64,000 nucleotides of DNA, from assembly GCA_037042185.1 (NCBI GenBank), contig JAXQJY010000030.1, positions 1,984,001 to 2,048,000 on the forward strand, read 5' to 3'. The stretch is from Sordariomycetes sp. S80-01Y. Lineage: Eukaryota > Ascomycota > Sordariomycetes. Positions 1-64,000 of the stretch are shown piece after piece (position 1 is the stretch's first letter; each line of letters opens with the position of its first letter). Both the position numbers and the translations under genes were made by a program. The notes beneath the pieces were generated by a model. The model had not been told where the DNA came from. It searched no databases and saw nothing but the letters and a program-made list of their open reading frames with translations.

Positions 1-6
1 ACTTAC

Positions 7-140
7 CGAGCACCTGAAGACGGTAGAGCTGATGAGGCAAAGCACGGAAAGTCATTCTCCGGGTGCTCCACGACTCCCCGCGGTCTTCTCCACACTGCCA
101 GACCCGGGCCCAACGCTGAGATTCTCCGCAATTGAGACAT
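7..140 (-). CDS. possible first exon of a gene leaving the left edge
   Basis: On the minus strand an ATG at 140, with an in-frame TGA directly before it, opens 44 codons that run into a perfect GTAAGT donor (intron starts at position 6). The short peptide is rich in Arg, Leu and Ala and begins MSQLRRISALGPG, which would suit a mitochondrial presequence. The rest of the gene lies outside the window, so neither product nor reality can be confirmed. An open stretch of 44 codons ending at a consensus donor could occur by chance. Confidence 0.3.
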
Positions 141-770
141 TCAAGATTCTGCTACCCGTTCCGATAGAGGTAGATAAGGTAAGGTAGCTGTGATTCATGT
201 GTTGATGTTCGTGGTCCCATTCCTGCGCTGGTCCGCCGATGACACGTGATCTGGCGCGGCCAGCCTGTCGCAGACCCGCCGTTGGTTAGTACACCTCATG
301 AGCGTCCCTTTCAATCTCAATCCAGCACGCCATCACACAACACAATCATCGTCTTCATTTGCGACTTCTCACGATACTATTACAATCTTTTTGCTCATTC
401 TCTCTCTTGGAATCACCCTCTGCGCACGGCAGACAACTACGGCAGGGCGCAGGTGCTCTAGGCGCCCAGCGGCCTCGTCTGTGCCTTTCAGATAACGACA
501 CTTAGCCGCTTCAACCAGCCTCCGTTTTGTGCTGCCCAAAGGCAGTCTGCTTTATCATGAACCATTTTCTGACTCACAAAAAGGCCTGAAGAGAATGTTT
601 GGGAGATCTTGTTGGAAGGATTGCGTCGCTGTATCAACTTCCACCCACTCACGACCTGGTGGTTCATTCACATCGATCGGCTACTGACACCACATCATTG
701 CCACTGCATACATTTTCTCAGAAGAGACACTTGGCCCGATCGGCACGAGACTCGGGCGACAGGCGTCGCA
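141..770. other. intergenic, no gene seen
   Basis: This stretch lies between the putative minus-strand first exon and the plus-strand hypothetical gene. Only short overlapping ORFs without coding character are visible. It probably holds the 5' regions of both neighbours. No clear TATA box, repeat or RNA gene was seen. Confidence 0.5.
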
Positions 771-1415
771 ATGAAGCAACTCTTCAACCTTCTCCGCCGT
801 TGGGGCGTCAATTTGGATCACAAAGAGCCAGCGTCGATGCCAGCTCCGCAACCCGCGGCTGATCTTCCCCCACCACCTCGGGAGCTTATAACGAATCGCG
901 TCATTTACGAGGGCCCATTACTGGGACGCAGGGTGCTTCCTGAAACAGACTCGCCTCTGGCCGCTCTATATCGAATCTACGAGCATTTGTGCCTTGATCA
1001 ACACTTAGAGTTGCGTAACGAGCTAGAGGCTTTCTGGTACCACAGCTCTTGGGCAGTTCGAGACATCCCGGACCCCCAAGATCCGGATCCTGAGCGCTAT
1101 GCCTGTTTAGCCTGCATTCCAAAGATTCTCTGCCTTGCGTTCAACGCGCGCATTCGCTTAGGTCTCCCTCGCGATGCCCCGTCAATATTCACGCACGACA
1201 TGCTGGATGAATGGAGGTCCCAGGAACCGAAGTTCGAAGAAGAACCAGGATGGGTAGCTGCAGTTCCTCGCTTGAATCAGACTCTTGGTATTCCCCACTG
1301 GGATAACGAGCTGCGGGATTTCGTTACGTTGAGCGGTTTTGAGGACGAGAAGGCGTCGCCCGAATTTCGAGACAAGAACATCCTGATCTGGCAACCTCAT
1401 ATCCATTTCGTGTAG
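771..1415 (+). CDS. hypothetical protein, 214 aa
   Basis: A single-exon frame encodes 214 residues from the ATG at 771. The frame is open back to 609, but the upstream part is His/Trp/Cys-rich and does not look coding, so the start MKQLFNLLRRW is preferred. After a Pro-rich segment (about residues 20-45), the body has a normal globular composition with many Trp, Leu and acidic residues and two cysteines in a CLAC motif near residue 120. There is no signal peptide or membrane helix. I do not recognise the family. It may be a lineage-restricted fungal protein, and an unannotated 5' intron cannot be excluded. Confidence 0.6.
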   Translation: MKQLFNLLRRWGVNLDHKEPASMPAPQPAADLPPPPRELITNRVIYEGPLLGRRVLPETDSPLAALYRIYEHLCLDQHLELRNELEAFWYHSSWAVRDIPDPQDPDPERYACLACIPKILCLAFNARIRLGLPRDAPSIFTHDMLDEWRSQEPKFEEEPGWVAAVPRLNQTLGIPHWDNELRDFVTLSGFEDEKASPEFRDKNILIWQPHIHFV

Positions 1416-1668
1416 CTTAATTCAGATCGTGAAATATAGTCTCTATGGCATTGAGACTATGTGTAAAAGTTATATCCGGGATTCCTGTTACGCAGCTTCA
1501 CTTGCTTTCCAGCTGGTTGAAGATCTTATTTACAGGAACCTTGACAAGAGCAGCTAAAATCTCATCTCAATGTCGTCTTGTCTTTAAAATCCTCGACTCT
1601 CACACAAACAAACATACAGCACGCCTCATCCCGCTAATCGAAAAGCAACTATCCATACACGATGCATC

Positions 1669-2469
1669 TCAAGGTCGCAAATCCCATTCGATCGCTCTGC
1701 GCCCATACTGATTATAGTAAGCCTCTTCCACTCGGCGCAGGACAATTTCCGTCACTTTCTTTCCGTATGCCTTGCACCATCCATAGACTTCCTTTGCACT
1801 GACTGACTGCCGGTTCCTTGACCGCAAATGCTCATGCAGATACACCACAGCATCTGCAAGGTCGTAAGGTCGCGGCCGTTCTTCGCACAATCGGTTAAGC
1901 TTGCCACAGAATGCGTACGACCATGGCGCAGCGTAAATACGAAGGCCCCCCTTCTGATCACCGCTCTGGAAGATTATGGTGTTCTGCTTGAAAGCAGCGG
2001 TAGCAAGGTCTTCCTGGACCCTGCGACCCATCATGATCTGCGTAGTATTGTTGAACCAGTCTGCCCCGAGGGAACCGCCCAGCTGTCGGTTGGCATGTCG
2101 TGCTGCCTGGTGGATCATGTTATGCTCTGGCGCACTGGGGTTACGAAGGAAGAAGTCGACGTCATGAGTGGTTTGTCGAGATTTCAAATACATTGTGTTC
2201 ACAGCTCCGCCCACAGCTACGGCATTGACCATGACGCCGTGCTGTTGCAGGTGTGAGGCCATGAGCTCCAGGGCTTGGTGGATTTGATTTTTGGTAAGGC
2301 TGGCCGAGGCGTGCTGGATCGGTCTGCCTCCCGCGTCACGGTATATCGGAGGGACCATAGCTGGCCCTCCTGTAGGCGCAGATACTTTCATGGGTCCCTG
2401 TTGCCGTTGCCTTGGCCGGGCTTGCAGCTCTGTTGCCTGGCCAGCTGGCTTAGAGTTGCTGCAACCCAT
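1669..2469 (-). CDS. nucleotidyltransferase-fold-like protein with acylated N-terminus
   Basis: This 266-residue single-exon protein begins MGCSNS. Gly2 followed by Cys3 and Ser6 is a textbook N-myristoylation plus palmitoylation signal, so it should sit on the inner face of a membrane. A Pro/Gln-rich linker (about 10-55) precedes the folded part. At about 86-107 the sequence reads AVGGAVNTMYLK followed by THDVDFF. The GG and the D-x-D pair (Asp103, Asp105) resemble the active-site signature of nucleotidyltransferase-fold proteins such as the AbiEii/DUF6036-like group. Later blocks include a basic helix and a C-terminal Tyr-rich end. The third catalytic carboxylate is not obvious, so activity is uncertain. 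The gene is divergent from the metallophosphoesterase at 2977. Family assignment is inference from motif and fold logic only. Confidence 0.7.
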   Translation of the reverse strand: MGCSNSKPAGQATELQARPRQRQQGPMKVSAPTGGPAMVPPIYRDAGGRPIQHASASLTKNQIHQALELMASHLQQHGVMVNAVAVGGAVNTMYLKSRQTTHDVDFFLRNPSAPEHNMIHQAARHANRQLGGSLGADWFNNTTQIMMGRRVQEDLATAAFKQNTIIFQSGDQKGGLRIYAAPWSYAFCGKLNRLCEERPRPYDLADAVVYLHEHLRSRNRQSVSAKEVYGWCKAYGKKVTEIVLRRVEEAYYNQYGRRAIEWDLRP

Positions 2470-2976
2470 CTCGGAAGACTACACGAGCTTTGTGTCGAAA
2501 CTTGAGAAGCCAGAGGTCGAATTGGTCGAGTGAGTTTTTGATATATCGGATACTTGATGTGCTGGAAAAGTATCAACATAGCCTCGTTGACTTTTTGAAG
2601 GCTGACCATGTCTATTCTTATAGCAGCATTTCGGGAACACATGTGTTGGTAGTCTCGAGCGCACGTAATCCAATTTGGCGCCAGTTCTAAGCGCCCATCT
2701 TAAAATGATCAGGCCTCATTGTGGCCTTGCCGATCAAGAAGTCAGCCTCGAGGCGCAGTGTTGGTCCGTCAAACGGCCATGCGGCCACGGTTGGAATCTC
2801 CATCTTGAGGTGGCGGGCGCGTGGGCTGGCGCTTATGATGAATTCACGGGTGCGTGTGGTGCGCGGAAAATCCTAACTAACAGACTACCCGTTTGTTTTC
2901 TTCGGTCCCTCGCCAATTCCTCAATCTGTCGACTTATTGTTGGTGCTCGCTCTTGGATTTCGGTCGGTTCACTCGA
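2470..2976. promoter_or_regulatory. divergent intergenic region
   Basis: This 507 bp stretch separates the start codons of the divergent nucleotidyltransferase-like gene (minus) and metallophosphoesterase gene (plus), so it must contain both promoters and 5' UTRs. No clean TATA box or CCAAT pair was recognised. Confidence 0.5.
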
Positions 2977-3957
2977 ATGCGGACTCAGATGGCTTCAATA
3001 CCTACTCGTCCGCTCCCTACCTGGCGTCCTGCGCGTCCTTCAAAGTGGCAGCAATTCCGCCGCGACCCAGCCAACTTCTTAGCCCTGAGGCTTTATCCCA
3101 GCACAAGAAGCACTCACTCAAAAAGGAAGACATCTCCATCGCCACCAATCTCGGTAGTCTGTATATCAGACACCCATAACACGCAGCCGAACGTCCCGGA
3201 TGGCGACATATTGCTTCACGCGGGCGACTTGACAAATCGCGGCTCGTTCGAGGAGCTCCAAGCTCAGCTAGACTGGCTGAAGAGCCTCCCCCATCGGCAT
3301 AAGGTCGTCATTGCTGGCAACCATGACCTCCTACTGGACCCAGGCTTTGTAGCCAGCTTTCCGGACCGCATCTACGAAGGGGACGGTACCTCACGCAGCG
3401 ACTTGGATTGGGGCGATATCACCTATCTCAACAATAGCGCCACAAGGCTGGAGCTTACCAGAGGGCGCTCACTTGTCATCTACGGCTCGCCGTTGACCGA
3501 GCAATGTGGGACTTGGGCTTTCCAGTACCCTCCTATCCGTTCAGTATGGGCGGACAGTGTGCCGCTGGACACTGATATCCTGCTGACCCATGGGCCTCCA
3601 AAGGGGCATCTTGATGAAGAAGGCAAGGGGTGTGCCCAGTTAACAAGGGAAATTTGGCGGGTTCGGCCAAGTCTGGTTGTCTTTGGACATATCCATGACG
3701 GCCACGGCCAGCAAGACATTGTGTACGATGCCGTCGACGCGGCGTATGATGGAGTGATGACAGGAGATAAAGGCCTCGTCGCGATTTTCTTGCTGGCATT
3801 TCGGCTGTTGCTTAGGTTGCTCCTGGATAACTTTTTAGTATCGAGATGGTATCGGAGCTTCTCGCCAAGTCGCTATACCACGCTGGTCAACGCCGCGGCA
3901 GTGACAAGGAAAAGTGGCCAGCAACAACAGCAGCCGGCAATAGTCGTTGAGATGTGA
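2977..3957 (+). CDS. calcineurin-like metallophosphoesterase with C-terminal hydrophobic helix
   Basis: This protein of 326 residues belongs to the metallophosphoesterase superfamily (MPPED1/239 type; these hydrolyse phosphomono- or diesters with two metal ions). The metal-ligand blocks appear in order: SDTHN (about 61), GDLT (about 82), GNHD (about 113), THGPP (about 205) and GHIH (about 237). All expected Asp, His and Asn ligands are present, so it should be catalytically competent. After the domain, a hydrophobic Leu-rich stretch near residues 268-290 could anchor it to a membrane, followed by a Gln-rich tail. The frame is open further upstream to 2893. The ATG at 2977 (or 2989) is chosen because the earlier part looks non-coding. 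The natural substrate is unknown. Confidence 0.88.
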   Translation: MRTQMASIPTRPLPTWRPARPSKWQQFRRDPANFLALRLYPSTRSTHSKRKTSPSPPISVVCISDTHNTQPNVPDGDILLHAGDLTNRGSFEELQAQLDWLKSLPHRHKVVIAGNHDLLLDPGFVASFPDRIYEGDGTSRSDLDWGDITYLNNSATRLELTRGRSLVIYGSPLTEQCGTWAFQYPPIRSVWADSVPLDTDILLTHGPPKGHLDEEGKGCAQLTREIWRVRPSLVVFGHIHDGHGQQDIVYDAVDAAYDGVMTGDKGLVAIFLLAFRLLLRLLLDNFLVSRWYRSFSPSRYTTLVNAAAVTRKSGQQQQQPAIVVEM

Positions 3958-4483
3958 TGACACAGATTTGCCGCATATCACCCTGTAAATAACTGCGACG
4001 AATGAAGTGTAATAGCAACAAGTTGTGTTGACTCGACCCTTCTGGAAGCTACAGAAGTGCTGCTGGGACGTAACTTTTTGTAACCACGAGATTTTGATCG
4101 TTTTGTGGCTTTTGCTTGATCACTCAAGGTGGTAGGTAACTTCACCATCACGGAAACAGTAGCAAGCCGACAATAAAGACAATGCAATCAAACTCTCATC
4201 TGACCACGAAGATCTACGACAGGGAACCACGAAATAACTAATTCAATAATCCTAGGCGAAGACCCCCGGGCCACACGCGAGCTACAGGGTAGTCAGCATC
4301 GCGTGCCGAAACGGCAGAAAATCCACCGCCGTCCTCAAATCTTCGCGGCAGAAACCATCATCACCAGCCTCATCGGCCCACAATCCGGTCAGCAAAGCCA
4401 TTGTGACTCACCGCGATGGCCTCTACGTCCCCCTTACCTCCTTGATACCTTCAACTGTTTCCTTGCGACTTCCGACGCCCAAC
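3958..4483. other. intergenic, no gene seen
   Basis: This holds the 3' region of the phosphoesterase gene and the promoter and 5' UTR of the pantothenate synthetase gene. No ORF with coding character, repeat or RNA gene was found. Confidence 0.5.
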
Positions 4484-5665
4484 ATGTTGCGAACACTCGT
4501 CACGCGACCGCGTGCCGTCGCCAGCGCGCCGGCCATCGTCAGAACGGGCGCCCCCACGACATCGATCAGGGCCTTCCATGCCACAGTTCCTCGTCACGCC
4601 CGCAGAATGTCGCCCTCCAAGCTCGAAACCCTCCCGTCGTCCCCCATTCGTCTGCTGCGCACTATACAGAACACTCAGACCTTCCGCCGTCCCCTCCTCG
4701 AGACCCAGCGCACCATAGGCCTCGTGCCCACCATGGGCGCCCTTCACGCGGGTCACATCTCCCTCATCCGTGCCGCCGCACGCGAGAACCACCACGTCGT
4801 GGTGAGCATCTACGTCAACCCTGCCCAGTTCGGAAAGGCCGAAGACCTCGACTCCTACCCCAAGACCTGGGACGCAGACTGCCAAACCCTGGTGGAGCTG
4901 GATAGGGAGCTGGCGGACGACGGCGGAAACCTGGGCAGGGTGAGCGCCGTGTTTGCGCCCGGGACGGGGGAGATGTATCCTAACGGGTTTCCGGGTCAGA
5001 GTGTTGATTCGAAGGGGAGCTTTGTGACCATCACACCAGTCGGGGAAGTGTTGGAAGGCGCCACACGACCGACCTTCTTCAGGGGTGTGGCTACTGTGTG
5101 CATGAAGCTCTTCAACATTGTGCAGCCGACGAGGGTGTACTTTGGACAGAAGGATGTGCAGCAGACGGTGGTGATCAAGAGAATGGTGCAGGACTTCATG
5201 ATGCCAACGGAAGTGGTTGTCATTCCCACAGAACGGGACCCAAAAGATGGCTTGGCTTTGAGCTCAAGGAATGTGTACCTGGGCACGCGAAGGAGGAAGG
5301 CTGCCGTGGTTCTCTACCAGGCATTGCAAGCAGCCGAGGGGATATATGCGAGCTCGGGAAAACTGGACAGGCGAAGCATACTGGGCGCTGCCAACGCAGT
5401 GGTAGAACTTGTGCTTGCCGCGCAGGCGCAACTGGGCCCTGAGGAAAGGTGCCAGATTGAAGTGGACTACATCTCCCTCGCCGACCCGGACACCATGGAA
5501 GAGATATCAGAGGTTGACCCGGTCAAGGGGGCGGTCCTCAGTGGCGCGATCAAGATGCTGCCGGTGGAAAAGGCAGTTGAAGGAGAAGATCTAGGGTACA
5601 GCGGAGGCCCGCCGGTGCGGCTCATCGATAACATCATCCTGAAGCCGAAGGCAGGGGATGATTAG
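4484..5665 (+). CDS. PAN6: pantothenate synthetase (pantoate-beta-alanine ligase)
   Basis: The 393-residue product catalyses the ATP-dependent condensation of pantoate and beta-alanine to pantothenate, the last step of vitamin B5 synthesis for coenzyme A. Family signatures are clear: PTMGALHAGH (the HIGH-type ATP site, about residue 82), VNPAQF (pantoate site), FGQKDVQQ and DGLALSSRN (KMSKS-like loop). The first 40 or so residues are basic and Ser/Ala-rich, with RAFHATVPR, a typical fungal mitochondrial presequence and cleavage context. Yeast Pan6 lacks such an extension. The ATG at 4484 is preferred over the frame opening at 4403 because the presequence begins cleanly there. No intron is seen. 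Confidence 0.95.
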   Translation: MLRTLVTRPRAVASAPAIVRTGAPTTSIRAFHATVPRHARRMSPSKLETLPSSPIRLLRTIQNTQTFRRPLLETQRTIGLVPTMGALHAGHISLIRAAARENHHVVVSIYVNPAQFGKAEDLDSYPKTWDADCQTLVELDRELADDGGNLGRVSAVFAPGTGEMYPNGFPGQSVDSKGSFVTITPVGEVLEGATRPTFFRGVATVCMKLFNIVQPTRVYFGQKDVQQTVVIKRMVQDFMMPTEVVVIPTERDPKDGLALSSRNVYLGTRRRKAAVVLYQALQAAEGIYASSGKLDRRSILGAANAVVELVLAAQAQLGPEERCQIEVDYISLADPDTMEEISEVDPVKGAVLSGAIKMLPVEKAVEGEDLGYSGGPPVRLIDNIILKPKAGDD

Positions 5666-5758
5666 GTGGAACATAGACAGGATACCCGGATTCAGCGCTG
5701 CATAAATGTACATTACAGGTGTGTAAGCTATATCGTAAAAGTTCAACGCTCTGCAATT

Positions 5759-8300
5759 TCACAGATGAGCCCGAGCCTCCAGCTTCCTGCGTGTTTTGGC
5801 TGCCTTGCGTGCATTCTTGACGCTCTCGGACTCCTCCTTGCTCAAGCGACTTGGGACGCCACCCTTGCCCTCGGCTTCGTCAAACATCTTCCTCCCCAGC
5901 GCATCTGTGAGTCGCAGCACCCTTGAGCTCACCGTTGCGCCGTCGCGTCTGTTCTTGCCTTCACGTCGGCTGTTGGCGATCTTCTCCGTAAAGTCCCAGA
6001 GCGGCCCTTGGGCAAGAAGGCTACCCGTCGTTGGATCGCGGGGTGGGCGCCATGAGGGGTCGAGTTGGATCCGCGGTGGGATCTTGGGATCTTTCGACTT
6101 GATGACATGGACCATTGCATCTTGCTCAAAGCGCATGTATGAGTTGCTCAGCGTTTCCTTGTTGACGGCTTCGAAGTAGGAGAGATCGCCTTGGTGGTAC
6201 AGAGTTTTGCCGAGCTGTAGCGCGTTAGTCGTAAGTTGAGAGAAGGGTACGAGAGTGACTTACCACCTGTGCGCTGTTCTTTGCCTTGCTTTGCTCAATC
6301 CAGATTTCCTCATTTTGGTCCAATGGTGGCGTGAGACCCATGAGTGAGACGGCGGCAAGCCAGCTAGCCTCGATAAACGGCCAGATGAGGAAGCAGTAGA
6401 AATCGTAGTTCTCACGGCCGGCCTGGCGTTCTTCAGAGGACAGCCCGATCTTTGTGACGTCCCCTCTGTCATTCCGATCGAGCCGAACGACGTGATCGTC
6501 TTCGAGTCCCTTGAGGGTCTTCTCCAAATTGGCTGCTAGGCCTTCACCCGAGAAGATGAACTCGCCCCTGAAGAGCGACGAGAGGAACAGCACCTGTGAC
6601 CTGAGCTCTTCGTAGCTGATGTCTTGGTTCTCGGGGCCTCCGCCACGCTTGACTCTTGTATACATGGCCGCGCTTACAAGAGCCTCGTAGATGAAGAGGT
6701 GGATCGTCATGTTGCGGTAAAATGAGAGCTGGAAGCGGTCGACGGCATAGTATGTCGGCTCAGGCAGACCCTCGACGACGCCGACGAGATCTTTGCCCAG
6801 CACCTCGAGACCACGATCGACAATTTCGGACAAGGGCGCATTGCCAAAGTGCGCGACCCGACCACCTTTGGCGCGTACGCGTGTTGTCAACCACTCCACG
6901 CGCCTAATCAGCTCGTCTTTGCCCACGCCTCGTCCTCTCAGCGTAAGAAGAACAGTCCCTATGAGAGCTGTCGGCATGACGACTGAAACTTCGTTGATAT
7001 CCCCCAGCACCTTGTACCCTAGCGTCCGCAGAAGCTTCTCCCTTGTGGCCCGAACTTCAGGGTTGTAATGATCGGTATGCAAGCCCTTGGGGACCTTGGG
7101 TAGCTTTGAGAGCTGATCCTCCAGGAATCTCCGCATGCTCCAAGGCTTGTTGAAGCGGACATCAACGCGCCCAAGCTTGAGAGACAAGACAGACGAGCCC
7201 TCCGATAGGAAGTCTGCCAAGTTCTCCTTCTTCTTCGGGACGCCAAGCAGCTCCGTAACATAGCCTTCGGTCTCGATAACTTTGTCGTACTGGGTGCTGA
7301 CAGGGCAGATGATTGTATCCTCGACGCGACCTGACAAGATACTATCCAAGATGAAGCTCAGGATGCCGAACTTGGGAGGCAAAAGCTTGCCAGTCCGCGA
7401 CCGCCCACCCTCAATGAAGCATTCGAAGTTGAAGCCTTCCTGCAGCAGCGTGTCAATGTACGCCTGGACAAGTGTCGTGTACAGAGCATCCTCGCCAAAC
7501 GACCGCCTGATCCACATGGCACCTGCGTGCTGTAGGAAGCTTCCAACGACCGGAAAGTTCAAGTTGTCGCCTGCTACCACCACAGGCAATGTCAAGCCGA
7601 GGCGATAGCAGATGAGCTGCAGCGAGACGTAGTCGACGTGTGAGCGATGACTCGGTAGAAAGACCAGACTTTGCTTCTTCTTCGAAGCCATGTCTGCCAC
7701 TTTCCTCAACCTCAGTACCTCTTCACTCGAAACGTGAATACCCTGGTGATACGCCCGGGTCAAGAGCTGCGTACACAGATAGTAGGCGCCGCGAATGAAT
7801 CTCTTGCTTTCCATTTTACAGATCATGTCGTCCGTCAACTTCTCCGCCACTTCCTGCAGCTGGCCCTCAAGCTCAGTCCTCCTCTGGCTCCGCTTCGCGC
7901 TGGAGGCTCCCTCGGCTGTGTCCAACAAGCCCTCCTGCTCCTCGACCTGCACCCTGCTCTCGGCCAGCTGCGCAATCCTTTTCTGTAAAAGCGGTGCTGC
8001 CATGACCATGCTCTTCATGTTATCCGAGAACCCAGAGTAGAACACGGGCTGGCCGATGATGTGATCGTACGCGCGCCAGCCATGGCCGGAAACGTAGAGG
8101 GAGACCTCGCGGAGAAACTGTAAGGGCTCGGAGCGGAAGGAGGCGAACTGGTTCATGAGCTGTTGTTCCTTGTCTGCAGAGGAAGCGGCGTTGGGCTCGA
8201 CGAAGCCGCTGGGTTGGAGGGTGACTTCGTCGCCGAGGATCTGGAGGTCGGGCGCGGAATGGGTCGAGGGATCATCATCGTGGCTGTTGTCGTCGGACAT
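5759..8300 (-). CDS. glycerol-3-phosphate / dihydroxyacetone-phosphate acyltransferase (PlsB/GNPAT type)
   Basis: Exons 8300-6264 and 6214-5759 join across a 49 bp intron (GTAAGT donor, CTACAG acceptor, phase 0) to give 830 residues. The enzyme transfers an acyl group to the sn-1 position of glycerol-3-phosphate or DHAP, starting ether-lipid or phospholipid synthesis. Acyltransferase motif I, HRSHVD (the HX4D motif), lies near residue 215, motif III IEGGRSRTGK near 295 and a downstream ICPVS block near 325. Length and motif layout match the PlsB/GNPAT family rather than the ER Sct1/Gpt2 type. The C-terminus, ARAHL, fits the PTS1 consensus ([SAC][KRH][LM]), suggesting peroxisomal matrix targeting, and it is encoded by the short second exon. 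The start MSDDNSHDDD at 8300 is chosen over an upstream ATG-like start at 8366. The gene is divergent from POP4. Confidence 0.93.
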
Positions 8301-8621
8301 GGTGGTGGATTGCGATTGCGCTGCTGTGAGCCGCGTCAGGGATAGAAGAAGAATGGCATTAGGCAAGAAGCGCTGCCATGGATTGTGGCAAAGCAGGAGA
8401 CGGTGAGGAGAAGCTCATCTCCGGCTTGAAGATCCGAGGAACTTGGCTCGGGGGCAGATCTGGGGTCGCGACGGGCGTCACTCATTGGGCGTGTGGGGGA
8501 ACCGAAGAGCCGAGCTGCAGCCGCATGTGACGGCATTTGTGGACAGAAGAAGACGGGCACAAAAATCACCCAATCGGCCCACGCTATCGGACGCCCATCC
8601 ATCCTCACCAACCACGACGAC
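8301..8621. promoter_or_regulatory. shared divergent promoter region, acyltransferase / POP4
   Basis: Only 321 bp separate the two start codons, so both promoters and both 5' UTRs are packed here. No obvious TATA box was seen, as is usual for constitutively expressed fungal genes. Confidence 0.55.
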
Positions 8622-9305
8622 ATGGCCATGTCAAACCCACCATCGCAGCCAACGCGCGATCTGCTGGCAAAGGCGCATCCACCCGATGCCGTCGACCGCA
8701 TCTTCTCCGAAAAGATCGAACACCGCACGTTGCATCTCAAACCCTCCTCACCCCCACCCCAGACCATCAACGCCCGCGCCGCCCGTCGCAAGAAGCGCCA
8801 ACTCGCCAAAGAAAAGAAGAAACAAAAGCCCGCTCCGCTGTCTGCACGAGAACGCCGGAGGCTCGGGCTCCACGATATCCCGCGTCAAGGACAGAGCTAT
8901 GCGATCTACGAGCCCCTGAACAAGCTATGGATGGGATATATCCAGGAGGTTTTGGGCGGAGACGTCTTTGTGGGAGGGTCAGGCGCGGCAGCAAAGCTTA
9001 GCAGCGCAGAATTCCATGGAGCTAAGGTTGAAGTTGTCAGAAGCCACTGCCCTGGACGGGTTGGTATCGCCGGGATTGTGGTGAGGGACAGGAAGTACGT
9101 CATGGAGATTATCACCAAGAAGAACACAATCAAGATGGTGCCCAAGGAAGGGACGACGTTTCGCATCCAAGTGGAAATTCCCGCTGAAGATGGAGAGAGG
9201 CCAGCAAAGACGTTTGTCTTCGATGTGCTGGGCAATCAACTGATGCTGAGGTCCGCGGACCGATCGAATCGCAAATTCAAGGCGCATTTCCTACACGATC
9301 TCTGA
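8622..9305 (+). CDS. POP4: ribonuclease P/MRP protein subunit Pop4 (Rpp29)
   Basis: This 227-residue protein has a basic N-terminal half (a run of Lys/Arg near residues 52-66) followed by the Rpp29/Pop4 fold. Its core begins at about residue 98 with a YEPLNKLWMGYIQE block and continues with HGAKVEVVRSHCP, GIAGIVVRDRK and a closing FVFDVLGNQLMLRSADRSNRKFK strand set. Pop4 is a core protein of nuclear RNase P (tRNA 5' maturation) and RNase MRP (rRNA processing), and the fold is Sm-like. The start could be the ATG at 8622 or the one two codons later. The frame is open upstream to 8493, but that part looks like 5' UTR. No intron is seen. Confidence 0.93.
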   Translation: MAMSNPPSQPTRDLLAKAHPPDAVDRIFSEKIEHRTLHLKPSSPPPQTINARAARRKKRQLAKEKKKQKPAPLSARERRRLGLHDIPRQGQSYAIYEPLNKLWMGYIQEVLGGDVFVGGSGAAAKLSSAEFHGAKVEVVRSHCPGRVGIAGIVVRDRKYVMEIITKKNTIKMVPKEGTTFRIQVEIPAEDGERPAKTFVFDVLGNQLMLRSADRSNRKFKAHFLHDL

Positions 9306-10778
9306 ACGGAGGACGGAGAGTTGCCACGAGACATGAGAGCCCTCTGTCCACAGCGGGCCGGGTACCTCGAAACTTCTCGAGGAGCCAGTCGATGATCCTG
9401 CTGGCACGACCTGGACAAATTTGTAGGTCTGAATGCAAGAGCCGCATTCATGGCTGGGAAGACGTGCAGCTGCCTGCCTAGACACCAGCACAGTAGATGG
9501 ACACTACATTCCTGGATGTGATATAAAGCTTTGGTGAGTGCGAACGCAAGTTCGGGACGTGGCCCTGGCTGTGCTAATCCGTGCTAGGATGGCTGCGGAA
9601 AGGTTGGGTGGCTTGCATAACGGCCACTTGCTGGCGAGTAAAGACTGGTAGTTGGGCATGCCGAGGTCCCTCGACAATTCCAAGACTCCGGTAGACGCGA
9701 TCTACCTCCCTCACACTAAGATACCTAATACTTAGTAAAGTACGAGTACTACTGTTAGACCTGAAGGAAGGCACCCAAAGCATTGGGTTGGAATCGCAAC
9801 AACGGGCGCAATTCTAGACTTCCCACAGGCACACGACAACTCACTTCTGCAGCTTTCCTTCGGCTGCCCCTGCATCAAAGCGTGTCGAGCTATGGTTGGT
9901 GCTCTGCAAGATTCGCCTTAGCTACATACACAAGACATTATTGTCCCGGAAATTATCATCAGCCTCTGCAACAGCTCAATCGACTATGTCAAGATTATTT
10001 CGTAGCTATGAAGTGGAGGCTACTCGCCGAGGACCCGTTGCCGTGGGTATGATGATGTCGATGAAGTCACCTCGTGACGTTAGCTCTTTCCTGGTGCACA
10101 GGTGGCAAGGTTAAACCCCGGCCCATACCAACGAGCTGGTAGAGGGCTGATAGAATTGAGCAGTCACTACGTCGCCTGCACAGAATTTGTGACTACAGAC
10201 AGGTAAAAGTGCCCTCGTGCTGACCAGCCTTGACGTGACAGCAGGTAGAAAAAAAACCAAGCTTGATCAAATACATTTTGCACACTTGTCTAGACAATCT
10301 CTCATCTCGAGTTTGAGTACCCCGTGGTCATGCGATGGTTTCATGCTGCTTGCGGCCGGGTGTCCTGACCAGGGACCTGCTTGCACCTTCTATTGTGTCA
10401 CCATCCATTGTAATGACCGGGGTTGGGAAGGCGCTTCACCTCCAATTTTCCCATTTCATGAATTTTTCCTCTGGCCAGTCATTGTCAGCCTTTGACTTCA
10501 GCATACCTTCTTCCACACACTCAGTCAACAGCCACTGCAAGCAATAATTTACGAGTCATCCGATTCTCCTACGTCCGTTACCATCACGATACGATATATA
10601 CTCCCTTCCGTGGCTTTCACGACTCCTTCCGACCGGCTACGCGTCACAGCACACATCTCGACTTTCTTCGACGAGCGACACATAGACACCGATTCAACGG
10701 TGCCTAAGCCCTACGAAACTTCAGCGATCCGGTTTCATCGAGCATTTTCCCGTCAGCGACGCGTTTCTGCAAAGCACA
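9306..10778. other. 1.5 kb intergenic, no gene seen
   Basis: Sequence between POP4 and the GYF gene. Small ORFs here have biased, non-protein-like compositions. The last few hundred bases are probably the promoter and long 5' UTR of the GYF gene (C- and T-rich patches). No RNA gene or repeat was recognised. Confidence 0.5.
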
Positions 10779-13700
10779 ATGCCTACCAATCTTCCTTCGA
10801 GCTTCGCCTCGGCTGCAGCTGGCCAGAACGCGACCAGGGGGGGTAGGGGAGGAGCATCGAGTGACTGGTGAGTGGCCATACGTACCCTTCGAGCGTGTTT
10901 TTCTCAGCCGAATCCTGTCTGCAACCCTCAGTTGGTTGTTCTATTACGTCGTTTAGGCGAGGGACTTAGGGCTAGGACTTCGTGACCTCGAAGTCTAAGC
11001 CGATCACACTTTCCACGTGCCCTCCAGATGCAGAGCAGTAAAAGTGTCGAAGTTAAATGCTAATTTGTATATCTTGCAGGTCCCGACGCGACGGACGCTC
11101 TGCTAATGGCACCCTCACTCTTCGCCGATCCTCTACCACGCCTCTCAGCCAAACTTCGCAGAATCCACCCACGACCGACAGCGCTCAACAGTCCCCCAGC
11201 AACGACCCCCAGCCCGCACATCCTTCAACCTACGAGCTGAGCCCTTCGAGATACAACAAGGAAGAGCTGTTGGCCATGGCTCAGCCGCCGCGGTCCGGCG
11301 CGGACGTCTCCCGTCTTTTCAACCAAGGGTGGAACCCTGGGCACGTGAACGGAAGTGGCTCTAGAGCATGGGGGAAGAGCAACGAGAACCATATCCCGCA
11401 GGAACCCGGCGCGTGCTGGAATGAAGTTGGAGACAGCACCCCTTTGGCTACCCAGCCGATGTCGCTTGAAGAGCGAGATGTCAGTCTTCCAAGCCTGTGT
11501 GCATGATAGCAGCGCTGACCCCCACAGGCTTTCACGAGCGATATCAACTCTCCAGTCAAGCCACCCACGATGAACAAGGACGGAGCGGGCACTGCAGGCA
11601 TCAATGGCCGAAAGGCGTCGTTGTCGCAAGGTGCTGCCAACGCATTTGGCGTTAGCTCACCATCGTCTGCTACCAGACCTGGTACGCGTCGACGTGAGAC
11701 AAGTGACGCGAACCCTTTCAGTCTTGCCTCACCCACCTCTGCGACTCGTTCTGGAAGGGAGGATGTGCCCTGGCTGTCGCGTCGCAACACCGAAAGGGAG
11801 CCCGAGCAGCACGAGGATGACACTTCAAGCAAAGCTCCGGGTCCCATCGGCAATCTCATGCGGAGTAACACCGCTGGTTCATCCAACATGGCTTCCCTTT
11901 GGGGCAATTCGCAGCCAACTTCTCCATTTGGTGGCGGATTTGGCAACTTTGCGATGGGAAGCAATGCAGCTGACAAGAAGGCAGCACCTGGGCCAAGTCG
12001 CCTTGCCCACTTGATCCCAAAAGAGAACGAGAACCCCTCCACTCGGTCTGAAGCCCAAGGTGCTCTAAACCAAACCTCTTGGCGATCGAGACCCCGGACT
12101 GATACCGATCCCTTCGGCGAAGACGTTCCGTCTGGCAGCGCCGCTCTTGGAGGTTCTACCGAAACTGACTACGTCCCGCAACAGGGGAACGCTGGGACTC
12201 TAGGGACCCCCGTGAAGGGTTCCGCTGGCGACTTCGGCATGTCTGGTCTCCATCTCGGAGACAATGGACAGGGCAGCCCTTCCGAGACTAACCCGTATCG
12301 CAGCCCAGCTGCTGACCTTCCTCACGATGACGAGGGTGGCGCTCCCCGGCAGTATTCCGGGTTCCCCCAGGACGTGCCATCTGGATACAACACCTTGCAA
12401 CGCGCGTTTACCGAAGGTCACGACCGTAGTCAAACTTCCAGTGCCAACAGGGGGTTCCCAATGGGCCACATGTCTGCCTGGCAAGCCCCTGGAGGCCCTA
12501 CAACCGGAACTCCGGACCGCGAGCGCTCCGGCATGGGAGCAGGACCATTCTCGCCAGCCCTCTTCAACAGCGCAGATAATATCCAGTCTCCTTCTTTGGG
12601 TAATCTGAGCAGCTTCTTCGGCCCCGGGCCCGCGGCCGGGGGCATGGGCACCAACAGCATCGGTCGTGGCAGCAAGCTTAGCTCAATGTTTCCAGCCGCC
12701 ATGCAGGCCCAGATGCAGCAGTCGCACGCAGAGCACGATTCCATTTCGGACGCAGCGAACGACCCTCGATTCCCGAGCCAGCTTGGTGCCATTGGGCGGA
12801 ACAACTTTCCTACCCGTGAGACGCAAAGCCCCATGCGCGGTGGTCGCCATCCCTTTTTCGAAGACATGTACTCCAACAATCAAGCCCCGTATGGCTCTGG
12901 CCAAGGATCTTTCGGGGCCCCGGGTACCTTCACCCCGGTCAGCGGCTCCATGTCCTTCGATGCCACCAAGACCGCCTCCACCGCCGATGTTTCTTCCCAG
13001 CAACGCATCATGGTTATGCCTGATCGCATGAGATGGGTTTATCTAGACCCTCAGCAGCAAGTCCAGGGGCCTTTCACTGGGCTCGAGATGAATGACTGGT
13101 ACAAAGCTACGTTCTTCACGCCAGATCTCCGCGTCAAGAAGCTGGAAGACGCCGAGTTTGAACCCCTGGGACAGCTCATCAGGCGTATAGGAAACTCCCG
13201 TGAGCCGTTCCTTGTCCCTCAAGTTGGCGTTGCCCATGGGTCTCCTCTTCCGTCCGCCGATACTGCCTCGACAAACAACGCCGGCCAGGTCGTGCCTCCT
13301 CTGAGCAGTGTTTTCCCTGCCTTCGGACGCACTTTGACAGCCGATGAGCAGAACAATCTCGAGCGTCGCAAGCAGGAAGAGCAATACAACCAAGCGCAGC
13401 AGCGTGATATGATGTACAGGCACCAGGCTGTTGGGCGCTTTCCCGGGCAACCTGGCTTGAACCACCACTCCAGTGCACAGAGCCTTCAGAGTCAGCCCAG
13501 TTACGGCAACATGACTTCTCCGATCGGTGGTATGCCCGGGCATATGCCACAGGGCCAATTTGGCGGAATGCCGCCGTCAGGGGGTAACGCGGGGTCTTTT
13601 TTTGATGCCGTCGGTGAGGGTCGCGCCAATCTGACCCAAGGAGCCGACATGCCCCTAAGCGGAGACGAGTTGGCGCACTTGTCTCAGCACGAACGCTCCG

Positions 13701-15321
13701 TTCTCGCCGCCCTTAACGAGCAGCATGGACAGCAGCAAGCTGACGCTGCCGGCGATGAGATGAATTTCCGTACTGGCCTTCCCGAGGTTGACGATCTTGG
13801 CCCCGATGCTGAAGGGTTCAAAGAGCGACTTCAAGAATTCAACGACTTGCGCGCCCAGCATGACGCTCAGCAAGCTGCACATGCCGAGGAGCAATCTGAG
13901 GATATGCAGACTTCAGAGGAGCCCGCCCCACGACAGTCGGGCCCGGCTCGCATCAGCAAAAGCAAGAAATCTAAGAAGATGATTCCTTTGGTCCAGGAGG
14001 ATGAAAACCTTTCTCTGACGCAGCAGGTCCAGCAGACCCAAGCTGCCGCCGCCGCCGCTCAGACGGCCGTGGAGCCTGACATGCCCATGCCTTTCCCTCC
14101 CCCGTCTTCTTCTACTCCCCTTCCAGCGCCGACTGCTCAACGTGTCCGCTCGAATCTTCCCGATCAATACAATCGCTCTCATTCCGGCACTCCCGAGGAC
14201 GACGCTGGGCCGGCTGAGCCCCCGCCAACGGCACCTTGGGCAAAGGAGGCAAGCAACGAGGCACCCAGGGGTCCTTCCCTGAAAGAAATCCAGGAGGCCG
14301 AGGCTCGCAAGGCAGCCCAGGCTGAAGAAGCTGCATCTGCAGTGAGGAAGGCTGCACTTGAGCACGAGGCTGCCCTGTTGCGAGAGAAGGAAAAGCAAGT
14401 TGCCGCTGCCGCAGCTGGCTTGCCTGCTTCAAGCACTTGGGGCCATTCTGCTTCCCCCGTTGCTGGCGGTAGCCCTTGGGTTAAGCCAACCGCCGCGAAG
14501 GCCCCAGCTCCTGGCGCCGGCCAAGCTACGGCTTCGAGCAAGAAGACGCTTGCTGAGATCCAAGCTGAGGAGGAGCGTCGCAAGCAGAAGGCTAGGGACG
14601 TATCTGTGCCGTCTGCCGCTCCAGCTCCAAGCTCTAAGAGTTATGCGAACCTCGCTGGGAAGACGGGCCAGGCCATCCCTTCTGGACCATCGGCCGCCGC
14701 GGCGGCCCCTCCTGGCGCTGGCTGGGCGACCGTCGGCGCTGGCGGCAAGGTGAAGGCTCCGCTGGGCACTAGCTCGGTACCTCGCTCTGCCAGCGCCACT
14801 CAGCCCAAGCCATCGCCTGCTCCGCTGAAGCCCACGTCCCGACCTGGACCGGCTTCGCAAGTCACAACCTCTAACACCGCACTGGACGATTTCCGCAAGT
14901 GGGTTACCCGCGAACTCGCCCGCGGCGGACTCCACATCCCTGACTGTAAGTTTTGGCGTCATCTTCTGTCGTGTTCGGGTGCTAACCATTGTTAGATGAA
15001 AGCTTTGGCCAATCCCTCGAAGCCCTGCCCCTGGACACTTCACTCATTGCCGATGCCATCTACGCCAACTCCACCATCATGGACGGCCGCCACTTTGCCG
15101 AGGAGTACGTCCGTCGCAAGAAGCTGGCCGACAAGGGCATTTCGGAGAAGGGACCAGCAGCCAATGAAGTCAAGGTGTCGTCCGGCGGGGGCGGTTGGAG
15201 CGAAGTCGCCAAGAAGACAGCAGGCACCCCTACCAATGCTGGTGCCGCAGGAGCGGGAACCAAAGAGGAGGCTATGCCTGGCTTCAAGGTTGTGTCGGGC
15301 AAGAAGAAGGGCAAGAAATAG
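10779..15321 (+). CDS. GYF-domain protein (Smy2/Syh1/GIGYF-like), four exons
   Basis: Exons 10779-10867, 11080-11479, 11528-14945 and 14996-15321 join in frame (introns of 212, 48 and 50 bp, all GT-AG) to give 1410 residues. The first exon encodes MPTNLPSSFASAAAG, and the second intron restores the frame across ERD/AFTSD. Most of the protein is Ser/Pro/Gly/Gln-rich and probably disordered. The GYF domain lies at about 665-720 with W-x-Y-x-D, QGPF and MNDWYKATFF; such domains bind Pro-rich peptides. A charged Ala/Glu/Lys coiled-coil region (about 1070-1120) and a conserved Lys-rich C-terminal tail follow. Yeast Smy2/Syh1 and animal GIGYF act in translational repression, mRNA quality control and ER-Golgi traffic. 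The long first intron may carry regulatory signals. Confidence 0.9.
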
Positions 15322-16398
15322 AAAGACAAGCCCGAATCTGATAACTGGAAAAAGGATGGTGTCAAGGGGTTCCGCATCTTGAAGAACGAGAGAGCGTGAG
15401 CCGAGCCGATCATGTTGATGTTGATGTTTGTACGATGGGAGCGAATGATGTGTACAGTGATTGGTGGGCATATGTAGGCTCTCTATTTGAGTGAAAAAGC
15501 GGCGATGATAGCGGTTTACGTAATGCCACTCTTGTTGGATTTTCACTCGGCCGTGTACTATGTCGTGAGAGCGAACTTTGTAGGCTCACCACGCCCTGGC
15601 AGAGCATGCACGTTGCTGGACTTGCTCGCTCACTCATAACAAAGCAAGGTATGATTCGTGTATAAATGCCACTTGTGCGGATGGTTCAATGCAGGGGATC
15701 CTGGAATGCTTCTCGAAGAAAGCTCTAGTCATGTGGGAGGGCCCGCCAGATCTTGGATTAGCTGTTCATTAGCTGTTCAATAGCGTGCAATAACAGATCT
15801 GGAGACAGGAGAACCATGATGATCGGTGCTACTCAAAGAGCCCTGGCATGGCTATGCAGCGATCGCAAGGCTGTGTTCAGGGACAAAGGACTTACTTCTA
15901 CTCTTATACAGGCTTAAATTGTGATTAGCCGTAGCCTCGAACGGGGATGCGCAACCTAACGCGGGCAACCCCCCTATTTACCTGGAATAGGAAATAGCCG
16001 AAGTGGCCCACTGGGCGGTGCCGTGAGATAGCAACATGGCACATCTCGATGCACTTTTGAGTCGATTTTGGATAGATTATAACCAGCGCAGAAACTCGGC
16101 CGGATCGATATCACGTCGTTGCCGGCGAGGCTTGTGTAGGCTGACCAGAGGAACTTGCTCAGACAAGATAGTGGACTGGCCACTTGACTGAGCTGACATG
16201 TCAGAGTTGTGCTGGTTCAGTGTCTTCATTTCGTAAAGTTCACAAGTTCGTAATGGTAGTATATGTGTAGATGTTATATTGAGGTTCCTGTCGAAAGTCT
16301 ACTCTATCTGTCCAAGTGGCCCCAACGAAATGCCAACGACAGCAGAAATAGCCCCGTGATCGTGTGCTGAAGCCCTTCACAGAATATCAGACGGCACA
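15322..16398. other. intergenic, no gene seen
   Basis: This 1.1 kb region lies between the convergent 3' ends of the GYF gene (plus) and the tandem-knottin gene (minus), so it should contain two terminators. A short duplicated word, agctgttca, occurs near 15760-15780. I see no gene, tRNA or larger repeat. Confidence 0.5.
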
Positions 16399-16931
16399 TC
16401 AAGCCTGGCAAATCTTGTCCTCTCCGCACTTGGCGCTGCAGCACCAGGCATCCGACTCGCAATCGAAGCCGTCGATACGACAGTCGCTATACTCGCCGCA
16501 GACGCCGAACTCAGCGCCGTCAGGGTTGATGCAGTTGTCGCTGCAACACTCCGAATCCGACCTGCAGGAGAATCCAGAAGTACGGCAGTCGCTGAATTCG
16601 CGACAGATGCCTAGCTTGGCACCCTCGGGCTTGTCACAGATGGTGCTACAACACTCGGCGCCCGACTTGCAGTCGAAGCCGTCGACGCGACAGTCGCTGT
16701 ACTCGCCGCAGATGCCGAACTCAGATCCACCAGGGTTGAGGCAGTTCTCGCTGCAGCACTCTGCGCTCGACCTGCAGGAGAATCCGGCGGTGCGACAGTC
16801 GCGGGCCTACATCTTGGTCAGTGGACCCGTTGCCGAGTGGCTTCGGCTCGGCGAGGGTGACTTGCCTCGAGGTCGGGAATGGCAGCGACGAGGCCAGCGA
16901 AGCCCACGATGGTTGCGAAGGTGAACTTCAT
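16399..16931 (-). CDS. secreted protein of four tandem cystine-knot-like (knottin) modules
   Basis: Two exons on the minus strand, 16931-16866 and 16806-16399, join at a GC-AG intron (GCAAGT donor, 59 bp, phase 0) to give 157 residues. Exon 1 encodes the signal peptide MKFTFATIVGFAGLVAA plus a short pro-stretch IPDLE. Exon 2 encodes four modules of 35, 35, 35 and 28 residues. Each has six cysteines spaced C-x6-C-x5-C-C-x3-C-x10-C (x5 in the last gap of module 4), which fits the inhibitor-cystine-knot framework. All 24 cysteines of the protein lie in this pattern. Modules 1 and 3 share GFSCRS, and modules 2 and 4 share DGFDC, indicating duplication of a two-module unit. Module ends carry Gly/Arg-Glu-Tyr/Phe-Ser linkers. 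Role is unknown; effector, antimicrobial or protease-inhibitor functions are all possible. It was found by splicing, since exon 2 has no ATG. Confidence 0.85.
16807..16865 (-). other. GC-AG intron in the knottin gene
   Basis: This 59 bp intron has a GCAAGT donor and a TAG acceptor. The only nearby GT (two bases inside) would put the cysteine exon out of frame, so the GC donor is required for the four-module reading frame. Confidence 0.75.
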
Positions 16932-17900
16932 GTTGTCGATGGGTTGAAAGCGTGCGAACTTGGTCTGATGTAGGGGCTTTTGGTGCGTGTGCTCGTGTTG
17001 TGCAGTCTGAGATGCCACGCCAAGACTACGGATGGGCAGATGCGCTTGTATTTATAGTGAAGTTAGAACTGCAGACAGTTGCTGGTAGCTTTAATCTTCC
17101 ATCGTCAAGATTTGATCTGGCGGCTTGCGGGACCTTCTGTTTACAGTCGCAATCCAATAAGGGGGTAGGTGGGATGAGGCAGAGCGCCATCGCGGAGAGG
17201 CGCAGCCCGGTATGCTCCGCCTTGTTCCCCGGGGATTCCCCATCATATAAGCTTAGCTGGAACCAGAAGTGGCCGAAGATATATGACCAGGGATTCGTTC
17301 CAACAGCAGCGCGGGAGGGATTTGTTCTTGAGCCCTGGGGACTGGGGCATTGGTCAATACTCCAAGGATCCGCCTGATCGTTGCCCGGCCATGCGTGATA
17401 GACGCCGCCAGTCACAAGGCAGACTAGTCTCGGACTCAGCTATGGCTACTGAAGAGGGAAGCTAGGAAGGGACGCGCATGGTGAATCACTAAGGCTAAGC
17501 GTCACGATAGATAGAACCAGAACCAATATGAGCGGCCATCGCAGGACTGTGGTGGTGCGTTCCTCAACATTGGGATCATGACCACAATCGCTTTACCGGC
17601 AGTAACGAAATTTGTCGTCAAGACTGAATGCAACTATTTCTGTGACCTAGTAAGCCGGGCGCAAATGATAGTAGACTCAGATATGGTCGTGCGTCTTGTT
17701 GAATGAACAACATATACCCCGGGGTGATACTTACAGTGCGAGCAGACGACATCACTATTCTGCACTGTCTAGACGGATCCACTTTGAACAACACTGACAC
17801 TCGCCCCATCACTTCGCGGACACCACAACCCATTGTAGTCATCGCCGAATAGAAGCCCACGCACCGAAGTGAAGGAGTCTTTACCTGTCAAGCCGGCACT
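16932..17900. promoter_or_regulatory. divergent region between knottin gene and orphan gene
   Basis: About 970 bp separate the two divergent starts. Besides the TATA box there is a CCAAT word near 17150 (plus orientation). ORFs such as one at 17026-17415 (minus) do not look like protein and overlap the promoter. No other gene is seen. Confidence 0.5.
17049..17056 (-). promoter_or_regulatory. TATA box of the knottin gene
   Basis: On the minus strand the sequence TATAAATA lies about 118 bp upstream of the knottin start codon at 16931. This spacing suits a core promoter with a short 5' UTR and a regulated, strongly expressed gene. Confidence 0.6.
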
Positions 17901-18962
17901 ATGTCGATCTCTGCAGCGGTCGCATCGCTCAAAGAGCATCTTTCGAAAATTACTGAGGACCCTCATCTGGAGTTCGACGAGACCCTCTTCGACGACTGGA
18001 GACTGAAGGTGGACGACGACAACCGCCTTTTCCTGACGGATGAGCTGCTGCCGCTGCTGATCGCCGCGGTGAGGAGCACAGAGGTCGAGCCGAAGCCGGC
18101 CACGAGGCTCATCGCCGATCTCATCGCCCCTTGGACCTTCAACGACGTCTTGACCTTCGGGATACAGTCGGATGAGGTGGTCCAGGCCTTGAGGTCGGGC
18201 TGGGAGGGTCCGCAGTGGCTGGCCTGGGCCATCATGGAGAAGGCCAGCTGGGACGTGTCTGCGACGAGTATGTTGGCGGCAAACCACGCTGACATGTTCA
18301 AGAAGGCGTTCGACACATTGCTCAGGACGCCGCACTACGGACCGGCAGACAAGGGCACGCATGTCATCGCCAAGATCCTGGCCATGGATTGCCCTTCAAA
18401 ACCCGCACGTATGAACGGCTACCACGAAGGACAGACTGACGACACTCCTGGCACGGGAACCCTCTGGGAACTCCTCTGCGACGACGATTCCGACCTCTCT
18501 CGAGACGTCGAGGCGCTCATACGACTTGACCAGTCACAACTGTCTCCCTCAGAGCAGAGAAGCCGGGACCAGGTCTCGACATCACAGGCCCGGCTGCTCG
18601 ACCTCTACGGACGGATCTGTCCGCTCGAACCGCTCCGCGTGCTGCGCTCGAGGCTCTTCGCATCCGCCTACCGGGAAGTCGACCTGGCGGACCCCGTGGA
18701 CCGCAGGATCTGGAAGCAGTTCTGGGAAGGGCTGGTCGTGGCCGTTGAGCAGTCGGAGAGGCGATCGCCCGAGGGAGACGAGGAGTTCAAGATGGCTCTC
18801 GACCGGGCGTGTCGAAGGGACGCGGAGGTCGAGAGCGAGGATCCGCTGAGGAGGGATCTGGAAAGGGTGCCGAATACGGCTGACGTGCCGCCGGAGCGCA
18901 TCGAAGTGCTGACCGAATGGGTGAGATATCTGCTGAGTCCGGGGGATGCGATGGAAGATTAG
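17901..18962 (+). CDS. hypothetical protein, 353 aa
   Basis: A single-exon frame starting MSISAAVASLKEHLSK encodes 353 residues. It is acidic, rich in Leu, Asp, Arg and Trp, without signal peptide or membrane segment, and looks mostly alpha-helical, perhaps a helical-repeat fold. Codon use and amino-acid composition are those of a real fungal gene and the stop is clean. I do not recognise a domain. It is divergent from the knottin gene and convergent with SEC7. It may be a conserved fungal protein of unknown function. Confidence 0.75.
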   Translation: MSISAAVASLKEHLSKITEDPHLEFDETLFDDWRLKVDDDNRLFLTDELLPLLIAAVRSTEVEPKPATRLIADLIAPWTFNDVLTFGIQSDEVVQALRSGWEGPQWLAWAIMEKASWDVSATSMLAANHADMFKKAFDTLLRTPHYGPADKGTHVIAKILAMDCPSKPARMNGYHEGQTDDTPGTGTLWELLCDDDSDLSRDVEALIRLDQSQLSPSEQRSRDQVSTSQARLLDLYGRICPLEPLRVLRSRLFASAYREVDLADPVDRRIWKQFWEGLVVAVEQSERRSPEGDEEFKMALDRACRRDAEVESEDPLRRDLERVPNTADVPPERIEVLTEWVRYLLSPGDAMED

Positions 18963-19291
18963 GGGGTATATCAAGATATTTACGACAGCCACGCGCCATT
19001 GAGGAAATGAGAATTGTGTTGCGGAAAGTTCTAGCTGCAGGGTAAAACTTTAATGTTATCATGGGATTTGTCGACCAAGAAGTAACTAGACGGTCGTAAA
19101 AAAGCGCTGTTCAATATCTGTACTGCAATTTGGGGCTTGGTTCTATAAAGCGCCATCGCTAACGAAACAGTCCTGTTGGAACCAGCCATCACTTGCCCGT
19201 ATCGGACTGAGAATAGATAATAAGAAACATCACATTCTATCCCTCCACAACGCCACGGAAAAACAAGCCTATGGCCCCCTTAGCTAGCATC
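18963..19291. other. convergent 3' intergenic region
   Basis: This holds the two 3' UTRs and terminators of the convergent orphan gene (plus) and SEC7 (minus). No hairpin or RNA gene was recognised. Confidence 0.5.
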
Positions 19292-22200
19292 TTACAACAT
19301 CCTCCTCGCAGCCGCCTCCTCCCGATCACCGACCGGGCTCTCGTCAACATTACCCACCCCGCTGACCATGCTCTCCCTCCTCTTCCCACCGGCCTTGCTC
19401 AGCCCGTCAATGCCGAGACCAACTTCGCCGACTCTTCGCAGCACGGTAAGGAGGGCGGCGCGCAGGTCTTGCGTCAGGTCTTTGCCCAGGAGGTCGACGG
19501 CCATGGGATAGAAGTCCGGGATGTGAGCTTTGAAAGCCTCCTCGGGGAACGTAGCGTAGCCTTCAAGCACGTCGACAACGACGGGGCGCCAGGCGGCGAT
19601 GTTGCGTTGCTGAGACTCCTCCTCGAGGGCGGTGTAGCCGTTGACGATGTCCTTGCACAACGGCACCAGGGCAGCTTCGATGTCAGGTCTGGACTTGCGT
19701 CTCTCCTCATCGTTGTCGGCAAACATCCGGAACAGAATGGACACGTAAGTCGCGGCCGAGCCACTCTCCTGCTTGAGCAGGTTCGGGGGCTGCTTCATGA
19801 AACCCTCGCGCCAGAGCCGCATCCGCAGTTCCTTATCCTCGTTAAACTTCCTGGCAAACTGGAAAGACCTCTTCAAAAGGGCCATCAGTCGAAGGAGTTC
19901 GGTGGAGGGGATGTGCGCGTAGACTGTGTCGTTGCTGAACAGCTCGTTGACGGTTTCAATCATGAGCAGCTGCAGAACACAGCGGGAGATGATGCGGTTG
20001 AAGAAACGGCGACGAGTCGCAGTGACCACAACCGGCTGTTGTTGGAGGGACGAGACTGGTTTGAACTCCTCGAGTGGGGTTTCTGGAGCTTCTGAGGGCG
20101 TGAGCTCCTCCTTTTGTGGGAGGGGGTTTATCGACTCCGTGTCCGAGATCGCGTCGTTGTTTGCGCCGTTGATTTTCAAGGACGTTTCGTCAACAGAGGG
20201 AGCCTCGCCTGGTGATGGCACGGTGGTGGCGAAGTCGATTCCATTCTGCGCCGAGAGTCCGGAGGGGGGATTGCTCATCGTGGCAGTGAAAAGTTGATGC
20301 GCTGTTGTGCGCTCGAAGAGCTCGCAGAAGGCGCCCGTAATCTGCGTCCAGTGCGCCTCGTCAAACTTAGTGACGTTCTTGAGGATGAGCTGCTGGAGAC
20401 AATTGCTGCCAATCCGCGAGATCGTGTCGTTCTCTTGGTCGATGCACAGGACTAGCAGTTCCAGGAAGCGGTCAAGCATGTACTCCAACGCTTCGAAGTA
20501 GTGAGTGAAGAGTGTGATCATGTTGCGCAAAGCTTGAATCATGGTGGTGGATAGCCAGACGGAGAGCTCCTCAAGGTTGAGAGCGTTGGTCATCTCGGGC
20601 TTCGAGCGGAGCACCATGAAGATGGGGTTGAGCTGCTGCCGCCAGAGGCTGTCCCAGAACTCTGGAGGAAAGTCTCCTCCGTATCTGATCAGGGTGGCAA
20701 AGAAATACTCGAGGGCGATAGAGCGCACTTCGAGGTCTTCGCCCGTCATTAGGATGTCGTGGAATGCGAATAGCACAGGGAACCAGAAGCCTTCCTCGAC
20801 CGAGGTATTGGTGGAGTTGCGCTTCACTGCGTCGGGTGACTTGAACGCAGCCTCGGCGTTGGCGATCTCTGGGTTGTGTTTCTGCGACAGAGGGCATTCA
20901 GGTGTCTTTAGCATCGTCGGAATGATGGACTTGAGCAACTCGAGGGCGGCAAGGCCCTTCTTCTGGAACTTCAAGTTCTTGGAGAACTCAGTCAGGCAGA
21001 CAATAAGGTCGGTAAAAGCACCTTGCGAGATGACGACGCCAAACTTAGTCTTGTACACCTGGTTGACGTTCTCAAACGCGAGGTTGACGATGCTTTCGAA
21101 AGGCTCGCGAGCAGCCACCGTGAAGACGCCAAACATCGTCCTCCAACCGGAGCGGATGTTATCGCCACGAGCTTGGATCATTTGGATCAGACACTGAAGA
21201 ACCATGTCCTTCACTTTTGGATTGGTCGAGTTCGCCAGCACGTGCTCGAATGGCTTCAAGAAGTCCTTCTGGAACTTGAAACCTGCGAGCTCTTCGATCT
21301 CCATGAAGCGCATCGACAGCTGCCGTAGGGAGTCGAGCGCAAAGAAAACGATGTTCATGTTATTGTGACATCCAACGCGATCGAAGTGCCCTCCGAGAAC
21401 CTCCCAGATGTTGCTCCACTCGAACCTGATACGGTTCATGTTGTAGTAACTGATCTCGACGATCTTCTGGAGACTGTAGGTTCGGGGTGAATCGTTGGCG
21501 CCAGACACTTTGATCTCATCCCAGCTGACCTCTGTGAGGGCTTTGGCGAAGAAGACCATCGCTTCTCCCGACAAGTTGGCAGTATTGGAGAATATACGGT
21601 CGACGCCCCGGATGACTTCGTCTGATCGGCTTTCGATAGCAATTTGTTCGGAGAAGCCTCGTGGGCCAGTACCTGATCTTGCCCGTCCCTTGCTCCGAGA
21701 GTTCGTCGATGACTGTGAGTTGACTGTGTCTGATCTTGTGAAGCGTGCCTTGGACACATCCGGGATGGCGCTCTCGTCGACGCCGCCAGAAATAAGCTGC
21801 AGTCTGTCGAGCTGGCTGATGCACATGAGCACATCTTTCCACGATTCACGGAGCACGTTGCCTTCCGTTTGACCAAGCTCGAGAATGACCTTCAGGGCCT
21901 CGATGTGCTTCGCTAGCATCTCCTGGGGGTTGTTCAAGTTCGTCGCGTTCTTGAGAGCCGACATGAAGGCCTCGCGTGGGGTTGACAGCTCGAAGACACA
22001 AGCGATCTTTGTAGCAAGTTTCATACCCTCCAGACACATCTTGTTGACCTCAATATTGTGTGCCTTCTGGATCTGGCCGGACAAAGCCGAGAAGACCGAC
22101 ATCCAAGTCACGTCGAACATGGGGCCGACGTGTTTGAACGATGTGGCGGGAATGAACTTGGGCACGCCCTTTGTGCTTCGGCGCTGCGTCTTGAAGAGTG

Positions 22201-24851
22201 TTTTGAACAGGGCTTCGGATCGAATAGAGATCTCTTCAGACTGTTGAACCATGGCCTCCCTTTGCAGGTCACGGCCGACGTTGGAAAAGGCTTGACCGAG
22301 ACCAGCGGCGATGCCCGTGGGCTGAGCAGGGGTTGTGCCGGCAGCAGCGGCAGCTTCTCGCTCACTGGTCAGGACGATCTCGTTGCTGGCAATCTCATCG
22401 TAGATACCCAACAGGTAATCGTCAGGCAGATCGGCATTGTCATTGATGCCTCTGTTGTTCTTGATGAACTCCTCCTTGCTCATGCGCTTAGCGATCTTGC
22501 TGCTATGCAAATCGGTGTTCAGGAGAATGACCGAGTACGCGAGCACATAGGCAGTATCGGCGTTGGCAAATGCCTTGGGGTTGCCCAGGACGTAACGCTC
22601 GGCAAATTTCAGCATGAAGCGATCGATCTTCTGCGCCTCACCAGGGAGTCGGAATGACTGAAGAAAGTGCCGCAAGGCAGGCACAAATCGGGTCTTTTCG
22701 AACTGCATGGATTCCACAAATGCGTGCATGATGTCGATGTTCTTCTGATCGCCCTCGCCGAGGAACTCTCCGAGGGCGGCCTTGTCGAGCTTATCCTCCT
22801 TTAGACAGAACTCAGCAATGTCCTTGGGACTGTCACTCGGAATGAAGCCATCGCGTATCAATAACTTGATTCCCTTCTTCGGCTTGAAGTTGAACTGCCG
22901 GACGGCATTGGTGAACGCTGTCTTCCTCGCCTTCTCCTTCTCCAGCTGATCGGGATCATCTTCCAGCACGGGGGTCGAAGGCGGCAGAGGCGTCCCGCTG
23001 GTCTCGGTGAGTGCTGGGTCGAACGAGGGCCGCAATTCGTCGATTGAAGGACCGTGAGTGCTCTCGTCATTCGTCGTCCGCAAGGCATCCCCGTCGCTCC
23101 GTACTGAAGCTGACCAATTGACCAACGAGCGCAGCGCTTCTACGATAGCTTCGAGCGACAGCCTCTTGATGGCATACTCCTTGGGATAGTCGGCGTCGGT
23201 CTCTTGATTTGGCACGATGCGGGCGACTGTGAGAGACGGCGGCAAGATAGTCTTCAGCTGCCATTCACTGGCAGCCGCTGTCTTGGAGCGAATCTCTTCA
23301 TACACCTGCTCGTTGATGCTCGTAATCGAAACAGGTGCTGTCGCAAACTTTGATAGATCCTCGATGATTGTTTGGTAGATGTTATCTACCGACTGGTCGC
23401 AATCGTAATTAAGGTAAACCTCGACTAGTGCTCTGGGGTCCGCACAAAGGCGGTTCAAAATGCTGACAAAATACAGCTTGTGTGACAGAGGGCCATTCTT
23501 GCGAGAAAGAAGGGCCAAGTAGATCTCGTTCAAGATGACCTCAATCTCTTTCTGCAAATTGTTAGCGCAGCTTTCGCATGAGCAGAAATAGTCTTACCTT
23601 GAAAGACGGCCGCATATATTTCAACATCAACCAGAAAATTTCGCAGCAAACATCGAAAACGCGATCGACTGAGCTCGCACCGTTACGAGTTATGCTCAAA
23701 CAGAGGTAGAACTTGATCGCCTGTAGGAAAGTCGTGGACTCGTTGCTCTTGGAGTTCTTAATAGTACAAAGTGGCGAAGTGAAGACGCTGATGTTGTTGT
23801 TGAGTAAGGTATGAATGAGGTGAAGAGAAACGAGCTTAGAGCGCATCGGCTGTCCGCGCACGTCGTAGAGCTGATCCGGCGGGAGAACTTTGGTCGAGAG
23901 GTTGCAGAATGACCGGAAGACCAGATACGCATCTCGTATGTAGACCTCGTCCTCTGCGTCTAGGGCGTCGTCGTCGTCCTGGTGAGCGGTGTGCGTTGAT
24001 TGGCCCGAGATAGAGGCATTGTCATCTTGATGTCTCTGTGCATTCTTTATACGTGTGACGGTTGTTGGCCCGTCGCCGAGTGTTGAGTCGTCGAAGCTCT
24101 TCCGGTGTTCCAAATCCTTGAGTGTGAGCTTTGCACCATTACTAGATTCCTCTCCCTTCTCGGAAGCTGGCGTTGCGGCAACACTCTCGTCATCGGGAAT
24201 ATCTCCATTGGCGGTGTGCTCGGCCTGCTCGACCTCATCGACAGCTTCCTTACTCGTGTGGCTGAGATCCAACCTTGCTTCCTTCATGTGCAGCCTCGTC
24301 TTGACGCGCTCGAAGACCGTTCCGACCATTTGCGTAAGCGTTCCCTGCGCAACCTGTTGGTTGGAGGTGCTGCGCGACAACAAGAAGACATTGTAAACCT
24401 GGCGGACGGCTTTGAGCAGGCCGGCACCGTGGACGACAATCTTATCATTTAGCACAGCGGCCAGCAGCGACTTGACAATCTGCAGCTGTATCTCGGGCGC
24501 AGTGGTTTCGCCTGCGAAGCAATCGCAAATTGTGTCGATGGCTCGCTCGATCAGCGGCGGCGGTGGCCGTTCCGTGCCTTCTGGTGCATCTTCTTTGCTG
24601 GGCACGGAAAAATACGAATAAGATATCAGCTTCCCGATGCAATCGAGCGCGCTCGTTGTGAGCTGGACATTGTTCGACTTGGTGGCGAGCTGTAGTGGGA
24701 GGAAGACGATTTCGGGATCAGGGAGCTTGTCTTGCTCCTTAATGGAGTCAAGGGCCTTTTTGGAGAGTTCGCCCAGCTGCTTGTTCTTCTGGGCTTCTTT
24801 CGAGTTGGCGATGGCGTCCAGCGAGGACACGACGAACTTGAGGGAGCTCAT
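19292..24851 (-). CDS. SEC7: ARF guanine-nucleotide exchange factor Sec7 (BIG family)
   Basis: Exons 24851-23598 and 23551-19292 join across a 46 bp phase-0 intron (GTAAGA...TTGCAG) into 1837 residues. The protein activates ARF1 GTPases at the trans-Golgi to drive vesicle formation. The order is as in BIG/Sec7 proteins: an N-terminal DCB region, an acidic linker (about 180-290), the HUS region, the Sec7 catalytic domain at about 620-810, and long helical HDS repeats to the end. The catalytic glutamate finger is visible in FRLPGEAQKIDR (about 718), and the conserved ILLNTDLHS and NRGIND blocks follow. Length agrees with filamentous-fungal Sec7. The gene is divergent from the pyruvate dehydrogenase E2 gene. 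Confidence 0.97.
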
Positions 24852-25824
24852 GGGAGCGCAGTTGGGGGTTCAGGGGCCATTCGAGGACGGTTCATGGGCT
24901 CATACGGGGGAGCTGGCTAGGGGCCACGTAGCGACCGCGTAGGTTCGGGGAGCTGCGATGGACGGGGAAGGGAACGTCGCAAACTTCTCGTCGGGTCGAA
25001 AAATGAAGCAGAGGCGCGCTCGCAATCAAGCGAAAAGTAAGCGCAGAACTGCAATGTCGTGATGAGGACAGACTTGACGTCCAAATTTCCAGAAAGCGAG
25101 GACAAGGAACGTGGACCCCGGCTGCCGCGGACTGCAAGGACAGAAAGTCAGACACATGGAAAGTGTGGCTTGCGCCATGGGAGCTTGGAGCTAAGCTGGC
25201 AGGGTTCAGCCACTGGCTGTGTGGCTGGTGGAGATGCCTGTCAGGAGAAGATCTGAGGGCAACAAGGGCCGGTGCGGCGTGAATGCCTCAGGAGTCAGGC
25301 TCCACTTCGCGCTTAAGCACCGAATCACCGAGATAGCACGACTGTGATAGGCGCATAATTGGCGTCTTCAACAGACTGGAGGCTGACAAACAAAGAGCAA
25401 CGAGGATTGCTGCGGATGAGCACGAATAAGAGGTGGGCATCAATCAAAGAGAGACCGGATTAATGCCACGTCAATCGCTGTTTCCTGCAAATTCACCGAC
25501 CTCAAAGCCAAGTCCAATCGCACCCGATAGGCCTTTGCTGTCCGCGCCAAATCCGATCGCCCAATTAGGCTTAGCCTCCGAAAGCTTCCTAACTTTTCGA
25601 GCTCACCCTCAACAAGAAATTCTGGGAGACGAGACCGACCATCACCACGAGCCTCTCCTCTGCACGCCGCAAATCCCGCGCAATCGCCCTCCCGTCGCCC
25701 CCTCGCCTCCCTCTCCCCTCGTGCAGCCTCTCTTCCTCAGGCACGGCGTCAATTGCTCCAGCATCTGCTCGAGCGACCCTCCTCCCCAACACCCCGAGCC
25801 ATTTACCTTCGCACAACCACTACA
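24852..25824. promoter_or_regulatory. divergent region SEC7 / LAT1
   Basis: A 973 bp region containing both promoters. The side next to the E2 gene is C-rich (CCTC and CCCC patches, about 25660-25820), typical of a highly expressed fungal gene's 5' UTR. No gene is seen inside it. Confidence 0.55.
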
Positions 25825-27254
25825 ATGCTCAGCGCCGCTCTCCGGAGGCGAGCCCTCGCCCCCACGCACAATGCTCTGCGTGCCGGCTTCAACGCGCACG
25901 TGGTCCGCTGCTACGCGTCCTTCCCCGATCACCAGGTCGTCAAGATGCCCGCCTTGTCGCCCACCATGCAGGCTGGCAACATTGGCGCTTGGCAGAAGAA
26001 GCCTGGCGACTCCATCGCCCCTGGCGATGTCCTGGTCGAGATCGAGACAGACAAGGCGCAGATGGACTTTGAGTTCCAGGATGAGGGTGTCATCGCCAAG
26101 ATCCTGAAGGACTCCGGCGAGAAGGACGTTTCTGTTGGCAGCGTATGTTGGGGTGTCACGAATTGAGTTTTGAAGGGAAAGCTAACGCTAAGCAGCCCAT
26201 TGCAGTCCTCGTCGAAGAGGGCACCGACATCTCTGCCTTCGAGAAGTTCAGCATCGAGGATGCTGGCGGCAACGCCCAGGCTGCCGCACCCAAGGAGGAG
26301 AAGAAGGAGGAGTCCAAGTCCCAGCCCACGACCCCCGAACCCTCCACCGAGCCCGAGCAGTACGCGCCCTCCGAGGGCCGTCTCGAGACCGCTCTCGACC
26401 GCCAGCCCAACGCCGATGCCAAGGCTCTGCGTCTTGCTCGCGAGAAGGGTGTCAGCTTGGACGGCCTCAAGGGCACCGGCAAGGGTGGCAAGATCACCGA
26501 GGAGGACATCAAGAAGGCCGTCAGCAGCCCTGCTGTCGCCGCCCCTGGTGCCACCTTCGAGGACCAGCCCCTCAGCGGCATGCGCAAGACCATTGCCAAC
26601 CGCCTGTTGGAGTCTACTCAGAAGAACCCTCACTTCTTCGTCACCAGCAACATCTCCGTCTCCAAGCTGCTCAAGCTCCGCCAGGCCCTTAACAGCTCTG
26701 CTGACGGCAAGTACAAGCTCTCGGTCAACGACTTCCTGATCAAGGCCATGGGCATTGCGTCCAAGAAGCACCCCGCCGTCAACTCGAGCTGGCAGGAGAG
26801 CTCCATCCGTCAGTACAACACTGTCGATGTCTCGGTCGCCGTCTCCACCCCCAACGGTCTCATCACGCCCATCGTCACGGGCGTCGAGGGCCGCGGTCTC
26901 GAGTCCATCTCCAACCAGGTCAAGGCCCTCGCTAAGAAGGCCCGCGACAACAAGCTCAAGCCCGAGGAGTACCAGGGCGGAACCATCTCCATCTCCAACA
27001 TGGGCATGAACCCCGCCATCGACAACTTCACCGCCGTCATCAACCCCCCTCAGGCTGCCATCCTCGCCGTCGGCACCACCAAGAAGGTCGCCGTCCCCGT
27101 CGAGAACGAGGATGGAACCATCGGTACCGAGTGGGAGGACCAGGTCACCGTCACCGCCAGCTTCGACCACAAGGTCATTGACGGCGCTGTCGGTGCCGAG
27201 TGGGTCCGTGAGTTCAAGAAGGTCCTCGAGAACCCTCTCGAGCTGTTGCTGTAA
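25825..27254 (+). CDS. LAT1: pyruvate dehydrogenase E2, dihydrolipoamide acetyltransferase
   Basis: Exons 25825-26142 and 26196-27254 (53 bp intron, GTATGT donor, phase 0) encode 458 residues. E2 transfers the acetyl group from lipoate to CoA in the mitochondrial pyruvate dehydrogenase complex. A basic presequence [15 protein letters not shown] ends near residue 30. It is followed by one lipoyl domain with the acceptor lysine Lys77 in ETDKAQ, an Ala/Pro/Glu-rich linker, the peripheral subunit-binding domain (about 180-215, with [10 protein letters not shown] and [13 protein letters not shown]) and the catalytic domain. The active-site signature DHKVIDG is near residue 430. The very strong C-ending codon bias indicates high expression. 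Confidence 0.97.
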
Positions 27255-27945
27255 GGTGTGAGTCGTGGAAAGAAGAAAGAGTTTGGCGTCCAATGGGATA
27301 TCTTATAGACCGGGCACCCACAATCCGTCGGGTTACTGACGGAGACTTGGACCGGAAGGCGGATGAAGGGGGCCTCTGGCAGCGGAGGACACTGAGGTCT
27401 GACGCCCGTGTACAATGACCTAGCTAATGCTGCATTTCGGGTTGGGAGATTCCTTAGCTTGTACATTGGTTTACTTTTCCTTGCCTAGAACCAGGTTTTG
27501 CACAATAGTATCGTGTTTTGATCAAGCGCCGCCCATGCTCTGCGTGATGTTTGCGTCGCCTCTAACGGACCCGATGCCCTCAATGAAATCCTGGAAAAGG
27601 CATGAATCAGCTCATTGGAGTGACTGCATATTCAGGATGGCCTCTTTCATAATCACAGACGCGGTGAAGTCCCATCCAGGACTAAATGCTGACAGCAGCA
27701 GCTATTCCGAGATGCTCATCACGCTCTCGGTCTTTTGACCCTCTCGGCCAATCATGTTTTAGCAATACTTCGGTCTTTTCAACCTCTGAAAGCCAACATC
27801 AAACATCAAAGTCTTTCTCATATCGTCTCATTCTCAAAATTCATTCTTCTTTCCTGATTGTTAACTCGAATCTCTTCTTGAGATAAACTTTCTTTTCACA
27901 AAACCTAGTTGGTTGCTTCGAAGCGCAGCCTGGGCCTCCTCCAAA
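27255..27945. other. intergenic, no gene seen
   Basis: 3' region of the E2 gene and promoter of the Zn2Cys6 gene. The last 200 bases are AT-rich and pyrimidine-rich, like a fungal promoter or 5' UTR. No coding ORF, RNA gene or repeat was recognised. Confidence 0.5.
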
Positions 27946-30382
27946 ATGTCCGCGACGGATCAGCACCCAGATCTAAGCAGCCTTCCAACTCCACCAATAA
28001 AGAAACGTCGTCGCCCGGCTTTAGCTTGCGAGCAGTGTCGCCGTCGCAAGATCCGCTGCGATAGGAACGTTCCCTGCAATCACTGCGCCAAAAGCAACAT
28101 CTCGACGTGCTCCTACGTCCCGACCCACGTTCCCGCCTCGTGGGCAAAGAAAGGCAAAAACGCATCTGACTCCAAGCCGCGCACAAACCCATCGGAGCAG
28201 CGCATCCTTCCTGTTCCGAGCAGAGACAAGAGCACGCCCTCGTCGTCGGAGTACATTCATCCACAGAGTTCTCACTTGTTGTACTCTGTGCAAGGCAGCA
28301 CCCGTGCAGCATCTAGCATCTCCGGCTCAGGGGTTGAAAGCCATTTTCAAGATGGCGCCAGCGACGTGGACTGGCTGAAGGCCAGGGTTCATCATTTAGA
28401 AGAGAAGCTGAGTAGAGTCGAAGTGAGGAGCGGCGACGAGGATGATCCTTACGAGAAGAGCCCAGCGGGGACGAAGGAGACGGTCCCGACCAAGGGAACC
28501 GTCGCCAAGACGAGATATTTTGGACGGAGCCACTGGATGAATGGAGCAGCTCTGGTGAGTCAAACTTGGTGCCAATTCAGGTCCCTGTTGCTAATATGAG
28601 CAGCTGCCGCTTGAGATGAAAGTTCTCACTCGTGCTGAGTTCGAAAAGGGGGGCCCGCTTGCAGTGCTTCTCGGGAAATGCAAAACCCTTGCTCGCACTA
28701 TCAAGGAGCATCGTACTGCACCCATCTCGTCCATATCCCTCTGCCAGACGATCCCAGAGCGACCCTTGGCTGACGCTCTGGTGAACGCCTATCTCCGCAC
28801 CTTTGAGGGCGTCCTTCGCATTCTTCACGTCCCCAGCTTCATGGCGGAGTACGAACGCTACTGGCAGCAGCCATCATCAGGCAGCGATGCTTTCAAGATT
28901 CTTCTTCAGCTCGTCATGGCTCTCGGTGCTCCATTCTACGACGACTTGTATACTCTGCGAAAGATGAGTACGCAGTGGATATATGAGGCGCAGATGTGGC
29001 TGATGCTCCCGCCCGAGAAGAGCCGGATGAGCATCACGGGCATCCAAATCATGTGTCTCCTGTGCCTCGCGAGAGCGGTATGCGCTGTCGGGCAAGACCT
29101 CGTCTGGGTGACGACGGGTGGTCTGCTGAGGAAAGCCATGTTTATGGGATTGCACCGTGATCCAAAGCACCTGGCCGACATGACCACATATCGCGCTGAG
29201 ATGAGGAGGCGACTCTGGGCGACGATTCTGGAGTTGAACCTTCAGTCCTCGTTCGATGCGGGTGGTTCGCCGCTGATCTCACCAATGGACTACGACGTCG
29301 CTCCGCCGGCGGACCTCGACGACAACGAGCTGGATGATCGTCCCGATCGCGAAAGGCCTCGGCTCAGGGCATCACAGAGGGTAACTCAGATGTCGGCTCC
29401 CATCGAACTGCTGAAGTCGCTGCCCCTGCGTCTCCAAGTTCTGCGACACGCGAACGATTTCAGGACCGACGAACCTTACGATGTCACTTTGCGGTTCAAC
29501 AGCGAATTGACCAAGCACTGTCGCTCGCTATCTCAGTCTCTCAAGATGTTTGTCAGGACGGAGAGGGACAAGCCAGCCCCCAAGGTGTCGGAGTTTCAAG
29601 CGTCGATGGCGGAGCTGCTGCTTTACCGATGCTTCCATGCGCTACATCAGCCTGTCATGTCCAGGTCGTTACACGATCCGAAATTCTACTTCTCTCGGAA
29701 GATGTACTTCGACAGCGCTCTCAAGGTCATTCAGCTCTGCGGTCTTTCGGGAAAGTCCCCGAGTTCACAAGACATCGGGCCTGACAGCACTTCCTGTAAG
29801 ACCGACCTCGAACGGCTGATGATCAACGGCTCAGGCATCTTCCGCAACATCGCCGTCCAATCCCATCCCCCGATCATCCTGGAGCTCCTCAGCTCCCGTG
29901 ACACCGCCCACAGCCATAACATCGACTTGGGCTACCTTCCCGCCATCCACGACTACGACCTCCACGCCATCCTCACCAAGTGCAAAACATGGACCCTCGA
30001 CCGCATAAGGTCCGGGGAGACAAACACCAAGGCCCACATCTACACCGTCTGCTGCGAGCGGCACATAGCCGCTGTGGACGCCGGGCTTGACGAAGAGGAG
30101 ATCGAGGCTGAGGTCCGGAAGGGGGCGGGAGAGGCGGGCGAGCGGTGCTTCCAGGCGTTGAAGGAGCTGGCTCTGAGGGACGGGATCCTTGGCTGCGGGG
30201 AGGAGCCAGAAATAGTAAGCAGGAGCGATGTTGAGATGGGTTCGGGGGGCACGGAGCAGTTTGGACTCCTTGTTGGAATGGGAGGTGTTGATTTCGAGGA
30301 TTGGGGGTGGGATGAGATGGGAGGGTTGCTCTGGGGCAGCCCGAGGCCGTTTGACGATGTCCACCCACCGATATTTGGGTGA
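27946..30382 (+). CDS. Zn2Cys6 transcription factor with fungal_trans domain
   Basis: Exons 27946-28554 and 28604-30382 (49 bp phase-0 intron) encode 795 residues. The binuclear zinc cluster is at residues 28-55: C-x2-C-x6-C-x5-C-x2-C-x7-C, with RRRKIRC between the second and third Cys. A Ser-rich linker and a short predicted coiled coil (VHHLEEKLSRVE, about 148) follow, as usual for dimerising Gal4-type factors. From about 260 the middle homology region of the fungal_trans family is seen (YLRTFEGVLRILHVPSF, then MGLHRDPKHL). The C-terminus is acidic and Gly/Trp-rich, a possible activation region. It is a nuclear regulator with unknown targets. The start at 27946 is chosen because the upstream part of the frame lies in leader-like sequence. 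Confidence 0.93.
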
Positions 30383-31124
30383 TCTTTGACTCGTCCTGGT
30401 CGTATTGATCCAGAGCTAGAACTCGGGTCTCCCTCGGTAGCCATTACTCAACGCTAGGTAACGCATATGTTGGAGCATCTCATACTCCAAGTTGCACGAC
30501 CAGTCTACGGCAAGCAATCCTACCCTACGAGATATCTTGAATCGACTATCAACCAATGCATGCAAGCCCCTGACGCAAGTATTGTTGAAGCTACGCATCA
30601 TGGGTTTTTTTTAGCTTGTTGCCTGGGCCGTTTCAATCGTGGTGTGTGCTCGCAGATCCAAGTGGATTGAGGCGCGGTTTGGGGTCTCCCCTGTCCGTTT
30701 CAACATTGCCTCCCCGTCAGATCAAGGTCAGCCAAAGCCTTTTCCTGGGCATCGTACCACTTGAATGGGCTTCTGAAACATTGTGTATTTATGAGTGGCC
30801 GAAATACGACGCATCGCCACAAGTTGAGCAACGCCTATCCTCGTAAATCTTAGCTGGTGCAGGGTAGCCGCATCCTACCTACCTGGGCGTCCACTCACGC
30901 CATGGCTGCGCCTCGAAAGGCTGGACCTCCAAATTCCCCGGGGCTACCCTTGTCGTCGACAAGCCCTTCCAGAATTGTCTTATCTCCGATCATCGAAGCC
31001 AAGGGTTGGGATTCCTGTTGCTCGCATTGGGTTGGCATTTTCAAAAGAGGCGCATGGCAACATGTAGCGCGCTTGACCTATCCGTTCCCATTGTCTGAGG
31101 AGAGTGCTCAGATCGGATACATAG
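30383..31124. other. intergenic, no gene seen
   Basis: 740 bp between two plus-strand Zn2Cys6 genes. It must hold the first gene's terminator and the second gene's promoter. Only short ORFs without coding character were seen. Confidence 0.5.
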
Positions 31125-32805
31125 ATGATGCACAAGGCCAAGCAGGGCTGTTGGACCTGCAAACGTGAGTTCTGCGCCCACGTCTTTTGGCGCATGTCCT
31201 GACAGAAGCGTGCAGGCCGCAAAATTGGATGCGACAAAACACTGCCCTGGTGTGATCACTGCACTGGAACGGGCCGGGAATGCTTGGGATATGGATTACG
31301 ATTGCTGTGGTCAGAACACTATGATGGCCGCAGGCGTGATGGGAGCTTGACCGTTCACGTCCCGGAGAGTAACGAACTGCAGAGGTCTGAGCACTACGGC
31401 CTTGAGTTTCTGAACGCCTCCTACGCGCATGTAGAGGCTGCAAGGGATAAAGATGCCTTGCAAAGGGCGTTGACGGTAACGACCGTGGCAAGGCCGAACA
31501 GAGCTTTGACAACACATCCTCCTATCAGGGGTCACGACTCCCACTTCATGTCATATTGTAAGTTCATCCGTTCCAATACACACAAAAGCACATAGCTTAC
31601 TCACGGGCCTAGACGAAAACACGATCGCGAGCATGATCTCGACCGTCCAGTGCGCCAATGGGTTTCGCGTTGATCTTCTACCCATGGCGCTCGCTCGTCA
31701 GGACCCGGCAGCCGCTGCTCTCTGCAACGCCATGATGGCCGTCTCGGCATTTCACAACTGGGGTGCTGAGGCTGCTCTGCCCTACAAGTCCAAGGCAACG
31801 AAGTCCCTGTCCGAGTCTCTGACTCGTTGGAGTGCGGAGCCTGGAGTGCTGGAGACCCAGGCTGCTGCATCCATGATGCTCTGCGTGTACAGTGTAAGAT
31901 TCATCGAAGACTAATTGTCCAGAAAAAAGCTTGCTGATGACCACAGGTCTTTGACGAGACGGAAGGCCATTGGCATCTATACCTCGATGGAGCGAAGCGA
32001 CTGCTTCAAAAGCTCTACGCCGGAGGCAACAGACCGACCGACTTCCTCTTCACCTGGTTCCTCTACCACGAGGTCCTGGGTTGCTTCACTAAGCCATTCC
32101 GACATAATCAGAATGAGATGGATCTCCTCAGCCTTCTCAACAACTCGACTTCGGACAAGACCCTGGTCAGTGGCCACGAGGCTGCCTGGCTTGAATTCAT
32201 GCTGACTGACGCAGATCATTGGATCGCTCGGCTGCTCCGTCGAGATTCTCGAAACAATCCACATTGTTAACACCCTCCGCGGCGCAGTCATCCGCGACCC
32301 TCGCAAAGTCCTGCACTTCGACACGATCGGCCAGTGCAGCCGCATCGAGAACCACCTGCAGACGCTATCTCAGAATCTGTCCACCGAAGAAGAAGCCTCT
32401 TCGTCCCCGCAGCGGACGTCCTTCATCCTCGCCACAGCCGAGCTTTACCGACTGGCAGCGCTGCTCTACCTCAAGCGCGTCTGCTCCGTGCCCGGCGACG
32501 ATGACGGAAGATCAACGCATCTGGACCGAGCCTTCGCGACGTTGAGCACCCTCGAGGTGGCGACGAGCCCGTGGCCGCTCTTCATCCTGGCTTGCGAAAG
32601 CCAGACGGACGGCCAGCGGATACAGATACTCCGCACGTTGGACCGGATGGATTCCACGCGCAATATTGGCAATGTGTTGGTGCTGCGAAACATCATCGAG
32701 TCTTTCTGGACGCAGTGCGATCTGAGGGCTGACCTGCCCACGAGGAATCCATTGAAGTGGTGGGAGATGGTAAACTACGAAACCGCCATGCCCTGGTTCA
32801 TCTGA
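31125..32805 (+). CDS. Zn2Cys6 transcription factor, five exons
   Basis: Exons 31125-31164, 31216-31557, 31613-31893, 31947-32165 and 32215-32805 join through four GT-AG introns of 49-55 bp into 490 residues. The zinc cluster is created by the first splice. MMHKAKQGCWTCK continues with RRKIGC, giving C9-x2-C12-x6-C19-x6-C26-x2-C29-x6-C36, a complete motif. The remainder (for example NTIASMISTVQCANGFR, FDETEGHWHLYLDGAKRL) resembles the fungal_trans_2 (DUF3468) type of regulator with a short linker, as in many secondary-metabolism or nutrient regulators. No single open frame covers more than 40 percent of it, so unspliced calling fragments the gene. Targets are unknown; the nearest downstream gene encodes a small secreted protein. 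Confidence 0.85.
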
Positions 32806-33319
32806 TGCACTTCAGGAGGGGCGATGAGGGGAGGCATCCCGCGATGAGTGCTTGTCGGAGTACGCAAGCGCATAACCTGACGTCCTACCAACCTAGGAGC
32901 ACAGGACCATGGTAGACTTCGCATGTTTGCCATCAATACCATTGCAGCCATCAAGTTGAGCGTGTTTCCCTGTTTCAGAGCACATGTCGAGGCGTTGCTG
33001 CGGACTGAAACGGTTGAAGCAAGCTGCCTGCGACCCATCGCGCGTAAAGGGGTAAGCCGAGCGAAGTTCACAATGGAATCGTACGTCTTCAGTGGATTCC
33101 ACGCTTGATTGCCGTTATTCCTACCAATACCGAGCATTCCAGACCGGGAGACCCTTGCGGACGATCGTCGTTGCCTCGCAACTTCCCACCCGTCCTCCCT
33201 TCCCAATGTCTCACCCGCGGCCCCAGACCTACATCACGGCATCTTCAACACCTCTTCGCATCCCGCATCTCCTAAGACTTGCATGTTCTTTAGAGCCACC
33301 TCGCATCACCACGCCCGCC
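32806..33319. promoter_or_regulatory. intergenic, upstream of secreted protein gene
   Basis: This holds the 3' end of the Zn2Cys6 gene and the probable promoter and 5' UTR of the small secreted protein gene. The last 130 bases are C-rich with CATC/CACC words, typical of fungal leaders. No gene was recognised in it. Confidence 0.5.
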
Positions 33320-33946
33320 ATGAAGACTTCGCTGCTCGCCCAGGCCGCCCTCCTCGGGTCCGTCGCGGCCATCCCCCTCGACGCGCGCAACGCCGTCTGC
33401 ACATCCGTCGTCCTGCTCTCGCCCGACTTTGACCTTGGCCCAACGCACACGGAGTACAGCTCCACGACGACGACCACCGAGACGGTGGACTGCGGACAGT
33501 GCTACGCCGTCGTGCCCAGCTACCTGCCCCTCGGCGTGCCGCCCGTGGCCTTGATCAACGCCACCACCACGGCCGCGACGCCGAGCACCGCGACCACGTA
33601 CGTCTGCTCCAACCCCACGCCCCGGCCCGTGCCCATCCGCGTCGAGCAGCGCGCCACGCACGATCTCTGGGTGGCGCCCCCGCTGGAGACCGTCACTGCC
33701 TATCCGCCGGGGATGCCCTCGCCCGGCTGCACCCTGACGACGCAGGTTGACCCCGTGGTGCCCGACTCGACCAGCACCATCTACGCGGCTGGCACGACCA
33801 CGACGTCGCAGGAGGTGGAGTGCGGCGGCTGTGCGATGATCTGGAGCACGGGGGTGATCAACTTCTTTGTGGCCGTGACGAACACGGCTACCATTACTGG
33901 AGAGACGAGTACCAAGACGGACTTGGTTTGTGCTACGCCTGCCTAG
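33320..33946 (+). CDS. small secreted protein with duplicated Cys/Thr-rich module
   Basis: A 208-residue product begins with a clear signal peptide, MKTSLLAQAALLGSVAAIP. The mature part holds two copies of one module. Each has a lone Cys, a Thr-rich stretch (TTTTTETVDCGQC in copy 1, TTTTSQEVECGGC in copy 2) and a final Cys after about 30 residues (TTYVCSNP and TDLVCATP). That gives eight cysteines, four per module. The Thr tracts are likely O-mannosylation sites. The frame is open upstream to 33092, but the ATG at 33320 is the first that gives a signal peptide. No known family was recognised. It is likely an extracellular or wall-associated protein or candidate effector. Confidence 0.8.
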   Translation: MKTSLLAQAALLGSVAAIPLDARNAVCTSVVLLSPDFDLGPTHTEYSSTTTTTETVDCGQCYAVVPSYLPLGVPPVALINATTTAATPSTATTYVCSNPTPRPVPIRVEQRATHDLWVAPPLETVTAYPPGMPSPGCTLTTQVDPVVPDSTSTIYAAGTTTTSQEVECGGCAMIWSTGVINFFVAVTNTATITGETSTKTDLVCATPA

Positions 33947-34234
33947 GGGGCGGAATGTGCTTGAAGATGAGGGTCAGCTCTGTTGCGGAAATGTGATTCA
34001 AGTTTCGCTGTTTATGGCTTATGAGCTGGTGGTGATAGGTGGCTAATAAAGGGGACAGATTCCTGCGATGGACCATTCGTAAACTATGCATGCCCACCGT
34101 GAAAGGTATCCTAATTTAGGCTTGCTCTGGGCGAGCAAACCCCAGCAAGTCTTCAAGTTGAACGAACCACCTCTTCTGCAGACTGCGGGAAGGGCAAGCA
34201 TTGAGGCACTGCGGCTGGCACCACACACAAGCCT

Positions 34235-35953
34235 CTACGGGGTGTGAGGTTGACCGCTGCTCTCCCAGTCCACCGGTGGCTTCGCGTTCTTGCTCAACAA
34301 ATTCCTCGTCATGCCCAGCTCAAACACCTTGGGCCCCTTCTCTTCCATGTCGGTCCGGTTCGCTTCGATGACTCTCCTAATGACCTTGATCCTGTCCTTT
34401 TCCGACGTGACGGTCACGTCTCCCGAGGCCCAGCCCTGCATGTAGACGCTGAGCTTGTTGTACAGCCAGCGGTTCTCAACGCCGTCGGCAAGGGCCTGGG
34501 CCACGGCGGGAAGGCTGCCCGCGGCTACGGCGTCGGAGATGGCCCCGGGCTTGTTCCATTCCACGCCGTCCACCAGAACGGTGACTGGGAGCTGGAAATC
34601 CTCCGGCACGGGGTAGATGGATAGCCTCTGGAAACGAGCGCGGCGCTCTCCTGATTCCATGGCCTGGTCTTCAGGCGTCCAGGGGATCAGGAGACGACCC
34701 CTTTCCCTCTCGGAGGCGGTGCCGACGGTTTTAAGCACGTTGTGGAAGTGAATTGCAGCTTCGTTTGTGCAGACTAGCGTCCTCCCCGAGAGGACCGAGT
34801 AGAGCCTCCTGGCCATGCAGCCCCCTTCCACGTCGTTCTCTTCTATGATCATGGCTCTTGTCGACGAAGCGTGCCAGTCCTGTGGCTCGAGCTTCTGATG
34901 CGTAATGTCGGATATCAAGTCGATCAAGACGGTGTTGTCGAGATTCAGCGTGGGTGTCAGGTTTGCCAGCGGGTCATACTCCCCGACAAGATTTCGTATC
35001 GCGGTTCCGGCATCTGGGGGGTCTGCTTTCAGAAACTCGCTTGAAAGGTCATCGATTGACAGCTTGACCGAGGGATCTATCCGCTCGAGCTGCTCGAGGT
35101 AGACGGCCACATCCTCATCGTCCTCGCGGTTGACTCTCGGGAGGACTAGGCGTACTTTTGGAAGAACATATTCCTTTCGGTTGAGCTTGGCCGCGTCGCA
35201 GAGTCTCTTGGCGACTTTGGCCAGGGGGGTTTCATCCCACTCGTCGTCGTCAACGACGCTGCCTTTCCGATGCTCGCCCCAGTCCCAGCCCGAGTCCGTC
35301 ATCTCCCTGGTCAACTGGCTGAGCGTAGAGCCCCTGATGTGTATCCACTCGTAGCCCCAGTCCACCACGTGGACGGTGATTTGCATTTTCTGCATCAGCG
35401 TTCGATACCGCACGCCCTTGTTCTCCTTGAGCAAGAAAGCGAACTCGGTGCCTTCGAGGCTGTTGTCAGATACCCGCCGACGTATCTCATCTTCCGCCCA
35501 GGCGTGGAACATGGCAGACACCCGTCCGAGGTTGCGACAGCGCTTGAGGATGGCCCATCGCTGCTCGATGAGGTCGACCTCGGGACACAAGCCCTGCAAG
35601 CGACTCTGCGCCTTTTTCACGCGCGCGAGATCAGATCCGGATGAATTCAGCAATTCAGTCTCCTCCTCCAGCCCCCGACGCTGACGCTCGAGGTGCCTGA
35701 GCAGGCCCACGATGCCTAGCTGATGCGCCCACGTCGACTCCCGTGCGCACGCACGCTTTGATCTCGAGCTGCCGGGGATGTTGTTTGCCCGACGACCCTT
35801 CTCAAGCTCGGGCGAGCGCGTCGTGACCATTTCATCAGCGAGACACTCGAGCTCAGGCACAAGCGATGAAGCCGTTTGCAGGGCGTTGGCAGCTCGTCTG
35901 AGCGCGGCGGCTCGTTGCTCTTCGAGGTCCGCATCAGCAGCGTCGGCCGTCAT
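34235..35953 (-). CDS. DUF1308 family protein (C7orf25-like)
   Basis: This single-exon, 572-residue protein has the layout of the DUF1308 family. It has an N-terminal helical, charged region (about 1-190) and a C-terminal domain starting near residue 330 with LNLDNTVLIDLISDITH, in which the Asp residues resemble those of PIN-like nuclease folds. Later blocks include RAMIIEENDVEGGCMARRLYS and CTNEAAIHFHNVL. No signal peptide or membrane helix is present. Members are conserved from fungi to mammals, but their cellular role is poorly known and a PIN-like RNA- or DNA-cutting activity is only a hypothesis. The ATG at 35953 is the first in frame. Confidence 0.82.
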   Translation of the reverse strand: MTADAADADLEEQRAAALRRAANALQTASSLVPELECLADEMVTTRSPELEKGRRANNIPGSSRSKRACARESTWAHQLGIVGLLRHLERQRRGLEEETELLNSSGSDLARVKKAQSRLQGLCPEVDLIEQRWAILKRCRNLGRVSAMFHAWAEDEIRRRVSDNSLEGTEFAFLLKENKGVRYRTLMQKMQITVHVVDWGYEWIHIRGSTLSQLTREMTDSGWDWGEHRKGSVVDDDEWDETPLAKVAKRLCDAAKLNRKEYVLPKVRLVLPRVNREDDEDVAVYLEQLERIDPSVKLSIDDLSSEFLKADPPDAGTAIRNLVGEYDPLANLTPTLNLDNTVLIDLISDITHQKLEPQDWHASSTRAMIIEENDVEGGCMARRLYSVLSGRTLVCTNEAAIHFHNVLKTVGTASERERGRLLIPWTPEDQAMESGERRARFQRLSIYPVPEDFQLPVTVLVDGVEWNKPGAISDAVAAGSLPAVAQALADGVENRWLYNKLSVYMQGWASGDVTVTSEKDRIKVIRRVIEANRTDMEEKGPKVFELGMTRNLLSKNAKPPVDWESSGQPHTP

Positions 35954-36517
35954 TGTAGGTCAAGACTCAGGTGATGACGAGTATGAGAGGTTCTTTCGAT
36001 GATTGAGCGTTCATGGCGCCCTGTCTCGAGAATCTGTGGCTGAGGTGGTGCGCTGACTAGAGGAGAGGCCTGAGGCAAATTGAAGAGAAACCCGAGTCGA
36101 TGGGGACGCATCATGACGCTGCCATGTCAGGCGTGCGCCTTCTTAAAGATCACATCTGCCTCGAATCCCACGAGAAGGGCGAGCATCGATCCAGTCTCTG
36201 GTTTCACGGTCGACATTGATCTGACAGCCACAATTCAAAGGGCGTCGGGGTGGTCTTTTGACTACCGGATGACCTTGTGCGAGGCCACGTCGTGGCGGTT
36301 CAGCATCAATCGCACCGCACTGCGACAACTCGCAGCGTCGCTCAATCAGGGATAGCGCTCACCCCTACAATCCGACTATGTGAGTACACACTTGGTTCAC
36401 AGCTGCGCTACCGCACCCTGGTTGGTATAAAAGTAAACACCAGACCAGATATTATGCTAAGTAGAGCTAATGGCCACAGGTAACTACAGCATACGGTATT
36501 ATATTCTTCCCAAAGAT
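35954..36517. other. intergenic, no gene seen
   Basis: Between the DUF1308 gene's 5' end and the 3' end of the mannosyltransferase gene, both on the minus strand. A TATAAAA word occurs on the plus strand near 36426, but no plus-strand gene follows it. Nothing else stands out. Confidence 0.5.
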
Positions 36518-38077
36518 CTAGTTGCCTGAGAGTCTGTCCATAACCCGATCAACGCTCTCTGCAGCCTCAATGCTCAGACTCAGTGTTTCGACCTCTGTCT
36601 CCTTCAGGCTGTTTGCCGGCGCGCCCGTCATACAGCTCATGTCCTCCCTCCACACTCCCTTCTCCCACGTGCCGTCCGTCATCCAGCCTTCCGGCAACTC
36701 GTACTCCCTGTCATCGGCACGCTTGTTCTTCAAAAGACTCCCATTGAACCACAAGAGGCCATCCTCGTCGTCGAGGTGCGCGATGGTGAAGCTGCAGATG
36801 CAGCCTTCATCCGTCACGCCGTCACGTCGAGTCTCCCAGCCCAGGATCGACGCATAGTGCCTCTCGAAGGCGTAGCCGGAACCCGCCAGTTCCAAGCCCA
36901 TCCACCACGACTCCTTATCGCCGTACATGAGCTTGTACGTCACCTCCTCGCGCACCTGATATGTGTTCTGCCATGATGTGTGGAGAAGACCCATCAAAAC
37001 CTCTGGTCGTGACTTATCGAGCACGACAACGCCCGAGTCGCACTCCTCGGCGTACTCTTCGGTCCAGAATAGCGAATCAAGAAGCGCAGGAGAGGGTTCT
37101 CGAATCTGGTCCTTGACCCAGTCGTGGCGGTCGCGGGCGAGGTGCTGCCATAGTAGTCGATCGTGAAAGAGGTAGGCTCCGTGATCCTTGAAAGCGCGTT
37201 GATCATACAGTACTTCTGGATCTTGGAGAAAGACCGTGTCTGCATCCATGATGATGACTTGTTCAAAGGTTGATGCCAGCGCAGCGAACGGTTTGACGGC
37301 CCAATGACCTTCAGCTAATCGTAGCTCCGCGTCATCAAACACAGACGTAACGTCCAGGAACGAGAGGTTCGTAGCCGCATCAAGACCGGCTATTATATCT
37401 CGATCTCTTTGCGGAAGGTCTTGCTCGCCGGCGTAAGCGATCTGTATTGGCAGCTCGCAGCCAAGAACGACTCGAAGCGACGTGATGAGGTGTCCCGCAA
37501 ATCGAATCATCTCGCTCCCGCCCCCAACGGGGATGACGATCCCTCTTGAGCCAGCTTTGAAGGATTCTCTGAGGTCCTGAAGTGGTGTGCCACTTGGTCC
37601 TACTAGAAAGGGTACTAAGCTCAAAGACACGGACTCCACCGCATGCAGGATGTCGTCCCGCCCAGAGACCCTCTCGTCTAGTCGATCCAGGTCAGATAGC
37701 CATCGACCGGCCGTTCTCAGCCGCTGTCCAGCTTCCCAGAACCGATCTTTGTACGGTGCTGCGAGCGGCGAACTGCTGAATATTGTTGACGTTTGCTTGA
37801 TGACATCAAGATCTAGGTCGGCCGGGGCTGACAGGCGAGCGTCGCTTTCGAGGTAGGAGATAATCGCATATCTCCGATTGCAGAGTGTCCATACGATGAA
37901 GAGACAAAACAAAGCAGCAGTGACTGCTTTGAGAGGGAGTTTCCGCGACTTCATCTCCACCTCATGCAATATTTGGCGCCAGCGAGGGACCGTTCCTTGA
38001 AGTGATGTGGTCTTGACAGCTTCAGAAGACGACAGGCCCGCTGGTTCAGGCCGTGATTTTGTAGCGTGAAAGAGCAT
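36518..38077 (-). CDS. MNN1-type alpha-1,3-mannosyltransferase, type II Golgi protein
   Basis: This 519-residue protein has a cytoplasmic tail of about 45 residues, one membrane anchor (AVTAALFCLFIVWTLC, about 49-64) and a luminal glycosyltransferase domain. That topology and the sequence blocks match the MNN1/alpha-mannosyltransferase family (GT71), which caps N- and O-linked mannans in the Golgi. The domain has GIVIPVGGGSEMIRFAGHL (acceptor/nucleotide region), the metal-binding DxD in MDADTVFL near residue 275, and the downstream CDSGVVVLDKSR and HLDDEDGLLWFNGSLL blocks typical of the family. All key residues are present. The start at 38077 is the first ATG; a start at the internal MKSRKLP would leave a tail of only a few residues. 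No intron is seen. Confidence 0.92.
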   Translation of the reverse strand: MLFHATKSRPEPAGLSSSEAVKTTSLQGTVPRWRQILHEVEMKSRKLPLKAVTAALFCLFIVWTLCNRRYAIISYLESDARLSAPADLDLDVIKQTSTIFSSSPLAAPYKDRFWEAGQRLRTAGRWLSDLDRLDERVSGRDDILHAVESVSLSLVPFLVGPSGTPLQDLRESFKAGSRGIVIPVGGGSEMIRFAGHLITSLRVVLGCELPIQIAYAGEQDLPQRDRDIIAGLDAATNLSFLDVTSVFDDAELRLAEGHWAVKPFAALASTFEQVIIMDADTVFLQDPEVLYDQRAFKDHGAYLFHDRLLWQHLARDRHDWVKDQIREPSPALLDSLFWTEEYAEECDSGVVVLDKSRPEVLMGLLHTSWQNTYQVREEVTYKLMYGDKESWWMGLELAGSGYAFERHYASILGWETRRDGVTDEGCICSFTIAHLDDEDGLLWFNGSLLKNKRADDREYELPEGWMTDGTWEKGVWREDMSCMTGAPANSLKETEVETLSLSIEAAESVDRVMDRLSGN

Positions 38078-38970
38078 ATGTCACGAGTGATCTTTAATTG
38101 AGAGAAAAGCAATATGCAGAGAGGAGGCTTGAAATGCAGTAGTTGTTAGTGGAAGTAGGATGGTGATACGGAGGCTGGGAACGACTGAGTGAAAACGCCG
38201 AGGAGATATGCGCAGAATGGAGACTAGAACTGCTACAGGAGCTACAATCTTCCTGTATGAAACACACGAAGAAGGGTAAATTGAAACTCATTGGCGACCT
38301 GAAGCTGTTAGTTGTGATCCTAGGGTGACATGGCGGCTATCTAGATGAATCCTTAGACGTGCTGATGTAGCGGCTGCGGATACATAACTCGACCAAAGAA
38401 AAGCCCCCAACTGAATGATCTTAATGATAAATCGTTACGATAGACCTCGTTTATTGTTTTATGTTTTAACCATATCGGTGTTCAGTTCTTTACCAAACTT
38501 GGCAATAGGCCCTGGCTCATATGTCTCGTCAACCCGCTCATGGAGAACACACACGAGAGAGCGAAGAATCTTCAGAAAGACGATGTCGCAGGCCCTGCAG
38601 AGTTCCAACAGCCCTTGTCCAGGGAAGCGCCCTTCGCGACAGAAGTATGTGTGATTTCGGGGTTACATTGAAGCCCCCAGCCAGGGTCGTCCCCTTGTCC
38701 TGTTTCCTGTTATACTCCGGAAGCACAGACAGGCGCCTAGGTAAGCGCCAACCCTCGGCACTCAAGTTGCAGCCTACCCGGCACCGTCGAGGAAACGCCA
38801 CCTACGTTACTCCTACAACTTCGCCGACGACCATCATCCCATAAAGCCGAGTGAGGTCCCCGAGGGCTCGGAGCACTAACCAGAACCTGTCATCCCCTCA
38901 CCTGCCAACCCCATCCCGCCGGCGCAATCCAGACGCCACAAACCTCAACGGCAGCGGGTGTTCCTGGCAC

Positions 38971-39010
38971 CAAAGGGAACCAGAAGGCACCAGAGGGCGC
39001 CAGAGGGAAC
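38971..39010. repeat. 10-bp tandem repeat, four units
   Basis: Four consecutive imperfect copies of a decamer of the form cagagggaac/cagaaggcac lie head to tail. It is probably replication-slippage satellite sequence with no evident function. Confidence 0.7.
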
Positions 39011-39540
39011 AAGCAGCCGCCCGAGACGCACCACGCAAACTCAAATCCAGCAACTCGCTACCCTACGTGAAACCGTTGCTGAAAAGGCAAACGCCTCCTC
39101 TCCACGTGCCGGAGGGGATGCGGATGCGGATGGAGGGGGGCGGATCCACACCGTGCCAGGCCGTCGTTCAACGAGGAAGCTGGAAAAGGGCTTTTGAGTC
39201 ATGATGCCCGTGGAGAACGTCGTCCGCGCGAGTGCTTTTTTCTTTTGGTCTCCTCTCGTGAGCTGGCAGAAACCAAAACGACTGGTCAGGCTGTTTGAAC
39301 CGATGGGGAAGTTTCAGTCGCTGGAAAAAAAACTCTTTGCTGTGAGAAAAAAGAGATTTCTTGGACTCGGTGGCAGCGATCGATGGGTGAGGTCACTCAC
39401 TCGCTGTCTCAGCTAGTCACGATGTTCCAAGGATTGAGATCTTCATGGGCCACAATTCGTCGGTGATGGGCGTCGATCGCCTGCCCAGCTTACTGGTAGC
39501 GATGAAAATCTCCAAGACAGGGTTCGGAATGCGTCCCGGT

Positions 39541-39568
39541 GTAAGTGCAAGTGTAAGTGTAGGTGTAT
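39541..39568. repeat. short GTAAGT/GTGTA-type repeat
   Basis: Hexamer words gtaagt, gcaagt, gtaagt, gtaggt and gta follow one another with small variation. It is not the TTAGGG telomere repeat. Confidence 0.6.
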
Positions 39569-39992
39569 GACAGACGCTTCGACGTCTCACAGCGTCGGGG
39601 TCAGCTTCGGTCCAACCTTGCGACCACATGCCTGGTGACACAGGTGACACTTTTGAGTGCTAAAGGTGAGGGCGAGGGCGTACGGGCAGACGCATAGACA
39701 GTCACAAGTTCACACGTGGTAAGCGGCGCGGGCATTGGTTAAAAGTCGTACGGCGTCATATATATTGAGCTCGAGATACAACATATTGTATACTGTCCAC
39801 ACAAAAAGCCGTCATACCCAGCGGTATCATCAGCCAAGTAACCCATATCTGAAAAAGAATTAATCAAGAGAAACCAGTCGAAAAGAGCAAACCCAAGTGC
39901 TGCTACACCCCAACACCCATTTTCCAAAACCTCTGACCCTGCCCCGCCCGCGCGTGTCCGGCGGAGCAAGCCTGCCCAGCGCCGTGAGGTAT

Positions 39993-40961
39993 CTAACCGC
40001 TCCAGCCGACCTTGATGTCGAGCTGCAGAGGTCCGGCGACGCAGTTCAGGCCCCAGCCGTCCTCGGCCTCCATGCCGGCGGTGAAGGCGTTCTTGCCCTT
40101 GCCACCGGGCCAGATCTCGGAGCAGATCTCGTTGCCGTTGTCGCAGGGACCGCAAATCTGCATGCCGGGGATGTTCAGGCCCTGGCGGGAGGCGACGAGG
40201 GAGGAGGCGTCGGCGCCGGACCACTTGTCGTTGGACTCGTTGCCGAAGTCGAACTCGGCCCAGGTGGAAGCCCACTCGCCGAAGTTGGCGACGGGAACGG
40301 AGGGGCTGTCGCAGATGATGCCGCCCTGGGTGTTCTCGTCGACGACGACGTACTGGGTGCCCTTGGCGGGGATGGTGAAGTCGAGGGCCTGATTGCCCTT
40401 GAAGAAACCGTCAATCAGGCCCTTGGGGCCGATCTTGAGGTAGCCAACGCAGTGCTGCTCCTCGTCGAGCTCGTTCATGATCTTGGCCTTGTACTTGTAC
40501 TCCTTGGCGGCGGAGGCCTGGGCGAGCATCATGTTGCAGCCGTACTGGCCGTCGGAGCCGACGTTGCCGGTGTAGGCGATCTCGGCGACGGTGGCGCGCT
40601 TGCTCTTGGAACCGCCGCAGAAGGGGGTGTAGGAGCTGACGCCCTGGCCCTCGCCGCCGGAGGAGGAGCCGGAGTTGTCGGTCTGCTTGCGCTCGGGCTT
40701 CTTCTCCTCGGTCTGCTCCTTGAAGATGCCGGCCTCGGGCTCCGGGCTGGGGGCGGGCTCCTCCTTGGCCTCAGTGGTGGGAGCGGCGGGAGGAGGGGGA
40801 GGAGGCTGAGCGGTGGTGGAGGGCTCGGGGGCGGGCTGGACGTATTTGACGAACTGCTGCGCGGAGCGGTGGGCGAGGTTGTGGGCGTGGTTGTGGCCCG
40901 AGGGGTGGGCAGAGACGCCGGCGGCGGCGGCCGCGACGAGGAGAGGCGCGGAGAACTTCAT
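39993..40961 (-). CDS. Asp f 4-like secreted protein
   Basis: A 322-residue protein with a signal peptide (MKFSAPLLVAAAAAGVSAHP) and a His-rich pro-stretch is followed by a Pro/Glu/Lys-rich low-complexity linker (about 45-105). The globular domain begins near YTPFCGG (about 112) and carries conserved cysteines in CNMM, CVGYLK, ICDSP, ICGPCDNGNEICSEIW and NCVAGPLQL. This matches the allergen Asp f 4 family, which is secreted or cell-wall associated and of unknown biochemical function. The domain has the family's normal size. Codon bias is strong, suggesting high expression. The long 5' leader region is pyrimidine-rich on the coding strand. The long ORF on the opposite strand is a shadow. Confidence 0.88.
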   Translation of the reverse strand: MKFSAPLLVAAAAAGVSAHPSGHNHAHNLAHRSAQQFVKYVQPAPEPSTTAQPPPPPPAAPTTEAKEEPAPSPEPEAGIFKEQTEEKKPERKQTDNSGSSSGGEGQGVSSYTPFCGGSKSKRATVAEIAYTGNVGSDGQYGCNMMLAQASAAKEYKYKAKIMNELDEEQHCVGYLKIGPKGLIDGFFKGNQALDFTIPAKGTQYVVVDENTQGGIICDSPSVPVANFGEWASTWAEFDFGNESNDKWSGADASSLVASRQGLNIPGMQICGPCDNGNEICSEIWPGGKGKNAFTAGMEAEDGWGLNCVAGPLQLDIKVGWSG

Positions 40962-42095
40962 CTTGACTTTATTCTGCTGAAAACCGTTGAAAGGCTATCG
41001 TGCGACGGGTAAAGATGGTGCCGAGGTTGTTTTTGCCGTGGGCGTTTAGAAATGAAGGTTGTGCGACGTTGTGTATTGCAGCGTGCGCGGAAAGGAATGT
41101 ATGCGCCAAAGAAGGGGCGGTAGGGAGTGACTGAAGGGGAAGCGTAAAAGCAGACAAGGAGCGTCTTTGAGGTCGTTGGCGATTGAAGGTCAGAAGAGGG
41201 CCGCGAGGAAAAGGGAGAGGGAGATGAGGGTTATTAAAGCAGGGATGGGCCATCGGGCGCGTGGACCTGGCGCCTTGCCCGAAGGGGAGGAAGCGGGTCG
41301 GAGCCGCGAATAAGCTCATGGCGCTGCCAGGCACGGAGCGCGTCTGATTGGCCGGCTGGGGGAGGATCCATTCCATCGAGCGTTTTGTTGTGAAGGGGTT
41401 GGCAGAGCGGAATTGTGCAGACACTGTGCGACGCTGTACAGTTTGTGCAGCAGCTGTGCCCATCCAGCGAATCTGCAGCGGCCACGACGAAAAGTCTGCT
41501 GGGGGTGAGGGGCGTCGGGCGAGCGTCTCCAGCCACGGCAGACGTCCAAGTGGTGCCCTCTGGGGCGCGTTGAGAAGTCTGAGGGAACAAACAGCGCATC
41601 ACATCGCGTCGGATCGCAGCGCAGCGCATGTGACGATGTCGTCGAGATGTCGTCGACGAGATGTCGTCCTCGCTGCCAAGGCCGCCTCCAGCAGACATCC
41701 ATCCAAATTGGACCCGAGCGCCAATGCTGTGCTGTGCATCGCTGGTAGCCTGTGGGCGATCGTCCGGAAATGAGGCCGACAGGGGGGCTCCCGCAGTCCT
41801 GCACCTGAAGCAATGGGGCTTCCAGGGCCGCACGGGGGCTGCCAGGCACAGGGGAGAGGCTCGAGAGGGTCCCGCCGCTCGGCAGATGGGCGCTGGCAAT
41901 TTAATCGTGCTGCCCCCGTGCTTGGCACCACATGTTTAATGTCTTATCCAGATCTGCGAAGAAGCGTGTGAACTGTTCGACGTCTTGAAGAGGTCGAGCG
42001 CGATGCTGGCGAGGGCAGAAAGGGGATCTCGCTGTGGGAAGAGGTCTGGCAGCGACAGCTCGTCCCACCGTGCCGAGTCCGAGTCATTCATGCAA

Positions 42096-42141
42096 GGTAC
42101 CTTACAGAGTCCAGGTACAGAGTCCAGGTACCTTACAGAGA
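42096..42141. repeat. GGTACC-centred short direct repeat
   Basis: The word ggtacctta plus cagagtccaggtac is repeated about 30 bp apart, flanking a third partial copy. It is a small direct repeat built around KpnI-like palindromes, without signs of a mobile element. Confidence 0.6.
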
Positions 42142-42481
42142 GACAGGCAGACAGGCACCACTGCCAGTGCGTGACCCGCTGGCAGCAGCATTTCTGGGCC
42201 GCCACACACACACATCTGATCGTCGACATGTGGGAATAGCAACAAACGACAACAACAACAACCACAATAGCTATTTACGGTACCGCCGCAACTTGGTCGT
42301 CCAATGTCTCGACACGAATGCCAGCCACGCATAAACAAAGATCGTATTCCCCCTATCATAATTCCCGACTTCCTTGTAGATCCCCGAGAGCAGAGACAGC
42401 TCAGCCTCCGGCCACGTACTCACCGTCCATCCACGCGGCTCCCTCCCTGCCGGCCGCCGGTCCACCGTCCTGGAGCCGTGC

Positions 42482-42502
42482 GCTGTGCTGTGCTGTGCTG
42501 TG
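42482..42502. repeat. GCTGT pentanucleotide microsatellite
   Basis: Four perfect GCTGT units run on into degenerate CTTGCTTTGCTTCGCTG words downstream. It is a simple sequence repeat, likely variable in length between strains. Confidence 0.8.
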
Positions 42503-43152
42503 CCTTGCTTTGCTTCGCTGCGCTGCTCGCGCGCGTTCCCACCTGAGCCGCCCATCCGGCCGTCTTCCCGACGGAGGGCAGAGCTTGTTTCTGTTCCAAG
42601 TCTGCAAGTCAGGTCAGGGCCCCCATCCCGCCCTCCTCGCCCAGACGGCCTCCACCGAGAGACATCGTCCAACCGCGTCCCCGGAGCGAGGCCAATGAGG
42701 TGTTGCGGTTCAGTACTCCGTGCTCTCCGAGGAGGCAACCGCCTGCTCGTCCGTGGCAGCACTGTATGGGTATGTATACATTCTAGAACGTCAACGTCTC
42801 CATTGTTCTCTACCGACTTTGCTTCTTTGCTGCTGCGTCCGCTGCGCGCAATGACTCGAAAGTGCCGCAATCCTTCCCTTGCAAGCCTTGTTCCCTGATG
42901 ACCCTGTTTCGATCGGGCACGGTGGCGAACTGGCAATGACATCGCTGTCAAGGTCTGCACTTGGTTGACGGCCCCCGTCTCGTCGTCGTGAATGTGCGAG
43001 AAGGCCTCCCTAACAGGCTTTGCCGACGGCATTCCCGTGAATAGCTCGACGGTGCAGTGACAGCATGCAGATGCCGACCCTAGCCATAGCCGCCCCAGAA
43101 CTACTATACTATAGCACCCACCCAAGCCACCTTAGTCGCAACCAAAGCCAAC

Positions 43153-46100
43153 CTAGAAGTAACTCCTCATGGCGTCCTCGAACCCGCTGCCCCCCTTCAG
43201 GTCCCTCCCAAACTTGGTATGCACGTCCAGCACCAGCCTCACGTGACTCATGTCCAGCGCCTCGCCCTTGTTGACGGCCAGGTCCTGCGCGCTGCCCAGC
43301 ACGTTCTTGATCTCGCGGCCGTTCAAGTCGTGCTTGGCCAGCGTGGCGATGTCCTCTTCCGAGAAGGGCTTGACCTCGAGCTTGCCGTGCGTCGTGATGC
43401 GCTCGATGAAGAGCGTGAAGATGGCCCGCTTGGCCTTGGTGTCGAGCTTGTCGTAGCGCAGCGCGATGTGGATGCGGGACTGGAATGCCTCGTCAAACGT
43501 CTGCAGCTTATCAGTATGGGGGATCTCTAGCATAGTCCCGCTACCTGGTTGGTAGCGGTGGTGTAAAGGGGCGCGTTAGCTTACCTCCACTCGGTTCGTC
43601 GTCAGGAAGAGGATGCCCTGGAAATACTCCAGCTGCCTGAGGAAGATGCTCACCAGGGCGTTGCGGTGGATGTCCTGCATGTTCCTCTTCTCCAGGAACA
43701 CGTCGGCCTCGTCGAGCAGCAGGATCGCGCCCCACGTGTGGCAGATGTCCAGGATCTTCTGCAGCTCGTGCTCCAGGAACCGCGAGTCCGTCCCCAGCTC
43801 GCCCGCGCTGGCCATGTAGAGCGGGCACTTGAGCAGCTCGCTGATGCCCTCCGCCGTGAGCGTCTTGCCGGTGCCCGGCGGGCCGTGCAGGACCGTGACT
43901 AGACCTTTGCCCTTGCCCTGGATCACGTCGTCGATGGTCGTGGCCGCGCTGAACTTGCGGGACTCGACGAGCGCCTTGATGAGGGACTTCGTGCCCGGCT
44001 CGAGCACGAGCGAGTCCCACGCGTTGTCGTTCCACTTGATGTCGTTGACTGACGACACGTCGAACTCGAGCCACTGCTTCTCGGCGAAGGAGAAGCCGAG
44101 CACGACGGGGGAGGAGATGAGGTACTCTTCGTCCGTGAGCAGAGGCAACTCGATCTTGTTGACGTCCTTCTCGTTTTCCGCAATCGTGCTGGAGGGCGTC
44201 TTGGTGCCGGCCAGAGTATCGCTCTTGTCCGTGGCATCTTTTGTAATCTCTGCTGACGTCTCCTGGGCCGCGTCGGCGTCAGCAGGCTTCTCCGCATCCT
44301 TGGAAGCATCGCCATCCTCGACTTGTGCCGTTTCAGCCTCAGTCTTCGCTTCGTTCTTGACTTCGTCCGCCTTGACAACCTCGCCGTCCACAATCTGATT
44401 CTCCGGCAGCTCATCAAGCTCCTCCTCATGCTCCGACTCATCAAGCTGATCCTCCCTGATCCTGATCCAGCAATCATTCCCCTCATCGTCCTTGAACATC
44501 TTGACCACGAACTTGGGCTTCTTCCTCCTCTTCTGTCCATCTTCGTCTTCCGACTCCTCGTCGGAATCTCCATCCCCACAGCAATCCTCGGAATCGCTGC
44601 TGTCGTCGGACACGGAGAGGACATCGTGGTTCTTGGGCTTGACGTGCGAGACGTAGTAGTTGGGATTGATGCGGCGGAAGATGGCTGGGTCGACCATGAT
44701 GCGGCTGTTGCTGATGTTGAACTTTAGCACGCCCTTCTTGCGCTTCATAAAGGCCATGCCCGAATAGGCCTTGAAGTGGACACCGGCCAGCGTGACGAAC
44801 TTCTTGCCTCGCTCGATCAGCTTCTCCCGGAGCTCCGCCTCCTCCTTGTGGTACTTGAGGGGGTAGCAGGGCAGGCTGGTGATCTTGCGGGCGCCCTTGA
44901 ACTCGGAGATGTCCTCGCCGACGTTGCCGTAGCCGAAGCGCTTACCGTCGTACTCAAAGTACTTGGCTTCGACAAAGTAGAACTCGCCCTTCATCATGGA
45001 GCAGTGACGCTCGGCCACGTCCACCTTGAACACGCGCGGAGTGTCGGGGCTGCCGTACGTCGGCGAGTAGACCAAAGTCCCTGGCTTCCAGAGCGCCCAC
45101 AGCAGATCAAAGGTGATGAGACCACTCTGCAGCATAGGCTCGAGCGTGTTCTTGATGTCGTGGAAGTCCTTGTCAATGTACTTAATCAGCACCTTGAGGT
45201 GCTTTCGCTTGTCGTCGAGTCGCTTCTGATTCTTCTTGCGCTCCTTGCGGGTGTTCCCCGCCGGCTCCAGTTCCTTGAGTGCGTCGAGGTGAGCGCGGAA
45301 ATCCTCAACGTATCTAACTTGTCAGAAAACTGCGTCGAATGGAAGAACCGAATAACTTACAGGAAGAGCATGTTGGGGTCTAGCTTGGGCGTCTCGTCCA
45401 CGAGACTCACACCATTTACGTTCTTGATGACGTCTTGCAGACATTCTCGGAGCAGCTTGCTCTTGATGTCCACAAACGTCCTGCGGTACTTGCCCTCGTG
45501 ATCAAACGTCCTTCGCACGTGGAACACGTAGCCCTCGTACTGCGAGTCGGTGCAGGCCTTGGCAGTGTCCTGCAGCTTGAAGGTGTATCGATCCGTGTCC
45601 CAGACCCAGTCCACGCGCTTGAACTCTGGACGCGTCGTTTTCTTCTCGGTCACTTCATTCCCACCCGCCCTGCGTGCTCGGGCGCGCTGTCGCAGATTCA
45701 GAGGTAGCCGCTGATTGCCAAGACGAGCCTGTGCGAGGGATGGGAAGAGGGCTGCAGGGCGACCCGGAGGAGGCGGTACCAGGTCGTTCGCTTTGGATCC
45801 GGCGTCCAGGCCGAGAGGGCCACAGGGATAGGAGCCGGCGTTACCGCGCATGGAGAGTCCGCTCATGTAGTCCTCCAAAACGCGGACCCTGTCGTCGAGG
45901 TTGGGAGAACCGGAGCTGTCGTCCTCATCGCTGGTCTCCTCCTTCTCCTTATCGTCTGCGGCGCTCGAACCAACGGACAAGCTGTCGTCGGAGTCGGAGG
46001 CTTCGGTCTGGGCCTTCTTTGACTTTTTCAGGCCTTTGGAGGCCTTCTTCTTCAGCTTCGCCTTCCTGGACTTGGATGCTTTGCTCTTCTTCTTGGTCCG

Positions 46101-46406
46101 GTCTGCGTCGGCGTCAGGGTCTGACAGATCCGAGGAGTCGTCATCGTCAGAGTCGTCGGCGGAATGGTCACTATCCGCTTCGCTGGAATCTTCGACTTTG
46201 GACTTTTTCCCCTTCTTCTTTTTTTTACTGGTCTTCTTTGCAGGCTTGGTCCTGGTCAACCCATCCGCACCCTTCTCACCAACCGGCTTGCTTTTGCTCT
46301 TCTTCATGGTACCGTCAGATGTTTTCGACTTGCTAATGGGGCCCGAATGCTGCTTGCCATCGGCCTTGCCCTCCTTTCGGATGTTGGTGGTCTCTATTTC
46401 ATCCAT
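43153..46406 (-). CDS. AAA+ ATPase with acidic/basic N-terminus
   Basis: Exons 46406-45361, 45313-43585 and 43500-43153 join through introns of 47 and 84 bp into 1040 residues. The N-terminal 190 or so residues are extremely charged (Lys runs alternating with Asp/Ser runs, with predicted nuclear-localisation and phosphorylation character). The middle region (about 300-600) has the conserved block of fungal 'DUF7025' AAA proteins (SGLITFDLLWALWKPGTLVY, GVHFKAYSGMAF). A second acidic stretch precedes the ATPase. Walker A is HGPPGTGKT (about 824) and Walker B ILLLDEADVF (about 878), and sensor-type LFLTTNRVE follows. The third exon adds the lid domain. The family resembles BCS1/spastin-like ATPases of unknown substrate in filamentous fungi. 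Confidence 0.88.
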
Positions 46407-49181
46407 CTTTGCAGGCTCTCAGGTCCGCGAGGGCCACGGGGACGGGTTGCGGAGATTTGGGTGGTGCCGAGAGCGGATTTCAGAGTCAGGAGATGTGTAG
46501 AATAGTCAAGAGTCAATTGTGGTCTGAGCTGTGTGGTGTTCGCGGTTGGTTCTGGATTTGTATGCACGCGCCCGAGATATACCTGCCACCAGCTGTCAGC
46601 ATCAGTGTTGATTGCGCCAACCGCTGGGATTTCGGTCTGGTAGCAGCCCCAGTTCATTGCAAAGGTCGGATGAAGATGAAACGACTAGCAATTCAGAGCC
46701 CCAGGAGGGCGGTCTGCAGTGAGGCAAAATGGTGGTCTGGCGCTCGGCCTGGCGGGGCTGTGACTTACACGGCGAGGCGCTTGTTAGTCGCGCGCGAATG
46801 TGACGGAACCTCGAGGGCCACTGAGTCGCGGCGGTTGACAAGCACAGTGGAGCGACGCCAATGTCCTGAATCCAGAAGTGGCTATAGAAGGGGCACGCGA
46901 TGGGACGATGGCTCGAATGGCGGTGCTAAGTCCAGCAGGTATGTGACGATGCGGCAGCGCGGCCGTCTACGGATTGCGATGGTGGTGTGCGGTGGTCGGC
47001 GAGGGCGCCACGGACCGAGCAGGGCAGGGCTATGAGGATACTCGACGAAGCAGTTTCGAGGAAAAGGAAGCGAGGGTCAGTCGAGAACAGACGGTCGTCA
47101 CTTTTGTAGACGTGCGACACGGCAAAGTGCAAGGCATAAGGCAGCTGGTGCCAGACCAAAAGGTCGTTCGCGTGGGCGGAAAAGGCCCTCTGAATCGAGG
47201 CTTACACACACACTGGCCACGAGACGTCGGCTCGCAATTGGCAGGCAGACCACTGACGATGCAGGCCAACGGCCAGCAGGACATCAACAGGCAGAAAGGA
47301 AGGCAAACATGCTGGGAGCACCAACGAGAGCCATCCAGCTGGCGGCACCGCGTACCGACGCCGTCCTCTGCGTCCCTACCTCGCGTCCTATAGGTGGCCG
47401 CAGTCAGCCAGCCTGTCTCGTTGGTCGCTGACCTGCAGCCATCACCATGATGCCGCAGTCAGTTCTGTGGGTCGGATACAGATCTTGCCTTCAGGCTCTT
47501 TGGCTGTGACCACCAGACTGTACCAGTCTGGCCAGGCAGCTGGCTCGATGATACTGCTGCCGGTGTGGCTCACCCGGCCTGTACGTCTACCGTGCAGCGG
47601 CTGGCCTGCAGGCTGGCAGTGCTAACCACGGCGAGCTGGATCATCAGGTCGCAAGACATGCGAATTGACGAGAGTGCACGTAATTTGATGGGCGGCCCGG
47701 TCGGTTGTCGATCGACGTTGCGGAGAGGAGAGTCGCACGGGATCGAGCCGGCCTCATGTCGTCCTGGGTCCTGGCCTGCAGGCGATGCGTCACCTTGTGA
47801 TGGCTCAGTCGCTTCCAGCTCCGTCGTCGCAACGGCTCGACGAAGGAAGCGAAGGCATGGGAGCAGCCCAGTTGGGCCCCTCCGGCGCGATGTGTAATTT
47901 ATGTGTTGGGCAGTAAAGGCGATACTTGTGTGCCCGCAGGTCCCGCGCTTCGATGACCAGAACCAACACTAGCGGACGGGAGGTGCCATCTATCAATATG
48001 GAAGTGCGCGACGCCAGGCCTCGTCAGCCCAACGACAACGACTCGCTTCATGGTCTGGTGCCCTCTTTGAAGAGGTCGTCGTCGGGTGCCAGACATGTCA
48101 GCTCCGAACAGGACCGGGATGCCACGCAGAGCATGCAGCAGGCGAATTGAAAATGTACAGTGCCGCTGCCAACGGTCTCGGCTGCCCATGCTCCCCATGT
48201 TGCACGACCGCGGCCTCGTGAAGATAACTACGTCGGGCCTTCGCCCACAAACCCCAGTCGCGCAGCAGTCGATTCGCAAGACCCGCACGATCAGGCAATG
48301 GGTCGCACTTGAGCTGCCAGTCGTCGCTTGCTGATGCGACACCAGCCGAGGGGGACTGAGCGGTCGTCTGTGTCCTTGACGACCCTAGCTATTCACCTTG
48401 ATAAGTACGTGATAAGTGCGCTGCAAGGGGGTTCATGAGTTTGAAGTCATCGCAAGGCTCGGTCAAATGTATTGGCAACCATCATACGCCGTGACCTGGT
48501 GCTGCAGGATGATGTGTTGGCCTTGCAGCAGCATTCCAATCGTTGCGCCCTGCTGTAGCTCACGGCAGCAATGGGCCACCTCGAGAGGGTAACGTGAAAT
48601 GCGCGAGTCCCAGCCATTGTGGCTTGTCGGAAGCTGTCGACGGCGTCCCACTCGGTTCGTAGAGAAAGACGTCCACCGTGTCGCCTGTCTCGGAGCGGCA
48701 GCATCTTCTTGCTGGAGCGTCAAGCTGTGATTGGATCTCGATGGTGGTGGCTGGTGAGCAGAGGACTGGGGATGTCGAGCTGAAATGGAACATGGAGCTG
48801 CACGCGCTAAGTGGGCACTATCAACCACTGAGCTTATCGCTACCATTTAGCTCTCTATCTGTTAGTGCATTGCGGCCTCCCAACGTCATCGCAGCTGCCC
48901 GCGGTCGAGCTCGAGCTCCTCGTCCCAACCTTGCGCGCGAACCAGTTCCCGGTTTGGTCAAGACTCAAAACGAGGGACGTCCGGCACGGCAGAGAAGACC
49001 TTTTCCTCCTCCTCTGCGACGCCGAGAGACCTTCTCGACCGCACCCTCTACGGCATCAATTGTTTGCTGTCGTCCTTCGACTCTCAATTGTTCGCAGTTG
49101 CAGCTCTGGCGCGCCATCCCACATCCCGACGCCGCTTCCCAGGACCCAGTCCATCAGCAGCAAACGCGGACAGTAGGTACC
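46407..49181. other. 2.8 kb gene-free region upstream of the YVC1-like gene
   Basis: This region lies between the divergent start codons of the AAA+ ATPase and the channel gene. It carries many short ORFs in all frames (for example 46409-47035 plus, 47899-48342 minus), none with domain character or splice-compatible continuity. Base composition is not AT-rich, so it is not obviously repeat-induced mutated sequence. The last 300 bases probably are the channel gene's 5' UTR. Confidence 0.45.
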
Positions 49182-51237
49182 ATGTCTAAGCTATCCCGTT
49201 TCTTCGGCTTCGAACGCCATCGCCACGAAGGCCACCGCTCCTCCGACCGTCACTCATGGCTGCACGAGGAAGAGACCCGTAAGTCCTGAAAGCTTGCCCT
49301 CCATCGCTGGCCATCCTCTGCTCCCAATTGAAGCTTACCAGCATCTGCCAGTCCTCCCCCACCACCGCAATGAGCAGATTGCCTCAGCCATCCCGCCCAA
49401 GGAGGTCACCAAGGTGTGCCTCCGCCTGCGTCAGCTAGTGCAGCAATGCGTCCCCTGCGAGATGGAGGAGAGCAAGATCACGCGTGCCCACAGCCGCATC
49501 ATCACCCAGAGGGTCATCAAGACGGCCAAAGAGGCGGGCGGTGAAGAATATCGGGGATGCGTCGTCTACTGTCTGCTCGTCAACAAGCGCTGGTTCAAGC
49601 ACGAGGCTGTGACCGAGCTATGGGACGCGGATTTGCACGACCTTCGCGCGACAGCATGTGGCGTCATTGCAAAGGCTCTCATTGAAAACGAGGACGACAA
49701 CAACTATCTCCTTCACACCGTCTTGCTTCGCCGCTACGCCTTCCAATCTGACGGCAAGCCTACGCCTCCAACGAACGTAATCGAAAAGGCTGTTGATCTC
49801 CACGAAGTCCGAGTAATTGGCAGCTCTGGATATCAGAAATGTATCAGTTACCTGTGGAGAGGCTGGCTCGTCCAGGATGAGGACGACCCGTCCGTCTTTG
49901 TCGACTACAAGGATAAGGACAACCCCAGCTTCTTCGTACACATGGACCCCGATCGCATGCGGGCTCCCATGTACCAGAATGCTGCCCAGATGCTGTTCTC
50001 AATCATCTATCTCGCCCTCTACACTGCCGCCATCAACTCGATCAATGCCTCCGGAGACTTTGACGGTGCCGAGATTCTCATGTACATCTTCACCATTGGC
50101 TTCATCTGCGACGAGGTCGTCAAGTTCTACAAAGCTGGGTACCATATCTTGGGCTTCTGGAATGCCTTCAATGGCATTCTGTACTCCTTCTTGACAGCTT
50201 CCTTTGTTCTTCGCATCATCGGTCTCGCTCATCACCAGGGCACGGACGAGCGCTTCCACTACAGCGTTTTGAGCTACAACCTCCTGGCCTTCGTGGCTCC
50301 CATGTTCTGGTCTCGCCTGCTCCTATACCTCGACAGCTTCCGCTTCTTCGGTGCTATGTTGGTAGTGCTCAAGGTCATGATGAAGGAATCGGTCATCTTC
50401 TTTGCCTTGCTCATCATCATCATCATCGGCTTCCTCCAGGCCTTCATTGGTCTCGATCTGGCCGATGATCTGGTGGCAGACGATGTCTGGTTCATTGTCC
50501 AGTCCATGCTCAAGGCTATTCTCCAGAGTCCCGAATTCGAAGGATTCGAGCAATTCGGTCATCCTTTTGGTCTGATTCTCCATTACTGCTTCACTTTCAT
50601 TGTCATGATCATTCTGCTGAACATTCTCATCGCCCTGTACAACTCAGCCTACGAGGATATCTACGGCAACGCCGATGACGAATACCTCGCTCTGCTCGCT
50701 CAGAAGACGATGCAGTTCGTTCGCGCACCCGACGAGAATGTTTTCATTGCACCCCTCAACCTTATTGAGATAGTCGTTTCCGGTCTTTGCGAGTGGTGGA
50801 TGCCGAAGCACGCGTACGAGATACTCAATGACCTGGTTATGGGCGTAATCTATGCCCCTCTCCTGTTTGTGGCTGCCTTTTTCGAGACACGTAAGGCGTC
50901 GGACATTCGTCGGAACAGGTCCCGCGGCGAAGAGGACGATGACATTGTTGAGGAGTGGGAGCAGATGGCCCACGAAGTCGACTTTGAGACTGAGGGTTGG
51001 GCCAAGAAATGCGAGGATGCTGCCCCCAACGTCGAAGAGGAGCCTGCCGTTGTCGAGGTCAAGAAGCTGCGCAGTGAGATCGACGAGCTCAGGTCTCTCT
51101 TGACTCAGTTCACAAAGGCTACCGGTGCCGGTGCCTCGAAGGAGGATGATTTGCTCGAGGACACCACCACCCAGGTAGAGGAGACTGATTCCAAGGGCAA
51201 AGACAAGGCCGGGTCCAGCTCGAGCGGCGCCGAATAG
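49182..51237 (+). CDS. YVC1: TRPY/Yvc1-type vacuolar cation channel
   Basis: Exons 49182-49278 and 49334-51237 (55 bp intron) give 666 residues. The yeast orthologue Yvc1 is the vacuolar Ca2+-release channel opened by stretch and by cytosolic Ca2+. The N-terminal 240 residues are cytosolic and conserved in this family (CVVYCLLVNKRWFKHEA). Membrane segments run from about 248 to 467 (for example AEILMYIFTIGFICDEVV, SVIFFALLIIIIIGFLQAF, FTFIVMIILLNILIALY), and the pore loop lies between the last two. After the last segment comes a TRP-like conserved stretch. The acidic run EEDDD near 564 is in the position of the yeast DDDD Ca2+-sensing motif. The tail has a short coiled coil and is Ser/Gly-rich. 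Confidence 0.92.
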
Positions 51238-51876
51238 TCGAGTAACGCCGCGATGATGACCAAGGCGAGGAGGGTAAGCGGCCACAATTTGTGGCCCAGA
51301 TCCTGAAGAGAACGAGGGGTGTTGGTGGATTTCATTACCTACGATGGCCGCAAGACGCGTCAGCTGCTTTCAATCAGTCCTTACAGGTTCGGATGTCAAA
51401 TTCTTAGTTCCGGAGTCACGGCTGGTTTGTTCAGGTCAAATTGCCAAGGTCTGTGTCATAGCTATCCTTCAATGCTGCGTTGATTCTGGCGCATATATCC
51501 ACAGTGGTGCCCGCGTGTTCATACAGCTGTCTAGTGACCTAAAACCCGCACCTCTACCTTCCAGGCATATTATCCAATACCTTCATCTGCCACTTCCTGC
51601 AGGACTTTGCTAAATTAGAGGGTGTCATTTCTGCTCCCATCTCCAGCGCGGTCAACCACTGGGCATCCAATTGAGAAACCTGCGAGGTATTTGGCAGTAT
51701 GATATACCAATCCGCCCATAGATCGGATCGATATGTCGAATTATCCGGAGTAGAAAACCCGCTCTCGCTGTCGTTGAGCTTACCGTAGGAAGTATCAAAC
51801 GCCATTTTCCCGTTCAACAGCAGCGCTTGAAAACAGCCCGGTCGACGTCAGACTCGTCTTGTTCTGCAAATTCAGC
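51238..51876. other. convergent 3' region with one small ORF
   Basis: Between the convergent ends of the channel gene (plus) and the first lectin-like gene (minus). A minus-strand ORF of 87 codons (51554-51817) has a fairly protein-like composition (Trp, Tyr, acidic residues) but no recognised domain and no support beyond that. Confidence 0.45.
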
Positions 51877-53484
51877 TCACGTCCATGATTCAAGCGACAG
51901 CGATCCTCCCAGGTTCTCCTCGTTCAAGCTGTCCCTCCACCTCTCCTTTGGCTCATCCTTCCTCGACCAAGCCATGAGCTGGCCCCTATCGTTCAGAGCG
52001 AATATCCACAGGGTGTCCTGATAGGCCCTGACGGAAGGGGCGCTGGCTGCTTTGATGCCCAGATCCTCCCAAGTCTCATTCCATCCGTGCAGCTCGCGAT
52101 GCTGATGCATTAGCGTTCCGTTCTCGTTGAGGGCGACGACATCGAGCACGTCCCGTGAGGGGCTCTCAAACCCGGGGGCGCTGAAGACGCTCCCGTTCAT
52201 CTTCTCGACGCTCCCATCTAGGAACCCGTTGGCCTTCCAGCTGATGTGGTACATCTTGCGATCGTCCTGTACTCCGAAGAAGTGCCCCTCGTGGTGGGTG
52301 TCATCTCCGGTGAAGAGGCTCGGGTCGCCGATCCATTTGCCTGGGAACTCCCTCGGCGGTGCAGACCAGTTGTCTGCGTCGGAGTAGCTGCTATGGAGCA
52401 GCTTACTCCTTTCCTCGCTGTACCACATCAGGTCATGGTATCTTTCGTTGTCGTTGCTCGAGTGGGGGCATGCGACGGCAGGTTGAGACTCGGTGCCGCT
52501 GAGCTTGTACTCGTGCAGCCACTCGTCGATATCATACCCCCCGTGCTCTTCTGTGATCCCATCCAGGTCGTCAGCCATGTCGGTCGTGTTCCTCCAGAGA
52601 TTCTTCTTCATAGTGTTATCGTCAGGACCCCCGTCGGTGGTCCATATGTCTATGCGGTTGGGCCAGTCTTTGCGGGTCACGAAGCAAGTAGAGATCGGGG
52701 TGCCGACATTTTCCCCGACTTCTTCCCAGCCGGGCCACTCCTCCTCCAAGCTGTACCACTGGTTGTATGCGCTGTTGTCGTCCCCTACGGCAAAGACGTC
52801 AAGGCGCCAGAGGTCTTCTTTCAGCGGCCAGGACCGGACAGCAGGGGGGCTCTTGAACAAGCCATCGTCCAGCTCGCCGAGGTTGGCCCATCCGCGCCAC
52901 TCCGAGTCTTCGACGTTGTATTTGCGGAATTCGATGGTCTTCTTATCCGTGGACCGCGCGAAAACGTAGAGCTCGTCGTAGAATTCGCCAACCGCGAGTA
53001 GCTGCGGACACAGGTCGCTGCCGCACGGCCCCGTGAGAGGATGACCTCCATCGTCCGGGTTCGAACCTCTGGACTCATTAGCATCCATGCAACAGACGCT
53101 CAAATTACTGAGTGGGGTAAAAACCTACCCTTCATTCGATGAGCTGCCACTCTTGCTCAAGCCGGCGCCAAGGCCAGCACCGAGGGCAATGGCGAGAATT
53201 ATAATGCCAGCGATAGCACCCAGGATCAGCTTCCTCTTATACCAAGATCTCGAAACTAATGAATTGGCGCTGTGAAGCCCAGGATTGTGCGTATATGGGT
53301 CATCTGTTTTATGTTGCTCCGGAGACTTGGACGCAGCGGGAATCTTTTGACGGAGCTCATACTCCTGCATCTCGACCCATCCGCTGTTTGACATCCATTC
53401 CGGAGCTGTCCCAGGAACAACCTCCATCCCTTCATCATGCCGAGGTGCCCAGGCCTGCTCCGCGACGAAGTTTTGACCTGTCAT
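51877..53484 (-). CDS. membrane-anchored fucose-lectin-like beta-propeller protein, copy 1
   Basis: Exons 53484-53129 and 53068-51877 join across a 60 bp intron (GTAGGT donor; CTAATG branch-like site; TCCAG acceptor) into 515 residues. There is no signal peptide. A cytosolic N-terminus of about 80 residues holds a GMEVVPGTAPEW motif. It is followed by SWYKRK and one Gly-rich transmembrane helix (about 85-108), giving a type II topology with the large C-terminal domain outside or luminal. That domain resembles fungal fucose-specific lectins (AAL/AFL, six-bladed beta-propeller), with repeated W-rich blades such as WPGWEEVGENVGTPI, FPGKWIGDPSLF, FFGVQDDRKMYH and NETWEDLG. A Cys pair (CGSDLC) opens the domain. 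Sugar binding is inferred, not shown. The paralogue lies at 54441-56112. Confidence 0.82.
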
Positions 53485-54440
53485 TGTAGAAAGCAGAGGT
53501 CGCGGCTGGCTCTACAAACCATCAAGGGGAACGGAACACTGTGTGCCGAGGGTCGAAGGCAGGTCGTTGTACACAGGTGAACAGGAGGGACTGTGTTGGT
53601 GCACAGTTCTTATCCAAGTTGCAATGGTGTTGTACAGCAGGGATCACAAATCAGCCCTCCGGTACGGGAGACACGGCCAAGCGTCACCGTGCCCGTAATG
53701 CAACTGGTGGACGAGTCGGGAGCCTGAGAGTTAAAGGATCGTTGCACCACCCCATTTTAGAAAGTGCAGAAGATCGTATGAGAAGACGTCTTGGCACATT
53801 TCACTCTTCACGTTCTTGCGATGCCGACTCCATACTGCGGCAAGGCTCTGTTGGAATAAGGCTCTGGGATCGACCGGGAGATGCCCAATCTGTCCGACTG
53901 CAGACACGAAAATGTGACGAGATCTTGGCGCAAGCTCTTCAAACTCATAAGAATCTCGTTTGAAATTACTTCCATGGCTCAGCTAAGAAGCCGGCTGCCG
54001 TGTGTCGGGTGAACGTGCGTCCTGGCGATCATGCAAAAGCAGGAACAACATGTACACCACAAATCTTGAATGCTACGTACTCGCGTATGAACAGAAGACG
54101 ACTGATCCTCGAAATGACATCCAGCCCTGAGGCGCAGAACCGTTGAAGAGGCGAATAGGGCGGACTCGAAGGTGGCGGCTGGAAAGACTGCCCGAGGATC
54201 ATGCATTACAGCGTGGCTCTTCCTACGGGGGCGTACGTGCCAGGGCTGAAAGTCTAGTATTACCATGGAAGAACTTATAAACAAGGCTGGCTACCGGGAT
54301 AAGTCCAAGCGGGTATCAATACATGGCCAGTTCAAACGCTCAAGTATCGCACTCCTGTCGGCTCGCCACAAGATCGCATGTCAGCCTTGCCAGTCAAGAA
54401 TAAGTCAAGTCAGGATATACGCCACGCTATGCCAAATCTA
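53485..54440. other. intergenic between the two lectin-like genes
   Basis: 956 bp between the copy 1 start and the copy 2 stop, both on the minus strand. It must contain the copy 1 promoter and the copy 2 terminator. A plus-strand ORF at 53541-53963 has a biased composition and looks non-coding. Confidence 0.5.
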
Positions 54441-56112
54441 TCAGTATTCCAAAGAAAGGTCCCCTCCCAGGTTCCTCATGGTGATCTTCTCCTTCCAGCT
54501 CCCACCCGGGCTGTCGTCGTCCTTCTCGTACGAAATCAGCTCCCCGTCCGCGCTGACGACAAAGATGAACATGGTGCCGTGGTAGGCCCTGACGGCCGGG
54601 GCGCTGGCCGACTCGACCCCGAGGTCCTCCCACTCCGCCTCCCAGCCCGTCCTGTCCTTGTAGAGGTGCACGAGGGTGCCGTTGCCGCCCAGGGCCACGA
54701 TGTCGAGCGCCTCGCCGTCGTCCTCGCTGTTGACGCCCGGCGGGCTGTGCACGTCGCCGCCGAGGGACTCCATCTTGGAGAAGCTGTGGTTCTCGTCCCA
54801 GCTGAGGTGGTACATCTCGTGGTTCTCCTGGATGCCGAAGAAGTAGCCGTCGTTGCGCTTTGCGTTCGCCGTGGACAGGCTGGGCTCGCCGATCCAGCGG
54901 CCGGGGAAGTCTACTTTGGTCGACCAGCCGTCGTCGCCCGTGTAGGAGCTGTGGTAGACTTTGCTTCCGTCCTTGTCGTACCACATGACGTCGTGGTAGC
55001 GCTCGCTGTCGTCGTTCGACAACGCGCAGATCACGGCTGGCTGGGTATATGAACTGCCCAGGCGGCCCTCGTTCGACCAGCCACTGTTGGAGCCATATTG
55101 TCCGGTAGCCTCCGTGATGCCCTCGAAGCCCTCATCATCGATGTCCTCATCGTCGTATTGCTGCCATCCCGTCTTCGCGATATCACCCGAATCCTTCTCC
55201 ACAGCCCACAGATCAAGCTCATCCGGGTAAGCGTCCCTGTGCACCGCGCAAGTCGTGATCGGGCTCCCGACGTTGTCACCAATCTCCTCCCACTTCGGCC
55301 AGTCCTCCTCCTCGGTCAGCCAGTTGTTGTACGGCCTGCCCCCCTCGTCTATCGCGAAGAGATCCAAGCGCCAGTAGCTCGCGTTCACCATCCAGTTCTG
55401 CGCGCTGGGAGGGTAGCGCAGCTCGGACGAGGAGGTGCTGCCGAGGTCCTCCCAGTCCGCCCATTCGGAACCGTCGAAGGAGCGGAATGTGATGCTCTTC
55501 TTGTCCGAGGAGCGCGCGAAGACGAAGAGGGTATCGAGGTGGAGGGAGACGGCGAGGAGGCGGGAGCAGAAGTTGTTTTTGCAAGGGGAGTCGCTGTCCT
55601 TGCTGTCGCCGTCACCAGCGCCGTCTCCATCGCCGCCTCCGCTGTTGTTACCATCCGAAGACCCCTCGCTAAGCTTGTTAGTGTTATGCGTGGCATGACT
55701 GGACCGACGAGACTCACCTTCCATTTGATGAGTCGCTTCCACCGCCAGAGCTCAGTCCAACTCCCAACCCAACGCCCAGTCCAATGGCGATGATCAGCGC
55801 AGCGCCTACTATGGCTAGAATCAGCTTCCGTTTCCACCAAGGCTTGGACGCGCCGCCACCAGCAACCATCGGCGCATTGGCACCCGCCTCTTCGTCCTTC
55901 TTGTAATGCGGCGGCTCGACCGGGATTTTGTGGCCCAGAGAGCTCTCCTGCCCCGTCGAGGGCGTCCATTCCGGCGCCTGAGAGGGCGCAACTTCCAAGC
56001 CGGCGTAATAGGGCTGTGGCGGCACGGCTGGCGGTGCGTTTGTCTGTGGCTCCGACGGCGGACTGTAGCCTGTGTCCCCCCCAAGCTCAGGGGGCAGGTT
56101 GCGTTCAGCCAT
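54441..56112 (-). CDS. membrane-anchored fucose-lectin-like beta-propeller protein, copy 2
   Basis: Exons 56112-55718 and 55668-54441 (49 bp intron, GTGAGT...CTTAG, at the same place relative to the protein as in copy 1) encode 540 residues. The layout repeats that of copy 1: a Pro-rich cytosolic tail with YYAGLEVAPSQAPEW, a SKPWWKRK stop-transfer-like cluster, a Gly-zipper membrane helix (about 96-120), an acidic Ser/Gly/Asp linker, a Cys pair and a C-terminal fucose-lectin-like propeller (WPKWEEIGDNVGSPI, FPGRWIGEPSLS, YFFGIQENHEMYH, WEDLGVESASAPAVRAY). Many blocks match copy 1 residue for residue, so the two are paralogues by tandem duplication. They may serve in surface adhesion or recognition of fucosylated glycans. 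Binding residues are not verified. Confidence 0.84.
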
Positions 56113-56913
56113 TTCGACGTGTCTGTGGCCCGTTTGATCTCAACTCTTCACGGGTACTGGGAGGCAACACAGCAAGGCACCGTCATGTCCATCACGCGAC
56201 ATGTCATGGCGTGAGAGGAGAGCTGCCTCGACGGACTGCCAGAGAGAAAAGTCCTGGGACAGCAGAGTGACATGACCGTTGTGCAACGACGCACCTTGGC
56301 GGATCCCAAGGGGCACAGCTCAATCCCATCTCGGCCCCCAGTCTGCGCAATGAGCGAGTCAAAAATGCGGGAGTCTCATCCCAGGGATCCGGGCCGCAGT
56401 CGTGCATGAGTCTGCCCGGGATGCGAGGACAAGGCTGAGAGATCGGCGCTGCTCACTGCGACGGGCGGTTTCGGCCTCAGACTTTGTCTCTCTCTCCCCC
56501 CTCTCTCTTAGAGTGTTTAAATTATTAGCCAATTCTCAACAAGCCTGGCGCTGTCGTCGCTGGAGTTGGGAGTGTTGACGTTAAGCCATCATTATGCGTA
56601 TGAGCCGCCTCTGGTCATGTGGTTCCCCTTAACCCTAAATTGGCAGTACCCGACACCGCATCGGACGTCTTCCCTGAACGGTCACCAAATCGGCACTCAT
56701 ATGTAAATGACGTCGATTTCGGCCAACAATAGACCATTGCTGGCTCACCTTCAACGTCTTCGCGATTGCAAATAGAAATATATTGCGATTAATTGGCAAG
56801 TATCTTGACCAACCATGTATCATTTCACCGTCGTCTCGTCATAGCCCATACACCTGCTCCCAGATCCACAATGCCAGCCCTAGGCTCACTACTGTCGTGG
56901 GCTCCAAACCCGC
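56113..56913. other. intergenic, no gene seen
   Basis: This holds the promoter of lectin-like copy 2 and the 3' region of the GlnRS gene. It contains a CT-rich tract (about 56484-56510, minus-strand GA). No coding ORF or RNA gene was recognised. Confidence 0.5.
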
Positions 56914-58867
56914 CTACGACTTTTTGCCAGCGTCCTCCTTCAAACTAACGATGCGGTTCAACACCACGTCGTCTTCCGTGCTATCCTTGTCGACGGAAAA
57001 GTACGCCACTCTCATCGCCTGGAACCTCACGCTCTCTGGTCCGCCGGCGCCCTTCTCCTTCTCGCCTGCCGCCTCGGGCCACGGTGCCCTCCGCCTCACC
57101 TCATCGAAGCCCTCCTCAATGACGGCGTCTTTGTAGATGACCTCGCTGTCGGGGTTGACGTCGTTCAGGAAACCGCCTTCGGCGTCGTCGGGCTTTTCTG
57201 ACTTGAAAAGCGAGTTGTGAATGCGCGCCGTGACCCGGCGACAGCCCTGAGTGCCCACCCAGTTGATGAAGGCTTTGGGCTTCTTGATCTCCTTGTCGTA
57301 GACGGCGCGGACCTCCGTGACCTTGCCCGCCTCGTCCTTCGTGTATGATGTCGCCTTGACGGGGAACGGAGCCTTGAGCAGGCCGACGGTCTTCCCAGGT
57401 GCCAGGCGGAAGTAGTCCTTGCTGTCCTCCTCGCGGAAGTCCGAACGGTCAATGTAAACCGTCTTGGTGAAGTGACACTTGCGCGAGCCCATCTTGTCGT
57501 CCTTGTAGAAGGGGATCTCCACGTCGACAACATCTTCAGCGTCTTCTATGACAAGCTTAATGGGGTCGAGGATGAGCATGAGTCGGGGAACGGTCGTCTC
57601 GAGGTATCTTCGGATTGTCTGTTCGAAGCGGTGGATGGGAATCACGGTCGTATTGGTGGTGACTCCGAGCTCGGCGACAAACTCGAGCACCGCTCCAGGA
57701 GGCACGCCGCGACGGCGGATGGCGGCAAGGGTAAAGAGACGTGGATCATCCCAGTCCCGCACAATCTTCTCGCTCACCAGCTTCTCGATCTTTCGTTTCG
57801 ACAGCACCGTGCCAGTGAGGTTCAGCCGCCCGTACTCGCGCTGCATCGGCTCATACACCCCCAGCGTCTTGTTCAACCACTCGTACGACACCCTCGACAA
57901 GATGAACTCGGTCGTGCACAGCGAGTGCGTGATGCCCTCGAAGCTATCGCAGAGACAGTGCGTGAAGTCGTAGGTTGGGTAGATGCACCAATCGGCGCCG
58001 GTGCGGTGATGCTCCTTCTTCTTGACGCGGTAGGCGGCGAGATCCCACATCTGGGGATTGCCGTCTGTAATGTCCTGCTTCATCCGGAGGAACACCGACT
58101 TCTCCTCGTACTTTCCGTCGCGCATGTCTCGGAACTTCTGGAGGTTGTCTTCCGGAGTCTGGTCGGCGTGGGCGCATCGATAGCGTTCGCCGCCCTGGGC
58201 CTCTTTGCCGTCAGGCCCGACGACCAGGCCTCGCTGTTTCTTGAGCTCGGTGTCTGTGTCGTTAGAAGCTGAAGTTATCTGGTACTGCTCCAAACTTACC
58301 ATCGCATGCGCAGACGTATGCCTTGCCGAGATTGATGAGCTTCTCGGCCAACTCGTACAGCTTTCCGAAGTTGTCACTCGAGTAGGTGATCTTGTAGGGT
58401 TTGAAGCCCAGCCACTCAATGACTTCTTGGATTGCGTTGAAGTACTTGGCCTCCTCTTTCTCTGGGTTCGTGTCGTCAAACCTCAGATAGCAAACACCCT
58501 TGTGATACCTCGCAAATCCAAAGTTGACCGCAATGGCCTTTGCGTGTCCAATATGCAGAAAGCCATTCGGCTCCGGGGGGAACCGCGTGACTACCTCCTT
58601 TGTCGGGTTCTCGTTTCGTACCTCCGTCAACCATCCCCTCTTGAAGATGTCGTCGGGGTCGATTGTTGGCTCGGCAGCCTGGGCTGGTGGAGGAGCAGCT
58701 GGTGCGGCGGTGGGCGGTGCGGCGGCTTTGTCTGCGCGAGCCTTTTCCTGGGCAGCCTTCTTGGCGCGCTTCTGGAGGCGCTTCTTGAGTTCTCCCTTGG
58801 AGACCATCTCGCCCGTCTCTTCGTCGAGCTGGAGCTTCGCGACGCTCGCCGTGACCTGTTCAGCCAT
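56914..58867 (-). CDS. GLN4: glutaminyl-tRNA synthetase, cytoplasmic
   Basis: Exons 58867-58300 and 58253-56914 join across a 46 bp intron (GTAAGT...CACAG) into 635 residues. The enzyme charges tRNA-Gln. The class I signature [14 protein letters not shown] (HIGH motif, about 92-104) and the KMSKS-equivalent VLSKRKI (about 338) are present, and the GlnRS-specific [17 protein letters not shown] follows. The C-terminal beta-barrel anticodon-binding region is complete. The N-terminal 60 or so residues are highly charged and helical ([21 protein letters not shown]). They are not the roughly 190-residue appended domain of yeast Gln4 (809 aa in total), so the protein is distinctly shorter. The ATG at 58867 is chosen; the frame is open further upstream to 58939. 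The gene is divergent from the macro-domain gene. Confidence 0.94.
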
Positions 58868-59489
58868 GGTTGCGGTTGCTGCTGGTCGATGGACTTCAGT
58901 GGCTTCGGATGTTGGCTTCGTCTGCTCGATGTGGTGCAAGGGGGCGCGGGAGGAAGTATGGCCTTGGAGTTTGGGCTGGAATTGGTGCCTTGGCCGAATG
59001 ACACGACGGTTGAGTCACGAAAAGTTGAGGTCGAGGGCGCGGTCGAGGAGGGGCAGAAAATGCCCCGCCAACTAAACAGTACATCAGTAGCAGCGATAAG
59101 GCCGCCTCAGCTGGGAGCTGCCGCTGATAAGCGCCGATTTAGTGACAAAAGACCACTATTTTGTCAACCTCCCTCTCGCCAATTCAGGTGCTCGGCACAC
59201 TGGGACTCTCGGTTTCGATCTTGGACTTCATTTATGGGCCAAGATCACTGCAGAAATTCTTACTACAAACATATACAGTATATTTGAGAAAGATTTTATT
59301 CAATTGGAGCACCGCATTGACGCTCGCGCGCGAGGTCACTCGATTACTCCAGCTCTTCTGCAAAGCCGAAAGACAGCTACCCCGAGAGCTATATCGACCA
59401 TCAACATCTGATGTCATCAACTTTTTATACTTCAACGACACACATCACCAGAAGACTTGCCAGCCAGCTCAAAGAAAGCGCCCGTCAAC
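58868..59489. promoter_or_regulatory. divergent region GLN4 / macro-domain gene
   Basis: 622 bp with both promoters. Its right part is AT-rich for this genome. No gene is seen inside it. Confidence 0.5.
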
Positions 59490-60155
59490 ATGTCTAAGAC
59501 CCCAATCTCACTCTCCCAAATACCCACCATCGCCGCCCTGTATGCCTCCGGTAAACTCGTTCCCTCTCCATCTCAGCCACGGATGAGCCCATCAGCACAC
59601 CTCAACGACCGCATCTCCATCTACCGCGGCGACATAACAGCCCTTCGTCTCGACGCAATCGTCAACGCCGCCAATCCTCGAATGCTCGGCGGCGGCGGTG
59701 TCGACGGTGCGATCCACGCTGCCGCAGGCCCGGGGCTCAAGGCCGAGTGCGCAACCCACCCTGAAGGTGCCAACGGACGCTGTCCCACGGGCGAGGCCCG
59801 CATCACGGGAGGGCACGATCTTCCAGCTAAACATGTCATTCACGCCGTGGGGCCGGATTGCAACAGGATCAGGGATAAGGTCAAGGCCCAGGAGCTGCTG
59901 ACGAGTGTATATGACAACATCCTGAAGACGGCGGCAGACAACGACGTGAAGACGCTGGGCATCTGCGGCATCAGTACCGCCATATTTGCGTATCCGCCTA
60001 TGGATGCTTGCAATGTTGCTTGTGAGCGAGTGAGGAGATTCATGGAAAGGGATGAGGGTAAGGGTCTGGAGAGAGTCGTGTTTGTCACCTTCAGTCCGCG
60101 GGACGTTGAAGCATACGATACAGTACTACCAAAGTGGTTTCCGCCAGTGGAATAG
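59490..60155 (+). CDS. macro-domain protein (MacroD-type ADP-ribose hydrolase-like)
   Basis: A 221-residue protein with a single macro domain. The ADP-ribose-binding and catalytic block is classic: GDITALRLDAIVNAANPRML then GGGGVDGAIHAAAG (about 47-80), with the catalytic-type Asn-Ala-Ala-Asn and Asp of MacroD hydrolases. Later it has CPTGEARITGGHDLPAKHVI and an ICGISTAIFAYP loop, where the usual GVFGYP reads AIFAYP. Such enzymes remove mono-ADP-ribose from proteins or hydrolyse O-acetyl-ADP-ribose. The first 40 residues (SLSQIPTIAALYASGK) precede the fold as in several fungal homologues. The first true ATG is at 59490. The loop change may alter substrate fit, but activity is likely. Confidence 0.92.
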   Translation: MSKTPISLSQIPTIAALYASGKLVPSPSQPRMSPSAHLNDRISIYRGDITALRLDAIVNAANPRMLGGGGVDGAIHAAAGPGLKAECATHPEGANGRCPTGEARITGGHDLPAKHVIHAVGPDCNRIRDKVKAQELLTSVYDNILKTAADNDVKTLGICGISTAIFAYPPMDACNVACERVRRFMERDEGKGLERVVFVTFSPRDVEAYDTVLPKWFPPVE

Positions 60156-60467
60156 GGCTCAAGAGGGATCAAAATACACAAAGTAGAGCCTGCCGCCAGT
60201 AATCCTTTTCAGGGTCTGAATATTTCGTTCAGGCCGTTCCAGGGCTACAGCAGGATGGCTTGATTTTTGACGGCGCTTCCAAGCCTTTTCCCCTTGAAGC
60301 TGCGGCGGAGATCAATTCTCAGTGATTGAGGCAGACGTCAACAAAAAGACACATCAAAGCAGTGAGAGAGGCAAACATGCTGGGCATCGAAATCTCGTCA
60401 AAAGTTATATCCCCCAACGCTTCCACAATCTCCACTATCCTACCTTGCGTGCTCTTACATTCGTACT
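60156..60467. other. convergent 3' intergenic region
   Basis: Holds the 3' ends of the macro-domain gene (plus) and the Zn2Cys6 gene (minus). It contains no coding ORF. Confidence 0.5.
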
Positions 60468-62942
60468 TTAACATGACGAAGCATACTGCTTATTATTCCA
60501 ACTTGATCCCACATCACAGGCGACACCTCCGCTATACTCATCGTCAGGTACAGTCGAGCTGAGCTGCTCGGGGAAAAAGCCACTTGTCAAATCGTCCAAA
60601 TCTTCTTCAAAGGTCATAGAGTCGTCATAGCTGTTCCGAATATCTGTCTCAATTGTCGCCAGCTGCTCAGCGCCTTTGCTGGGAGTCGATGCTTCCAACA
60701 CCTCGTCGCCCGTCAATGTGTCGTCGCTGTCGACTGTTCCATCTCTCATACTGGCTCTCAGCTTAAGAGACATGCGGATATACTCCCTCGGGCTCATGTC
60801 GGCCTTTTCGAAGTAATCCTCGGCGTCTGGTACGCGCTCTGAGACGCAACGGGGCTGTACGGATTCAACCTGGTGTCGTATCTGACTACAGAGAACGTTG
60901 ACCCCGTTTGAGCGGGTGTAGCAATGCCGTATCATCGCTATCAGTGTTCGTAGCTGTCGTGGATTTCTTAATGCGGACGCGACTCGTTTCGGTGCCAGCT
61001 TCGCCTCAATCATGTGAATCATAAGAGGCACGGCCGCGAAGGCTAGCCTGCTTCTGTCTGAGCCAAAAGATACCAATACATGAGCGAGGAATTCTTACAC
61101 GGTAATAGGCAGGTACTTGATCAGTCCGCGCTGTAGTGGGTCCTCGATGTGCTTGACTATACCATCTATAGCAGCTCTTGCATCGGCGCTGCTGCTGTAC
61201 GGCTGGAATAGAGGATCTTGCTTTTGCATGCGCTCTGATTCGATTCGATGGCACAAAGTGAGTTTAGCAGCGCTTTTCAGCACATGAGATTAGTGGTCTT
61301 GTTCTTTCCGACGTTCGGAGAGCGCTTACAAGTAGTAGGTGTACATAAAGCTCCTCTGTATAATGAACCAGTGCTCGGGGGGTTCTCGCGAGTTGGCCAA
61401 ATCTGGGAACCGCCGGGTCGTGAACTCAAACCACGCATTGAGCTCGCTTTCACACCTTGATAAGTCCGTTCCCTGTTTCTCGCTGCCCGCAACAGCCGGG
61501 GTTGTTTGCAGCAAGCCTGTCACGGTGTTGCATAGGCGGGATATCGCTAGGAACATCTCGTGCATCTGCCGTTGGGAATTGGCGCAGCGCACCGGAGAAC
61601 GTCCGACATCATATTTGAAGTCATCACAGAGTACCAGTGTTGGGAAGACATCTGTTATCTGGAGTTCTCTATGCAGCCCCAGGGAAAGCATCCGGTCCCT
61701 AGTGATGCAGCACCACCAGATACGTCTCATTAGGATCCTGCGCTTCTCCGTCTTGGAGGCGGACCTACAGCCGGATTCTTGAGCGCTCACTGCTTGGTGG
61801 GCCTTGATAGCCTTGCAATGCTGGATGGCCTTGCTGAGCCAAGATGTGTTGGACTGATTTGGCCATGATTGTTGGTTTCCCGGATGGAATGTAAGAAGGA
61901 GTGCTGCCTGGGCTTGGACCAAGGGGCAAGTCTCGACATCAAAATCGTACAACAGCTGGCGAATATCAGATACGAATCATGTACTGACTAAGTGTCAAAG
62001 AGATATACCTTTGTTTTCTTATACATGGCTTCCGCTGTAGAAGCTGGACTGTCGAATCCAATCGCTTCGGCAAGGTCCGCAGGTATGAACTATGCGTGGC
62101 CTCAGTTATGATGCAGATTTCAAACTGTTCGTCCATATCGCACTTACCGAGCTTGCGGCGAACAACATCGCTTGGACTGTTAGAAGCGGCAGCTTATCGT
62201 CGCTGTCCTCTTGCAAATAGGCGTTCCAAAACTCTGCCTCATCGAGAAGCGGAACGATGGGATGAATGTAGAGAAAGTATAAGCGGATAAACTCGCCCAT
62301 CATGGCGGCAGAGAGCAATTCGAAGCAACCGTTGCTCTGCAGAAAGGCCATGTCGGAAGTTGAGAGCTGACCAAGTTCCGGCCTTTTGATGAAAGGCAGA
62401 TCCAAGAAACTGTCGTAGACTCTAGTCTCTTTGCAGCTTATATCCGTGCAGGATATAGATGTAGCGGGCGCGAACTCTTGGGAGTGAATATCCGTCTCCT
62501 GCTGCTCAAAGACAGCACTTGGCGACACTGGAGTAGGGTCCATGAGCAAGTGATTGGTGACTTGCGACGCGGTTAGGTTCATCAAGGCGCTTCTATCGGC
62601 GTCCAAGTTCGGTGGCGGCAACTCGTCGTGAACCCGAGCTGCTGTGTATGGTACATCGCCTTTGTTTGTTGTAGATGGCGCCTTGTCGTCATTGCGAGCC
62701 CTGCATCGATGTGAGCCACATCGAGTGCATGTTAGGGTGTCTTACGAATCTTGGGTGATCCAACCGCGGAACTTGCGCCTCTGTACAATACACTGCTCGC
62801 CATCCAAGTAGCAGTTCATACACGGAGATCCCCTGAGCATGACATCGCAGCGGACCTTTCTGCGACGACAGTACAAGCAAGCCTTGGAAGCTCGCTTTCG
62901 AGGTACGTGGCCCCCCTTGGAGGCTGCTTCGGGCATAGACAT
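60468..62942 (-). CDS. Zn2Cys6 transcription factor, CTF1-like, six exons
   Basis: Exons 62942-62746, 62700-62148, 62089-62009, 61955-61330, 61272-61099 and 61053-60468 join through GT-AG introns of 45-58 bp into about 738 residues. The zinc cluster is C22-x2-C25-x6-C32-x8-C41-x2-C44-x6-C51 with ASKACLYCRRRKVRC, the arrangement of cutinase transcription factor 1 and relatives that control fatty-acid or plant-cuticle responses. The fungal_trans core includes MGEFIRLYFLYIHPIVPLLDEAEFW, RRIWWCCITRDRMLSLGL and a MYTYYFAAKLTLCHR block created by splicing. The acceptor of the last intron is ambiguous by 6 bases (exon could begin at 61047). The tail is acidic. Target genes are unknown. Confidence 0.85.
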
Positions 62943-63469
62943 CAAGAAATGATACAATTGATAATAACAGTTTTTACAGAAGCATATAGTCAATGTAGCG
63001 GTTGCGATGGTGCTTAGAATTACGCCCCTTCAGGCAAGACGAGTCGAAGAGATCACGGACGAGCTGGAGACGGGAGTTGGCAGCGGCTGCATGCTTCCGA
63101 AAGACATCATCATGCCTCGTTAGTGGCCCGGAGAGGCCAGGTCTAGATTCTGTGAGACGGGAACTTTAGAGTCGAATCGCGCGACGTGTCGAGTCCCTCT
63201 CTGGAGGTTCGGAACTTGGAGTTGTCGAGACCGGGGCCCCGCGCTGGTCGAGTCAGACTGCTCGACGTCGACAAGCCCCTAGTGTCAAAGCTCCCCGCAA
63301 CCCCATTACCCCTCTACCCCAGCTTCCTGATCCCAGGCGGTCCTCGTGTCTCGGATCGTTGGTATAAAGATGGGGGGTTGGATTGCATTAGATTGTAGAA
63401 AAATGGCTAAAGTGTACATTGCATCCTAAAATCGTATCATATGATCGCGGAGGGCATGTCGTAGGCTGC
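62943..63469. other. intergenic, no gene seen
   Basis: Promoter of the CTF1-like gene and 3' region of the partial gene at the right edge, both on the minus strand. A TATAAAG word near 63362 is on the plus strand and has no gene after it. Nothing else is visible. Confidence 0.45.
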
Positions 63470-64000
63470 TCAACAGGAGGGCCAGGGGCCGTCACGGAGC
63501 TCTGGGCATGGAGGCAGCGGGTAGTCATATGAGGTTCCGCTGGAAATGACCAGGCTGTGGTCACATGCTCCCCGGGGCTGAGATTGCGCCGTAAATACAT
63601 CGCTCAACCCCTGAGTCGACTGTCTTCGATGCCTCTCATGTTCCAGCTTGTGCCGGGCCTTCTGGTCCTTGGTCCACCGGACAGCCGGTGCGATACTCCC
63701 AGAGACCGGGATATCCCCACAGAGTTCCGGGAATTGAGAGAAAAAGTCGACTGTCATCCGCCAAGTGTTGATGTCCCTGAGGCTGTTGTCGAATGTGGGT
63801 GACAGGGTATACCGTCCTGTATCGGGGTCCACGCCGTAGCAATCCGCAAGGCTGAATGGCCACGCGAGTCTGAGAGCATCCCTAAATAGCTGCCAAAATA
63901 CATTGGTACAGTATCGATGCTGTGTGAAGATAAAGCGTTCGCGCAGTCCCGGCCTAGTAATGATAAGTGACAGCCCGTATAAAGGCATTTCGGGGTAGAA
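63470..64000 (-). CDS. 3' part of an unidentified protein, cut by window edge
   Basis: On the minus strand a frame runs from the window edge (codons FYPEMPLYGL onward) to a stop at 63470, giving at least 176 C-terminal residues. The N-terminal part (TNVFWQLFRDALRLAWPFSLADCYG) has aromatic and Leu-rich segments. The tail is Pro/Ser/Cys-rich. No family is recognised from this fragment, and the gene probably continues outside the window. Confidence 0.55.
   Translation of the reverse strand, partial: FYPEMPLYGLSLIITRPGLRERFIFTQHRYCTNVFWQLFRDALRLAWPFSLADCYGVDPDTGRYTLSPTFDNSLRDINTWRMTVDFFSQFPELCGDIPVSGSIAPAVRWTKDQKARHKLEHERHRRQSTQGLSDVFTAQSQPRGACDHSLVISSGTSYDYPLPPCPELRDGPWPSC

Follow-up and report, generated by a model that had tools for sequence, protein, structure and literature searches.

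A knottin-like gene of two exons lies on the minus strand of the window (the whole 64-kb stretch of DNA analysed here) and encodes a product of 157 aa (Table 1). The donor of its single intron is GC (AG/GCAAGT), and a CTGAC branch-like motif is positioned close to the acceptor TAG. Apart from the GC, the donor fits the usual donor consensus. We infer the splicing of the 59-nt intron from these signals. When the intron is retained, the frame from the ATG meets a stop within the intron (ORF 16818-17051) and all four modules are lost; therefore, splicing is required for the four-module protein. Retention of the GC-AG intron would replace it with a short signal-peptide-like product.

Residues 1-17 form a strongly hydrophobic stretch with a hydropathy maximum of 2.41 per 10 residues, and cleavage after VAA would obey the -3/-1 rule. 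The four-module protein is thus probably secreted, judging by its N-terminus. The mature chain, taken from residue 19, has a mass of 14.8 kDa, a pI of 4.18 and a charge of about -15 at pH 7. No dibasic pair (KR, RR, KK or RK) occurs across the whole 157 aa.

All 24 cysteines fall in register within the four modules. The spacing is C-x6-C-x5-CC-x3-C-x10-C in modules 1-3, and the last loop of module 4 is shortened to x5 (6-5-0-3-5). A loose expression of inhibitor cystine knot (ICK)-type spacing has four matches in the six frames of the window, all of them within the knottin-like gene, and none in each of 20 trinucleotide-block shuffles. The linkers are always five residues long between the flanking cysteines (CGEYSDC, CREFSDC and CGEYSDC, that is, GEYSD, REFSD and GEYSD), as is GAFSD in the relative P0001 described below. 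Loop 1 has six residues, and Arg directly follows the first cysteine (C1) in all six module sequences available (four in the window, two in P0001).

The first-pass annotation had described a spliced minus-strand gene at 16399..16931 for a secreted-type protein with four tandem modules, 24 cysteines in register and ICK-compatible spacing. The coordinates are right, with two exons and a 59-nt intron whose splice is predicted from sequence; the hydropathy of the signal-peptide-like start agrees with secretion; and the modules are confirmed, including the shorter last loop of module 4, with the spacing fitting in four of four.

Table 1 Features of the knottin-like gene and flanking reading frames (positions in the window)
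Feature	Coordinates	Strand	Description
Knottin-like gene	16931-16399	-	Two exons, 157 aa
TATA-box-like TATAAATA	17049-17056	-	125 nt upstream of ATG; consensus match only
Exon 1	16931-16866	-	ATG at 16931; encodes MKFTFATIVGFAGLVAAIPDLE, that is, signal-peptide-like segment MKFTFATIVGFAGLVAA + IPDLE
Intron, GC-AG type	16865-16807	-	59 nt; GAG/GCAAGT...CTGAC...TAG/GCC; predicted from sequence
Exon 2	16806-16399	-	135 residues + stop; holds all four cysteine modules
Module M1 (A type)	16696..16800	-	35 aa, C-x6-C-x5-CC-x3-C-x10-C + linker residues
Module M2 (B type)	16591..16695	-	35 aa, spacing as M1
Module M3 (A type)	16486..16590	-	35 aa, spacing as M1
Module M4 (B type)	16402..16485	-	28 aa, last loop cut to x5, C-terminus
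GYF-domain ORF	11519-14995	+	Convergent with the knottin-like gene
Neighbour ORF, MSISAAVASL...	17901-18962	+	Divergent from the knottin-like gene; no Pfam family

Between M1M2 and M3M4, dN is 0.14 and dS is 0.82 over 55 codons, which is a small number of sites. A search among 5.8 billion proteins yields one relative, P0001 (94 aa, an ORF of a public assembly with lgn as source), which is 54% identical to the query across 46% of its length, at an E-value of 5e-10. The candidates searched were about 74-236 aa long here and 38-122 aa long for a profile query. This profile query already included P0001 and returns P0001 again and nothing more; its better E-value there is therefore no independent support. 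P0001 has two modules, compared with four here, but the similarity starts from the same ARDC, the five-residue linker is kept, and the last module is short in both proteins. P0001 stops shortly past its last module, its first module carries a six-residue insertion, and its own frame is without a hydrophobic start, as expected for a second exon. Exon 2 is therefore read as protein-coding, since dN is below dS between its halves and P0001 resembles it from the shared ARDC onwards, with the linker retained. Exon 2 and P0001 have no match in NCBIfam, none of 140 pattern matches in viral contigs is confirmed as a relative, and no relative is matched in plasmids. Rarity cannot be claimed, since a neighbouring gene used as a control in the same protein database also gives only one relative, at 91% identity; fungal coverage of that database is thin, or else the neighbour gene is narrowly distributed too.

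In the 20 residues that lead to the fifth cysteine (C5), M1 and M3 share 16 positions and M2 and M4 share 14, compared with 12 or 13 for the other four pairs. Since modules 1/3 and 2/4 pair best up to C5, a two-module unit has perhaps been doubled (A-B-A-B). The pairing weakens over whole modules (M1-M3, 27/35; M2-M4, 16/28; M1-M2, 20/35), where M2-M4 is no better than M1-M2. The second module of P0001 matches M4 at 15/27, M2 at 15/34, and M1 and M3 at 13/34 each. For its first module the figure is 21/35 against both M1 and M3, but this module is close to M4 too (18/28), which makes its assignment to type A weak. M1M2 and M3M4 are read as an old duplication of a pair whose protein sequence selection has apparently maintained, and a two-module ancestor doubled inside one exon is the simplest reading of these comparisons. 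Alternatively, P0001 may be derived by loss, from four modules to two.

In the genome (30.9 Mb, 16 contigs), exon 2 matches only itself at E<=10, and plain protein searches reveal a single copy of the knottin-like gene. With P0001 as query, C15:1520521-1520772 is matched at E 0.059 with one internal stop; neither the spacing expression nor reading of the sequence reveals a module, and we regard it as a chance match. Pfam family PF08116 has three matches in the genome, all below the cut-off, one of which is the knottin-like gene. The two others (L010 and L012) were rejected, as the spacing expression has no match on either strand of them.

The window has 34 ORFs of at least 250 aa. Nine near the gene were scanned, and six of the nine have Pfam matches (GPAT, RNase P p29, GYF, a fungal transcription-factor domain and, in two ORFs, Sec7/BIG); several of these neighbours are housekeeping genes. 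The GC content of the gene is 0.558 versus 0.563 for the window, and there is no long tandem array in 10-25 kb of the window. Given the conserved-family neighbours, the window-like GC content and the lack of a long tandem array, the gene looks like it sits in a core-genome place. The six conserved families among nine neighbours do not suggest an effector island, although the protein may still be an effector. The genome contains 24 HET-domain matches, and HET families mark filamentous ascomycetes; the host proposed earlier, an ascomycete, is supported as a filamentous one, and only to that level. A search of the assembly for 5.8S rRNA has no match, and comparison of Sec7 with the PDB points to no species.

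Beside the gene, an ORF that overlaps the GYF-domain ORF and extends to 15321 may be the last exon of the latter. The sole database relative of the divergent neighbour ORF is P0002 (jgi, lgn), 91% identical, so a fungus closely related to this one has probably been sequenced. Elsewhere in the genome, UstYa (DUF3328) has three matches, on contigs C2 and C15, and none in the window. Those above the cut-off at G000:C2:634987-635505 and G000:C15:1942467-1943214 may mark dikaritin-type RiPP clusters.

The ICK consensus spacing is C-x(3-7)-C-x(4-6)-C-x(0-5)-C-x(1-4)-C-x(4-13)-C, which accommodates each of the modules. When the four modules and the two of P0001 are scanned singly against Pfam at E<=1, the spider-toxin model Toxin_29 (PhTx) is reached, weakly, by six of six (best E 0.0037) and Conotoxin_I2 by four of six (best E 0.0072). 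Toxin_12, Dickkopf_N (E 0.0048), DUF5637, Toxin_22 and Toxin_23 are reached by one or two of the six. The complete exon 2 reaches 22.5 bits against Toxin_29 (PF08116; curated cut-off, 25) and 15.6 bits against Conotoxin_I2 (PF17557; curated cut-off, 27), both below the cut-offs. Conotoxin_I2, UPF0506, Dickkopf_N, JmjN and Toxin_19 all match exon 2 more weakly than Toxin_29 does, making six families at E<=10 under filters that remove most weak matches.

A profile of the modules matches 5 of 177,635 distinct PDB sequences at E<=10: MK1-3.6.10 (E 0.0031), eurocin (0.022), 1dkc (0.46), pB1 (5xbd; 0.86) and the nuclease I-PpoI (1.2). The values for 1dkc and 5xbd are near noise, just ahead of the unrelated nuclease, itself near noise; their alignments share CC-x3-C-x10-C with the modules. 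Eurocin is a defensin and not an ICK protein. Reversed-module decoys have no PDB match at E<=10, and one of six has a Pfam match, to the unrelated CBM_1 (E 0.17), with none to Toxin_29. As the decoys give almost no matches, the resemblance goes beyond mere cysteine content. The first-pass annotation had called for an AlphaFold-type prediction. AlphaFold2 gives a pLDDT of 40 for exon 2 (no alignment) and 58 for M1 (alignment of five sequences), both of low confidence, so that no confident fold emerges and the prediction decides neither way. Foldseek and VIA searches with these models return no match, a result that carries no weight because both input models are poor.

The spacing and profile matches favour an inhibitor cystine knot for the modules. 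Another three-disulfide fold, for example defensin-like or Dickkopf/colipase-like, is rather improbable. It would suit the low-confidence models and the absent fold match, the eurocin match, and the one module that matches Dickkopf_N about as well as modules match the toxin models. However, the adjacent CC with x3 and the loop order follow the ICK consensus in every module, and Toxin_29 is reached by every module sequence and by no reversed decoy.

We propose that this spliced gene of a filamentous ascomycete would yield a small secreted protein of four ICK-type modules. A two-module A-B protein would have been doubled inside one exon to give A-B-A-B, with P0001 apparently a living example of the A-B form. 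The chain would be exported uncut, hardened by disulfides and acidic, and its four modules, set on linkers of fixed length, would display repeated loops. Through these loops the chain may engage extracellular proteins of one or two kinds with avidity and act as an inhibitor or a blocking ligand. A multivalent extracellular binder or inhibitor is the most likely function by analogy with the tandem-knot spider toxins, in which avidity is raised. An intact four-module chain is favoured because the linkers are short and of conserved length and dibasic sites are lacking. Taken as a whole, the account of an intact, secreted, acidic A-B-A-B chain of ICK-type modules that binds extracellular protein with avidity has, in our judgement, an even chance of being correct.

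More specifically, the loops of the knots could occupy proteases of the host or of competitors, since knottins include protease inhibitors (PMC4503680). The six-residue loop 1 and the Arg after C1 in every module sequence would be in keeping with such a role. However, that Arg stands right after C1 and not at the squash-type reactive site, which is one residue further on, and no inhibitor family is among the Pfam matches listed. We consider a protease inhibitor unlikely, though worth weighing.

Somewhat less probable still is an antimicrobial or antifungal protein directed against competitors, like plant knottin-type antifungal peptides. The cysteine pattern shared with 1dkc (named ANTIFUNGAL PEPTIDE) and pB1 would agree with this role, and knottin-like and similar effector candidates of Venturia inaequalis are suggested partly to target competing microbes (PMC9632046). 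However, no antifungal family is among the six Pfam families listed at E<=10, where filters remove most weak matches. Plant knottin-type antifungal peptides are cationic, but the mature chain has a pI of 4.2 and a charge of about -15. The strong negative charge therefore disfavours a cationic membrane-active peptide, and an antimicrobial in the usual cationic sense, as suggested in the first-pass annotation, is weakened.

The same annotation had considered a precursor cleaved at the inter-module linkers, which would release four free knottin peptides of A and B types. The signal-like sequence is indeed followed by four similar units in succession, and each could fold alone by its spacing. However, the linkers have a conserved length of five residues, likewise in P0001, the three UstYa matches lie outside the window, and the absence of dibasic sites argues against a Kex2-cut precursor (other proteases could serve); we now regard this fate as quite improbable. 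Finally, a mis-predicted or unspliced locus, with the modules not produced as one protein, could be argued from the GC donor, an intron predicted from sequence and the single relative, but it is very improbable given dN below dS between M1M2 and M3M4, the P0001 similarity starting at the predicted acceptor, the donor fit and the branch-like motif.

The multivalent binder or inhibitor can be compared with several known systems. The plant peptides 1dkc and pB1, which are positively charged, share CC-x3-C-x10-C with the modules, as does pB1 the C-x6-C, but they are single-domain, their loop between the second and third cysteines has 7-8 residues instead of five, and the E-values are only 0.46 and 0.86. 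Dikaritin RiPP precursors are secreted fungal repeat proteins, as the present protein probably is, but the repeats of the present protein are cysteine modules without kexin-type dibasic sites between them, and no UstYa match lies in the window.

Among fungi, the accessible parts of the literature describe the knottins Avr9 and a Histoplasma expansion, the Fungi1 family (PMC4503680), and knottin-like MLP124266/AvrP4 (PMC6889267). They also describe knottin-like families in Venturia (PMC9632046), candidates in Beauveria (PMC12099005) and Emergomyces (PMC12705615), and further knottin-like proteins in Parastagonospora (PMC8146201) and in a cluster around BAS3 (PMC8715435). Compared by description only, these proteins are small and secreted, with a six-cysteine knot known or predicted, as is proposed for each module here; but where their accessible descriptions give a number it is one knot per protein, tandem knots are not mentioned there, and the present protein has four modules. 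The accessible part of PMC13127573 contains nothing on knottins. Among the matches listed from open papers, the titles and opening parts of abstracts hold no tandem knottin in a fungus, which means not found rather than absent.

In the open literature, as far as its accessible parts go, tandem knottin-like arrangements are known from animal venom toxins, usually as pairs, and a fungal description was not found; the main text of the paper on secreted cysteine-rich repeat proteins, or SCREPs (PMC6262176), has no word starting with 'fung'. Spider venoms contain tandem-knot toxins whose avidity is raised; in the Hc1a family, the last exon carries all modules, which stem from duplication within it, and domain expansion beyond two is mentioned for tandem-knot toxins and SCREPs (PMC13172734, PMC6262176). 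DkTx is thought to have another origin than the Hc1a family (PMC13172734). Like the Hi1a/Hc1a family, DkTx and SCREPs, as described there, the fungal gene is read as encoding tandem ICK-type modules joined by linkers in one probably secreted chain, and, as in SCREPs, the cysteine modules stand in tandem within one chain (four in one reading frame, with disulfides presumed). The spider toxins, however, are animal venom components with mostly two modules, whereas the fungal protein has four, probably A-B-A-B, and is strongly acidic. It has no sequence membership among the spider toxins, the Pfam toxin models being below the cut-off.

If the knots are real, fungi would have independently built the avidity-giving tandem-knot architecture of spider toxins and extended it to four, and the gene would show, as a case of its own, that knots can multiply within an exon. 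It would also provide a naturally tetravalent, acidic and probably hardy scaffold, and fungal effector surveys that seek single small knots could overlook such multi-knot chains. Tentatively, and with chances that we put a little short of even, the protein may found a family of fungal knottins that are tandem, multivalent and left uncleaved and that go back to the doubling of an A-B pair in one exon. By convergence, such knottins would parallel the tandem-knot toxins of spiders, but with higher valence and a surface that is strongly acidic.
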